NCBI GenBank assembly: GCA_029257775.1
Contig: JARIAQ010000024.1
Location: forward strand, 1 to 48,707
Origin: Blautia sp.
GTDB lineage: Bacteria; Bacillota; Clostridia; Lachnospirales; Lachnospiraceae
Direction: 5' to 3'
DNA length: 48,707 bases
The position numbers and the translations under genes were made by a program. The notes under the pieces are model-generated. The model saw nothing but the letters and a program-made list of their open reading frames with translations, made no database searches and was not told the DNA's origin. This document shows positions 1-48,707 of this stretch, piece by piece; within the stretch, counting starts at the first letter, position 1; every line of letters starts with the position of its first letter.

Positions 1-524
1 TCAATAATTATCCAGTTTTCAGAAGGCATACGATCTTCAAAATGAGGAGCAAGTAGTGTAAGAACATTGGACTTTGGTTGAATAATGGAAAGAAGTACGT
101 TTTCATTACATCTTGAAAATCGTACAAATTTACGAAATTGATGGGATTCATTGAGTACTTTTCTTTTTAATTCAAATAAAGCGGATACAGAGGGATTTCC
201 CAGCATTTGTGAGGCTTGTTTCTGAAAGAGAAATCCTATGATTAAAAAGCGGTAAATAATATCCAATTTGTTGCTTTCACAAGAAAGAGAAGCCATATAA
301 ATGTCGTAATAAGCTTGTGAGGATATTTTATTTTGAATAGATTGAATGACTTTTTTTGTTTTTTCTTTATCAGCATTAATGTGTCGGTATTCACAGAATA
401 ATTCTAAATTGCCAAGAGGCTCTGTTTGAAGTCGGATGTTAGAATGACCAAGACGGGAAGCCCAGGCATCGTAGATACAGGTCATCATATCATCAAAGTT
501 ATCATAACATGTAAAAATAATCAT
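1..524 (-). CDS. DUF4130 / TIGR03915-type putative DNA metabolism protein (3' end outside window)
   Basis: The protein starts MIIFTCYDNFDDMMTCIYDA and is open for 174 codons to the window edge, so its C-terminus is missing. The N-terminus and the later FEDRMPSENWIIID stretch match my recollection of the TIGR03915/DUF4130 family, whose members are encoded next to a radical SAM protein and in other genomes are fused to a uracil-DNA-glycosylase-like domain. The biochemical function is not established. An AGAAAGG ribosome site precedes the ATG, and the gene begins 22 bases after the stop of the radical SAM gene, so the two are almost certainly co-transcribed from the SOS-boxed promoter at 2068-2096. 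No catalytic motif can be named with confidence in the visible part. Confidence 0.8.
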   Translation of the reverse strand, partial: MIIFTCYDNFDDMMTCIYDAWASRLGHSNIRLQTEPLGNLELFCEYRHINADKEKTKKVIQSIQNKISSQAYYDIYMASLSCESNKLDIIYRFLIIGFLFQKQASQMLGNPSVSALFELKRKVLNESHQFRKFVRFSRCNENVLLSIIQPKSNVLTLLAPHFEDRMPSENWIII

Positions 525-546
525 TTTTTCAATCCTTTCTGTTTGC

Positions 547-2025
547 TTAAAGCTGTCCTAAAACACTTTTATGGGTGTCTTCAATGGTAGGCGGAAGATC
601 CAAGAAGTGATCATCAAACAGAGAAAGTTGATGATATGTTTGTGGATGTTCCAGTTTCCAAGAAGTTTCTTTTTGGTCTGCAGTAAGTTGACGAGTAATA
701 AAATTTTCCTCGATGGGCATGGAATAGAGCATTTTTCCATGACAGGTGAGAAAATATTGAGCTCGTTTTAAAACAACTCCAAGACGTTTTAAAATAGAAA
801 AATCAAGAGTTGTATTCTTTCTTGTCTGAACAATGCGGAGAGCAGACTTATTGCCAATTCCTGGAACTTTTAATAACTGGGCATAGCTTGCCGTGGTAAT
901 TTCTACAGGAAATAGCTCCAGATGTCTTAGCGCCCATTCACATTTTGGATCAAGGAGAATGTTAAAATTAGGTTTTTCAGGGCTTAAGAGGTCTTCAGCA
1001 TGAAAGCCATAGTAGCGTAGTAGCCAGTCTGCTTGATACAGACGATGTTCCCGTAAGAGCGGTGGTGTAGTATCAAGAGAAGGTAGAAGACTATCTTCAT
1101 TTAATGGAATGTATGCGGAAAAGAATACACGTTTTAAGTCAAATTTCTGATATAGCGTTTGAGTAACTTTTAAAAGTTCATAATCATTTTCAGGAGTAGC
1201 ACCAACAATCATTTGTGTGCTTTGACCTGCAGGGACAAAGGAAGGTATAGTAGAAGAATCGATAGGTAGTTGAGAAGTAGTTTGCACTTTCAAGGGGTAC
1301 GTAGGAGTTTCTATCTGTTGGTGTTTGGTGTTTGTAAAAATAGAATTAGGCAAATAGCGGTTTCCGTGATGACGTTCAAAGGAAAAAGATTTACCGAGTG
1401 CCAGCCGGGAATTTACAATGTTCTGTTGTATTTGTGACATAGGTTTTAAAATTTTATCATGAGTTTTGTTTGGAGCAAGTGCTTGAAGACTTTCTTTTGT
1501 AGGTAGTTCGATGTTTACACTCATTCTGTCTGCAAGATATCCTGTTTTTTGAATAAGATCAGGATGGGCACCAGGAACAGCTTTTGCATGGATATAGCCA
1601 CGAAAATGATATTTATTTCGGAGAAGATACAACGTTTGGTAGATAAGTTCCATAGTAAAATCTGGACTATTTACAATCCCTGAACTTAGAAATAATCCCT
1701 CGATATAATTACGTTTATAGAATTCCATAGTAATGCTACAAAGTTCTTCAGGAGTAAATGTGGTACGGACTTTATCGTTAGAACGGCGATTTAAACAGTA
1801 TTTGCAGTCGTAGATACATTCATTGGAAAAGAGAACTTTTAATAGGGAAATACATCTACCATCTGCAGAAAAGCTATGGCAGATGCCGGTGGCACAGGAA
1901 TTCCCTAAATGTCCTTTTGTGCCTTTGCGGTCTATACCGCTGGAAGTACAGGCAACATCATATTTTGCAGCATCAGATAAAATTTCTAGTTTTTGATTTA
2001 TATTTAATGAGGTTTGAATATTCAT
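547..2025 (-). CDS. Putative DNA modification/repair radical SAM protein (TIGR03916-like)
   Basis: A 492-residue protein beginning MNIQTSLNIN. This ATG is chosen because AAAGGAG sits just upstream; the frame stays open further 5', but that extension crosses the promoter. The radical SAM cluster motif CIYDCKYC (Cys70, Cys74, Cys77) is of the CxxxCxxC type. Four more cysteines (27, 44, 49, 58) precede it. A helix-hairpin-helix DNA-binding element (VPGIGNKSA, about residues 387-395) lies near the C-terminus, and the tail carries QLSLF at 466-470, the consensus of bacterial beta-clamp-binding peptides. The family pairs with DUF4130 proteins and is predicted to act on DNA; its substrate is unknown. 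Promoter and LexA-type boxes upstream suggest DNA-damage induction. The assignment to the family is firm, the reaction is not. Confidence 0.87.
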   Translation of the reverse strand: MNIQTSLNINQKLEILSDAAKYDVACTSSGIDRKGTKGHLGNSCATGICHSFSADGRCISLLKVLFSNECIYDCKYCLNRRSNDKVRTTFTPEELCSITMEFYKRNYIEGLFLSSGIVNSPDFTMELIYQTLYLLRNKYHFRGYIHAKAVPGAHPDLIQKTGYLADRMSVNIELPTKESLQALAPNKTHDKILKPMSQIQQNIVNSRLALGKSFSFERHHGNRYLPNSIFTNTKHQQIETPTYPLKVQTTSQLPIDSSTIPSFVPAGQSTQMIVGATPENDYELLKVTQTLYQKFDLKRVFFSAYIPLNEDSLLPSLDTTPPLLREHRLYQADWLLRYYGFHAEDLLSPEKPNFNILLDPKCEWALRHLELFPVEITTASYAQLLKVPGIGNKSALRIVQTRKNTTLDFSILKRLGVVLKRAQYFLTCHGKMLYSMPIEENFITRQLTADQKETSWKLEHPQTYHQLSLFDDHFLDLPPTIEDTHKSVLGQL

Positions 2026-2048
2026 AAGGGACTCCTTTAAATAAAAAC

Positions 2049-2060
2049 GAATATATGTTC
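2049..2060 (-). promoter_or_regulatory. Candidate LexA (SOS) box, distal copy
   Basis: On the minus strand this reads GAACATATATTC, one mismatch from the Firmicute LexA consensus GAACNNNNGTTC. It lies just downstream of the -10 element, around the expected transcription start, a position where a bound repressor would block initiation. Confidence 0.65.
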
Positions 2061-2067
2061 TGGTTCT

Positions 2068-2096
2068 ATTATAAAAGAGAGGAATATAAAAGTCAA
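2068..2096 (-). promoter_or_regulatory. Sigma-A promoter of the radical SAM/DUF4130 cassette
   Basis: On the minus strand: TTGACT (2096-2091), a 17-base spacer, then TATAAT (2073-2068). This is near-consensus and is flanked on both sides by LexA-type boxes, which fits a strong promoter kept silent by a repressor. Confidence 0.85.
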
Positions 2097-2108
2097 GAAC
2101 AAACGTTC
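2097..2108 (-). promoter_or_regulatory. Candidate LexA (SOS) box, perfect match
   Basis: The sequence is GAACGTTTGTTC on the minus strand (GAACAAACGTTC on plus), an exact match to GAACNNNNGTTC. It abuts the -35 hexamer of the promoter at 2068-2096. Confidence 0.8.
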
Positions 2109-2120
2109 TGTTTTTGGGCG

Positions 2121-2150
2121 GTAATTTTTTATTTTTCTTATGCATATAAT
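2121..2150 (+). promoter_or_regulatory. Candidate sigma-E promoter of spoIVA
   Basis: GTAATTTT (2121-2128) and CATATAAT (2143-2150) are separated by 14 bases. They resemble the mother-cell sigma-E consensus (about GKMATATT, 14-15 bases, CATACAHT). In Bacillus spoIVA is a sigma-E gene, which supports the call. The match is imperfect. Confidence 0.5.
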
Positions 2151-2177
2151 TTAGTAATAGAATGAAGGGGGTATAGT

Positions 2178-3647
2178 ATGGATACATATAATATTTATAA
2201 GGATATACAGGCACGTACAGGTGGTGAAATTTATATTGGTGTAGTAGGACCTGTACGTACAGGGAAGTCAACCTTTGTCAGAAGATTTATGGAAATTGCA
2301 GCTTTACCCAATATGGAGGAGCCTCTTAGAAAGGAAGTCAGAGATCAGCTTCCTTTAAGTGGTTCTGGAAAGATGATTACAACTGCAGAACCCAAATTTA
2401 TACCTAAAGAAGCAGCAAAAATCCAAATAGGAGAAGATTTATCAGCAAAAATACGTTTAATTGATTGTGTAGGATTTATGGTGCCAGAGGCCTCAGGTAA
2501 TATGGAAAATGGTAAAGAACGTATGGTAAAAACCCCTTGGTTTGGGTATGAAATTCCTTTTCATCAAGCGGCAGAAACAGGCACACAAAAAGTGATTACA
2601 GAACATTCAAATATTGGTCTTGTTTTAACCTGTGACGGGTCTTTCGGTGATATTCCCCGCGAAAATTATATTCCCAGTGAAGAAAAAACAATAGCAGAAT
2701 TAAAAAAAACAGGGAAACCATTTTTGGTGTTAGTAAACTCTCAAAAACCTTATAAAGAGGATACTTTAAAATTAGTAGAGGAATTAAAGCAGAAATATCA
2801 GACAGGTGTTTTGAGTTTAAATTGTGAACAGCTTCGAAAGGAAGATATTTCTCGGATAATGGAAAAAATTTTATATGAATTTCCTATTGTACAGATGGAA
2901 TTTTATGTCCCCAAATGGGTAGAAATGCTTCCAGCAGAACATTATTTAAAGAAAGATTTAATAGAAAGTATTAAAAACCTCATGGGAAAAATGCGTTATG
3001 TTAAAGATGCAACGAAAGAAAATATGTATGTTTCTTCTGAATATATAGAAAATCTTCTTTTAGAAAAAACGGATTTATCTACAGGTAAATTAAAGATAAG
3101 AGTGGATATGGATGAAACAAGATATTATGAAATTTTAAGTGAAATGACAGGAGTGGAGATTTCCGACGAGTATGCACTTATTCATACAATGCAGGAGTTG
3201 GCCAAAATGAAGGCAGAATATGTAAAAGTGCAGGATGCAATTTCTTCTGTAAAGGGAAAAGGATATGGTGTAGTTACTCCTCAGAAAGATGAAATAAAAT
3301 TGGAAGAACCGGTAGTAATCAAGCAAGGAAATAAATATGGAGTAAAAATAAAATCTATCAGTCCTTCTATTCATATGATAAGGGCAAATATTGAGACGGA
3401 GATTGCACCTATTGTAGGAAGCGAGGAACAAGCAAAAGATTTGATTTCTTACATTAGAACAAGTGAGGAACGAAAAGAGAGTATCTGGCAGACAAATATT
3501 TTCGGAAAATCCATTGGAGAACTGGTAGAAGATGGAATTCATACAAAATTAGTTCAAATCGGTGATGAAAGTCAGATCAAGCTTCAGGATACCATGCAGA
3601 AAATTGTAAATGACAGCAAGGGTGGAATGGTGTGCATTATTATATAG
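2178..3647 (+). CDS. spoIVA: Stage IV sporulation protein A, coat-basement ATPase
   Basis: 489 residues, the usual length for SpoIVA. The N-terminal ATPase domain has the Walker A-type GPVRTGKSTF at about residues 24-33 and the characteristic SGSGKMITTAEPKFIP region; the protein ends GGMVCIII. SpoIVA coats the outer forespore membrane in the mother cell, polymerises on ATP hydrolysis and forms the platform for the spore coat. The start is fixed by GAAGGGGG seven bases upstream. The gene is monocistronic here, with a candidate sigma-E promoter in front and a terminator behind. It shows that the organism has a sporulation programme. Confidence 0.97.
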   Translation: MDTYNIYKDIQARTGGEIYIGVVGPVRTGKSTFVRRFMEIAALPNMEEPLRKEVRDQLPLSGSGKMITTAEPKFIPKEAAKIQIGEDLSAKIRLIDCVGFMVPEASGNMENGKERMVKTPWFGYEIPFHQAAETGTQKVITEHSNIGLVLTCDGSFGDIPRENYIPSEEKTIAELKKTGKPFLVLVNSQKPYKEDTLKLVEELKQKYQTGVLSLNCEQLRKEDISRIMEKILYEFPIVQMEFYVPKWVEMLPAEHYLKKDLIESIKNLMGKMRYVKDATKENMYVSSEYIENLLLEKTDLSTGKLKIRVDMDETRYYEILSEMTGVEISDEYALIHTMQELAKMKAEYVKVQDAISSVKGKGYGVVTPQKDEIKLEEPVVIKQGNKYGVKIKSISPSIHMIRANIETEIAPIVGSEEQAKDLISYIRTSEERKESIWQTNIFGKSIGELVEDGIHTKLVQIGDESQIKLQDTMQKIVNDSKGGMVCIII

Positions 3648-3658
3648 AATAAAAATGG

Positions 3659-3706
3659 GAGAGAGTGCTGCATGATTGATATTGTGCAACAGTCTCTCTT
3701 TTGTTG
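3659..3706 (+). terminator. Intrinsic terminator after spoIVA
   Basis: Arms 3659-3672 and 3685-3698 (GAGAGAGTGCTGCA / TGCAACAGTCTCTC) pair with one mismatch and one wobble, followed by a T-rich run. Confidence 0.8.
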
Positions 3707-3732
3707 TAGAAAAAGAAAATTTATGTTAAAAT
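3704..3732 (+). promoter_or_regulatory. Candidate promoter of the DUF3786 gene
   Basis: TTGTAG, 17 bases, TAAAAT, directly after the spoIVA terminator and 27 bases before the ATG at 3760. Confidence 0.5.
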
Positions 3733-3759
3733 GACATAATAAAAGCAGGAGAAAAAGAG

Positions 3760-4386
3760 ATGGTTTTTACAACAGAGGAATCAAATTATGAGAAAGTATT
3801 TAAATATTTTCAAGAGTGTTTTTTAAAAAGAGAGATAGAAAAAATAGCAAAAGATCTTCGATTAACAATAGATGATGAGTATTTATATATTCCGTTTTTT
3901 TATGAATTGTGCTGTGTGGCAAAAGATACGGGAGAAATTATAAAAGAAGATGGGAAAGAAATTTCGGTAATGGATCGTTTGACCATTATGCATCATTTAT
4001 GCTGTTATCAGCAATTTGCACAGGATAGTGATAGAAAAGTCCCTTTTCGGGAAATCAGGGAAGCTGCTGTTTTCGAGGCTGCTTATAATAGAATGGCTTT
4101 AGAACCTTTAAAAGAAGCTTTTCAGGGAAAGGCAGAAAATTTGATAAAAGCAGGTATAAAAATGGGCGGTATAGAAGAAAAATTTGGAGATGCCAGTGTT
4201 ACATTACAGGCTTTTCCTACCATTTCTCTTACCTATATATTCTGGGATGGAGATGAGGAATTTCCAGCAGCTGCCAATATTCTTTTCGATAATCGGATTA
4301 CTCAGTGGACACATCCGGAAAGCGTCCCTGTTTTAGCTGAAACTGGTACAAAGAGGTTGATAAGAATCGCTGAGCATTATGAGTAA
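3760..4386 (+). CDS. DUF3786 domain protein
   Basis: A soluble 208-residue protein with no signal peptide or membrane segment. The overall pattern resembles DUF3786: an N-terminal acidic helical half, then a C-terminal half with DASVTLQAFPTISLTYIFWDGDEEFP and a final ILFDNRITQWTHPES stretch. This is a family of unknown function that I recall being encoded near corrinoid-dependent enzymes in anaerobes. An AGGAG site precedes the ATG. It has its own likely promoter and lies immediately upstream of the promoter and cobalamin riboswitch of the cbi operon, so it is a neighbour of the B12 genes but not itself under that riboswitch. Family assignment is from memory; no function can be stated. Confidence 0.65.
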   Translation: MVFTTEESNYEKVFKYFQECFLKREIEKIAKDLRLTIDDEYLYIPFFYELCCVAKDTGEIIKEDGKEISVMDRLTIMHHLCCYQQFAQDSDRKVPFREIREAAVFEAAYNRMALEPLKEAFQGKAENLIKAGIKMGGIEEKFGDASVTLQAFPTISLTYIFWDGDEEFPAAANILFDNRITQWTHPESVPVLAETGTKRLIRIAEHYE

Positions 4387-4400
4387 AACTTGGTTTTACA

Positions 4401-4429
4401 TTGACTTTTTATGGGGAAAATTATATAAT
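4401..4429 (+). promoter_or_regulatory. Sigma-A promoter of the cobalamin operon
   Basis: TTGACT (4401-4406), 17 bases, TATAAT (4424-4429). It drives the leader that carries the riboswitch and terminator. Confidence 0.85.
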
Positions 4430-4439
4430 AAATAAGGTT

Positions 4440-4570
4440 ATTACGGAAAAGAAACAGAGCTAAGCATTTTTATGGAATCAGGTGAAATTCCTGGGCAAGT
4501 CCGTTACTGTAAAGCCAGATACATAGATTGCTTAGAGAAAGGAAGGACATCTGCGGCAACCGGATGACTT
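4440..4570 (+). promoter_or_regulatory. Cobalamin riboswitch, compact form
   Basis: The core CAGGTGAAATTCCTG, then GTCCGTTACTGTAAAGCCAG, holds the conserved ACTGT and B12-box-like (AAGCCAGATAC) elements. The core is closed by CTAAGCA (4460-4466) pairing with TGCTTAG (4529-4535), and inside it TATG pairs with CATA. Unlike the riboswitch at 26671-26826, the B12 box follows ACTGT directly, with no extra helices between, as in class-II/AdoCbl-variant aptamers. A following hairpin (4548-4566) could supply the kissing loop. A terminator follows, so cobalamin probably switches the cbi operon off by premature termination. Confidence 0.9.
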
Positions 4571-4602
4571 TAAATAAGAAAGGGTATATAATTATCCAAT
4601 GG

Positions 4603-4638
4603 AGAATTCGTTGTCTTAAGAGACAGCGAATTTTTGCT
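4603..4638 (+). terminator. Riboswitch-controlled terminator in the cbi leader
   Basis: AATTCGTTGTCT (4605-4616), loop TAAG, AGACAGCGAATT (4621-4632), followed by a short T run. It ends about 25 bases before the cbiD ATG, the expected place for an attenuator. Confidence 0.85.
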
Positions 4639-4662
4639 TTATAGAAAAGTAAAGGATTAAAA

Positions 4663-5826
4663 ATGGAAAAAAAAACAGGATTAGAAGGTTATTATAGTAT
4701 TGTCAATAACAAAAAAATGCGTTTTGGGTATACTACTGGTTCCTGCGCAGCAGGAGCAGCAAAGGCAGCGACTCAAATGCTTTTAGAGGGAAAAAAACTC
4801 AAATATGTAGATCTTATGACGCCAAAGGGAATTTTATTACATCTTGAAATTTTGCACATTACCAGAGGAGAAAATTGGGTATCATGTGCCATTAAAAAGG
4901 ATGCAGGAGATGATCCTGATGCTACCAATGGCATTGAAATTTTTACAAAAGTAGAAAAAATACAGGAAAGAGGTATTTTTATTCAAGGTGGTATTGGCGT
5001 GGGACGAGTGACAAAAAAAGGACTGGAACAGCCTGTAGGAAAGGCCGCCATTAATAAAGTCCCTCAAGAAATGATACAAAGAGAACTAGAAGATATCTGT
5101 AATGAAGCAGATTATGAAGGGGGACTTTTGGTAGTTGTCAGTGTACCAAAAGGAAAAGAAATTGCAGTGAGAACTTTTAACCCTAGGCTTGGAATTGAAG
5201 GTGGAATTTCTATTTTGGGAACGTCAGGGATTGTGGAACCTATGAGCGAGGCAGCACTCATTAAAAGTATTGAGGTAGAAATGCGCCAGAAGGTAGAAAA
5301 TGGAGCAAAGTATTTGTTGGTGACTCCAGGAAATTACGGTGCAACTTATATGAAAAATCATCTTTCTTTGCCTTTTCAGGAAAATATGAAATGCAGTAAT
5401 TATGTAGGAGAAACTTTAGATATGGCTATGTCTATGGGCGTAGAAGGAATCTTGTTTATTTCTCATATTGGAAAATTTGTAAAAGTTGCAGCAGGAATTA
5501 TGAACACCCATTCCAGATGTGCAGATGCCAGGGCAGAGATTTTAAGTGCAAATGCGCTTCGTGCAGGTATTTCTTTAGAAAGTGCTAAAGAAATTTTAAA
5601 TACAGTTACCACAGATGAAGCTTTGGAAATTATTCAAAGAGAAGGAATCTTAGATTCTGTTATGAAGGAACTGACAGATAGAATTTTATTCTATTTAAAT
5701 CACAGAACTTATAATAGAATGCTTCTAGGTGCTGTACTGTTTTCGAATGAATTTGGCTATCTTGGAGAGACAGAGCATGTAAAGGAATTGACAGATTTGT
5801 TGAATCTTCAATATCAGAAAGGATGA
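4663..5826 (+). CDS. cbiD: Cobalt-precorrin-5B C1-methyltransferase CbiD
   Basis: 387 residues with the signature FGYTTGSCAAGAAKAA near the N-terminus and GTSGIVEPMSEAA in the middle. CbiD methylates C1 of the corrin ring in the anaerobic (cobalt-early) cobalamin pathway in the cytoplasm. This is the first gene after the cobalamin riboswitch and its terminator. It starts after AAAGGATTAAAA, and its stop overlaps the cbiL reading frame. Its presence, with cbiG and cbiK, shows that the pathway is the oxygen-independent one. Confidence 0.97.
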   Translation: MEKKTGLEGYYSIVNNKKMRFGYTTGSCAAGAAKAATQMLLEGKKLKYVDLMTPKGILLHLEILHITRGENWVSCAIKKDAGDDPDATNGIEIFTKVEKIQERGIFIQGGIGVGRVTKKGLEQPVGKAAINKVPQEMIQRELEDICNEADYEGGLLVVVSVPKGKEIAVRTFNPRLGIEGGISILGTSGIVEPMSEAALIKSIEVEMRQKVENGAKYLLVTPGNYGATYMKNHLSLPFQENMKCSNYVGETLDMAMSMGVEGILFISHIGKFVKVAAGIMNTHSRCADARAEILSANALRAGISLESAKEILNTVTTDEALEIIQREGILDSVMKELTDRILFYLNHRTYNRMLLGAVLFSNEFGYLGETEHVKELTDLLNLQYQKG

Positions 5827-5831
5827 AAAGG

Positions 5832-6527
5832 ATGAAAGGAAAATTATTTGGACTTGGAGTAGGACCAGGAGACCCGGAGTTATTAACAGTGAAGGCACTT
5901 CGATTGATTAAAGAAAGTGATATTATTGCAGTTCCAGGAAATGAGATTAAAAAAAGTGTTGCTTATCAGATTGTAAAAGGAGTGTATGAAGATTTAGATG
6001 GGAAGGAATTGATTCCTATTGCAATGCCTATGACAAAAGACAAGGCTGTTTTAGAAGCTAATCATGAAAAAGCAGCCAATGATATTGAACACTACTTGAA
6101 AGAAGGAAAGCAGGTAGCATTTTTGACTTTGGGAGATCCTACAGTTTATTCTACTTATTTATATGTACATAAAAGGATTTTATCCAGAGGTTATGAGGTA
6201 GAGATTGTCAGCGGAATTACATCTTTCTGCGCAGTAGCAGCAAGACTGAATATTGGATTGGTGGAAATGGCAGAACCTCTTCATGTAATTCCTGCAACTT
6301 ATCGTGCAAAAGAAATGGACGAGATTTTAACAATGCCGGGAACCAAGGTGTTGATGAAAACAGGAAGTAAAATGCAGCAAGTAAAAGAAAGTATTCTAAA
6401 TAGCGGATATCAGGCAGTGATGATTGAAAACTGTGGTATGCCTGAAGAAAAAATTTATTTGTCCGCAGAAGAATTTCCGGAGAAGGCGGGATATTATTCT
6501 TTGATTATTGTGAAAGAAAATAGATGA
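5832..6527 (+). CDS. cbiL: Cobalt-factor II (precorrin-2) C20-methyltransferase CbiL
   Basis: About 231 residues of the tetrapyrrole methylase fold: GLGVGPGDPELLTVKAL at the N-terminus (SAM-site glycines) and FLTLGDPTVYSTY further in, both typical of CbiL/CobI. It adds the C20 methyl group to cobalt-factor II. The start at 5832 is preferred because AGAAAGG then sits nine bases upstream. An ATG at 5823 overlapping the cbiD stop (ATGA) would give three more residues, but the ribosome site would then touch the start. Confidence 0.94.
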   Translation: MKGKLFGLGVGPGDPELLTVKALRLIKESDIIAVPGNEIKKSVAYQIVKGVYEDLDGKELIPIAMPMTKDKAVLEANHEKAANDIEHYLKEGKQVAFLTLGDPTVYSTYLYVHKRILSRGYEVEIVSGITSFCAVAARLNIGLVEMAEPLHVIPATYRAKEMDEILTMPGTKVLMKTGSKMQQVKESILNSGYQAVMIENCGMPEEKIYLSAEEFPEKAGYYSLIIVKENR

Positions 6528-6538
6528 GGTGAAAGAAA

Positions 6539-7300
6539 ATGATACATTTTGTAGGTGCAGGAAGTGGAGCTGCTGATTTAATTACAGTTCGAGGAAAGGC
6601 ATTTTTGGAAGAAGCAGATGTGATAATTTATGCAGGATCTCTAGTTAATCCCCAGTTGCTGGATTATGCAAAAGAAAATTGTGCAATTTATAATAGTGCG
6701 AAAATGACATTGGAAGAAGTTTTGAAAGTAATGTTTCAAGCAGAAAAAGAGGGGAAAATGACAGTTCGCTTGCATACTGGAGATCCCTGTCTTTACGGAG
6801 CTATTAGAGAACAGATGGACGTTCTAGATGAAAAAGGTATTGCTTATGATTATTGTCCAGGTGTTAGTTCTTTTTGCGGAGCAGCGTCTGCTTTAAATTT
6901 GGAATATACTTTGCCCAATGTATCTCAGAGTGTAATTATTACACGTATGGCAGGCAGGACTCCTGTTCCAGAAAAGGAAAGTATTGAATCATTTGCAGCA
7001 CATCAAGCAACAATGGTGGTATTTTTAAGTACTGGTATGTTAGAGGAACTGTCAAAGAGATTAATTGAAGGCGGTTATAAACCGAATACACCAGCGGCAA
7101 TTGTATATCGTGCAACCTGGGAGGATGAAAAGAGTTTTGTTTGTACCATTGATACATTGGCACAGACTGCTAAGGAAAATAATATTACAAAAACGGCATT
7201 AATGATTATCGGTGATGTGGTAGCCCATCATCAGTATGATCGATCTAAGTTATATGATCCAGGTTTTACCACGGAGTTTCGTAAGGGAACCGATTTATAA
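6539..7300 (+). CDS. cbiF: Cobalt-precorrin-4 C11-methyltransferase CbiF
   Basis: 253 residues. Family marks are MIHFVGAGSGAADLITVRG at the start, the HTGDPCLYGAIREQ loop and CPGVSSFCGAASAL, all typical of CbiF/CobM. It methylates C11 using SAM. It lies 11 bases after cbiL with GAGGTGAAAGAAA before the ATG. It belongs to the same methylase superfamily as CbiL, CbiH and CbiE in this operon, and the distinct loops separate them. Confidence 0.96.
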   Translation: MIHFVGAGSGAADLITVRGKAFLEEADVIIYAGSLVNPQLLDYAKENCAIYNSAKMTLEEVLKVMFQAEKEGKMTVRLHTGDPCLYGAIREQMDVLDEKGIAYDYCPGVSSFCGAASALNLEYTLPNVSQSVIITRMAGRTPVPEKESIESFAAHQATMVVFLSTGMLEELSKRLIEGGYKPNTPAAIVYRATWEDEKSFVCTIDTLAQTAKENNITKTALMIIGDVVAHHQYDRSKLYDPGFTTEFRKGTDL

Positions 7301-7316
7301 GAAAGGATTGTAGAAA

Positions 7317-8435
7317 ATGAAGATAGCAATAATCAGTTTCAGTCAGTCGGGATACCGGTTAAGCGAAATGCTTTACTGGGTGTTAAAAGAACGTTCTTAT
7401 GAGGTGTCATGTTATACAAAAAGTAAGTATACAAAAAAAGTTTTAGATGAGTCACAATTAGATGAAAACTCTCAAGATTTCAGAAATGTTAAACAGTTTA
7501 CAAAACCAGTGGATGAGTCTATTAGGGAATGGACAGGAAGACGGTTTGAAGATAGTGATGCTATTGTGTTTGTGGGAGCCTGTGGCATTGCAGTGCGTAG
7601 CATTGCTCCTTTTGTAAAAAGTAAAAAAATTGATCCTGCAGTAGTAGTTGTGGATGAACAGGGACAGTTTGCTATTTCTCTGCTTTCTGGTCATATTGGT
7701 GGTGCCAATGAATTGACAGAGGAAATTGCAGAAATTCTCCGTGCACAGCCAGTTATTACTACAGCTACAGATTTAAATGATAAGTTTGCCGTGGATGTTT
7801 TTGCTAAGAAAAACGGTTGCTTTATTTCAGATATGGAATTAGCAAAGGAAATTTCAGCAGCACTTCTGGCAGGAAAAGAAGTGGGCTTTTCTAGTGATTT
7901 CCCATGGATTGGAGAAATTCCAGATGAATTAAAGCTTTATCAGGATGGAGAAGAAGAAAGACCAGAAATTGGTATTTATGTTACTAGTGGATATCGGGAA
8001 CATCCATTTGTACACACACTATATCTGATTCCCAGAGTCATCACTACAGGTGTGGGATGTAAAAAGGGAACGGACAAAGAGACGGTAGAGATGATTGTGC
8101 GCAGAACGTGTGATGAGCTTTTAATTCCTTCTGTAGCCATGGAACAAGTGGCAAGTATTGATTTAAAGAAAGAAGAAGCTGGTATTCTGGAATATTGTAA
8201 AGAAAGAAAAATTCCTTTTATCACATATACTGCGGAAGAATTACAGGAAGTAGAAGGTACGTATGCCAGCTCTCAGTTTGTAGCAGATATTACAGGTGTG
8301 GATAATGTCTGTGAAAGAGCTGCACTTTTAGGCAGTAGCAAGGAAGGAAAAGGCAGATTAATACAGAGAAAACATGCAAAAGATGGTGTAACAGTGGCCC
8401 TAGCTATGAAGAAATGGAGTGTGAATTTTGAATAA
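7317..8435 (+). CDS. cbiG: Cobalt-precorrin-5A hydrolase CbiG
   Basis: 372 residues. The N-terminal part has DAIVFVGACGIAVRSIAPF and the LLSGHIGGANELT motif; the C-terminal part has VITTGVGCKKGTDKETVE, the two conserved regions of CbiG. CbiG opens the delta-lactone of cobalt-precorrin-5A and releases the C20 unit as acetaldehyde, a step unique to the anaerobic route. An AGAAAGGAT site lies upstream. Its end overlaps the cbiH start by eight bases. Confidence 0.96.
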   Translation: MKIAIISFSQSGYRLSEMLYWVLKERSYEVSCYTKSKYTKKVLDESQLDENSQDFRNVKQFTKPVDESIREWTGRRFEDSDAIVFVGACGIAVRSIAPFVKSKKIDPAVVVVDEQGQFAISLLSGHIGGANELTEEIAEILRAQPVITTATDLNDKFAVDVFAKKNGCFISDMELAKEISAALLAGKEVGFSSDFPWIGEIPDELKLYQDGEEERPEIGIYVTSGYREHPFVHTLYLIPRVITTGVGCKKGTDKETVEMIVRRTCDELLIPSVAMEQVASIDLKKEEAGILEYCKERKIPFITYTAEELQEVEGTYASSQFVADITGVDNVCERAALLGSSKEGKGRLIQRKHAKDGVTVALAMKKWSVNFE

Positions 8436-9159
8436 ATTATATGTTGTAGGAATTGGTCCAGGTGCTTATGAAAAAATGACAATCGAAGCGGCAAACGCTT
8501 TAAAGAACAGTGATACAATTATAGGTTATACGGTATATGTAGATTTAGTAAAAGAACACTTTAGTGGAAAAGAGTTTTTGACAACACCTATGAAAAAAGA
8601 GGTGGATCGCTGTGTTATGGCTTTTGAAGAAGCTATGAAAGGGAAGACGGTATCCATGATATGTAGTGGTGATGCAGGTGTCTATGGCATGTCTGGGTTG
8701 ATGTATGAGATTGGAGTAAAATATCCAGAAGTAGAGTTGGAAATCATTCCAGGTGTTACAGCAGCTACAGGTGGAGCTGCTGTATTAGGTGCACCTCTTA
8801 TTCATGATTTCTGCCTCATTAGTTTAAGTGATTTGTTGACGCCTTGGGAAAAAATTGAAGCAAGGCTTTTAAATGCGGCAAAGGCAGATTTTGTCATTTG
8901 TTTATATAACCCTTCCAGTAAAAAGCGACATGACTATCTAAAAAAGGCTTGCAACTTAATGCTTCAGTATCAATCACCGGAAACGATATGTGGTATTGTA
9001 GGGAATATTGGAAGAGAAGGCGAACACATGGAAGTGATGACATTAGAAGAACTTCGTGATACAAAAGTAGATATGTTTACAACTGTTTTTATTGGAAATT
9101 CACAAACAATGAATATTCAAGGAAAAATGGTAACACCAAGAGGCTATAAAAATGTGTAA
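8428..9159 (+). CDS. cbiH: Cobalt-precorrin-3B C17-methyltransferase CbiH
   Basis: 243 residues; MNKLYVVGIGPGAYEKMT, MICSGDAGVYGMSGLMYE and the LYNPSSKKR segment are typical of CbiH/CobJ, which methylates C17 and contracts the ring. The start codon is TTG: GGAG at 8416-8419 is eight bases upstream and there is no nearby in-frame ATG or GTG. The eight-base overlap with cbiG suggests translational coupling. The 3' end likewise overlaps the next gene by eight bases. Confidence 0.95.
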   Translation: MNKLYVVGIGPGAYEKMTIEAANALKNSDTIIGYTVYVDLVKEHFSGKEFLTTPMKKEVDRCVMAFEEAMKGKTVSMICSGDAGVYGMSGLMYEIGVKYPEVELEIIPGVTAATGGAAVLGAPLIHDFCLISLSDLLTPWEKIEARLLNAAKADFVICLYNPSSKKRHDYLKKACNLMLQYQSPETICGIVGNIGREGEHMEVMTLEELRDTKVDMFTTVFIGNSQTMNIQGKMVTPRGYKNV

Positions 9160-11122
9160 AGTAATTGTTTTTGCAGGGACCATAGAGGGAAGAAAGATTG
9201 CGCAGTTTTTAGAAAAAAATCGGGTTTCTGCTCATATCTGTGTAGCCACGGAATATGGGGAACAGCTTCTAGGGGAAAATAGAAATTTAAAAATTTCTCA
9301 TGAACGATTAGATCAGGGGCAGATGGAAAAATTGATTTTAGAAAAACATACTCCCCTTGTCATTGATGCTACTCATCCTTATGCGGCAGAGGTGACAAAA
9401 AACATCCGATCTGCCTGTGAAAATACAGGAGCAGAGTATTTAAGGGTTCTTCGAGAGAATCAGAATAGCTCTGATTTGGAAGATTGTGTTTATGTTGAAA
9501 CAGTGGAAGCAGCAGTTTCGTATCTTCAAAAAACAAAAGGAAATATTCTGGCAACAACAGGAAGCAAAGAAGCTTTCAAATATAGGGAGCTTTCCGATTT
9601 TGAAAATCGTGTTTTTTTAAGAGTTCTTTCTTTACCAAATGTGGTGCAGGAATGTTCTCAGTTGGGGTTTCAGGGAAAAAATTTACTTTGTATGCAAGGA
9701 CCGTTTTCGAAAGAACTTAATGTGGCTATGATTCGCCAGTTAGACTGTAAATATATGGTAACAAAAATGTCTGGTAAAAGTGGAGGTTTTCAAGAAAAAT
9801 TAGAAGCTGCTAGAATATGTGGCTGTACTTTGATTGTAGTAGGAAGACCTTTAGAAGAGACAGGAATTTCTTTGTATGAATGTAAAAGAATTTTATGTGA
9901 AAAATTTTCTTTGCAGTCACAGGCAGAAGTTTCTCTTGTGGGAATTGGAATGGGAAATAGGGAGAGCCTTACCAAAGAAGCAGAAAAGATTATACAGGAA
10001 GCAGATTTACTCATTGGAGCCTCTAGAATGATTGAGGCATGTCAAAGAAGAAATCAAGATGTTTATATAGAATATAATAGTGAGCGGATTGTATCTTATA
10101 TACAAGAACATCCAGAATATGAAAAAATTGCAGTAGTTTTATCTGGAGATGTGGGATTCCATAGTGGAGCTAAAAAACTATTGGAAGCTTTAGGAAATCA
10201 GACAAAAGTAGTTTCTGGAATTTCTTCTGTGGCATATTTTATGAGCCGTATTCAGAAGTCTTGGGATGATACGGTTTTAACCAGTAGCCATGGAGAAGAA
10301 GTTAATTTGATTTCACTTATTCAGCATCATGAGAAGGTCTTTTCTATTTTGGGAAGGAAAGATGGTGTTTCTCAGTTGGCAAAAAAGCTGTTATCTTATA
10401 ATATGAATGAAGTTGTTTTATATGTAGGAGAACGATTATCCTATGAAGATGAAAAAATTAGGAAGGGAACTCCAGAAGAATTTGTGGACTATGAAGGTGA
10501 TAGTTTAAGCGTCATATACATAGAAAATAAAAATTATAATGATCAGCTGGTTACTCATGGAATGCAGGATGAGAAATTTTTGAGAGATAAGGTTCCCATG
10601 ACAAAAGAAGAGATTCGAAGTGTGTCTCTTTCAAAACTTAGACTATCTGAAAATTCGGTTTGTTATGATGTAGGAGCAGGTACAGGATCTGTGGCAGTGG
10701 AAATGGCATTAAGGGCTTATAAAGGAAGGGTATATGCAATTGAAAAGAAAGAATTGGCTATAGAACTTTTAAAGAAAAATAAAGAAAAATTTAAGACAGA
10801 TAATTTGGAGATTGTAAAAGGGTTGGCCCCGGAGGCTATGGAAGATTTGGAGGCTCCTACGCATGTGTTTATTGGAGGTTCTTCTGGTAATATGAAGGAA
10901 ATTATGGCTTTGCTTTTGAAGAAAAACCCAAAAGTTCGAATAGTTATAAACTGTATTGCTCTGGAAAGTGTGTCAGAGGCTTTGGATTGTCTAAAAACTT
11001 TTCCCGTGAAAGATACGGAGATTGTTCAGATGGCAGTGAGTAAATCAAAAACAGTAGGAAGATATCACATGATGATGGGAGAAAATCCTATTTACATTAT
11101 TTCCTGTACAGGAAATTGTTAA
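9152..11122 (+). CDS. cbiJET: CbiJ-CbiE-CbiT three-domain fusion (cobalt-precorrin-6A reductase / 7 C5,C15-methyltransferase-decarboxylase)
   Basis: 656 residues that read as three enzymes in order. Residues about 1-255 are CbiJ/CobK (VIVFAGTIEGRKIA, IDATHPYAAEVTKN), which reduces cobalt-precorrin-6A. Residues about 260-460 are CbiE (VSLVGIGMGNRESLT, VLSGDVGFHSGAKK), methylating C5. Residues about 470-650 are CbiT (YDVGAGTGSVAVEMAL, IFIGGSSGN-like loop), methylating C15 with decarboxylation. CbiE-CbiT fusion is common (CobL); adding the reductase at the N-terminus puts three consecutive-to-near-consecutive steps on one chain. The frame is continuous with no sign of a sequencing fusion, and it starts after AAGAGG, overlapping cbiH. 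Confidence 0.93.
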   Translation: MCKVIVFAGTIEGRKIAQFLEKNRVSAHICVATEYGEQLLGENRNLKISHERLDQGQMEKLILEKHTPLVIDATHPYAAEVTKNIRSACENTGAEYLRVLRENQNSSDLEDCVYVETVEAAVSYLQKTKGNILATTGSKEAFKYRELSDFENRVFLRVLSLPNVVQECSQLGFQGKNLLCMQGPFSKELNVAMIRQLDCKYMVTKMSGKSGGFQEKLEAARICGCTLIVVGRPLEETGISLYECKRILCEKFSLQSQAEVSLVGIGMGNRESLTKEAEKIIQEADLLIGASRMIEACQRRNQDVYIEYNSERIVSYIQEHPEYEKIAVVLSGDVGFHSGAKKLLEALGNQTKVVSGISSVAYFMSRIQKSWDDTVLTSSHGEEVNLISLIQHHEKVFSILGRKDGVSQLAKKLLSYNMNEVVLYVGERLSYEDEKIRKGTPEEFVDYEGDSLSVIYIENKNYNDQLVTHGMQDEKFLRDKVPMTKEEIRSVSLSKLRLSENSVCYDVGAGTGSVAVEMALRAYKGRVYAIEKKELAIELLKKNKEKFKTDNLEIVKGLAPEAMEDLEAPTHVFIGGSSGNMKEIMALLLKKNPKVRIVINCIALESVSEALDCLKTFPVKDTEIVQMAVSKSKTVGRYHMMMGENPIYIISCTGNC

Positions 11123-11138
11123 CAGAGAGGATATGATT

Positions 11139-12518
11139 ATGAGTACAGCTCGTTTTCTTTTAACAGCCGGTGCTAGTGGCAGTGGCAAAACCCTGATTAC
11201 CTGTGGGATTTTACAGGCACTAAAAAATAGAGGTCTTCAAATTGCTTCTTTCAAATGTGGACCAGATTATATTGATCCTATGTTTCATACAAAAGTAATT
11301 GGAACAAAATCGCGTAATTTAGATACCTTTTTTACAACACCAGATAGAACCAGATATTTATTGAAACGAAATTTGGAAGATTGTGATATTGCGGTAATGG
11401 AAGGTGTTATGGGATATTATGACGGAGTCGGCGGTAATACAACAAAGGCAAGTGCTTACGATTTGGCAAAAGTGACCCAGACACCTGTAGTGCTGATTGT
11501 AAATTGCAAAGGAATGAGTGTTTCGATTCTTCCTTTTATTCAGGGATTTGTAAATTTTATGTCAGACAGTAGCATTAAAGGAGTTTTGCTAAATCAAATT
11601 TCGCCCATGTTATACCCTAGAGTAAAAGAAATGATAGAAACTCAATTGAATATTTCTGTATATGGATATGTTCCTGTTGTAACAGATTGCGTGATTGAAA
11701 GTCGCCATTTAGGCCTTGTAATGCCAGAGGAAGTGGAGAATTTTAAAGAAAAGTTAATGAAGCTTGCAAAGCATCTGGAAGAGACTGTGGATTTAGATGG
11801 TTTAATTGCACTGGGAAAAAGTGCGCCTAAGCTTTCTATAAAGAAAAAAACAGAAGAATATTTTGAAAGTTTGAGAAATCAAGAAGACAAGGTAAAAATT
11901 GGCTTAGCAAAGGATGAAGCATTTTGCTTTTTTTACGAAGATAATCTTAAGCTTTTAGAAGAAATGGGTGCGGAATTGATTCCTTTTTCTCCAATTCATG
12001 ATAAAGAGCTACCACAAAATCTTCAGGGGCTTTTACTGTATGGAGGTTATCCGGAGTTATATGGAAAGGAATTGGAAGAGAATTCTTTCATGCGAGAACA
12101 GATACAGAAAGTCCTTTCTGAAGGAATGCCGATTTTAGCAGAGTGTGGCGGCTTTATTTATTTGCATGATGTCTTTGAGGATCATAAAGGTGTTTTTCGC
12201 AGAGGTGTAGGAAGAATAAAAGGAAACGTTTTTAATACAAGAAAGTTATCTCGTTTTGGGTATATCGAAGTATCTTGCAAAAAAGAGGTGTTTGGAAAAA
12301 CTATAAAACAGTGTCCAGCTCACGAATTTCATTATTTTGATTCTACAAATTGTGGAACAGATTTTTATGCACAAAAGCCTGTTAGTAATAGAGGTTGGGA
12401 GTGTATACATAGCACTTCTACTATGGTGGCTGGATTTCCTCATTTTTATTATTACGGAAATCCAGAATTTCCACAAGCATTTGTAGATTGTTGCAGGAAT
12501 TATAAAATGAGACAGTAG
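11139..12518 (+). CDS. cbiA: Cobyrinate a,c-diamide synthase CbiA
   Basis: About 459 residues. The ATP-binding N-terminal domain begins with FLLTAGASGSGKT and has FKCGPDYIDPMFH; the class-I glutaminase domain has the nucleophile Cys in ILAECGGFIYL and a late His in FPHFYY. It amidates the a and c side chains of cobyrinate using glutamine and ATP. The start at 11139 is preferred over the ATG at 11133 because AGAGAGG then lies eight bases away rather than two. Confidence 0.96.
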   Translation: MSTARFLLTAGASGSGKTLITCGILQALKNRGLQIASFKCGPDYIDPMFHTKVIGTKSRNLDTFFTTPDRTRYLLKRNLEDCDIAVMEGVMGYYDGVGGNTTKASAYDLAKVTQTPVVLIVNCKGMSVSILPFIQGFVNFMSDSSIKGVLLNQISPMLYPRVKEMIETQLNISVYGYVPVVTDCVIESRHLGLVMPEEVENFKEKLMKLAKHLEETVDLDGLIALGKSAPKLSIKKKTEEYFESLRNQEDKVKIGLAKDEAFCFFYEDNLKLLEEMGAELIPFSPIHDKELPQNLQGLLLYGGYPELYGKELEENSFMREQIQKVLSEGMPILAECGGFIYLHDVFEDHKGVFRRGVGRIKGNVFNTRKLSRFGYIEVSCKKEVFGKTIKQCPAHEFHYFDSTNCGTDFYAQKPVSNRGWECIHSTSTMVAGFPHFYYYGNPEFPQAFVDCCRNYKMRQ

Positions 12519-12531
12519 GAGAATTTGAAAA

Positions 12532-13581
12532 ATGAATTTACAGGAAACTTTACAAAAAATACAACCATTGAATGAAGAAGCAATGAAAATTAGCCAAGAG
12601 CACTGGGATAGTATTGCCCATCCTTTGCATAGCCTTGGTAAATTGGAAGATATGGTTGTTCAGATTGCCGGAATTACAGGTACTCCTAATGTACATGTAG
12701 AAAAAAGAGTTTTAATTCCCATGTGTGCAGATAATGGTGTGGTAGAAGAAGGGGTTACTCAAACGGGACAGGAAATTACGGCATTGGTAGCGGAAAACTT
12801 TTTGAAGGAAAAAGCAGCATCCAGTATTATGTGTAAAAGTGTAGGATGTGATATTTTTCCTATTGATGTAGGCGTGGCAAGAGATGTGAATATTTTTAAC
12901 CGTAAAATTGCTTATGGAACAAAAAATATGGCAAAAGAACCTGCTATGACAAGAGAACAAGCAATACGAGCTATTGAAATTGGTATTGAAGCAGCGGAAA
13001 TGATGAAAGAAAAAGGGTATCAAATTATTGCAACTGGAGAGATGGGAATTGGAAATACGACTACAAGCAGTGCTATTGTATCTGTACTTTTAAATATTCC
13101 TGTAGAGAAAATGACAGGCAGGGGAGCGGGACTTTCTACTCAAGGTTTAAACCGTAAAATTGCAACAATCAAAAAAGCAGTTGATCTTCATAAACCAGAT
13201 TCTACAGATGCTATTGATGTTCTTGCAAAAGTAGGAGGATTTGATATTGCAGCAATTGCAGGATTATTTTTGGGAGGTGCAGCATTACATATTCCTGTTT
13301 TGATTGATGGGGTGATATCGGCTGCAGGGGCATTGGTAGCTGAAAGCCTTTGTCCGTTGTCAAAAGATTATATGTTAGCTACACATGTGTCTAAAGAACC
13401 TGCGGGAGTTTTGCTTTTAAAAGCTTTAGGAAAAGAAGCACCATTGCACTGTGATATGTGCCTTGGAGAGGGAACTGGTGCCTTGAATTTATTTCCACTT
13501 TTAGATACAGGGTTGGCTGTATATCATCAAATGGGAAATTTTGGGAATTGGGGAATGGAAGCTTACCAACCTTTGAAATAG
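12532..13581 (+). CDS. cobT: Nicotinate-nucleotide:dimethylbenzimidazole phosphoribosyltransferase CobT
   Basis: 349 residues, standard for CobT. Conserved features are IAHPLHSLGKLEDM at the N-terminus, the central TGEMGIGNTTTSSA, GRGAGLS, and the catalytic glutamate in CLGEGTGALNLFPLLD near the C-terminus. It activates the lower-ligand base to its alpha-ribotide. The sequence alone does not tell which base is used, and no lower-ligand synthesis gene is seen nearby. It lies 13 bases after cbiA. Confidence 0.96.
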   Translation: MNLQETLQKIQPLNEEAMKISQEHWDSIAHPLHSLGKLEDMVVQIAGITGTPNVHVEKRVLIPMCADNGVVEEGVTQTGQEITALVAENFLKEKAASSIMCKSVGCDIFPIDVGVARDVNIFNRKIAYGTKNMAKEPAMTREQAIRAIEIGIEAAEMMKEKGYQIIATGEMGIGNTTTSSAIVSVLLNIPVEKMTGRGAGLSTQGLNRKIATIKKAVDLHKPDSTDAIDVLAKVGGFDIAAIAGLFLGGAALHIPVLIDGVISAAGALVAESLCPLSKDYMLATHVSKEPAGVLLLKALGKEAPLHCDMCLGEGTGALNLFPLLDTGLAVYHQMGNFGNWGMEAYQPLK

Positions 13582-13595
13582 AGGGGGAATAAAAA

Positions 13596-14153
13596 ATGAT
13601 TACTTTAATTACAGGGGGAAGCGGCAGTGGCAAATCTGCCTATGCAGAGGAAACCGTATTAAAATTTGGGGATTTGAATCGCATTTATATTGCTACTATG
13701 TATCCTTTTGATAAAGAAAGTCATAAAAGGATTGCACGCCATCGTGCTATGAGAGCAGAAAAGAAATTTTCTACTGTGGAATGTTATGTAGGATTGAAAA
13801 ATGTGAAAATACCAGAGCATTCTTGCGTATTGTTAGAGTGTCTTTCAAATCTTACTGCTAATGAAATGTTTCAGGAAAATGGTGCAAAAGAAAAAGTGGT
13901 GGAAGAAATTCTGGAAGGTGTGAAAAACTTAGATAAGCAGGCAGAGCAAGTAGTTATTGTGACAAATGAAATTTTTTCTGATGGAATAGATTATGATGAA
14001 GAAACGAAACAATATCAGAGATACTTGGGAGAAATTAATGCAAAACTTGCTGCTTGGGCGCAAGAGGTAGTAGAAGTGGTATATGGTATTGTGCTACAAC
14101 ATAAAAAGACAGAGAAAAAAGAAGGACAGAAGAATGAAAAAATTGTGGAATAG
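13596..14153 (+). CDS. cobU: Adenosylcobinamide kinase / adenosylcobinamide-phosphate guanylyltransferase CobU
   Basis: 185 residues with an intact P-loop (GGSGSGKSAYAEE) and the RIARHRAMR segment whose histidine corresponds to the guanylylated His of Salmonella CobU. It phosphorylates adenosylcobinamide and transfers GMP to it. AGAGGGGGA precedes the ATG. Its 3' end overlaps cobS by 20 bases. A second, degenerate CobU-like gene follows cobS. Confidence 0.95.
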   Translation: MITLITGGSGSGKSAYAEETVLKFGDLNRIYIATMYPFDKESHKRIARHRAMRAEKKFSTVECYVGLKNVKIPEHSCVLLECLSNLTANEMFQENGAKEKVVEEILEGVKNLDKQAEQVVIVTNEIFSDGIDYDEETKQYQRYLGEINAKLAAWAQEVVEVVYGIVLQHKKTEKKEGQKNEKIVE

Positions 14154-14907
14154 TTTTAAAATTGCTTTTTCTATGTATTCTAAAATCCCAATGCCATCTA
14201 GTGACTGGAAGAAAGAAAATATGCGTTATATTATGTGTTTTTTCCCACTTATAGGAGTGCTTATTGGTGTAGCGATATGGATTTGGGGATTTTATGGAAG
14301 GTATATTGTAGAAAGTAAAGGTTTTTATGCAATGATATTTGTGATGATACCAGTATTACTTACAGGAGGAATTCATTTAGATGGTTTGTTAGATACTTCA
14401 GATGCCATTCATTCCTATCAGCCAAGAGAACGTAAATTGGAAATCTTAAAAGATTCTCATGCTGGAGCTTTTGCAATTATTACGGCGGTCGTATATTTTG
14501 CCATGTATTATGGTTTGTACCATGAAATTACTTTGCAGGGCTTGCCGGTGGTATGTATGGGATTTGTGCTTTCCAGAGCCTTGGGAAGCTTTTCTATTGC
14601 CAGTTTTCCTATGGCAAAAAATACAGGGCTTGCAGCTACGTTTTCTGATGGAGCACAAAAAAATTGTGTAAGAATCGTCTCCTGTATGTATATTCTTATA
14701 TGTGTGTGTGTAATGCTTGTATACAGTCCTATTATTGGAGGGTGTGCAGTGATTGGGACTGCTTTGGAATATTATTATTATTATCACATATCTATGAAGG
14801 AATTTGGTGGGATTACAGGGGATTTGGCAGGCTTCCATATTCAGATTTGCGAATTAGTCATTGCTTTTTCCTGTGTAATCGGTGAAATTGTTAGTAGAAT
14901 GATATAA
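14134..14907 (+). CDS. cobS: Adenosylcobinamide-GDP ribazoletransferase (cobalamin synthase) CobS
   Basis: 257 residues, an integral membrane protein with several hydrophobic spans. The motif GGIHLDGLLDTSDAIHS is the metal-binding acidic region of CobS, and SFSIASFPMAKNTGLA is also conserved. It joins alpha-ribazole (phosphate) to adenosylcobinamide-GDP at the membrane. The start at 14134 (MKKLWNSFK) is chosen for the GAAGGAC site upstream; an earlier in-frame start at 14083 lies well inside cobU and adds only a basic stretch. Confidence 0.94.
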   Translation: MKKLWNSFKIAFSMYSKIPMPSSDWKKENMRYIMCFFPLIGVLIGVAIWIWGFYGRYIVESKGFYAMIFVMIPVLLTGGIHLDGLLDTSDAIHSYQPRERKLEILKDSHAGAFAIITAVVYFAMYYGLYHEITLQGLPVVCMGFVLSRALGSFSIASFPMAKNTGLAATFSDGAQKNCVRIVSCMYILICVCVMLVYSPIIGGCAVIGTALEYYYYYHISMKEFGGITGDLAGFHIQICELVIAFSCVIGEIVSRMI

Positions 14908-14924
14908 TGAAGAAGGGAAAGACC

Positions 14925-15311
14925 ATGAAATTAATTATAGGCGGAGCTTTTCAGGGAAAAAAAGAATATGCAAGAGAACATTTTTCTCTTTCTAAAGAGG
15001 AAATGATTGATGGAAAAGATGCAGAGTATGAGGATATTTTTCATTGTAGGTGTATGTATCATTTTCATGAATGGGTGAAAAAAGGATTAGAAAAAAAATG
15101 GGATTTTGAAAATCTAGCAGAAAAAATCCAAAAAGAAAATCCAAATTTAATTGTGATTTCCAATGAATTGGGTTATGGTGTTGTTCCCGTAAGTGCATTT
15201 GATCGAAAATACAGGGAAGGCACAGGACGGCTTTGCACTCAACTGGCTGCAAAAAGCCAACAAGTTATTCGAGTGGTATGTGGTCTTGGAATGGTAATTA
15301 AAAATGCTTAA
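14925..15311 (+). CDS. Short CobU-like protein with degenerate P-loop
   Basis: A 128-residue protein. It begins MKLIIGGAFQGKKEYA, the position of the CobU P-loop, but GK is followed by Lys instead of Ser/Thr. Its C-terminal half (ISNELGYGVVPVSAFDRKYR, then GRLCTQLAAKSQQVIRVVCGL) matches the CobU region before the C-terminus. The segment carrying the guanylylated histidine of CobU is not recognisable. Such short CobU relatives occur in clostridial B12 operons and are often annotated as cobinamide kinase. Since a full CobU is present at 13596, this copy may have one partial activity, a regulatory role or another substrate. The start at 14925 fits GAAGGGA upstream; 14907 would overlap the cobS stop. 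Confidence 0.75.
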   Translation: MKLIIGGAFQGKKEYAREHFSLSKEEMIDGKDAEYEDIFHCRCMYHFHEWVKKGLEKKWDFENLAEKIQKENPNLIVISNELGYGVVPVSAFDRKYREGTGRLCTQLAAKSQQVIRVVCGLGMVIKNA

Positions 15312-15894
15312 AGTCGTTTTAATTCGTCATGGTAAAACATTAGGAAATACGCAGGGAAGATATATCGGCTGTAAAACAGATGAACGTCTTTGTATACAGG
15401 GAATAGAGGAGATAAAAAAGAGACAATATCCAGAAGTTGAGCATGTATATGCAAGTCCTATGAAGAGATGTCTGGAAACTGCAGCACTTATTTATCCAAA
15501 CCTTCCTATAAATCCAATCATGCTTTTAAGAGAATGCGATTTTGGAAAATTTGAAAATAAGAATTATCATGAGCTGTCAGGTACGAAAGATTATCAACGG
15601 TGGATTGACAGTAATGGGACATTGCCTTTTCCAAAAGGCGAAGGAATGGAAGAATTTCGAGAACGATGTGCCAGAGGTTTTGAAGAATGTATTTTGGAAG
15701 CTTTCTTAAATCAAAAAAAGCAGATTGCCATAATTGCTCACGGTGGTACGATTATGAGTATTCTTTCTTATTTTGCGGAACCAAAAGGAGAATATTTTAA
15801 ATGGCAGGTTGGAAACGGTGACTTTTATGAGCTTCATATAGACAAGGAAGTTTGGGAGCAGAAAAGAGAAATCAGTTTGGTACAGAAAGGATAA
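15304..15894 (+). CDS. cobC: Alpha-ribazole phosphatase-like histidine phosphatase CobC
   Basis: 196 residues of the phosphoglycerate-mutase-like fold. The catalytic LIRHGKTLGN is at residues 6-15, the second catalytic His is in IIAHGGTIMS, and the CDFGKFENK loop is typical of CobC. CobC removes the phosphate from alpha-ribazole-5'-phosphate or adenosylcobalamin-5'-phosphate. Its place in the B12 operon supports this role over a glycolytic mutase. It overlaps the preceding gene by eight bases. Confidence 0.88.
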   Translation: MLKVVLIRHGKTLGNTQGRYIGCKTDERLCIQGIEEIKKRQYPEVEHVYASPMKRCLETAALIYPNLPINPIMLLRECDFGKFENKNYHELSGTKDYQRWIDSNGTLPFPKGEGMEEFRERCARGFEECILEAFLNQKKQIAIIAHGGTIMSILSYFAEPKGEYFKWQVGNGDFYELHIDKEVWEQKREISLVQKG

Positions 15895-15898
15895 AATC

Positions 15899-16879
15899 AT
15901 GATAAAATGGACAGGAATTGCCCTGCTTTTGGGCTTTTTTATAGATTTGTTTTTAGGCGATCCTCGATGGCTTTATCATCCGGTTCGTATAATTGGAAAG
16001 GGGATTTCTTTTTTTGAAAAATATTTAAGAAATTTATTTCCAAAGACAGAAAAAGGAGAGAGTAAAGCGGGACTTATGTTAGTCATTTTGATTTGCCTGT
16101 TATCGGGGTTGATTCCTTTTTCTATTTTGTATATCGCTTATAAAATACATACAGTAATAGGGGTTATAATAGAAACTTTTTTCTGTTATCAAATGCTTGC
16201 AGTGAAATCTTTAAAACAGGAAAGCATGAAGGTATACAGAGAATTAAAAAATGGAGATTTAGAAGGTGCCAGACATGCAGTTGCGATGATTGTAGGACGT
16301 GATACAAATGCTTTAGATGAAAAGGGAATTACAAAAGCAGCAGTGGAAACTGTTGCAGAAAACACTTCTGACGGAATTATTGCACCACTTTTTTACATGG
16401 CAATAGGTGGTCCAGTGTTGATGTTTCTATATAAAGGAATAAACACTATGGATTCTATGGTAGGATACAAAAATGAAAAATATATTAATTTTGGAAAATA
16501 TGCTGCAAAATTAGACGATATTGTCAACTACATTCCTGCTAGAATTTCTGCATGGATTATGATTATAGCTGCATATTTTCTGGGACTTGATGGAAAAAAT
16601 GCGAAAAAAATTTTTATAAGAGACCGTTACAATCATGCTAGTCCTAATTCAGCTCAAACAGAAGCGGTAATGGCAGGTGCTTTGAATATACAGTTGGCAG
16701 GCAATGCTTATTATTTTGGTAAATTGTATGAAAAACCTACAATCGGAGATTCGAATCGAGAAGTAAACTATGAAGATATTAAGTATGCCAATCGTTTATT
16801 ATATATCAGTGCTTTTTTAGGAGCGTTAATTTTTGTAGGGGTAAGAACTGCAATACAGGCTTGCATTATATTTCTTTAA
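15899..16879 (+). CDS. cbiB: Adenosylcobinamide-phosphate synthase CbiB
   Basis: 326 residues, a multi-span membrane protein with GFFIDLFLGDPRWLYHPVR at the N-terminus, the IVGRDTNALDEKGITKA and VAENTSDGIIAPLFY motifs, and RDRYNHASPNSAQTEAVMAG. These are the hallmarks of CbiB/CobD(Pseudomonas), which attaches the aminopropanol (phosphate) linker to cobyrate. It starts four bases after cobC. Confidence 0.96.
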   Translation: MIKWTGIALLLGFFIDLFLGDPRWLYHPVRIIGKGISFFEKYLRNLFPKTEKGESKAGLMLVILICLLSGLIPFSILYIAYKIHTVIGVIIETFFCYQMLAVKSLKQESMKVYRELKNGDLEGARHAVAMIVGRDTNALDEKGITKAAVETVAENTSDGIIAPLFYMAIGGPVLMFLYKGINTMDSMVGYKNEKYINFGKYAAKLDDIVNYIPARISAWIMIIAAYFLGLDGKNAKKIFIRDRYNHASPNSAQTEAVMAGALNIQLAGNAYYFGKLYEKPTIGDSNREVNYEDIKYANRLLYISAFLGALIFVGVRTAIQACIIFL

Positions 16880-16893
16880 AGGAGATCAAAACA

Positions 16894-17973
16894 ATGACAA
16901 AGATACATGTGCATGGAGGAGATATCTATCGTAATCCTGGCATTTTAGATTTTTCCGCAAATTGTAATCCCTACGGAATGCCCAAAGGTGTAAAAGAGGC
17001 AGTAATAAAAGCTCTGGATCAGGCAGAATGTTATCCGGATGTAAAGTGTGAGGCTTTGCGTAGAGCACTGGCAACGGAAGAAAAAGTTGCGGAAGAAAAA
17101 ATTATATGTGGTAATGGAGCTGCTGATTTGATTTTTGGATTGGCACTGGCAAAAAAACCCAAAAAGGCTTTACTGTTAGCACCTACTTTTGCAGAATATG
17201 AACAGGCGTTGAGGTCAGTAGGATGTGAAATTGTGTACATGCCATTGTCAGAGCAAAAAGAATTTATACCACAGGATGATTTTATAGAAGCAATTACAGA
17301 GGATATAGATATGGTATTTTTTTGTAATCCCAATAATCCAACAGGAATATTGGTAAATAAAGAATATTTAGAAAAAATTTTGCAGCAATGTAAAAAGTTT
17401 AATACTTTTTTGGTGTTGGATGAATGTTTTATAGATTTTATAGATCAGCCTGAAGCGTACACGATGAAAGAATATTTGGAAATTTACTCCAACTTTTTTT
17501 TGTTGAAAGCATTTACAAAAAAATATGCAATGGCGGGAATTCGTCTTGGGTATGGACTTTGTAGTGATAAGGATACATTAGAAAATATGCAAGCAGTAAT
17601 GCAACCATGGAATGTGTCTGTACTTGCACAAGAAGCAGGTATAGCAGCTTTAAAAGAAAAAAAATACCTCAAAGAAACACTTGATAAAATTAAGACAGAA
17701 AAAGAATGGCTTTTAGGAAAATTGAAAAAAATGCAACTTTTTTGTTATCCATCAAAAGCAAATTATATTTTTTTTAAAGGTCCTTTAGGTTTGAAAGAGA
17801 AGTGTTTGGCTGAAGGGATTGCCATAAGAGATTGTAGTAATTATCCATATTTAGAAGAAGGATTTTATCGAATTGCAGTTCGAAGAAGAGAAGAAAATCA
17901 AAAGTTAATTGAAACTTTGGAATATATTTTGAATGAGAAAAGAGGAAATAGGTTATGGCAAAGGCAATTATGA
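16894..17973 (+). CDS. cobD: L-threonine-O-3-phosphate decarboxylase CobD (aminotransferase fold I)
   Basis: About 359 residues. It opens [20 protein letters not shown], with [10 protein letters not shown], and the PLP lysine is Lys209 in [16 protein letters not shown]. It decarboxylates L-threonine phosphate to (R)-1-amino-2-propanol phosphate, the linker used by CbiB. It resembles histidinol-phosphate aminotransferase, but the HVHGGD start and operon position favour CobD. The start follows AAAGGAG; an earlier ATG at 16861 lies inside cbiB. The 3' end overlaps cbiP by 19 bases. Confidence 0.92.
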
Positions 17974-19466
17974 TACAAGGAACCATGTCAAATGCAGGGA
18001 AAAGTCTTTTGGCTGCTGGGCTTTGCAGAATTTTTAAGCAGGACGGATATCGGGTAGCACCTTTTAAATCTCAGAACATGGCCTTGAATTCTTTTATTAC
18101 AGAAGAAGGATTAGAAATGGGACGGGCTCAAGTAATGCAGGCTGAAGCAGCAGGAATTAAACCCTCTGTGTTGATGAATCCTATTCTTTTAAAGCCCACA
18201 AATAATATAGGAAGTCAAGTGATTGTTAATGGTGAAGTACTGGGAACTATGAGCGCCAGAGATTATTTTCAATATAAAAAACAACTTGTACCAAAAGTTA
18301 TGGAAGCTTATCATAAACTGGAGGAAGAGTATGATATTCTTGTAATTGAAGGAGCGGGAAGTCCGGCAGAAATTAATCTAAAAAAAGAAGATATAGTAAA
18401 TATGGGTATGGCAAAGTTAGCGAAAGCTCCAGTTCTTTTGGTTGGAGATATTGATCGAGGAGGTGTTTTTGCACAGTTAATTGGGACTGTTATGCTTCTG
18501 GAAGAAGAGGAGCAGAAAATGATAAAAGGTATGATTATTAATAAATTTCGAGGAGATAAGACAATTTTGGATCCCGGAGTCGTGAGTTTGGAAGAAAAAA
18601 CAGGTATTCCAGTAGTAGGGGTAGCTCCATATATGGAATTGGAAGTAGAAGATGAAGATAGTTTGACAGAGCGGTTTTCTGATTCACAGGAAATCGGTGC
18701 CATTGATATTGCTGTAATTCGTGTACCTAGAATTTCTAACTTTACAGATTTTAATGCTTTGGAAATGATTTCAGGAGTTTCTTTACGTTATGTAAAATTC
18801 ACCAGTGAGTTGAAAAATCCCGATATGATTATTTTGCCTGGGACTAAAAATACTATGGAAGATTTGCTTTGGTTAAGACAAAGTGGATTGGAAGCGGCAA
18901 TACTGAAAAGGGCTGCAGAAGGAACAATTATTTTTGGTGTTTGTGGAGGATATCAGATGCTCGGTGAAAAACTTTCAGATCCTGATGGTATTGAGGCAGG
19001 AGGAGAAATAAAAGGTATGGGATTATTACCAATTGAAACAACATTTAGAGATTCTAAAATACGTACAAGAGTTTCTGGTGTTTTTCCAGAAGTAACAGGA
19101 CCATTATCTTCTCTTACTGGTACAAAGTTAGAAGGCTACGAAATACATATGGGAGAAAGTAAGCTTTTGAAAGGTGCTCATTCGTTGACTGAAATTACTG
19201 ACCATGTAAAAGATACAATAAAAAAAGATGGGGCATATGCCAATAATGTATATGGATCTTATGTACATGGTATTTTTGATAAAGAAGAAGTGGCAAAAAA
19301 TGTAGTAAAAGCAATTGGAGAAAGAAAGGGTATTGATGTTTCTCAAATGAAAGGAATTGATTTTTCGGAATTTAAAGAAACTCAGTATGATAAGCTGGCA
19401 GATGGTCTTAGGAAACATTTAGATATGAAAAAAATTTATGAGATTTTAGAAGCTGGGTTGGAATAA
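17955..19466 (+). CDS. cbiP: Cobyric acid synthase CbiP
   Basis: 503 residues, the usual length. The N-terminal ATPase-like domain has [14 protein letters not shown] and [13 protein letters not shown]; the glutaminase domain has its nucleophile in [12 protein letters not shown] and a late VHGIFD motif. It performs four glutamine-dependent amidations (b, d, e, g) to give cobyrate. The start overlaps cobD. Confidence 0.97.
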
Positions 19467-19479
19467 AAAGAGAGGCAGA

Positions 19480-20136
19480 ATGCAAATGAAGGTAAAATTA
19501 GAAAATGTAAAACCGAAAGAAATTGAAACAAGAAGTTTTGAAATTATTACTCAGGAGATGGGAGATAAGAAATTAGTTCCTGGTACAGAATGTATTGTAA
19601 AAAGATGTATCCACACAAGTGCAGATTTTGATTATGCAGATAATTTGTGTTTTTCTTCTAAAGCAGTGGAGAAAGCAATTGAAGCAATTAAAAATGGAGC
19701 ATGTATCGTCACTGATACACAAATGGTAAAAGCTGGAATTAATAAAAAAGCTCTGGCGAAGTATGGTGGAGAGGTTTATTGTTTTATGTCAGATGAAGAT
19801 GTGGCAAAGAAAGCTAAGAAACTTGGTACTACCAGAGCAACTGTAAGCATGGACAAGGCAGCAGAACTTGGAAAACCGCTAATTTTCGCTATTGGAAATG
19901 CACCTACAGCCCTTGTAAGGCTTTATGAGCTTATTAATGAAAAAAAAATTTCCCCTTATTTAATTATAGGGGTTCCCGTAGGTTTCGTAAATGTGGTACA
20001 ATCAAAGGAAATGATTATGGATACAGAAGTACCATATATTGTTGCCAAAGGACGAAAAGGGGGAAGCAATATTGCTGCATGTATCTGTAATGCATTATTA
20101 TATATGATTGATAATGAAAGAGATTACTGGAAATAG
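19480..20136 (+). CDS. cbiC: Cobalt-precorrin-8 methylmutase CbiC
   Basis: 218 residues. RCIHTSADFDYADNLCFS holds the catalytic histidine; TDTQMVKAGIN and IFAIGNAPTALVRLYELI are also conserved. It moves the C11 methyl to C12, giving cobyrinate. GAGG lies just upstream of two possible ATGs (19480, 19486). It is the last recognised cobalamin gene of the operon; the following genes continue on the same strand with short gaps. Confidence 0.96.
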   Translation: MQMKVKLENVKPKEIETRSFEIITQEMGDKKLVPGTECIVKRCIHTSADFDYADNLCFSSKAVEKAIEAIKNGACIVTDTQMVKAGINKKALAKYGGEVYCFMSDEDVAKKAKKLGTTRATVSMDKAAELGKPLIFAIGNAPTALVRLYELINEKKISPYLIIGVPVGFVNVVQSKEMIMDTEVPYIVAKGRKGGSNIAACICNALLYMIDNERDYWK

Positions 20137-20157
20137 GAATTTCAGGAAGGAAGAAAC

Positions 20158-21216
20158 ATGAAGTGTGATCGATGTGGAAAAGAATTTCCGGATACAGAAC
20201 TTTATTGTGATCGATGCGGAAAAGCAGTTTTCCCTGAATATATGGATGAAAGCGATATATGGGCTTATTATAAAACGGATGAAGAATTAGCAGAAATTTT
20301 AAAAGCGGAACAAGAGGAAACAGTCAATGTGGAAATAGCTTCCCAGAAAGAGAAACCGGAAGAATCAAAGGTAGATTCAGAGAAAAAAGAAGTTGTTTCT
20401 GAAGAAATCCCGGAAGAAGATATTTGGGAAGAAGATTTTTTTGATGAGGAAGAAGAGGAAGAGGAAGATGAAGAAGAAAAGATTCCTTTAAATCCTCAGA
20501 AAAAAAAGGAAAAAAGAAAAATCTCTTTTTTGATTCTTTTAATTTTACTTTTATGTCTTGGAATTGGTATTGCGTTAGGAATGAAACGTATGAAAGATTT
20601 AGATAGACAAGAAAAGGAGTATTATGAAAAATTACATAAAGAAGTGGTTCATCAAGATACTCCGACTGAGGAAACTCAGGAAGAAATGGAAGAAAACACT
20701 AACCAAGATGCACCGCAGCAGGAAGAAACACCAAAACAGGAATATTTTCAATTTGTAGACCCAGATGAAATTGATTTTTCTCAATATCAAAAAATTGTCC
20801 CTGTTAGTACAGAACAAAATTCAATTAAGCAGTCTGATACCTATGATTACAGCGCACAAAGTGCAGTTGATGGAGACAGTAGCACTTCTTGGCAGGAAAA
20901 TGAAAGTGGTACAGGAGAGACAACAGGGATTCAATTGAATTTTGATGGAAATCATAAAGTACGTTATATTGTATTGTATTTGGGGAATTGGAGAAGTGAT
21001 CAACTTTGGGAATATAATGCCCGTCCTCAAAATATGACAATTCAAGTAGGGGACAGTCAGACAAAAGAAGTGGAATTTTCCAATGAAAAGAAAAAATTCT
21101 GTCTTTCTTTTGATGAACCTTTAGAGGCATCATATATTTCCATGTATATCACCTCTGCTTACCAAGGGAGCAGATGGGATGATAATGGAATTTCTGAAGT
21201 AGAAGTATATGAGTAA
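20158..21216 (+). CDS. Zinc-ribbon, single-pass membrane protein with C-terminal discoidin-like (NADase_transloc-type) domain
   Basis: 352 residues in four parts. A zinc ribbon with two CxxCGK pairs (CDRCGKEF, CDRCGKAV) occupies residues 1-25. A very acidic low-complexity linker follows to about 115. One transmembrane helix (ISFLILLILLLCLGIGIALG) comes next, then an acidic Gln-rich linker. The C-terminal beta-sandwich of about 140 residues contains SAVDGDSSTSWQE, IVLYLGNWRSDQLWEYNARP and DNGISEVEVYE, as in F5/8-type and NADase-translocation domains that bind ligands outside the cell. The zinc ribbon is predicted cytoplasmic and the sandwich external. The role is unknown. It sits 21 bases after cbiC without a visible terminator. 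Confidence 0.75.
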   Translation: MKCDRCGKEFPDTELYCDRCGKAVFPEYMDESDIWAYYKTDEELAEILKAEQEETVNVEIASQKEKPEESKVDSEKKEVVSEEIPEEDIWEEDFFDEEEEEEEDEEEKIPLNPQKKKEKRKISFLILLILLLCLGIGIALGMKRMKDLDRQEKEYYEKLHKEVVHQDTPTEETQEEMEENTNQDAPQQEETPKQEYFQFVDPDEIDFSQYQKIVPVSTEQNSIKQSDTYDYSAQSAVDGDSSTSWQENESGTGETTGIQLNFDGNHKVRYIVLYLGNWRSDQLWEYNARPQNMTIQVGDSQTKEVEFSNEKKKFCLSFDEPLEASYISMYITSAYQGSRWDDNGISEVEVYE

Positions 21217-21243
21217 AAAAGATTTAAAGAAATAGGAAAAATT

Positions 21244-22272
21244 ATGAAAAGAGGATCACAAAGAAAAGGAAGTGCGAAGAAGAAAAAGAGAAGACTTGTG
21301 TTTGGAACTTTAATAGTTTCAATCTTTTTCTTGCTAGCTGTATTAGTCGGGATAAAACTAAAACAGACGTATGATAGAAAACAGGAAGAAAAAGCAAGAA
21401 TAGAAGCTGAAATGGAGCGTAAGAGAGAACAAGAAGCTGAAGAAATGCGCAAATTGGAAGAACGTCTTAATATTCAGATTAATTTGGATATTTATAGCAA
21501 AGCTGCGATTGTGAAGGATGTGCAGAATAACAAGGTCTTAGCTTCTAAAAATGCAGAAGAGAAGATTTTTCCAGCTTCTATGACAAAAATTCTTACAGCA
21601 CTAATTGCTATAGAAGAGATTCCTAATTTAGAAGAGAAAATTAAGATTCCTGTAGATGAAGTTTTAGAAGAATATAAAAAAGGTGCTTCTATGGCTGGAT
21701 TTCAACCAGGTGAGGAAGTTTTAGCACGAGACTTGCTATATGGTCTTATGTTGCCCTCAGGAGCAGAATGCTGTACGGCATTAGCATGTAAAATATCAGG
21801 AAGTGAGCAAGCTTTTGCTGAGAAAATGAATCAACGAGCAAAAGAGTTGGGCATGTTAAATTCCAATTTTGTAAATGCTTCTGGTTTGCATGAAGAAAAT
21901 CACTATACAACAGTAACAGATATTATGATCTTATTGGAGCATGCTATAAAAAATAAAACTTTTTATGAGATTTTTACAACGCGCTCGTATACAACAGCAC
22001 CTACAAGATCAGCTTCAAATGGAATTACCTTTGAAAGTACTATGTATGAGAAGAAATCAAATTTAGAGGTGACTGATGGAGAAATTTTAGGTGGAAAGAC
22101 TGGGTTTACTAATGCAGCAGGATTGTGTCTGGCAAGTCTTGCAAGGGTGGAAGGACAAGAATACCTTTTAGTAACAGCAGGAGCTAATGGAAATCATGGT
22201 ACAGAACCTTTCCATGTACTAGATGCAGAAAATATTTATAGTCAGATAGGAGCTGCAATTCAAAATGAGTAG
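21244..22272 (+). CDS. Serine-type D-Ala-D-Ala carboxypeptidase (DacA/PBP5-like)
   Basis: 342 residues. A very basic N-terminus (KKKKRR) leads into one membrane span, then a charged coiled coil to about residue 75, then the penicillin-binding catalytic domain. The SxxK motif is in FPASMTKILTALIAIE and the KTG motif in GGKTGFTNAAG. The second motif reads SGA (LPSGAECCTALA) rather than the textbook SGN, a variant I believe is found in other clostridial enzymes. It should trim pentapeptides of peptidoglycan on the outer face of the membrane. The uncleaved-looking N-terminal anchor replaces the usual signal peptide. Confidence 0.88.
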   Translation: MKRGSQRKGSAKKKKRRLVFGTLIVSIFFLLAVLVGIKLKQTYDRKQEEKARIEAEMERKREQEAEEMRKLEERLNIQINLDIYSKAAIVKDVQNNKVLASKNAEEKIFPASMTKILTALIAIEEIPNLEEKIKIPVDEVLEEYKKGASMAGFQPGEEVLARDLLYGLMLPSGAECCTALACKISGSEQAFAEKMNQRAKELGMLNSNFVNASGLHEENHYTTVTDIMILLEHAIKNKTFYEIFTTRSYTTAPTRSASNGITFESTMYEKKSNLEVTDGEILGGKTGFTNAAGLCLASLARVEGQEYLLVTAGANGNHGTEPFHVLDAENIYSQIGAAIQNE

Positions 22273-22966
22273 ACAAGAAAAATATTGGATAAAAGAAAAA
22301 TTTTTTCCAAAGGCAGTTATCTTTGATATGGATGGACTAATGTTGGATACGGAAAGAATTATTAAATATAGCTGGGATGTCACAGGAGAAAATCTAGGAT
22401 ATGGAAAACTAGGTGATAATATAAAAAATACATTGGGTATGAACAGAAATCAGAGAAATGCTTACTTTTTGGAAAAATATGGAAATGATTTTCCTTTACA
22501 AGATTTTTTAGACGGATATCATCAGGTGTATTATGAATATGAGAGAAAAAATGGTATTCCTAAAAAAGAAGGGCTACTTTCTCTTTTGGATTTTTTAAAG
22601 AAAGAAGGTATTCCTACGGCAGTAGCCACTTCTACTCACCAAAAATATGCAATTGCCACATTGAAAGAGCAGGGGATTTTTTCTTATTTTCAAGAAATCA
22701 TAACAGGTGATTGTGTGGAGTATGGTAAACCTAATCCAGCTATTTATATGTTGGCTTGCAAAAAATTAAAAGTAGATCCATCTTTTGCACTGGCTTTAGA
22801 AGATTCTTATAATGGGATTTTATCAGCTGCAAAAGCGGGAATGAAAGTTATTATGATACCAGATCTTTTGGAAGATGAAACACCAGTTAAAGAGTACTTA
22901 TATGGAAAATTAAAAACACTTGAATATGTAAAGCAGTGGATAGAAAAAAAACATTTCTACATTTAA
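22265..22966 (+). CDS. HAD-superfamily phosphatase/phosphomutase (subfamily IA)
   Basis: 233 residues. Motif I is VIFDMDGLMLDTE, motif II the TAVATSTHQK threonine/serine, motif III in GKPNPAIY, and motif IV LALEDSYNGI. The helical cap between motifs I and II is of the beta-phosphoglucomutase type. The substrate cannot be told from sequence. The start overlaps the carboxypeptidase stop by eight bases, and the stop codon lies inside the following terminator stem. Confidence 0.88.
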   Translation: MSRQEKYWIKEKFFPKAVIFDMDGLMLDTERIIKYSWDVTGENLGYGKLGDNIKNTLGMNRNQRNAYFLEKYGNDFPLQDFLDGYHQVYYEYERKNGIPKKEGLLSLLDFLKKEGIPTAVATSTHQKYAIATLKEQGIFSYFQEIITGDCVEYGKPNPAIYMLACKKLKVDPSFALALEDSYNGILSAAKAGMKVIMIPDLLEDETPVKEYLYGKLKTLEYVKQWIEKKHFYI

Positions 22967-22998
22967 CTTATTAGTTGAATGTAGAAATGTTTTTTTAA
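22944..22998. terminator. Bidirectional intrinsic terminator between convergent operons
   Basis: A long stem AAACATTTCTACATT / AATGTAGAAATGTTT with an A run on one side and a T run on the other serves the HAD gene (plus) and the cbiO-cbiK gene (minus). The HAD stop codon lies in the left arm. Confidence 0.88.
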
Positions 22999-23004
22999 TA
23001 ATTT

Positions 23005-24666
23005 TTAATAATCAATAGCTTTTAAATGATCAATAAAAAGTTTTCGGATGCCGGAATATTCACCTAATCCTTTTAATACAGGTTCAACTTCAAAACCTTC
23101 GGCTTTAAATTGACTATACCAGGAAGAAGAATCATTACTTGCCATATCATTTTTTGCATGATCGCCGGCTACAATCATGAAAGGAGCTAGGATTACTTTT
23201 TTAGGACGATAAGAGTGAACCATTTTTAATAAACTTTCCATACTGGGGTATGCCTCTACAGTTCCCAGGAAAATATTTTGGTATCCTTTATCTTTAAATG
23301 TGTAGTCTAAGGCAGCATAAATAGAATTAGCATAGTGTGTGGTTCCATGCCCCATAAGAACTAAAACTTCATCACTTTTTAAATTCTGAAATTCAGATGT
23401 AATAGAATTAATAACAGCTAAATTATCTTTTTCTGTAGTAAGAAGGGGATCTCCAAAAGAAATAGAATGAAAATTTTCTTGGAAAGCAAGAGCATCTTCC
23501 TTCATAAGATCATTTTCAATACCATTAATAACATGAGTAGGCTGAATTAATACATCTGTAATACCGTCTTGAAGCATTTGCTCCATAGCTTCTTTTACAG
23601 TATAAATATGTACCCCGTCTCTTGTACGTACTTTTTTGATAATCATTTTACTGGTCCATGCTCGGTAAAGTGCATATTCAGGAAAAGCCTCCTGCATATC
23701 TTTTTCAATGGCATCAATAGTGATTTTTCTAGTATCATTGTGGCTGGTTCCAAAGCTGACAGCTAATATGGCTTTTTTTGTTTCTTTTGACAAAGTTTTT
23801 CTTCCTCCGTAGTGTGTATTTATTTTTACATCTGAGATGTATTTTTCTAGTGTATTTAAGTTTTTTGGAAGGGGTAGGGAGGATTTTAAAATTCCTTTTC
23901 TACACAAACTTTCAAAAAGCTCTAATACGGCAGGTGGTTCTAAATTGGTTTGCTTTAAAGCACTGCGATTGCCGAATACTTGAGCTGGAGTGCCATGTAT
24001 TAAAGATTTTCCTTCGTGAAACAGGATAATTTCATCTGCCCACTCGTAAGCGTAATTTACATCATGAGTTGCCATTAAAACAGTAATACCATTTTGGGTC
24101 ATTTGATCCACAATATGATTTACCATGGTGGTATGTTTGGGATCTAAAGCAGCAGCAGGTTCATCTAAAATAATAATTTCGGGCTTCATGACCAAGATGT
24201 CGGCAATGGATACTTGCTTTTTTTGCCCTCCGCTTAAAGCATGGGTAGGCTTATGACGAAAAGGTGTAATTTCTAAATAATCAATTACTTCTTCTACAGC
24301 TCCTTTAACTTCTTCTTCTGAATGACCCAGGTTTAAAGGTCCAAAGGAAATTTCTTGATAAACACTAGCTGAAAAGAGCTGATTATCTGGATCCTGAAAA
24401 ACGATTCCGATTTTACTTCGTAAATCTAAAAGCTCTTTTTTCTTATAAGTAAATTCTTTATTATGAAAAAAAAGTTTACCTTTCTGCGGTTTTAAAATAC
24501 CAGTACAACATAGAAAGAATGTAGACTTTCCACTGCCGTTAGCACCCATAAAAGCAATTTTTTGCCCTTTTTTGATTTCCAAAGAAAGCCCATTTAAAGA
24601 ATGACTTTGCTCGTCATCATAAGAAAAATATAAATCTTCTGCTTTTAAAATAATATCTGAATTCAT
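23005..24666 (-). CDS. cbiO-cbiK: CbiO-CbiK fusion: cobalt-transport ATPase joined to sirohydrochlorin cobaltochelatase
   Basis: A 553-residue protein. Residues about 1-275 are an energy-coupling-factor ATPase: Walker A MGANGSGKST, Q-loop VFQDPDNQLF, ABC signature LSGGQKKQ, Walker B IIILDEPAAALD, switch ATHD. After a linker, residues about 298-553 are CbiK: AILAVSFGTSHNDTRK, metal-ligand histidines in LMGHGTTHYANS and VAGDHAKNDM. CbiO powers cobalt import by CbiMNQ; CbiK inserts Co2+ into sirohydrochlorin. The reading frame is continuous. GGAGGAG nine bases upstream fixes the start at 24666; an ATG at 24684 sits inside that ribosome site. It overlaps cbiQ by four bases. No separate cobaltochelatase is seen in the window. 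Confidence 0.93.
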   Translation of the reverse strand: MNSDIILKAEDLYFSYDDEQSHSLNGLSLEIKKGQKIAFMGANGSGKSTFFLCCTGILKPQKGKLFFHNKEFTYKKKELLDLRSKIGIVFQDPDNQLFSASVYQEISFGPLNLGHSEEEVKGAVEEVIDYLEITPFRHKPTHALSGGQKKQVSIADILVMKPEIIILDEPAAALDPKHTTMVNHIVDQMTQNGITVLMATHDVNYAYEWADEIILFHEGKSLIHGTPAQVFGNRSALKQTNLEPPAVLELFESLCRKGILKSSLPLPKNLNTLEKYISDVKINTHYGGRKTLSKETKKAILAVSFGTSHNDTRKITIDAIEKDMQEAFPEYALYRAWTSKMIIKKVRTRDGVHIYTVKEAMEQMLQDGITDVLIQPTHVINGIENDLMKEDALAFQENFHSISFGDPLLTTEKDNLAVINSITSEFQNLKSDEVLVLMGHGTTHYANSIYAALDYTFKDKGYQNIFLGTVEAYPSMESLLKMVHSYRPKKVILAPFMIVAGDHAKNDMASNDSSSWYSQFKAEGFEVEPVLKGLGEYSGIRKLFIDHLKAIDY

Positions 24667-25439
24667 GAAAAAAATCTCCTCCATACGGCAAACAGAAATA
24701 GCGCTGAGTCAAAAAATATAATAGATATAATGACCTTTTTTTTAGGAGGTTGATTTTCTGATAATACATGGATAGTGTCATCATAACATCTTGCCTCCAT
24801 AGAAGCATACAAACGATTAGAACGTTCAATGGCTCTTATCATTAAGACAGATCCCAACATTCCAAAAGACTTTAAGGATGTTTTGTAGTTTCGATTTCCA
24901 AGACGACAGTTTTGGGCTGTGGATAGAGCAGAAGCAGTATCCAAAAGTACAAAAATAAAACGATAAATTAGAAGCATCAGTTCTATCAATAATTTAGGAC
25001 AGTGAAGTTTTTTTAAAACTTGCAGAATATCCGGTATAGGTGTGGTAAAAGATAAAAAATATAGGCAGGAAACAGCTCCCAAAGCTGTAAAAATAAGCTG
25101 TACAGCATAAAAGAAAGAAGAATAACTGGTAGTAATATACCAACTTCCCATAGGAATAGCAAATAAATTCATGGGTGTACGGCTTATATGAAACATTATG
25201 GCAATAGTACTAAGTAATAAAAAAATAATTGGAGCAGTGAGAAAATGTAAATAACGAGAAACAGGGACTCCACCCTTACATACGGTAAGAATCCCTGTAA
25301 CTGCTAATACGATACTTGCCACTGCAATAGAACGAGCCATTACACAAATACAAAGTGTAATTATTGCAAAGGCAAATTTCTCACTGGCGTTTTCATATCT
25401 AAGTCTAGAATGATAGCAAAGCTTATCAATGACAATCAT
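24663..25439 (-). CDS. cbiQ: Cobalt ECF transporter T component CbiQ
   Basis: 258 residues with four to six hydrophobic spans and the two short cytoplasmic helices typical of T components: the first arginine motif near AQNCRLGNRNY, the second in IERSNRLYASMEARCYD. CbiQ couples the ATPase CbiO to the substrate-binding CbiMN pair in the membrane. AAAGGAG lies six bases before the ATG. The 3' end overlaps the CbiO-CbiK start (ATGA). Confidence 0.94.
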   Translation of the reverse strand: MIVIDKLCYHSRLRYENASEKFAFAIITLCICVMARSIAVASIVLAVTGILTVCKGGVPVSRYLHFLTAPIIFLLLSTIAIMFHISRTPMNLFAIPMGSWYITTSYSSFFYAVQLIFTALGAVSCLYFLSFTTPIPDILQVLKKLHCPKLLIELMLLIYRFIFVLLDTASALSTAQNCRLGNRNYKTSLKSFGMLGSVLMIRAIERSNRLYASMEARCYDDTIHVLSENQPPKKKVIISIIFFDSALFLFAVWRRFFS

Positions 25440-25464
25440 AGAAAACTCCTTTCAAAGAGAAATT

Positions 25465-25767
25465 TTATTTATCGTCTTTCATCCATTTTTTACGTTCTAC
25501 AAAACGTCCCATGATAAAAGCAATGACGCCTACACCAATTCCCGTTTGCAGACAGAAGAGAAGACTTTCTACTTCTCCTGGAAGTTCGCCACCAATAAGT
25601 TGTTCAAAAATAGGAGTTGCCCATGGTTCATAGGAAGCATCCACTTCTTCGACAACTTGACTTCCTGCATCATCAGATCCACCGAATTCAGCATCTTTTA
25701 ATGCGAATAATGGAACAAAAGCAATTAAGAAGATCAATAAAATAGCAAGGATTACTTTCTTTTTCAT
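25465..25767 (-). CDS. cbiN: Cobalt transport protein CbiN
   Basis: 100 residues with two membrane helices, one at the N-terminus (VILAILLIFLIAFVPLFAL) and one near the C-terminus (GIGVGVIAFIMGRFVERKK). Between them lies an external loop with FGGSDDAG and YEPWATPIFEQLIG, conserved in CbiN. It is the small accessory subunit needed for cobalt uptake by CbiM. Its ribosome site AAAGGAGGG lies in the end of cbiM. Confidence 0.93.
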   Translation of the reverse strand: MKKKVILAILLIFLIAFVPLFALKDAEFGGSDDAGSQVVEEVDASYEPWATPIFEQLIGGELPGEVESLLFCLQTGIGVGVIAFIMGRFVERKKWMKDDK

Positions 25768-25768
25768 A

Positions 25769-26515
25769 TTATTTTCCCTCCTTTAAGTAACCAATCGCAC
25801 GTAATTCAGGTTTTGCATAAGTTTCTAATCCTTGAATGATCAGAACTGTAATAATACCTTCAATAATAGCCAGAGGTACTTGTGTAGGAGCAAACACTGC
25901 AAGGAATTTCCCCATAGCAGCCATAAAAGTAGTATCTGCATTATGTGCTAAAGCCATTTGAGCTGCAGTAATACAATAAGTAAATAAATCACCTAACGTT
26001 GCTGCAAGGAAAATAGAAAGCATTTTATTTACTTTTGCTTTTTTACATAGTACAAAAATTCCATAGGAAACAAAAGGACCGGCAATTGCCATTGAGAATG
26101 TATTTGCACCAATAGTGGTAAGTCCACCATGAGCTAATAAAATAGCCTGAAATAAAAGGACAATTAATCCTAAAATAGAAACAGCGGAAGGACCAAATAA
26201 AATAGCCCCTAATCCTGTTCCTGTCATATGAGAACAGCTTCCGGTTACAGACGGAATTTTCAGTGATGATATTACAAAAATAAATGCTCCTGACATCGCA
26301 AGGAGTGTAACTAAATTTTTATGTTCGGCCAAAGTCTTTTTTATAGATAAAAATCCGGCAACTAAAAATGGAATACATAAAGCCCCCCATGCGATACAAA
26401 AGCTGCCAGGAAGATAGCCTTCCATAATGTGCATTGCACTGACATTATACATCATTCCGAAAGTAAGTGCGAAAATACCTGTCAGTACAAAAAGTCGTTT
26501 GTGTTGTTTACTCAT
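25769..26515 (-). CDS. cbiM: Cobalt ECF transporter substrate-binding component CbiM
   Basis: 248 residues. A signal-like first helix ends in SAMHIMEGYLP: the mature N-terminal Met-His-Ile-Met-Glu-Gly binds the metal in CbiM/NikM. Further marks are GSCSHMTGTGLGAILFGP and several membrane helices. The context (CbiN, CbiQ, CbiO-CbiK and a cobalamin riboswitch) identifies cobalt rather than nickel as the ion. It is the first gene of the minus-strand operon, with AGGGAGAAG before the ATG. Confidence 0.96.
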   Translation of the reverse strand: MSKQHKRLFVLTGIFALTFGMMYNVSAMHIMEGYLPGSFCIAWGALCIPFLVAGFLSIKKTLAEHKNLVTLLAMSGAFIFVISSLKIPSVTGSCSHMTGTGLGAILFGPSAVSILGLIVLLFQAILLAHGGLTTIGANTFSMAIAGPFVSYGIFVLCKKAKVNKMLSIFLAATLGDLFTYCITAAQMALAHNADTTFMAAMGKFLAVFAPTQVPLAIIEGIITVLIIQGLETYAKPELRAIGYLKEGK

Positions 26516-26542
26516 TTTTCTTCTCCCTTCTGATTATGAAAA

Positions 26543-26573
26543 TAAAAAAACCTGTTCGGTGTATGCCGACAGG
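26543..26573 (-). terminator. Terminator of the cbiM leader
   Basis: On the minus strand, CCTGTCGGCATACACCGAACAGG forms a hairpin (26573-26551) followed by seven T residues. It lies between the cobalamin riboswitch and cbiM, as expected for ligand-controlled attenuation. Confidence 0.82.
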
Positions 26574-26670
26574 CTATCAGAAGAACAAGAGGTTCTAGCG
26601 AAATTGATATGCTATGAGCCAACCTGTTCTTACACACGGATATCGTTCGTAACCTGTGTAAATCGCATGT

Positions 26671-26826
26671 ACAAGGCAGGTCTTCTGACTTAGGTATCGA
26701 CATTTTATTTCGTCTTCCCGGATCTCTCCAGTGACATAATGAAATAGAACTTCTCCTTTACAGCGGCGTGACCGTGTGAGACTTTCACTCAACTTTCCTA
26801 TTCTCCTGTAAGCAGGCACCTTGAAC
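26671..26826 (-). promoter_or_regulatory. Cobalamin riboswitch, classical form, upstream of cbiM
   Basis: The minus strand has GTGAAAGTCTCACACGGTCA, CGCCGCTGTAAAGGAGAAG, a peripheral helical region, and the B12 box AAGTCAGAAGACCTGCC (26691-26675). Terminal CAAGG pairs with CCTTG. The long insert between CGCTGT and the B12 box is typical of class-I aptamers. Cobalamin should reduce cobalt importer expression through the downstream terminator. Confidence 0.94.
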
Positions 26827-26842
26827 ATTCAATTCTATTTTT

Positions 26843-26870
26843 ATTGTAACATACTATCTGATTTTGTCAA
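26843..26870 (-). promoter_or_regulatory. Promoter of the cbiMNQ(OK) operon
   Basis: Minus strand TTGACA (26870-26865), 16 bases, TACAAT (26848-26843), about 20 bases before the riboswitch. Confidence 0.75.
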
Positions 26871-26912
26871 TTCGATATCTATAATCTAATTTTTTTTCCT
26901 ATGATGCATAAG

Positions 26913-26941
26913 TTGCGCCAAGAACAATTCTGTGCTAATAT
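26913..26941 (+). promoter_or_regulatory. Candidate promoter of the hemA operon
   Basis: TTGCGC, 17 bases, TAATAT. The -35 element is weak; it lies 45 bases upstream of the hemA ATG. No riboswitch is seen in this short leader. Confidence 0.45.
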
Positions 26942-26986
26942 GAAAAAAATTATGTAAAACAAAAGATTTAGGAGAGGGAAGAAGAA

Positions 26987-28219
26987 ATGGGTATTTCCAT
27001 GGTGGGAATTGATTACAACAAAGCATCTGTAGATGTGCGGTCACAATTTTCTTTTACGAAGAAAAATGCAGTGTTAGCAATGGAACGGTTAAAAGAAACT
27101 CCAGGGATTTTAGGCTGCATTATTTTATCCACATGTAATAGAATGGAGATTTGGGCAAGTACACAAGAAGAGTGGGAAGGTTCACTTCTGGATTTTTTAT
27201 GTGAAGAAAAAGGAAAAAATCCAGAAGAATTTTCCAGATATTTCGTAAAGCGAAGGGAAAGAGAAGCTGTTGAACATCTTTTTTATCTGACAAGTGGTTT
27301 GAAATCTCAGATCTTAGCAGAAGATCAGATTATTACTCAGGTTAAAGATGCACTATCTATGGCAAGAGATATTTATTGTACAGATAATGTTTTAGAAGTT
27401 CTGTTCCGTATGGCAATTACTGCGGCAAAAAGGGTGAAGACAGAGGTTGTTTTTTCGAGAGGTAACAGTTCTGTTATTCATCAGGCTATTCAAAAGCTAA
27501 AAGAAACAGGGTATTCTTTAGATGGAATTAACTGTATGGTAATTGGAAATGGAGAAATGGGAAAAGTGGCTGCATTGGCTTTGGCAGAAGCCGGAGCCAA
27601 TGTAACAGTTACTGTTCGTCAGTATCGTAGTGGAATTGTTACTATTCCGAAAGGATGTAACAGGATTAATTATGGAGAGCGTATGGAATTTTTTCCTTCC
27701 TGTGATTTAATTGTCAGTGCGACGGCAAGCCCTAATTTTACTCTTACGAAAGAGTTGATACAGAAAGTATCCACAGGAACAAAGAATCAGATTTTAATTG
27801 ATTTGGCAGTTCCAAGAGATATTGAACCTTCTGTAAAAGAAATTAAAGGAATAAAGTTATACGATATTGATAGCTTTAAGATTGATACCAATTCCGTAGA
27901 ACTTCAAGAAAGCATGCAAAAAGCTGCTTTGATATTAGCAGAACAAATGGAAGATTTTTATTGTTGGTATGATGGCAGAACTTTAATTCCACGAATTCAA
28001 GATATTCAGACAGAAGCTGTTCAAGACTTAAACCTGAGAATTCTAAAAATTTTGCGAAAAACACCTATGGAAGATGCAGATAGGGAAAATCTGCTAAATG
28101 CCATTGATACAGCAGCAGGGAAAGTTGTAAGTAAGCTGATTTTTGGACTGCGTGATACTCTGGAAAAAGAGGAATTTTTAAATTGTGTGGAAGGATTGGA
28201 AAAACTTTATGAAGCATAA
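26987..28219 (+). CDS. hemA: Glutamyl-tRNA reductase HemA
   Basis: 410 residues. The catalytic Cys50 is in ILSTCNRMEIW; LKSQILAEDQI and the nucleotide-binding MVIGNGEMGKVAALALAEAG are conserved, and the C-terminal dimerisation helices are present. It reduces glutamyl-tRNA to glutamate-1-semialdehyde, the first committed step to tetrapyrroles. GGAGAGGGAAGAAG precedes the ATG. It heads an operon that continues through hemL, and it is divergent from the cobalt importer operon. Confidence 0.95.
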   Translation: MGISMVGIDYNKASVDVRSQFSFTKKNAVLAMERLKETPGILGCIILSTCNRMEIWASTQEEWEGSLLDFLCEEKGKNPEEFSRYFVKRREREAVEHLFYLTSGLKSQILAEDQIITQVKDALSMARDIYCTDNVLEVLFRMAITAAKRVKTEVVFSRGNSSVIHQAIQKLKETGYSLDGINCMVIGNGEMGKVAALALAEAGANVTVTVRQYRSGIVTIPKGCNRINYGERMEFFPSCDLIVSATASPNFTLTKELIQKVSTGTKNQILIDLAVPRDIEPSVKEIKGIKLYDIDSFKIDTNSVELQESMQKAALILAEQMEDFYCWYDGRTLIPRIQDIQTEAVQDLNLRILKILRKTPMEDADRENLLNAIDTAAGKVVSKLIFGLRDTLEKEEFLNCVEGLEKLYEA

Positions 28220-28682
28220 AGAAAAAAAGTTTTTTCCACTGTTTGTTGATTTAACACAAAAGAAGGTTGTCTTTATTGGGGGAGGAAAAATTGCCACCAG
28301 AAGACTGCAGACATTCATAACTTTTGCGGGAGAAATTACGGTTATTGCACCTACTTGTACAGCGGAAATAAAGGAATTTTACCAGAGAGGTGAAATTTTA
28401 TATAAGCAGAAAGAATACGAAACAGCAGACATAGAAAATGCAGATATTGTTTTAATTGCAACAGATAATTGTAATTTGAATGAAGAAATATACAAGGTTT
28501 GTAAAGAGAAGAATATACTAGTAAATGTAGCTAGTAATCAACAAAAATGCGATTTTCATTTTCCAGGAATTATTGAATATGAAGATGTGATTATAGGATT
28601 TAATGGTCGTGGAAAAAATCATAAAAAAGTTCGTCAGATAAGAGAATTAGTGCAGAATGTGCTTAGTCATAAAGGGGAGTAA
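28209..28682 (+). CDS. Precorrin-2 dehydrogenase (Met8/SirC/CysG N-terminal type)
   Basis: 157 residues. FFPLFVDLTQKKVVFIGGGKIATRR is the NAD-binding start of precorrin-2 dehydrogenases; IVLIATDNCNLNEEIYKVC and VNVASNQQKCDFHFPG follow. It oxidises precorrin-2 to sirohydrochlorin, the substrate of the CbiK domain encoded at 23005-24666. Some family members also chelate iron; whether this short form does cannot be told. The ATG at 28209 overlaps the hemA stop and follows GGAAGGATTGG; a GTG at 28185 is the alternative. Confidence 0.92.
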   Translation: MKHKEKKFFPLFVDLTQKKVVFIGGGKIATRRLQTFITFAGEITVIAPTCTAEIKEFYQRGEILYKQKEYETADIENADIVLIATDNCNLNEEIYKVCKEKNILVNVASNQQKCDFHFPGIIEYEDVIIGFNGRGKNHKKVRQIRELVQNVLSHKGE

Positions 28683-28684
28683 AA

Positions 28685-29575
28685 ATGAAAAAAGTTGTAA
28701 TCGGAAGCAGAGAAAGTAAGCTTGCAGTAGTGCAAAGTGAAATGGTAAGGGATTATATTGAAAAACATAATGCAGATATTCAAGTGGAAATACTTACTAT
28801 GAAAACTACAGGTGATAAAATTTTAGATAAAACGTTAGATAAAATTGGTGGAAAAGGACTTTTCGTAAAAGAATTGGATAAAGCTCTTATGGAGAGAAAA
28901 ACAGAATTGTCTGTACATAGTTTAAAAGATATGCCTATGGAAGTGCCGGAAGAACTTCCTATTGTGGCATTTTCTAAGAGAGAAGACTCTAGAGATGTAC
29001 TGGTTCTGCCTCAAGGAGTAACCGAACTGGATCCTTCGAAACCTATTGGATGTTCTAGTTTTAGGAGAATTTTACAGTTAAAGGAAATTTTTCCTGATAT
29101 GGAATGTAAAAGTGTTAGAGGAAATGTACAAACACGTTTAAAAAAACTAGATAGTGGTGAATATAGTGGACTTTTGTTGGCAGCAGCAGGGTTAAAAAGA
29201 TTAGGATTGGAACATCGTATTGCTCGTTACTTTGAACCAGATGAAATGATTGCAGCTGCTGGACAGGGGATTTTAGCAATACAAGGAAGAAGTGACGTAG
29301 ATTATGGATATTTAAAAGGATATGCAGATGAAAATGCCACCTATGAGGCATTGGCAGAAAGAGCTTTTGTAAGATACCTAAACGGAGGGTGCTCTTCGCC
29401 AGTAGCAGCTCATGCGGTAGTAGAAGATGGGGAGATTCTTTTACGTGGACTTTATTATGATGAAAATACAGGTAATTATGAAAAAGGGATAAAAAAAGGT
29501 AGCGTTAAAAAAGCAGAAGATTTAGGTATTTCTCTTGCGAAAGAATTGCAGGAAAGGAGCAAAGCACATGTATAA
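28685..29575 (+). CDS. hemC: Porphobilinogen deaminase (hydroxymethylbilane synthase) HemC
   Basis: 296 residues. IGSRESKLAVVQSE opens the protein; the cofactor-binding Cys236 is in YLNGGCSSPVAAHA; KDMPMEVPEELPI and SVRGNVQTRLKKL are conserved. It joins four porphobilinogens into hydroxymethylbilane on a covalently bound dipyrromethane. The usual IGTSSLRR motif reads IGCSSFRR, a mild variation. The 3' end overlaps the next gene by eight bases. Confidence 0.96.
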   Translation: MKKVVIGSRESKLAVVQSEMVRDYIEKHNADIQVEILTMKTTGDKILDKTLDKIGGKGLFVKELDKALMERKTELSVHSLKDMPMEVPEELPIVAFSKREDSRDVLVLPQGVTELDPSKPIGCSSFRRILQLKEIFPDMECKSVRGNVQTRLKKLDSGEYSGLLLAAAGLKRLGLEHRIARYFEPDEMIAAAGQGILAIQGRSDVDYGYLKGYADENATYEALAERAFVRYLNGGCSSPVAAHAVVEDGEILLRGLYYDENTGNYEKGIKKGSVKKAEDLGISLAKELQERSKAHV

Positions 29576-31091
29576 AGGAAAAGTGTGGTTGGTAGGAGCA
29601 GGTCCTGGAGATATTGGATTATTTACTTTAAAAGGAATGGAAGTTTTAGAGCAGGCAGATGTAGTGGTATATGATAGCTTGGTAGGACAAGGGGTTTTAT
29701 CACAGATACCTAAAAGTGCTCGTTGTATTAATGTGGGAAAACGAGCTTCTCACCACACGATGCCTCAAGAGCAGATCAATGAGGTTTTATTAGAAGAAGC
29801 AAAAAAAGGGTATCGTGTTGTTCGGTTAAAAGGTGGAGATCCTTTTCTTTTTGGTAGAGGTGGAGAAGAATTGGAATTGTTAATTCAGGAGGGAATTCCC
29901 TATGAAATTGTGCCGGGAGTTACTTCTTCCATTGCAGTACCAGCATACAATGGAATCCCTGTTACACATCGTGACTTTACGTCATCGCTCCATATTATTA
30001 CAGGCCATAAAAAGAAAGGTGCAGTTTATGATATTGACTTTGAAGCTCTTGTGCGTACCAAGGGAACTTTAGTTTTTTTAATGGGCGTTAGTGCGTTATC
30101 TGACATTTGTCAGTCACTTTTAAAGGCGGGTATGGAAAAAAATATGCCTGCTGCCATTTTGCAAAAAGGGACAACGTCTGCTCAAAAAAGAATTGTAGCA
30201 ACTGTGTCTACGTTGCCAGAAGAGGTAAAACGTCAGGGTATCGAAACACCTGCTATAATTGTAGTGGGAAAAGTATGTGCTCTTGCAGATGAATTTGCAT
30301 GGTATGAAAAATTACCTCTTTTTGGGTATAAAGTATTAGTTACAAGACCAAAGGAAGTTGCATCTTCTATGGCAGTAAAGCTTAGAAAGTTAGGAGCAGA
30401 AGTATTGGAATTACCTGCAATTAAAACTACAACTATACAGGAAAATGAAAATCTTTTAAAAGCATTTAGACATCTGCAGACTTATGATTGGATTGTGTTT
30501 ACCAGTCCTAAAGGAGTAAAGGTTTTCTTTGAAGAAATGAAAAAAGAAAAGGTAGATGTACGTAAGCTTGGAAATGTAAAATTTGCAGTAGTAGGAACAG
30601 GAACTGAAAAAGCATTAAAAGAAAAAGGTTTTTTTGCAGATATAATGCCGAAAATTTTTGATGGTATATCTCTTGGAAAACTGTTGTGTGAGCAATGTAA
30701 AGGTACAGAAAAAATTTTACTGCCAAGAGCAGAAATAGGAAGTCAAGAAATTATAGAAGAATTAAAGAAAAAACAAGGTATTTGTATTGATGATATTGGT
30801 ATATATGAAACTCAGTACGAAAAATCTGAAACGATTGATGAAAAACAAGAATTTGAGTTAGGGACTATTGATTGTGCGATTTTTACTAGTGCTTCTACGG
30901 TAAAAGGTTTTGTAGAGGCAGTTCCAGGACTGGATTACAGTAAGGTAAAGGCTGCATGTATTGGAAAGCAGACAAAAGCTGAGGCAGATCAATACCACAT
31001 GGAAACTTATATGTCAAAAGAGGCATCTATTGACAGTCTTCTAGAATTAGTAATAGAATTAAAAAAGAATTCAGAGAAAAAGGAGTTATAG
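29568..31091 (+). CDS. cobA-hemD: Uroporphyrinogen-III C-methyltransferase / uroporphyrinogen-III synthase fusion (CobA-HemD)
   Basis: 507 residues. Residues about 1-245 are the SAM-dependent methylase (VWLVGAGPGDIGLFTLKG, VRLKGGDPFLFGRGGEE, VPGVTSSIAVPAYNGIPVTHR), making precorrin-2. Residues about 255-507 are HemD (VLVTRPKEVASSMAVKLRKLG, DWIVFTSPKGVKVFF, FTSASTVKGF), which closes hydroxymethylbilane to uroporphyrinogen III. The two steps are consecutive, and this fusion is common in clostridia. AAAGGAG fixes the ATG at 29568. Confidence 0.96.
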   Translation: MYKGKVWLVGAGPGDIGLFTLKGMEVLEQADVVVYDSLVGQGVLSQIPKSARCINVGKRASHHTMPQEQINEVLLEEAKKGYRVVRLKGGDPFLFGRGGEELELLIQEGIPYEIVPGVTSSIAVPAYNGIPVTHRDFTSSLHIITGHKKKGAVYDIDFEALVRTKGTLVFLMGVSALSDICQSLLKAGMEKNMPAAILQKGTTSAQKRIVATVSTLPEEVKRQGIETPAIIVVGKVCALADEFAWYEKLPLFGYKVLVTRPKEVASSMAVKLRKLGAEVLELPAIKTTTIQENENLLKAFRHLQTYDWIVFTSPKGVKVFFEEMKKEKVDVRKLGNVKFAVVGTGTEKALKEKGFFADIMPKIFDGISLGKLLCEQCKGTEKILLPRAEIGSQEIIEELKKKQGICIDDIGIYETQYEKSETIDEKQEFELGTIDCAIFTSASTVKGFVEAVPGLDYSKVKAACIGKQTKAEADQYHMETYMSKEASIDSLLELVIELKKNSEKKEL

Positions 31092-31095
31092 AGTT

Positions 31096-32076
31096 ATGAA
31101 TATTAGACCGAGAAGGTTAAGAGGAAATGAAATTCTAAGAAAAATGGTACGTGAAACCAGAGTAGATAAAAGTTCTCTGATTTATCCAGTATTTGTGAAG
31201 GAAGGAACAGGCATAAAAGAAGAAATTCCTACTATGCCGGGACAATATCGTTACAGTATTGATACTTTGTTAAAAGGGTTAGAAGAAACTTTAGATGCCG
31301 GAGTAAATAAAGTGATGTTTTTCGGAATTCCAGATAAAAAGGATGAAGTGGGAAGTCAAGCCTATGCAGAAGATGGTATTGTGCAAAGAGCAGTTGCAAA
31401 AGCAAAGCAAACTTTCGGTGAAGACTTATATCTTATTACAGATGTGTGTATGTGTGAATATACTTCCCATGGACATTGTGGTGTTTTGTGTGGACATGAA
31501 GTAGAAAATGATCAGACTTTAGAGCTTTTAGCAAAAACCGCCCTTTCTCATGTTCAGGCAGGCGCAGATATGGTAGCACCTTCAGACATGATGGATGGCA
31601 GAGTTCTGGCAATTCGTAATCTGTTGGATGAAAGTGGGTATAAAGAGGCGCCTATTATGTCTTATGCAGTAAAATATGCTTCTGCATTTTATGGTCCTTT
31701 CCGTGATGCTGCTGGATCTGCACCATCTTTTGGCGACAGAAAGAGCTACCAGATGGATTATCATAATCGAAGAGAAGGATTAAAAGAAGCTTGTTTAGAT
31801 GTAGAGGAGGGGGCAGACATCATTATGGTAAAACCTGCGTTGTCCTATCTGGATATTATTCGTGAAGTAAAAAATGAGCTTCATGTTCCTGTGGCGGCGT
31901 ATTCTGTCAGTGGTGAATATGCTATGGTAAAAGCAGGATCTAAACTTGGCTATATTGAAGAGGATAAAATTATTTGTGAAATGGCAGCCAGTGCTTATCG
32001 TGCAGGTACGGATATTTATTTGACTTATTTTGCAAAGGAAATTGCAAAATATATTGAAGAAGGGAGAATTGGATAA
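31096..32076 (+). CDS. hemB: Porphobilinogen synthase (delta-aminolevulinate dehydratase) HemB
   Basis: 326 residues. The zinc site is ITDVCMCEYTSHGHCG (Cys118, Cys120, Cys128), so it is a zinc-type enzyme. The Schiff-base lysines are in SYAVKYAS (Lys193) and IIMVKPALSYLD (Lys246). It condenses two aminolevulinates. It lies four bases after cobA-hemD, and its stop overlaps the hemL ATG. Confidence 0.97.
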   Translation: MNIRPRRLRGNEILRKMVRETRVDKSSLIYPVFVKEGTGIKEEIPTMPGQYRYSIDTLLKGLEETLDAGVNKVMFFGIPDKKDEVGSQAYAEDGIVQRAVAKAKQTFGEDLYLITDVCMCEYTSHGHCGVLCGHEVENDQTLELLAKTALSHVQAGADMVAPSDMMDGRVLAIRNLLDESGYKEAPIMSYAVKYASAFYGPFRDAAGSAPSFGDRKSYQMDYHNRREGLKEACLDVEEGADIIMVKPALSYLDIIREVKNELHVPVAAYSVSGEYAMVKAGSKLGYIEEDKIICEMAASAYRAGTDIYLTYFAKEIAKYIEEGRIG

Positions 32077-33347
32077 TGACAAAATCAGAGGAATTATTTC
32101 AAAGAGCAGTAAAGAGAATACCTGGAGGTGTCAATAGTCCTGTTCGTGCTTATGGTTCTGTAACAGAACCTCCTCGTTTTATACAAGGAGCTGTGGGGTG
32201 TAAAATTTTTGATGTAGATGGTAATGCCTATATTGATTATATTGATTCTTGGGGTCCCATGATTTTAGGACATAACAATGAGCAGATTAAAGATGCGGTT
32301 ATCCGAGCAAGTGAAAATGGATTAAGCTTTGGGTGTGCGACGGAAGTGGAAGTGGAAATGGCAGAATTTATTTGCGATAAAATTCCTCACATAGATATGA
32401 TTCGTATGGTGAATTCTGGTACAGAGGCAGTAATGAGTGCTCTGCGTGTTGCTAGAGGTTATACAGGAAAGAATAAAATTATTAAATTTGCAGGCTGTTA
32501 TCATGGACATACAGATGCTATGTTAGTGAGTGCTGGAAGTGGTGTTATGACAAGTGGAGTACCTGATAGTGCAGGTGTTCCCAAGGGATGTACGCAAGAT
32601 ACGATGATTGCCGTCTATAATAATTTAGAAAGTGTAGAAAAGCTATTTGTGGAAAGTGATAATCAGGTAGCTGCTGTAATTGTAGAACCAGTGGGAGCAA
32701 ATATGGGTGTAGTTCCTCCAGCAGAGGGATTTTTACAAGGCTTACGCGATTTGTGTGATAAGTATCATGCACTTTTAATCTTTGACGAAGTTATCACAGG
32801 ATTTCGTTTAAGTTTTTGTGGAGCGGCAGGATTTTATGGTATTACACCAGATTTGGTAACTTATGGAAAGATTATTGGAGCCGGTATGCCAGTAGGAGCT
32901 TATGGAGGTAGAAAAGAGATTATGGAAATGGTAGCTCCGGCAGGACCTGTCTATCAGGCTGGCACTTTAAGCGGAAACCCTATTGCTATGGCAGCGGGAC
33001 TTACACAACTTAAAATCCTTTGGGAAGATCAAGATATTTATCAACGTCTTTATCGAAAAGGGGAACTTTTATATGATGGAATCCGTAAGATTTTCTTGGA
33101 AAAGGGTGTAAATTATCAAGTGAATTCAGTATCTTCCTTGGGGTGTGTTTTCTTTACAGAACATGAAGTTGTAGATTATGCTTCTGCAAAGGCATCGGAT
33201 ACAAAAGAATTTTCCAAATATTTTCAATATATGTTGAATCATGGTATTCATATTGCACCCTCACAGTTTGAGGCGATGTTTTTATCTGATGCGCATACAG
33301 AAGCAGAAATTGAAGAAACGTTAGATTGTATTAATAAATATTTTTAG
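32076..33347 (+). CDS. hemL: Glutamate-1-semialdehyde 2,1-aminomutase HemL
   Basis: 423 residues. The PLP lysine is Lys265 in VTYGKIIGAGMPVGAYGG; IPGGVNSPVRA and MVNSGTEAVMSALRVARG are signature segments. It converts glutamate-1-semialdehyde to 5-aminolevulinate, taking the product of HemA. It closes the tetrapyrrole gene set and is followed nine bases later by the MutS-like gene. Confidence 0.97.
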   Translation: MTKSEELFQRAVKRIPGGVNSPVRAYGSVTEPPRFIQGAVGCKIFDVDGNAYIDYIDSWGPMILGHNNEQIKDAVIRASENGLSFGCATEVEVEMAEFICDKIPHIDMIRMVNSGTEAVMSALRVARGYTGKNKIIKFAGCYHGHTDAMLVSAGSGVMTSGVPDSAGVPKGCTQDTMIAVYNNLESVEKLFVESDNQVAAVIVEPVGANMGVVPPAEGFLQGLRDLCDKYHALLIFDEVITGFRLSFCGAAGFYGITPDLVTYGKIIGAGMPVGAYGGRKEIMEMVAPAGPVYQAGTLSGNPIAMAAGLTQLKILWEDQDIYQRLYRKGELLYDGIRKIFLEKGVNYQVNSVSSLGCVFFTEHEVVDYASAKASDTKEFSKYFQYMLNHGIHIAPSQFEAMFLSDAHTEAEIEETLDCINKYF

Positions 33348-33356
33348 GAAAATATT

Positions 33357-35054
33357 ATGAATGAAACAATTATGGGAATAGGAATTATAGGATTGCTATT
33401 TTTATCGGCAGTCCTGGTTATGGTATCCGAAAATAAAAAACGAAAACAATTATTACAACAAAAGCTGAAGAACTCTTGGGGGCAGATTCCCAATAGGGAA
33501 TATACATATGAAGATTTACATCATATTTCTCAGTTTTTTCTTCAAAGAGAAAAAGAAGGATTTTTTATTGATGATATTACCTGGAATGATCTTGATATGG
33601 ATCGAATTTTTATGTTAATTAATCAGACCTTTTCTGCAGTGGGTGGAGATTGTTTGTATGATATCTTACGAAAACCAGTATTTAAGGAAGAAGAATTAAA
33701 GTATCGAAATCAATTGATTGTATTTTTTGATCAACATCAGGAAATAAGAGAAAAGGTGCAAACTATACTGTCTTCTGTGCGAAAATCTTCAAGTAGTAGC
33801 ATCTATGAAAATATTCATGTAATAAAAGAGGTGAAGATAAAAGGAAAGAAAGCGCAAATTGGATTTTGCAGTGCTTTTTTTCTATCATTATTGTTTTTTA
33901 TTCTTACACCAAATCCCGGAGTATTTTTCTTTCTTTTGATTTGCATTAGCAATATTGCCACTTATATGTCTCAAAAGCAAGAAGTAGATGCATATCTTTC
34001 TAGTTTCAGAAGCGTGTTGCAGCTTTTAAAAGCCTATAAAGAATTAGAAAAATTAAAAATACCAGAATTAAAGATCCTTATGGAAAAAGGAAAACCAGTG
34101 CAAAAGAAACTGGCAGGATTTCAGAAAGGCTCATCCCTAGTTATTGACAGAAGTTCTGCTGGCGGTGGACTGGAAGGAATGTTAATGGATTATATTCGCA
34201 TGCTGACACATGTTGATTTGATTAAATTTCAGGATATGATGAAAAGTATGAAAGAAAGTCAGAATGAGTTGGAAGACTTAATATATATTTTAGGATATAT
34301 AGATAGTATGATTTCTATTGCTTCTTTTCGGAAGACATTGCCGTATTATTCATATCCGGAGTTAAAAGAAGATAAAAAAGCATATATGGATGTGAAAGAA
34401 CTCTACCATCCATTAGTTGAAAATCCTGTAGCAAACAGTATTTCTACTCAAGGAGGTATTCTTTTAACGGGTTCTAATGCTTCAGGAAAGTCCACTTTTT
34501 TGAAAAATATTGCTATAAACAGTATATTAGCTCAGACTATTTATACCTGCACAGCATCTTTTTACCGTGCACCATATTTTCAAGTTATGACTTCTATGGC
34601 TTTAAGAGATGATTTAGAGAGTGGAGAGAGTTACTATATTGTTGAAATTCGCTCTTTAAAAAGGATTTTAGATGGGGCAAAATCAGATGCTAATTTGTTG
34701 TGCATTATTGATGAAGTATTACGAGGAACTAATACTATTGAACGGATTGGAGCATCTTCTCGAATTTTGATTCATATTTGTAAGGAAAATGTATTGCCAT
34801 TTACAGCTACACATGATATTGAATTATCTTATATTCTTCAGGAATATTATGAAAACTATCATTTTGAGGAAGAAATACGAGAAAATGAAGTGGTATTTAA
34901 CTACCTTCTGAAACAGGGAAGAGTGACTACCAAAAATGCAATTCGTCTTTTAGAAATGATAGGCTATGACAAGAATTTAATTGCAGAAGCTAAAGAGGCT
35001 GTAGAAGAGTTTGAAGCTTCTGGAAGTTGGAAAAATGTCGAAAAAGTAAGATAG
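33357..35054 (+). CDS. Membrane-anchored MutS-family ATPase
   Basis: 565 residues. There is one hydrophobic span at residues 5-23 and a second hydrophobic pair at about 168-203; between and after them are helices like the MutS core. The C-terminal ATPase has Walker A LTGSNASGKSTF (371-381), Walker B LLCIIDEVLRGTNT (447-460) and the ATHD switch (FTATHDIEL). The DNA mismatch-recognition domain of true MutS is absent. These membrane MutS-like proteins are known from Firmicute genomes but have no settled function. Translation probably follows hemL. The terminator at 35235 is its likely transcript end. Confidence 0.82.
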   Translation: MNETIMGIGIIGLLFLSAVLVMVSENKKRKQLLQQKLKNSWGQIPNREYTYEDLHHISQFFLQREKEGFFIDDITWNDLDMDRIFMLINQTFSAVGGDCLYDILRKPVFKEEELKYRNQLIVFFDQHQEIREKVQTILSSVRKSSSSSIYENIHVIKEVKIKGKKAQIGFCSAFFLSLLFFILTPNPGVFFFLLICISNIATYMSQKQEVDAYLSSFRSVLQLLKAYKELEKLKIPELKILMEKGKPVQKKLAGFQKGSSLVIDRSSAGGGLEGMLMDYIRMLTHVDLIKFQDMMKSMKESQNELEDLIYILGYIDSMISIASFRKTLPYYSYPELKEDKKAYMDVKELYHPLVENPVANSISTQGGILLTGSNASGKSTFLKNIAINSILAQTIYTCTASFYRAPYFQVMTSMALRDDLESGESYYIVEIRSLKRILDGAKSDANLLCIIDEVLRGTNTIERIGASSRILIHICKENVLPFTATHDIELSYILQEYYENYHFEEEIRENEVVFNYLLKQGRVTTKNAIRLLEMIGYDKNLIAEAKEAVEEFEASGSWKNVEKVR

Positions 35055-35081
35055 AAAAATGTAAAAATCTGTATGGAAAGA

Positions 35082-35110
35082 TTGACATATTTTCAGAAAT
35101 TTGTCATAAT
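35082..35110 (+). promoter_or_regulatory. Promoter of a short orphan transcription unit
   Basis: TTGACA (35082-35087), 17 bases, CATAAT (35105-35110), just after the MutS-like gene. Only about 125 bases separate it from the terminator at 35235. Confidence 0.6.
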
Positions 35111-35166
35111 AAATCATAACAAAAGGAAAAATTTCTTTGATCATTTGAAAAAGAAAGAGAATATAC

Positions 35167-35235
35167 ATGAGAAAAAGACACATCTTTTTCTGCAAAGCAG
35201 TCATATCTTTTTTTAATCTAATGATTCTATTTTAG
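35167..35235 (+). CDS. Possible 22-residue peptide in the orphan unit
   Basis: MRKRHIFFCKAVISFFNLMI followed by LF and a stop: a basic start, then a hydrophobic stretch. A weak AAAGAG lies upstream. It fills most of the space between promoter 35082 and terminator 35235 but could equally be chance in a small RNA or a long 5' leader remnant. Confidence 0.2.
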   Translation: MRKRHIFFCKAVISFFNLMILF

Positions 35236-35264
35236 GGATACCGAAGCGGTATCCCTCTTTTCTT
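35235..35264 (+). terminator. Intrinsic terminator
   Basis: GGGATACCG / CGGTATCCC with a tight loop, then TCTTTTCTT. It would end both the hemA-mutS-like operon and the orphan transcript from 35082. Confidence 0.88.
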
Positions 35265-35299
35265 ACTATTCCTATTATAGAAAATATACTGGAAATGTA

Positions 35300-35527
35300 T
35301 TAGCAAAATCCGTGTCCGTTACCACAACATAGGAGTAAGATAATCAGTAAAAGACAGCTGTTATCTCCACCACATCCACATCCGTCTCCACCAAATCCAT
35401 TGCCACAGAAACACATGAGTAAGAGAATCCATAGGATACAGTTACAATCTCCGAAATTGTTTGTTAAACCTCCTCTACAGTTGTCTTCACATCCACAACC
35501 ACAGTTTGTAGCAGCTAAATCACTCAT
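35300..35527 (-). CDS. Cys/Gly-rich small protein (chorion-like high-cysteine type)
   Basis: 75 residues, of which 14 are Cys and 16 Gly. The layout is a Cys-rich head (NCGCGCEDNC), then two similar units, each a hydrophobic run followed by a Cys-Gly knot: ILWILLLMCFCGNGFG and LLLIILLLCCGNGHG. Proteins of this look are annotated in Lachnospiraceae as chorion-class high-cysteine HCB protein 13, a name by resemblance only. A strong GGAGGAATAATTC precedes the ATG. Upstream, AC-N16-CATAATATG resembles a sigma-K promoter, so a spore-coat role is possible but unproven. Confidence 0.75.
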   Translation of the reverse strand: MSDLAATNCGCGCEDNCRGGLTNNFGDCNCILWILLLMCFCGNGFGGDGCGCGGDNSCLLLIILLLCCGNGHGFC

Positions 35528-35606
35528 GAATTATTCCTCCAAAAAACTTGATTACACTTACATATTATGTGAGAAGTAAAAAATAGTGCAAAAAAAATTA
35601 AAGAAT

Positions 35607-37301
35607 TTAAAAAAGACTTAAGTTAGAAAGAGCCTGATAAATATCCAAGGTACCATATCCCCATTCACGGTTGGGATATAGCCGTTCCTGTGTACGTTTT
35701 GCACCTCTAATTAGTAAAGTTTTTAGTTCTGTATTATTAAAAAATCTGGCAGGTGTACGTCTCATACCCCATTCTACAAGAAGAGCACTTCCTCCAGCAG
35801 TAATTGCAGCAGAAACTGAAGTCCCAGACATAGTTACAAATTGATTTTGGGGAGCAGGACCTAAAACATTAGCACCAGGAGCTGCAAGATCAGGTTTAAT
35901 CTGGTCACTTCTTGTATATCCTCTGCTGGAATTTAAAAAAAGGCTGTTATCATAAGCGTTATATGCAGCAGATGTAATAACGGAAGGGGAATCGGAAGGA
36001 GCTGTAAGAGTTATATTAGGATTTGGTTGTATAAATTTAACGTCTGGTTTTGCAAGACCAGTAATGGGGAGCCATAAATGAAAGGATCCCTGACCAGATA
36101 CATTTGTATAGACTCTTATTTTCCAGATACCAGGAGTAGGATTAGCAAAACGCATAAAGATTAGTTGGCTTCCAGAAACAGTTTGAAACATTTCTGAACT
36201 GACAAAAATTTTTGTATCTTCTAAAATGAAAGAAATGTTTTCGCTGAAGCTTATACGGGGAGAAATTTTAGGAACAGTTTCTCCTAAAGGAGATTCAAAA
36301 CCAATTGCATAAACTTCGGGAGGATCACTCCAAAACTCTACACAAAATCCTAAAGTATTTTCGGCGACCAGTATTTCTATGTCTGTGAAAAATTCACTGC
36401 CGGAAAAAACTCCATAGTAATGATGGGCTTTTCCAGTTTCATTTCCAGCAGCAACAACAGAGTGGAGACCTCGGTAATTATCAGCAATAGCGAGCATAGA
36501 ATCCACAGGAGAAACACCGGTATGGGAACCCTGATTAGTGCCCAAACCAAAGCAGAGAACAAGAGGTTTTTTTAGTCTTTCAGCTAGTAAAGTAAGATAA
36601 CGAATTCCCATCATAATATCTGAACTTTGATAGGCAGGCATATCTCCAGTAATCAGAAAAAGAGATTTTAAGTATTGTTTTGCTTCTTTTAATTTCACTA
36701 CAGCTATCATGCTTTCGGGAGCAGCACCGTTAAAATTAAATTGAGAGAGTGTGCTTCCTGCTGCAACACCAGCAAGAAAAGTGCCGTGTCCATTTGTGTC
36801 TTCACTAGGAACAATCGAAAGTGGATGATCAGTACTTAGTGCAGCATTTAAGTCATCGTTGTTATAAGCACTCCCGTATTCTAAATCGAAAGGAGGAGTT
36901 CCTTCTTGAATGGTTTGATCCCAGATTCCATAAATGCGGCTACTTCCATCGGAATTTTGAAAAGCAGGATGTGTATAATCAATACCAGTGTCAAGGAATC
37001 CCATAAGAACATCCCTTCCTTTTAAATTTAAAATGGGTTGTACCTGTACAGTAGTAATGCCAGAGGAATCTAGATTTACAGTATCAAGGAGCGTGTATAG
37101 TTTTGGTACGGTGTTATAAAAAAAACCATATTCATAATAGTCGGGGTAAAGTTGTTCATTTAATGGATAGTGAACCATTCCATAATAACGGTTAAAAAGT
37201 TGTGCACCCCATTCTTTGTACTCTTCTAAAAAATCAGAATATACGGGAAGAATAATATCGGCATATTCTTCTGAGAGGATCAATTCTTTTTTTGATGGCA
37301 T
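35607..37301 (-). CDS. Csp-like S8 family (subtilisin) peptidase
   Basis: 564 residues. Numbering from MPSKKELILS: an N-terminal region of about 85 residues that could be a prodomain, catalytic Asp104 (FLDTGIDYTHPAF), His172 (TNGHGTFLAGVAAG), oxyanion Asn287 (AAGNETG) and Ser495 (MSGTSVSAAITAGG). Residues about 295-425 form an inserted beta-rich domain, as in clostridial Csp proteases of spore germination. All catalytic residues are intact, and there is no signal peptide. GGAG lies six bases before the ATG at 37301; the ATG at 37313 has no ribosome site. It is divergent from another subtilase and next to the Cys-rich gene. Confidence 0.88.
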   Translation of the reverse strand: MPSKKELILSEEYADIILPVYSDFLEEYKEWGAQLFNRYYGMVHYPLNEQLYPDYYEYGFFYNTVPKLYTLLDTVNLDSSGITTVQVQPILNLKGRDVLMGFLDTGIDYTHPAFQNSDGSSRIYGIWDQTIQEGTPPFDLEYGSAYNNDDLNAALSTDHPLSIVPSEDTNGHGTFLAGVAAGSTLSQFNFNGAAPESMIAVVKLKEAKQYLKSLFLITGDMPAYQSSDIMMGIRYLTLLAERLKKPLVLCFGLGTNQGSHTGVSPVDSMLAIADNYRGLHSVVAAGNETGKAHHYYGVFSGSEFFTDIEILVAENTLGFCVEFWSDPPEVYAIGFESPLGETVPKISPRISFSENISFILEDTKIFVSSEMFQTVSGSQLIFMRFANPTPGIWKIRVYTNVSGQGSFHLWLPITGLAKPDVKFIQPNPNITLTAPSDSPSVITSAAYNAYDNSLFLNSSRGYTRSDQIKPDLAAPGANVLGPAPQNQFVTMSGTSVSAAITAGGSALLVEWGMRRTPARFFNNTELKTLLIRGAKRTQERLYPNREWGYGTLDIYQALSNLSLF

Positions 37302-37414
37302 AGGTAACTCCATAAGGTTTTTCTTTTAATTTATGAATTTTGAAAAAAAACTTGACTGGAACTCTCATTCTTTTAAAGGAATATGATATAGAAAAGAGAA
37401 AATAGGTCTAGAAA

Positions 37415-38242
37415 ATGCAAAAGGAATTAACAGGAAAAGGAATAGGTGTTGCTGTGTTAGATACAGGAGCATTTCCACATATAGATTTCGATAATCGAAT
37501 TTGGAGTTTTCAGGATTTTGTTAATGGTCGTGTTTATCCTTATGATGACAATGGACATGGAACCCATGTTTTGGGGATTATTGGAGGAAGTGGGGCAGCA
37601 GGAAAAGGAAAAATTCAAGGGATTGCCCCAAAATGCGGTCTGATTCCTATTAAAATTCTGGATAAAAAAGGAAACGGGAGTAAAGAAAAGGTATTGCGAG
37701 CTTTACAATGGATTTTAAAAAACAAGGAAACCTATCATATTCGCATTGTAAATATTTCTGTAGGTACAACAAGACGGGAAGGACATGAAGATTTAATTCA
37801 AGCAGTAGAAGAAGTCTGGGATGCAGGTCTTATAGTAGTGGCAGCAGCTGGAAATATGGGACCGAGCAGGTGTAGTATTACAGCACCTGGAAGTAGTCGA
37901 AAAATTATTACTGTGGGTTCTTCGGATATGTTGATGAAAAATCATGGAATTTCAGGGAGAGGACCTACAAAAGAATGTATTAGTAAACCAGATGTTGTAG
38001 CACCGGGAAATGAGATTATGTCTTGCACAAATTCTGATAGTATATTTCCTTATATGGCAAGAAGTGGCACTTCTATGTCTACGCCCATTGTATCAGGAGG
38101 TATTGCACTTTTGCTAGAAAAATATCCTGAGATGACAAATTTAGAAGTGAAAAAAAGACTTTGGGAAACGGCAAAAGATTTAGGATATGAACATAATCTT
38201 CAAGGCTGGGGTTTGTTTGATTTATATAAATTTTTACATTGA
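37415..38242 (+). CDS. Short S8 family (subtilisin-like) peptidase without signal or prodomain
   Basis: 275 residues. The triad is Asp16 (VAVLDTGAFPH), His48 (DDNGHGTHVLG) and Ser220 (RSGTSMSTPIVSGG), with oxyanion Asn147 (AAAGNMGP). The protein starts almost directly at the catalytic core, with no secretion signal and no prodomain, like intracellular subtilases. The ribosome site is weak (AGG about ten bases upstream). It shares a 113-base divergent intergenic region with the Csp-like gene. Its substrate is unknown; a role in spores is suggested only by the neighbours. Confidence 0.9.
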   Translation: MQKELTGKGIGVAVLDTGAFPHIDFDNRIWSFQDFVNGRVYPYDDNGHGTHVLGIIGGSGAAGKGKIQGIAPKCGLIPIKILDKKGNGSKEKVLRALQWILKNKETYHIRIVNISVGTTRREGHEDLIQAVEEVWDAGLIVVAAAGNMGPSRCSITAPGSSRKIITVGSSDMLMKNHGISGRGPTKECISKPDVVAPGNEIMSCTNSDSIFPYMARSGTSMSTPIVSGGIALLLEKYPEMTNLEVKKRLWETAKDLGYEHNLQGWGLFDLYKFLH

Positions 38243-38245
38243 TGC

Positions 38246-38275
38246 TTGACAAAGGTCTATAGTGTCTATTAAAAT
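38246..38275 (+). promoter_or_regulatory. Promoter of icd
   Basis: TTGACA (38246-38251), 18 bases, TAAAAT (38270-38275), 57 bases before the ATG. Confidence 0.6.
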
Positions 38276-38332
38276 ATACAAAATAGTTTAATATAATACA
38301 GTGATAATATGTAAAAGTAGGAGGCGGAAGAC

Positions 38333-39538
38333 ATGAGAAAAATAAAAATGGAAATACCGTTGGTAGAAATGGATGGAGATGAAATGACAAGAATATTATG
38401 GGGCTTCATTAAAGAGGAACTTCTTTTACCTTACCTTGACTTAAATACAGAGTATTATGATTTAGGATTAAAGAATAGAGACCGTACAAATGATAAAGTA
38501 ACTATAGATGCAGTTGAAGCAATCAAAAAATATAAGGTAGGTGTAAAATGTGCAACAATTACACCGAATATGGCTAGAGTAGAAGAATATCATTTAAAGA
38601 AGATGTATAAAAGTCCGAATGCCGCCATTCGTTCCATTTTAGATGGTACAGTTTTCCGTACTCCTATTTTAGTAAAAGGAATTGAACCTTGTGTAAAAAA
38701 CTGGAAAAAACCCATTACCATAGCAAGACATGCTTACGGTGACGTATATAAAAATACGGAAATGAAAATTCCGGGAAGCGGAAAAGTAGAGCTGGTTTAT
38801 ACAAATGATAAAGGAGAAGAAACAAGGGAACTTGTGAAGGAATTTCAGGAACCAGGTATTGTACAAGGAATACATAATCTGACTTCATCCATTGAAAGTT
38901 TTGCCAGGTCCTGTTTTTCTTATGCCTTGGATTGCCATGAAGATTTATGGTTTTCTTCTAAGGATACCATTTCCAAAAAATATGATCATACTTTCAAAGA
39001 TATTTTCCAGGAAATTTATGAAAAAGAATATAAAGAAAAATTTGAGAAAGAAAATCTTACGTATTTTTATACATTAATTGATGATGCAGTTGCTCGAATT
39101 ATGAAAGCAGAGGGAGGTTTTATATGGGCATGTAAAAATTATGACGGAGATGTCATGAGTGATATGATTTCTTCTGCCTTTGGCTCTCTTGCTATGATGA
39201 CTTCTGTCTTAGTGTCCCCTAAAGGATATTTTGAATATGAAGCTGCGCATGGTACAGTTCAGCGCCATTATTATCAATATCTGAAAGGAGAACAAACTTC
39301 TACCAATCCGGTAGCAACTATCTTTGCATGGAGTGGTGCTTTGAAAAAGAGGGGAGAACTGGATCATAATCTGGAATTAGAGCAATTCGCAGAAAGATTA
39401 GAGCAAGCTGTTTTGAAAGTCATTGAGTCAGGAAAAATGACAAAAGATTTAGCTGCAATTACTACACAAACATCTGTGACTGTATTAAATAGTCTGGATT
39501 TTATAAGGGAAATTCGAACAGAGTTAGAAGCTCTTTAA
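38333..39538 (+). CDS. icd: NADP-dependent isocitrate dehydrogenase (type II, eukaryotic-like)
   Basis: 401 residues. VEMDGDEMTRILW, the substrate loop CATITPNMARVEEY, RSILDGTVFRTPI and the coenzyme region EAAHGTVQRHYYQY, STNPVATIFAWSGAL are those of the homodimeric NADP enzymes shared with eukaryotes. It oxidises isocitrate to 2-oxoglutarate in the cytoplasm. AGGAGG fixes the start. It is a single-gene unit with its own promoter and terminator. Confidence 0.96.
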   Translation: MRKIKMEIPLVEMDGDEMTRILWGFIKEELLLPYLDLNTEYYDLGLKNRDRTNDKVTIDAVEAIKKYKVGVKCATITPNMARVEEYHLKKMYKSPNAAIRSILDGTVFRTPILVKGIEPCVKNWKKPITIARHAYGDVYKNTEMKIPGSGKVELVYTNDKGEETRELVKEFQEPGIVQGIHNLTSSIESFARSCFSYALDCHEDLWFSSKDTISKKYDHTFKDIFQEIYEKEYKEKFEKENLTYFYTLIDDAVARIMKAEGGFIWACKNYDGDVMSDMISSAFGSLAMMTSVLVSPKGYFEYEAAHGTVQRHYYQYLKGEQTSTNPVATIFAWSGALKKRGELDHNLELEQFAERLEQAVLKVIESGKMTKDLAAITTQTSVTVLNSLDFIREIRTELEAL

Positions 39539-39550
39539 ATTACTAAAAAG

Positions 39551-39599
39551 AAATTCCATCTGGAGCAGAAGTTATTTTCTGCAACAGACGGAATTTTTT
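39551..39599. terminator. Bidirectional terminator between icd and the ABC-F gene
   Basis: Interrupted stem AATTCC-TCTG-GCAGAA / TTCTGC-CAGA-GGAATT with a T run on the plus side and a T-rich stretch on the minus side; it serves both convergent genes. Confidence 0.87.
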
Positions 39600-39614
39600 A
39601 TTGTATAGGAAAGT

Positions 39615-41525
39615 TTACTGTGCTAGTTCTTCCCATTTTTCATAGAGATCTTCCAGCTTTTGGGAAATATCGGCTTTTTCTTTAGAAAGGCGCACACATT
39701 CCGCTACATTGGTTGCAATCTCAGGTTTTGCCATTTCTTCATTAATTTGGCTGTCTCTTGTTTCTAGTTCTTCAATCATGGCCTCTGTTTTCTTTAAATC
39801 GTTTTCTTTTTTTCGAAGACGCGCCTGCTCCTCTTTTTGCTGTTGCCAGTCCAGTTTTACAGCAGAAGACTTGGTTTCAGAATTAGTTTCTTGCATTTGT
39901 GGAGCATAAATTTGTGTTAATTCTTCTTTTTTTTCTAAATAATAATCGTAATTTCCGATATAATTTACCAGTTTATGATTCGTTAAATCTAAAATTCGGC
40001 TCGCTGTTTTATTGATAAAATAACGATCATGAGATACATATAGAACAGTTCCTTCATAATTACTTAAAGCTTCTTCAAGAATTTCTTTTGAGGTAATATC
40101 CAAATGGTTAGTGGGCTCATCCAGAATTAAGAAATTTGCTTCTGAAAGCATAAGTTTTGCTAGAGAAACACGCCCTTTTTCCCCACCGCTTAAAGCCTGA
40201 ATAGGTTTAAATACGTCATCTCCAGTAAATAAAAAAGCTGCCAGTAGATTACGGATTTCTGTATTCGTAAGTTTTGGGAAATCATCTGAGATTTCTTCAA
40301 AAATGGTTTTTTCACTATGTAAAACGTGATGTTCCTGATCATAGTAGCCAATATGAACTTTACTTCCTAAATGGAAAGATCCCGTATCTGGTGGTATAAT
40401 TTGATTTAAAATTTTTAATATCGTTGTTTTTCCAGTTCCATTATTTCCAATAATCGCAACGTGTTCTCCTCGCTTAATGGAGAAGTTTAAATCTTCAAAG
40501 AGAGTAAGAGGGGGGAAGGACTTTCCTAATCCTTCTACTGTTAGAACATCATTTCCACTGGTAATTCTAGGTTTTAATGTAATTTTCATGGAATTGTCAG
40601 ATTCTACAGGATTTTCCAGCACTTCTATTTTTTCTAATAGCTTTTCTCTGCTTTCTGCTCTACGGATAGATTTTTCTCTGTTAAAGGATTTTAATTTTGT
40701 AATGACTTCTTCCTGATGTTTGATTTCTTGTTGCTGATTCAAGTATGCTTGATAAGCAGTTTTTCGAAGAAGAGCCTTTTTCTCACTGTAAGCACTGTAA
40801 TTACCAGAAAAAGAGGTTACTTTTCCGTTATCAATTTCTACGATTTTTGTAGCGACTTTATCCAAAAAATACCGATCATGGGATACAATAAAAACAGATC
40901 CTGGATAGTTTAAAAGATAAGTTTCCAGCCAGGCAATAGAGTCCATATCTAAATGGTTAGTAGGCTCATCTAATAGGATAATGTCCGGCTTGGAAAGGAG
41001 CAAACGGCCAAGGGCTACTCTTGTTTTCTGTCCTCCGGAAAGAGTAGAAACCTGCTTTTTAAAATCTACCTCCTGAAAACCGAGTCCCTTTAAGACACCA
41101 GTTAATTCACTTTTGTAGGCATATCCGTTTTCCAGTTCAAATTCATGGGTAAGACGGGAGTAGCTATCCATCAGTTTTGTTAAAGCTTCTCCTGTAGTGT
41201 GCTTCATTTCTTCTTCCATTTCACGCATACGGATTTCCATATCCAGAATATGCTGTTTAACTTGCAAAAGACAGTCATAAATAGTAAGCTGGTTTTCCAT
41301 TTCTTGATGCTGTGCCAGATATCCTAATGTTTTTCCTTTTGCAAGAATGACTTGTCCGTTATCAGGAGCAAGTTCCCCTACAATAATACGAAAAAGTGTA
41401 GATTTGCCAGCGCCATTAATACCTACAAGTGCAGCTTTTTCTCGTTCTTCTATGTGAAAACTGGCATCTTGTAAAATCGTGACGCCATCAAAAGATTTTT
41501 CTATGTTTTGACATGCTAATATCAT
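39615..41525 (-). CDS. ABC-F family ATPase (ribosome-associated type)
   Basis: 636 residues with two ABC domains on one chain and no membrane segment: Walker A VGINGAGKSTLF and GNNGTGKTTILK, signatures LSGGQKTRVALGRLLL and LSGGEKGRVSLAKLML, and both LDEPTNHLD Walker B motifs. A charged linker (about residues 235-305) separates them, and a coiled coil of about 90 residues ends the protein. ABC-F proteins act on the ribosome E site; some give antibiotic protection, others are housekeeping. This one resembles the YdiF/Uup-type housekeeping group, but the subgroup is not certain. AAAGGAG eight bases upstream sets the start at 41525. Confidence 0.92.
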   Translation of the reverse strand: MILACQNIEKSFDGVTILQDASFHIEEREKAALVGINGAGKSTLFRIIVGELAPDNGQVILAKGKTLGYLAQHQEMENQLTIYDCLLQVKQHILDMEIRMREMEEEMKHTTGEALTKLMDSYSRLTHEFELENGYAYKSELTGVLKGLGFQEVDFKKQVSTLSGGQKTRVALGRLLLSKPDIILLDEPTNHLDMDSIAWLETYLLNYPGSVFIVSHDRYFLDKVATKIVEIDNGKVTSFSGNYSAYSEKKALLRKTAYQAYLNQQQEIKHQEEVITKLKSFNREKSIRRAESREKLLEKIEVLENPVESDNSMKITLKPRITSGNDVLTVEGLGKSFPPLTLFEDLNFSIKRGEHVAIIGNNGTGKTTILKILNQIIPPDTGSFHLGSKVHIGYYDQEHHVLHSEKTIFEEISDDFPKLTNTEIRNLLAAFLFTGDDVFKPIQALSGGEKGRVSLAKLMLSEANFLILDEPTNHLDITSKEILEEALSNYEGTVLYVSHDRYFINKTASRILDLTNHKLVNYIGNYDYYLEKKEELTQIYAPQMQETNSETKSSAVKLDWQQQKEEQARLRKKENDLKKTEAMIEELETRDSQINEEMAKPEIATNVAECVRLSKEKADISQKLEDLYEKWEELAQ

Positions 41526-41560
41526 GTAAATATCTCCTTTGTAAATATAGTACTTCATTT

Positions 41561-41588
41561 ATTATAACGGAAAAAATATATTTGACAA
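41561..41588 (-). promoter_or_regulatory. Promoter of the ABC-F gene
   Basis: Minus strand TTGTCA (41588-41583), 16 bases, TATAAT (41566-41561). Confidence 0.7.
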
Positions 41589-41606
41589 CAGATAAATGAA
41601 TTATGA

Positions 41607-41635
41607 TTGACTTTAATTTAACAATTTTATATAAT
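41607..41635 (+). promoter_or_regulatory. Promoter of rex with a possible Rex half-site
   Basis: TTGACT (41607-41612), 17 bases, TATAAT (41630-41635). The spacer contains TTTAACAA (41617-41624), like one half of the Rex operator TTGTTAA-N4-TTAACAA; the left half is poor. Autoregulation is plausible. Confidence 0.75.
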
Positions 41636-41676
41636 AAATTTTAGAAATGTGTATGTGGAGTACAGGAGGGTTCGCC

Positions 41677-42327
41677 GTGGAGGAAAAAAGCATTTCAAAA
41701 GCAGTAATTAAACGACTGCCTCGATACTACAGATATTTAGATGAACTTATGGAGGAGGGGATAGAAAGAATTTCATCCAATGAACTAAGTGCGAAAATGC
41801 ATGTCACTGCTTCTCAAATTCGTCAAGATCTAAATAATTTTGGGGGATTTGGGCAGCAGGGATATGGGTATAATGTACCGTATTTGTATGAGGAAATCGG
41901 GAAAATTTTGGGATTAAATAAAACCCATCACATGATTATTATAGGAGCAGGAAATTTGGGACAGGCCCTTGCAAATTATGTGAAGTTTGAAAAAAGAGGA
42001 TTTAAAATTGTAGGTATTTTTGATATTAATCCGGTTTTAAAAGGAATTTCAATAAGAGGAAATGAAATTCGTATGATGAGCGAGCTTCCGGATTTTCTGC
42101 AAAAAGAAGATGTACAGATTGCAGCGTTGACTGTGCCAAAAAGTAGTGCTGCGGAAATTGCAGAAATTCTGGTGAAGAATGGAATTAAAGCTATTTGGAA
42201 TTTTGCCCATTTAGATTTAAATGTTCCTAAAGATGTTATTGTAGAAAACGTTCATCTTTCTGAAAGCCTGATGCGTTTATCTTACAATTTGAATTGTTCT
42301 GTTATGGAGCAGAGAAAAGAGAAATAA
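41677..42327 (+). CDS. rex: Redox-sensing transcriptional repressor Rex
   Basis: 216 residues from a GTG start, chosen because AGGAGGG lies six bases upstream (an ATG at 41647 lacks such a site). The N-terminal winged helix has VIKRLPRYYRYLDEL and TASQIRQDLNNFGGFGQQGYGY; the Rossmann domain has IIIGAGNLGQALANY. Rex senses the NADH/NAD+ ratio and represses fermentation and respiration genes. It is followed by a terminator. Confidence 0.97.
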   Translation: MEEKSISKAVIKRLPRYYRYLDELMEEGIERISSNELSAKMHVTASQIRQDLNNFGGFGQQGYGYNVPYLYEEIGKILGLNKTHHMIIIGAGNLGQALANYVKFEKRGFKIVGIFDINPVLKGISIRGNEIRMMSELPDFLQKEDVQIAALTVPKSSAAEIAEILVKNGIKAIWNFAHLDLNVPKDVIVENVHLSESLMRLSYNLNCSVMEQRKEK

Positions 42328-42333
42328 AGGAGA

Positions 42334-42374
42334 AGGCTGTTGTAAGAGAGAAATTTTGCAACAGTCTTTTTTTG
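42334..42374 (+). terminator. Intrinsic terminator after rex
   Basis: AGGCTGTTGT / GCAACAGTCT (42334-42343, 42358-42367) with a run of seven or more T. nnr starts only 29 bases later, so either readthrough or a promoter inside rex must serve it. Confidence 0.82.
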
Positions 42375-42402
42375 TCTTGAGATATGAATAAGGAGAGGTA
42401 AT

Positions 42403-43887
42403 ATGGAGAGAATTGTAACAGGAAACCAGATGAAGTGTTTTGATCAATATACCATAGAAAAAATGGAGATTCCCTCTTTGGTTCTTATGGAGCGAGCAGG
42501 GCTTTCTGTTTTTGAAGCGATTAAAAAGGAGGGGTTTCCTCTTGAAAAGGTTTTGATTTTGTGCGGAACTGGTAATAATGGAGCAGATGGTGTAGTTTTA
42601 GCACGTTTGCTTCACCTCGCAGGGTACCATACGGATGTCTGTATTTTAGGAAAGCCGGAGAATTTTACAAAAGAAATGCAAAAACAGATAAATATTGGAA
42701 AAAATTATGGAATTTCCTTTGTCAAGAGTTACTGTATTTCTGAATATACTGTTATTGTAGATGCTATTTTCGGAGTGGGACTTTCCAGAGAAATTGCAGG
42801 AAATTTGAAAGAAATCATACAAGAGTTACAAGATTTTCATGGAAAAATAGTAGCTGTAGACATTCCTTCGGGTATTTGTAGTCATACAGGAAAAGTTTTA
42901 GGATGTGCTGTAAAAGCAGATTTGACAGTCACTTTTGGGTATCAAAAGGTGGGGATATGTCTTTATCCCGGTGCAGATTATGCAGGAAAAATTCTTGTTG
43001 CGGATATTGGTGTTTATAATGATCCAAATCTTTTGTTTCAGCCTGAAATTTATACTTATACAAAAAATGATTTGAAGAGAATTCAGAGAAAACAGGATGG
43101 TAATAAAGGAAACTTTGGAAAAATTCTTTTAATTGCAGGAAGCAAAAGCATTTTTGGCGCTGCATATTTAAGCGGTATGGCAGCTATGAGAACAGGAGCA
43201 GGTATGTTGAAAATATGCACGCATAAAGAAAACAAACTTCTTTTTTCTTGCTTTCCAGAAGCTATGTTGTTGTGCTATGAGGATCAGGAAGATATTACAC
43301 AAGAACTTTTAGAAAGTTTTAGATGGGCAGATGTTATAGGGATTGGTCCAGGTATCGGTCTTGATAAACAGGCGCAGAAGCTTTTGGATACAGTGCTTTT
43401 CTACGGAAAAAAGCCTCTTGTTATTGATGCAGATGCTATTGGAATGTTAAGAGAACGAGAAGAGGCCTTAAAAAACTATCCCAAGGAAGTAATTATAACC
43501 CCTCATTTAGGAGAATTTTCTCGTCTTACAGGGATTTCTATAGAAAAGTGGAAAGAAAATCCTATAAAAATCACCCAGGAAATTGCAAAAACCCTCTCTG
43601 TTGTGTTAGTATGTAAAGATGCTAGAACAATTATCAGTAATGGAAACGAAAGAATATACTTAAATTTATCTGGAAATGATGGCATGGCAAGTGCTGGCAG
43701 TGGTGATGTTCTGACAGGGATAATTTTAAGCTTTTTAGCACAGGGTAAAGCGGCGCAGGAAGCTGCCTGTCTGGGCGTTTATCTTCATGGTATGGCAGGA
43801 GATATGGCAGCAGAAAAGAAAGGTCGTGCTGCTATGTTAGCTAGGGACTTGATTGAAGCAGCAGGTCAAATTCTAGATGAAGTTTAA
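42403..43887 (+). CDS. nnr: Bifunctional NAD(P)H-hydrate epimerase / ADP-dependent (S)-NAD(P)H-hydrate dehydratase
   Basis: 494 residues. The N-terminal epimerase half (about 1-215) has the YjeF-type CGTGNNGADGVVLARLL and VDAIFGVGLSREI; the C-terminal ribokinase-fold half (about 225-494) has IGIGPGIG, IDADAIGML, ITPHLGEFSRL and the catalytic ASAGSGDVLTGII. The protein repairs hydrated NADH and NADPH. AAGGAGAGG precedes the ATG. It is followed after 21 bases by alr, a common arrangement in Firmicutes. Confidence 0.95.
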   Translation: MERIVTGNQMKCFDQYTIEKMEIPSLVLMERAGLSVFEAIKKEGFPLEKVLILCGTGNNGADGVVLARLLHLAGYHTDVCILGKPENFTKEMQKQINIGKNYGISFVKSYCISEYTVIVDAIFGVGLSREIAGNLKEIIQELQDFHGKIVAVDIPSGICSHTGKVLGCAVKADLTVTFGYQKVGICLYPGADYAGKILVADIGVYNDPNLLFQPEIYTYTKNDLKRIQRKQDGNKGNFGKILLIAGSKSIFGAAYLSGMAAMRTGAGMLKICTHKENKLLFSCFPEAMLLCYEDQEDITQELLESFRWADVIGIGPGIGLDKQAQKLLDTVLFYGKKPLVIDADAIGMLREREEALKNYPKEVIITPHLGEFSRLTGISIEKWKENPIKITQEIAKTLSVVLVCKDARTIISNGNERIYLNLSGNDGMASAGSGDVLTGIILSFLAQGKAAQEAACLGVYLHGMAGDMAAEKKGRAAMLARDLIEAAGQILDEV

Positions 43888-43908
43888 AAAGGGAGAGATG
43901 AAAAAGGC

Positions 43909-45057
43909 ATGAGAATACAAAGCAGAATTCAGGCACATATTAATTTAGATGCAATCGATTATAACCTGAAAAATATGCATGATTATATGGGGAAAGATAC
44001 AAAAATTATTGCAGTATTAAAGGCAGATGGCTATGGACATGGGGCTATTTCTATTGCGAAAGAAATTCAGGATTATTCTTTTATATGGGGAATTGCAGTT
44101 GCTACTGTGGAGGAAGGTAGAGAACTTCGAAAAGCCGGCATCAAAAAGCCAATCTTAATTTTAGGCTATACATATGAGGAAGATTATGATCGAATTGTGA
44201 GAGAAGATTTTCAGCCTACAGTTTTTAAATTTTCTATGGCAGAGCAGCTTTCTAAAGCAGCTGTAAAAGCTAATAAAATTTTAAAAATACATATAAAATT
44301 AGACACAGGTATGACTCGAATAGGGTATCGTCATATAGAAGATGCAATACCGGAAATTGTAAAAATTTCAAAATTACCGGGAATTGAGTTGGAAGGAATT
44401 TTTACACATTTTGCCAGAGCAGATGAGAGTGATCTTACTTCTGCATATGGACAATTGGAAAAATATCAGGAGTTTCTAAAAGCCTTAGAAAAGGAAGGGA
44501 TTTTTATACCAATAAAACATTGTTCCAACAGTGCAGCAATTATGAGAATGAAAGACGCTTATTTTGATGCAGTTCGTGCAGGAATTATTCTTTATGGTAT
44601 GTATCCTTCCAATGAAGTTGAAAAGGATAAAATTCCTTTAAAACCGGCAATGGAATTGAAAAGTCATATTGCATACATAAAGGAAGTAGAACCAGGAGTG
44701 GAAATTAGTTATGGCGGAACTTTTACAACGGAAAAATTAACTAGAGTTGCCACTATACCTGTGGGATATGCAGACGGTTATTCTCGTGGACTTTCCAATA
44801 AAGGAAGTGTGCTAATTCGAGGGAAACGAGCAAAAATTCTTGGAAAAGTATGTATGGATCAGTTTATGGTAGATGTGACGGAAATTCCGGAAGCAGAAGA
44901 ATTAGATGAGGTAACTCTTCTTGGAAAAGATGGTGTGGACTGCATTACCATGGAAGAATTAGGAGATTTATCGGGTAGATTTAACTATGAGTTTGCTTGC
45001 TGTATTAGCAAAAGGGTTCCAAGAGTGTATTATAAAAACGGACAAGTAAAGGAATGA
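43909..45057 (+). CDS. alr: Alanine racemase
   Basis: 382 residues. The PLP lysine is Lys38 in IIAVLKADGYGHGA; the catalytic tyrosine is in EISYGGTFTTE; GKVCMDQFMVD is the conserved late motif. It makes D-alanine for peptidoglycan. The start follows GGGAGAG. It is followed by the MazF-type gene, as in Bacillus, but without the antitoxin gene that normally lies between. Confidence 0.96.
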   Translation: MRIQSRIQAHINLDAIDYNLKNMHDYMGKDTKIIAVLKADGYGHGAISIAKEIQDYSFIWGIAVATVEEGRELRKAGIKKPILILGYTYEEDYDRIVREDFQPTVFKFSMAEQLSKAAVKANKILKIHIKLDTGMTRIGYRHIEDAIPEIVKISKLPGIELEGIFTHFARADESDLTSAYGQLEKYQEFLKALEKEGIFIPIKHCSNSAAIMRMKDAYFDAVRAGIILYGMYPSNEVEKDKIPLKPAMELKSHIAYIKEVEPGVEISYGGTFTTEKLTRVATIPVGYADGYSRGLSNKGSVLIRGKRAKILGKVCMDQFMVDVTEIPEAEELDEVTLLGKDGVDCITMEELGDLSGRFNYEFACCISKRVPRVYYKNGQVKE

Positions 45058-45156
45058 AATTTTAGAGGGAGAATTCTTCACCTGCGGATAATACATGAAT
45101 ACACACGAAAAAAATGGGTAAAATCATAAAAAACATAAAATCGGAGTGTGAAATGT

Positions 45157-45504
45157 GTGGTTATCAAACGCGGAGATATTTTTTATGCGGACCTGCGCCC
45201 AGTAGTAGGTAGTGAGCAGGGCGGTATTAGACCAGTTTTGATTATACAAAACGATATTGGAAATAAACATAGTCCAACAGTGATTTGTGCAGCAATTACC
45301 TCAAAAATGAATAAAGCAAAGCTTCCTACGCATATCGAGATAGATGCACAATCGTATGCAATTGTAAAAGATTCCGTGATTCTGTTGGAACAATTAAGAA
45401 CAATTGATAAACGAAGATTAAAAGATAAGGTTTGTCATTTAGATGCGGAGATATTGAAGAAGGTCAATCATGCATTGTGTATTAGTTTGGAACTTCCTAC
45501 ATAG
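45157..45504 (+). CDS. MazF/PemK-family endoribonuclease toxin (EndoA-like)
   Basis: 115 residues, the size of Bacillus EndoA. It begins [20 protein letters not shown] and has [15 protein letters not shown], the nucleotide-binding loop, and [15 protein letters not shown]. EndoA-type enzymes cut mRNA at a short specific sequence. GTG at 45157 is preferred because GGAG then lies ten bases upstream; GTG at 45148 would be too close to it. No antitoxin reading frame fits in the 99 bases between alr and this gene. Confidence 0.92.
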
Positions 45505-45519
45505 TTTTCTGCGGAAATC

Positions 45520-45548
45520 TTGACGAAAGATATGGAAAATGGTATTTT
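45520..45548 (+). promoter_or_regulatory. Promoter of the CNNM-yebC unit
   Basis: TTGACG, 17 bases, TATTTT. About 97 bases of leader follow, containing the palindrome at 45580-45596. Confidence 0.55.
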
Positions 45549-45579
45549 ATTCATGATGTATTTTTTTATTTCGTAGGAA

Positions 45580-45596
45580 ATTTCATACCATGAAAT
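45580..45596. repeat. Perfect inverted repeat in the CNNM leader
   Basis: ATTTCAT-ACC-ATGAAAT, seven-base arms, about 25 bases downstream of the likely transcription start. It may be an operator; it is not followed by a T run, so it is not a plus-strand terminator. Confidence 0.45.
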
Positions 45597-45644
45597 AAAA
45601 ATCTTTTGAAAAACTTAAGAAAAGGGAAGGGAATAAAATAATTT

Positions 45645-47036
45645 ATGGATGATGGGAGTAGCCTTATAGGGGCTCTAATAGTATTTGTGGCGTTTATTCT
45701 AGTAAATGGCGGATTGTATGGATTTGGTGCCGCGATTCAAAAAGTGAGCGAAGCAGATGTAGAAAAAAGAGCCAGTGAACAAAATGATAAAAAATCTCAA
45801 TGGATTTTAGAGGTTATGGCAAATCCTGCTGCAATTATTAATACAATTCTAACTACGGCGACACTTTTGAGTATTTTAATTGGTTACATTGGAATTCATT
45901 CCATAACTCCGTACGTTTATACATGGTTAGAAGCACTTTTAAAAGTGGTTGGTTTGGAAATGCCTCGTTATATAGGAGCAGGGGTTGCAGTTATATTGGT
46001 GGTTATGTTTTTCTTGATTACACTGATTTCCTTTGGTGTGATTTCGGCAAAGAAAGTGTTTAATCATAATCCGTATAAATGGGTTTACCGTACTGCGGAT
46101 ATGGTTCGGCTTTTGGTTGCCATCTTTAAGCCCATTACCTTTTTAATTATGAAACTTTCCAATGTAATTGTACGATTATTTGGTGTGGATCCTCATAAGG
46201 AAGATGATGATGTGACAGAAGAAGAAATTATTTCCATGGTAGATGATGCGCATGAACAGGGTGTCATTGAAGAAAATGAAGCAGAAATGATTCAGAATAT
46301 TATGGAGTTTTCTGAGACAGAAACTCAGGATATTATGACACATAGGAAAAATCTTCATGCTATAGAGGAAAATATGCTGTTAAAAGATGCCTTGTCGTAT
46401 ATGTTGGATAATAGTAATTCTCGTTATCCAGTGTATAGGGAAGATATTGATCATATTATTGGTATTTTACATTTAAAAGATGTTATGAAACAAATCACAC
46501 TGCCTACATGTGAAAATCTTCCGATTGGTTCGATTCCTGATTTGATTCGAGAAGCTGTGTATGTGCCAGAAACAAGAAGCATTAACGATTTATTTAAATG
46601 TATGCAGGCAAAAAAAATCCATTTAGTTGTGGTAATAGATGAATATGGCCAGACATCTGGGATTGTGACAATGGAAGATATTTTAGAGGAAATTGTGGGA
46701 AATATTTTAGATGAGTATGATGAAGATGAAAATTTTATTCAGCTTCAAAACGATCAGTCATTAGTTATGAATGGTCTTACTCCACTAGAACAAGTGGATG
46801 ATGTGTTAAATTCTGATTTTGATGAAGAAGAATTTGATACTTTAAATGGTTATCTTACCTCTTTATTAGGTCATGTGCCTAATTTGGCAGAGGATAAAGA
46901 AATAAAAGCAAAAGGATATTTATTTACCATTCTTGCAGTGGAAAATAATACCATACAAAAAGTCAGGGTTGAAAAATTACCAGACGAAGAAAAAGGAGAA
47001 GAGAAATGTCAGGACATTCAAAATTTGCAAACATAA
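45645..47036 (+). CDS. CNNM/CorC-family transporter-like protein (DUF21, CBS pair, CorC_HlyC domain)
   Basis: 463 residues. Three to four membrane spans make the DUF21 part (residues 1-175, with the last spans [21 protein letters not shown] and following). An acidic linker ([20 protein letters not shown]) is followed by a CBS pair (about 215-345, [20 protein letters not shown] and [19 protein letters not shown]). The CorC_HlyC domain occupies about 360-450. Relatives are magnesium and cobalt exporters or are loosely named hemolysins. The substrate is not clear. The GGGAAGGG site fits the ATG at 45645. The end overlaps yebC by 31 bases. Confidence 0.87.
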
Positions 47037-47734
47037 AACATAAAAAAGAGAAAAATGATGCCAAAAAAGGAAAAATTTTTACTGTTATTGGTAGAGAAAT
47101 TGTAGTTGCCGTAAAAGAAGGAGGTCCGGATCCAGCTAATAATAGCAAGTTAAGAGATGTTATAGCAAAAGCAAAAGCAAACAATATGCCAAATGATACC
47201 ATTGATCGAGGTATTAAAAAGGCAGCAGGAGATTCTAATGCAGATAACTTTGAAGTGCTTACATATGAAGGCTATGGTCCAAGCGGTGTAGCAATTATCG
47301 TAGAAACATTGACAGATAATAAAAACCGTACTGCAGGAAATGTAAGAAGTGCCTTTACAAAAGGAAATGGAAACATTGGTACACCTGGTTCTGTATCTTT
47401 TATGTTTGATAAAAAGGGACAGATTATTATTGATAAAGAAGAGTGTGAAATGGATGCAGACGATTTGATGATGATTGCATTGGATGCAGGCGCAGAAGAT
47501 TTTGCAGAAGAAGAGGATAGCTTTGAAGTAATTACAGATCCTGATGATTTCAGTGCGGTAAGAGAAGCTCTGGAAAAAGAAGGCATTCCAATGGTAGAAG
47601 CGCAGGTTGCAATGATTCCTCAAAACTATGTATCTCTTTCTGATGATCAGGATGTGAAAAATCTTCAGAAAACACTTGATTTACTTGAAGAAGATGATGA
47701 TGTGACAGATGTGTGGCACAACTGGGAAGAATAA
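47006..47734 (+). CDS. yebC: YebC/PmpR/TACO1-family regulator or translation factor
   Basis: 242 residues. [52 protein letters not shown] and the acidic C-terminus are the family signature. Members have been described as transcriptional regulators and, more recently, as factors helping ribosomes through proline stretches. The frame starts inside the previous gene after AGGAGAAG. Confidence 0.96.
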
Positions 47735-47943
47735 AATTAAAGATACTACACATAATACCTCCAGAAAAAAGAACTGGCTTAAAATAAGGCTTTGAAGCAT
47801 TTTTCTATGGCAAATAATACATTGAAAACTATGTGTCTTATCCATCCGGTTATGCCATACATATATTTTTTTATGTCTCCAATTACGCACATACTAACAT
47901 TTAGCGTACCTATGTGTTTTCGGCATACAAGGAGACGATAAAA
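47735..47943. other. Intergenic boundary between yebC and the recombinase gene
   Basis: 209 AT-rich bases with no convincing gene and no clear terminator for yebC. CTATGTGT occurs twice (47829-47836, 47910-47917), and ACACATA (47748-47754) and GCACATA (47888-47894) are inverse copies of its core. These could be recombinase-binding or attachment-site sequences; nothing more can be supported. Confidence 0.35.
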
Positions 47944-48707
47944 ATGCTTAGTAAAGATGTGTTACAGGAATTTATATTTGATTGCGAAATTAGAAATTTA
48001 TCAACACGAACTACAAAACATTATAATCAGAATGTTACAAAGCTACTACTTTATTTAGAAAGAGAGTATAAAGTAAAAGATTTAGAAAAAATATCACCAC
48101 CTCTTTTAAAATCCTATATTATTTACCTTAAATCACTACAATTAAAAGAGTCATACATTAATAGCTTATTAAAAGCTGCAAATTCTTTTTTTAATTATTG
48201 TGTAACAGAAGAGTATTTAAAAGACAATCCTATGAAAAAAGTAAAATATCTGAAAGAACCGATCACAATTATTAGCACTTTTTCAGACGATGAGGTAAAA
48301 AAAATGATATCTTATTTTAAAGGAACACGTTTTTTAGATATAAGAAATAAGCTCATAATGATTATGTTGTTTGATACAGGAATAAGAAATAGTGAACTTT
48401 GTGAATTAAAGATGTCAAATGTAAGAAATACACATATATTAATTCATGGTAAGGGTAATAAAGAAAGAGTAGTCCCAATTAGTCCGATTTTAAACAAAGC
48501 GTTAATAAAGTATGAGAACATTAGAAAGATTTACATCAAAGATAAGATTGCTTATCAAACGGAGTACCTCTTTTTATCTCAAAAAGGAAAAATGCTAACA
48601 AAAGAAGCTGTAGAGCGCATTGTTCGAACATGTGGTGAAGGTTGTGGTATAAGAACTACAATAAGATGTAGTCCACATACATGCAGGCATTACTTTGCCC
48701 AGGCACA
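47944..48707 (+). CDS. Tyrosine recombinase/integrase (3' end outside window)
   Basis: 254 codons open to the window edge. The N-terminal SAM-like core-binding domain (RNLSTRTTKHYNQNVTKLLL) precedes the catalytic domain: first Arg in LFDTGIRNSELCEL, Lys in IHGKGNKERVVPIS, and HTCRHYFA for the His-x-x-Arg box. The nucleophilic Tyr should lie just beyond the window. AAGGAG precedes the ATG. The coding sequence is more AT-rich than most neighbours. It resembles XerC/D-like and transposon integrases and could belong to a mobile element that starts here; the class cannot be fixed without the rest. Confidence 0.9.
   Translation, partial: MLSKDVLQEFIFDCEIRNLSTRTTKHYNQNVTKLLLYLEREYKVKDLEKISPPLLKSYIIYLKSLQLKESYINSLLKAANSFFNYCVTEEYLKDNPMKKVKYLKEPITIISTFSDDEVKKMISYFKGTRFLDIRNKLIMIMLFDTGIRNSELCELKMSNVRNTHILIHGKGNKERVVPISPILNKALIKYENIRKIYIKDKIAYQTEYLFLSQKGKMLTKEAVERIVRTCGEGCGIRTTIRCSPHTCRHYFAQA

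Follow-up and report, generated by a model that had tools for sequence, protein, structure and literature searches.

The radical SAM/DUF4130 gene pair at the start of the window is predicted to be a LexA-repressed SOS operon, a reading to which we assign a probability of about 0.9, and judged from sequence it is very probably a DNA-damage-induced repair system. The window is the whole stretch of DNA that was analysed, 48,707 nucleotides in length, and corresponds to the entire contig C15 of the genome of a gut bacterium, 2.23 Mb in size and 99.9% complete. By its radical SAM (rSAM) protein, the nearest named relatives are Blautia, with 87% identity to Blautia sp. Marseille-P3201T among the matches listed. 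The genome contains the boxes and the promoter of the pair, the genes for LexA and RecA, and a like box at lexA, recA and uvrA; the boxes of the pair are conserved.

The gene pair and its promoter

The operon, its control elements and its divergent neighbour occupy the following positions in the window:

547..2025, minus strand: radical SAM protein, TIGR03916 (rSAM_link_UDG), 492 residues; 663.9 bits against a cut-off of 343.5
1..524, minus strand: TIGR03915/DUF4130 protein, first 174 residues; 183 bits against a cut-off of 112.25; the gene runs off the contig
2097..2108, minus strand: LexA box 1, exact GAACGTTTGTTC, directly upstream of the -35; matrix score 15.9, the highest in the window
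2091..2096, minus strand: -35 hexamer TTGACT, matching 11 of 12 positions jointly with the -10, spacer 17
2068..2073, minus strand: -10 hexamer TATAAT, 17-nt spacer from the -35
2049..2060, minus strand: LexA box 2, GAACATATATTC with one mismatch, where transcription is expected to start; matrix score 15.2, second in the window
2031..2037, minus strand: ribosome-binding site AAGGAGT, read from the sequence
2025-2023, minus strand: rSAM start codon ATG, 3' of AAGGAGT
2178..3647, plus strand: spoIVA, divergent neighbour, TIGR02836, 599.6 bits; unlikely to be the gene that the boxes control

A sequence-only reading had described LexA-type boxes on both sides of a near-consensus promoter, an exact box 1 at TTGACT and a one-mismatch box 2 past TATAAT, and this description holds, with its coordinates (2049-2108) exact. 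The minus-strand order is GAACGTTTGTTC, TTGACT, 17 nt, TATAAT, GAACATATATTC, AAGGAGT and ATG. Box 1 abuts the -35 hexamer and does not overlap it, and box 2 occupies the expected start site; operators so placed are able to block the promoter. Two boxes that bracket a strong promoter are the classical layout of a tightly repressed SOS gene.

The two boxes stand out in the window by matrix score, the third-best site reaching 13.0. The bare motif is not enriched, either in the window (14 sites with at most one mismatch, 12.5 expected) or genome-wide (18 exact sites, 22 for a control pattern), and counting it is uninformative because both counts equal chance. What is unusual is the position and pairing of the sites: of 1846 control windows, each of 250 bp and drawn from the same loci with coding DNA included, at least one site is present in 134 and at least two in 5. 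In an alignment of 18 Blautia promoters that includes that of the window, and in which one row (L231) aligns badly, the boxes and hexamers are conserved at 0.89-0.92, compared with 0.48-0.59 for the spacer and flanks.

The rSAM protein combines a full-length TIGR03916 match with a CX3CX2C motif formed by C70, C74 and C77, which is preceded by three further invariant cysteines. Residues C26, C49, H50, C58, C70, C74 and C77, and also H146, are invariant in 49 sequences, 9 of which come from Proteobacteria and Bacteroidota. A helix-hairpin-helix-like stretch matches HHH_3 at 24.5 bits, below the Pfam cut-off of 27, and a PDB profile search with the rSAM protein returned a helix-hairpin-helix and a short radical SAM match only; the same search returned no match for the DUF4130 protein. 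The end of the TIGR03915/DUF4130 family is matched at the terminus of contig C6. This contig and the first part of the window have exactly 127 bp in common, so the gap in the DUF4130 gene looks like an assembly break. A search of the whole genome for a UdgX-type uracil-DNA glycosylase (UDG) gave no TIGR03914 match at E <= 0.001.

Other features of the window concern cobalamin, cobalt and germination. A clear cobalamin riboswitch (RF00174, 108 bits; 26658-26838, minus strand) precedes cbiM and other genes for cobalt transport. A match to the AdoCbl-II riboswitch family (32.3 bits, below the gathering score of 36.5; 4457-4533, plus strand) lies before a gene starting at 4663. The first half of the single frame at 23005-24684 (minus strand) matches a CbiO-type cobalt ABC ATPase and the second half, below the cut-off, the sirohydrochlorin cobaltochelatase CbiK; the frame is thus an apparent CbiO-CbiK fusion. 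The frame at 35607-37313 (minus strand) encodes a serine-protease-like protein that resembles the germination proteins CspC/CspBA, well below the cut-offs.

LexA sites of the same genome

The genome encodes LexA, with a single PF01726 match in a profile search (84.4 bits, contig C17). The interval between lexA and a divergent LysM gene contains four boxes with at most one mismatch and a fifth with two mismatches. Two of the boxes at lexA end in ATTC in place of GTTC, as does box 2 of the operon. The recA gene carries an exact CGAACTTATGTTCG, and CGAACNNNNGTTYG occurs without mismatch at two places in the genome only, lexA and recA. At uvrA, the LexA-like AGAACAAATGTTTG lies about 80 bp before the first ATG (L342:2107-2120; contig C26:19106-19119), and the 1 kb upstream of uvrB contains no site with at most one mismatch. 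Thus the earlier expectation that the organism's own LexA box is of the GAACNNNNGTTC kind is borne out at lexA and recA, and also at uvrA; uvrB, likewise named beforehand, has no such site.

Of the 31 lexA promoters scanned, 22 supplied the 49 sites behind the 20-position matrix, four of these sites coming from the window's own genome; the matrix threshold is the level exceeded by 1% of 1230 control windows. The sites were chosen by the motif itself (at most one mismatch) in lexA promoters, so the matrix is independent of the rSAM promoters and dependent on the motif. In the other 9 of the 31 lexA promoters a GAACNNNNGTTC-type site is missing within 300 bp; the motif is therefore not universal in the phylum.

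Most exact sites of the genome fall in long frames. Of sites L002-L016, 14 of 15 lie inside some mechanical frame of at least 100 aa, including the operon's own, L006, which is counted as inside a frame because of an upstream TTG start; the list of mechanical frames is therefore coarse. Sites L003, L006 and L012 are in addition no more than 250 bp upstream of another frame, two exact sites on contig C55 are inside frames, and the last of the 18 exact sites is that of recA. Site L007 is found upstream of a PAP2-family phosphatase gene only: this exact box (L007:1501-1512; contig C16:33566-33577; score 17.5) precedes the gene by about 100 bp, making the phosphatase a possible extra SOS member.

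Conservation of the boxes

The rSAM family TIGR03916 is found above its cut-off in 62 of 98 relatives and in 94 of 398 phylum genomes, the window's genome being counted in both, and a further set comprises the best 80 of 435 named loci. Four rows were dropped before counting: L133 and L218 lacked a recognisable start, L184 has 72 bp of upstream sequence, and L151 is the window's own copy. No more than 250 bp away from the start, 51 of 61 relatives have a box with at most one mismatch, as do 77 of 79 named loci and 61 of 91 loci of the phylum set. Exact boxes are present over the same distance in 29, 41 and 20 of these loci, respectively, and at least two boxes in 37, 60 and 11. It is chiefly the closer relatives that have paired boxes; the single box is more widespread.

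Pooling the three sets with the window and removing identical upstream regions leaves 224 distinct promoters, with species overlap between the sets. Exact boxes are found in 86 of these, boxes with at most one mismatch in 183 and at least two boxes in 103; 197 are above the matrix threshold and 27 fail it. Promoters pass the matrix in 115 of 119 cases where the rSAM protein is at least 53% identical to that of the window, in 70 of 91 at 45-53% and in 12 of 14 below 45%. Among 104 non-redundant promoters from the relatives and named sets, 101 contain a box, compared with 134 of 1846 control windows (7%), and 81 contain at least two, compared with 5 of 1846. Shuffling the promoters gave a box in 123 of 2080 cases, and when 256 four-gap palindromes are compared over the 104 promoters, GAACNNNNGTTC takes the top rank. 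The view that homologues in related genomes keep the boxes is upheld by both the 101 of 104 promoters and the 197 of 224 that pass the matrix.

At the 142 loci with a promoter matching 9 of 12 positions, 150 of 223 sites overlap the interval from -35 to +14. The spacings between two boxes fall at 13-14, 25-31, 46-58 and 59-64, with 48 the commonest, and constant helical phasing is not seen among them; since the spacings are spread in this way, the two boxes look like independent operators.

In seven genomes belonging to a single genus (L205-L211), a weaker AGAATATATATTCG-like palindrome replaces the usual box of the rSAM promoters, and a GAACNNNNGTTC-type site is also missing from the 300 bp scanned at their lexA promoters. 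The absence of a GAACNNNNGTTC-type site from both promoters hints at a shifted LexA motif. Two gut scaffolds labelled Bacteriophage sp. (L317 and L318; records marked unverified) carry an rSAM gene behind two LexA-like boxes.

Boxes and the presence of LexA

The presence of the box was compared with that of LexA in 80 rSAM-bearing genomes, 73 with a LexA match and 7 without. By matrix, the box is present in 56 of the 73 LexA-bearing genomes and in none of the 7 LexA-less genomes (p = 1e-4); by mismatch count the numbers are 41 of 73 and 0 of 7 (p = 0.005). The promoters of 17 of the 73 LexA-bearing genomes fail the matrix. Because 39 of the 40 box-negatives were included by design, with only G016 outside the sample, these fractions are not population rates. 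Completeness is below 90% for three of the seven LexA-less genomes, in which LexA may be missed for that reason.

Operators and partners in other lineages

The plasmid collection contains 158 records with a match, and 22 of these were examined. Exact GAACN7GAAC or GTTCN7GTTC, which we take to be the LexA box of Alphaproteobacteria, lies within 200 bp in 13 of 13 alphaproteobacterial operons, as against 0 of 715 control windows, and 12 of the 13 boxes are within 50 bp of the start used. Both Caballeronia operons contain an exact CTGTN8ACAG of the E. coli type, presumably the LexA box of Beta- and Gammaproteobacteria. We offer this as a clear case in which the operator appears to have been replaced, and the regulatory link kept, when the repressor changed specificity.

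A convincing SOS motif was not found before the operon in four Bacteroidota records and one record each from Gemmatimonadota, Acinetobacter and Fusobacterium. The Parabacteroides operon has one exact GGA-N5-TCC at -211, a Bacteroidetes SOS motif according to part of one report (PMC8565304), and the other six motif-less records have at most one-mismatch matches.

The partner of the rSAM protein in Proteobacteria, annotated or scanned, is mostly a UdgX-family protein, and both proteins scanned, one alpha- and one betaproteobacterial, are DUF4130-UdgX fusions. In Acinetobacter the partner carries the annotation 'DNA metabolism protein'. The sequence GEQPG occurs in 8 of 9 of the UdgX-family partners, and a basic, R-loop-like motif with a terminal H in 7 of 9. 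According to passages of PMC10359453, UdgX traps uracil sites covalently, and GEQPG and the R-loop-like motif belong to this covalent uracil-DNA trap.

Alternative explanations for the boxes

The boxes sit in the 152-bp region common to the operon and spoIVA, and they could serve the divergent sporulation gene, or both genes, and so tie sporulation to DNA damage; a link between LexA and sporulation in C. difficile is indicated by the title of one paper (PMC4689574). We consider this quite unlikely. In the stretch examined, a spoIVA match is present at only 24 of 232 loci (23 with a box), whereas the box is kept at 167 of the 208 loci lacking such a match, a count on which spoIVA was rejected as the target. 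The positions of the boxes, moreover, track the rSAM promoter. Repressors other than LexA can bind similar palindromes, and one of these might occupy the boxes instead. This is very unlikely in view of the same kind of box before lexA, recA and uvrA in the window's genome, the loss of the box from all seven genomes lacking a LexA match, and its replacement by alpha- and E. coli-type LexA motifs in Proteobacteria.

That the boxes are functionless occurrences of a short motif would fit the chance-level counts in the window and genome. The probability of this is practically negligible, and it was rejected on the frequency of the box (present in 101 of 104 promoters and in 7% of control windows) together with the block-wise conservation of the Blautia promoters; the exact local LexA boxes of the alphaproteobacterial and Caballeronia operons also speak against it. 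Predicted regulation of the pair by LexA is strongly supported on sequence grounds.

Relation to known systems

The pair resembles the COG1573-COG4277 operon, as far as partial sources describe the latter, in comprising two genes, there for a UDG-family protein and a radical SAM protein; COG4277 we take to be the same radical SAM family as the rSAM of the window. The partner differs, being a UDG in that operon and DUF4130 in the window, whose genome has no UdgX match. SOS control has been predicted for the COG1573-COG4277 (UDG base excision repair) operon in Bacteroidetes, and reports for Verrucomicrobia and Alphaproteobacteria are also cited, in passages of PMC8565304. Closer to the present case, LexA control has been predicted for the operon CAC3343-CAC3344 of Clostridium acetobutylicum (PMC3828012, in part). 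This is the same kind of pair, with CAC3344 as the putative DUF4130 member, and in the portion of the paper concerned the case is a prediction for one species. LexA control of such pairs is thus already in print, for C. acetobutylicum and for UDG-linked versions. To this the Blautia operon adds two boxes bracketing the promoter, a controlled test in relatives and the phylum, a test against LexA absence and the motif switch in Proteobacteria; the contribution lies in how broadly the box was tested and in operators that switch from one LexA type to another.

Less specific mentions occur in excerpts of other papers. The table of LexA regulon members in Streptomyces venezuelae lists a radical SAM gene (PMC9380542), the Gram-positive core SOS regulon includes 'a radical SAM protein' (PMC7739468), and the LexA regulon of C. 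thermocellum contains two 'DNA repair proteins' (PMC8457756), in each case with the family not stated. The main text of the C. thermocellum paper does not contain 'radical SAM', and that of a C. difficile LexA paper (PMC4234289) does not contain 'radical'. An Acinetobacter protein annotated as a DNA metabolism protein rose on desiccation, according to part of PMC13130816, and the relevant portions of PMC9611098 and PMC1839093 contain little or nothing bearing on the pair. Among open-licence papers, a scope outside which most subscription papers fall, we found no report of lineage-wide conservation of the box and no paper giving the chemistry of the radical SAM/DUF4130 pair.

Spore photoproduct lyase (SplB) is a radical SAM enzyme of DNA repair and acts on DNA, as the rSAM of the window is predicted to do. 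It belongs to a separate COG (COG1533), and the rSAM family of the window differs from it in the helix-hairpin-helix-like stretch and the three extra invariant cysteines before CX3CX2C. No SPL family or chain is among the matches listed for the window's rSAM, including six PDB sequences at E up to 0.1; these profile and PDB matches reveal no sequence relation to spore photoproduct lyase.

A model for regulation and function

In the LexA-repressed SOS operon that we propose, LexA dimers would occupy both boxes in the undamaged cell, box 1 along the upstream side of the -35 and box 2 over the start site, and the bound LexA would keep RNA polymerase off the strong promoter. After DNA damage, RecA on single-stranded DNA would trigger LexA self-cleavage and leave the boxes empty. 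The radical SAM and DUF4130 proteins would then be made together and may repair or process damaged DNA. They would act as a DNA-directed pair, the rSAM protein through its helix-hairpin-helix-like stretch and alongside it DUF4130, which elsewhere is fused to UdgX.

We infer a repair function from the predicted regulation, the domains and the fusion partner. Induction by damage would reasonably point to a role in DNA repair, and this is strengthened by the switch of the operon to other LexA motifs in Proteobacteria. A broader proposal, which we advance tentatively and with the odds somewhat against it, is that the rSAM-DUF4130 pair may be an ancient, near-obligatory SOS effector whose operator has been re-invented at each change in LexA specificity. 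The pair might then carry out an undescribed DNA-lesion chemistry, using an rSAM with an added metal or redox site (C26, C49, H50 and C58) that is targeted to DNA by the helix-hairpin-helix and DUF4130 and sometimes coupled to UdgX.

A damage-induced operon in most of the relatives examined, and under different LexA boxes in Proteobacteria, would tell when these proteins should be made and which phenotype to seek.
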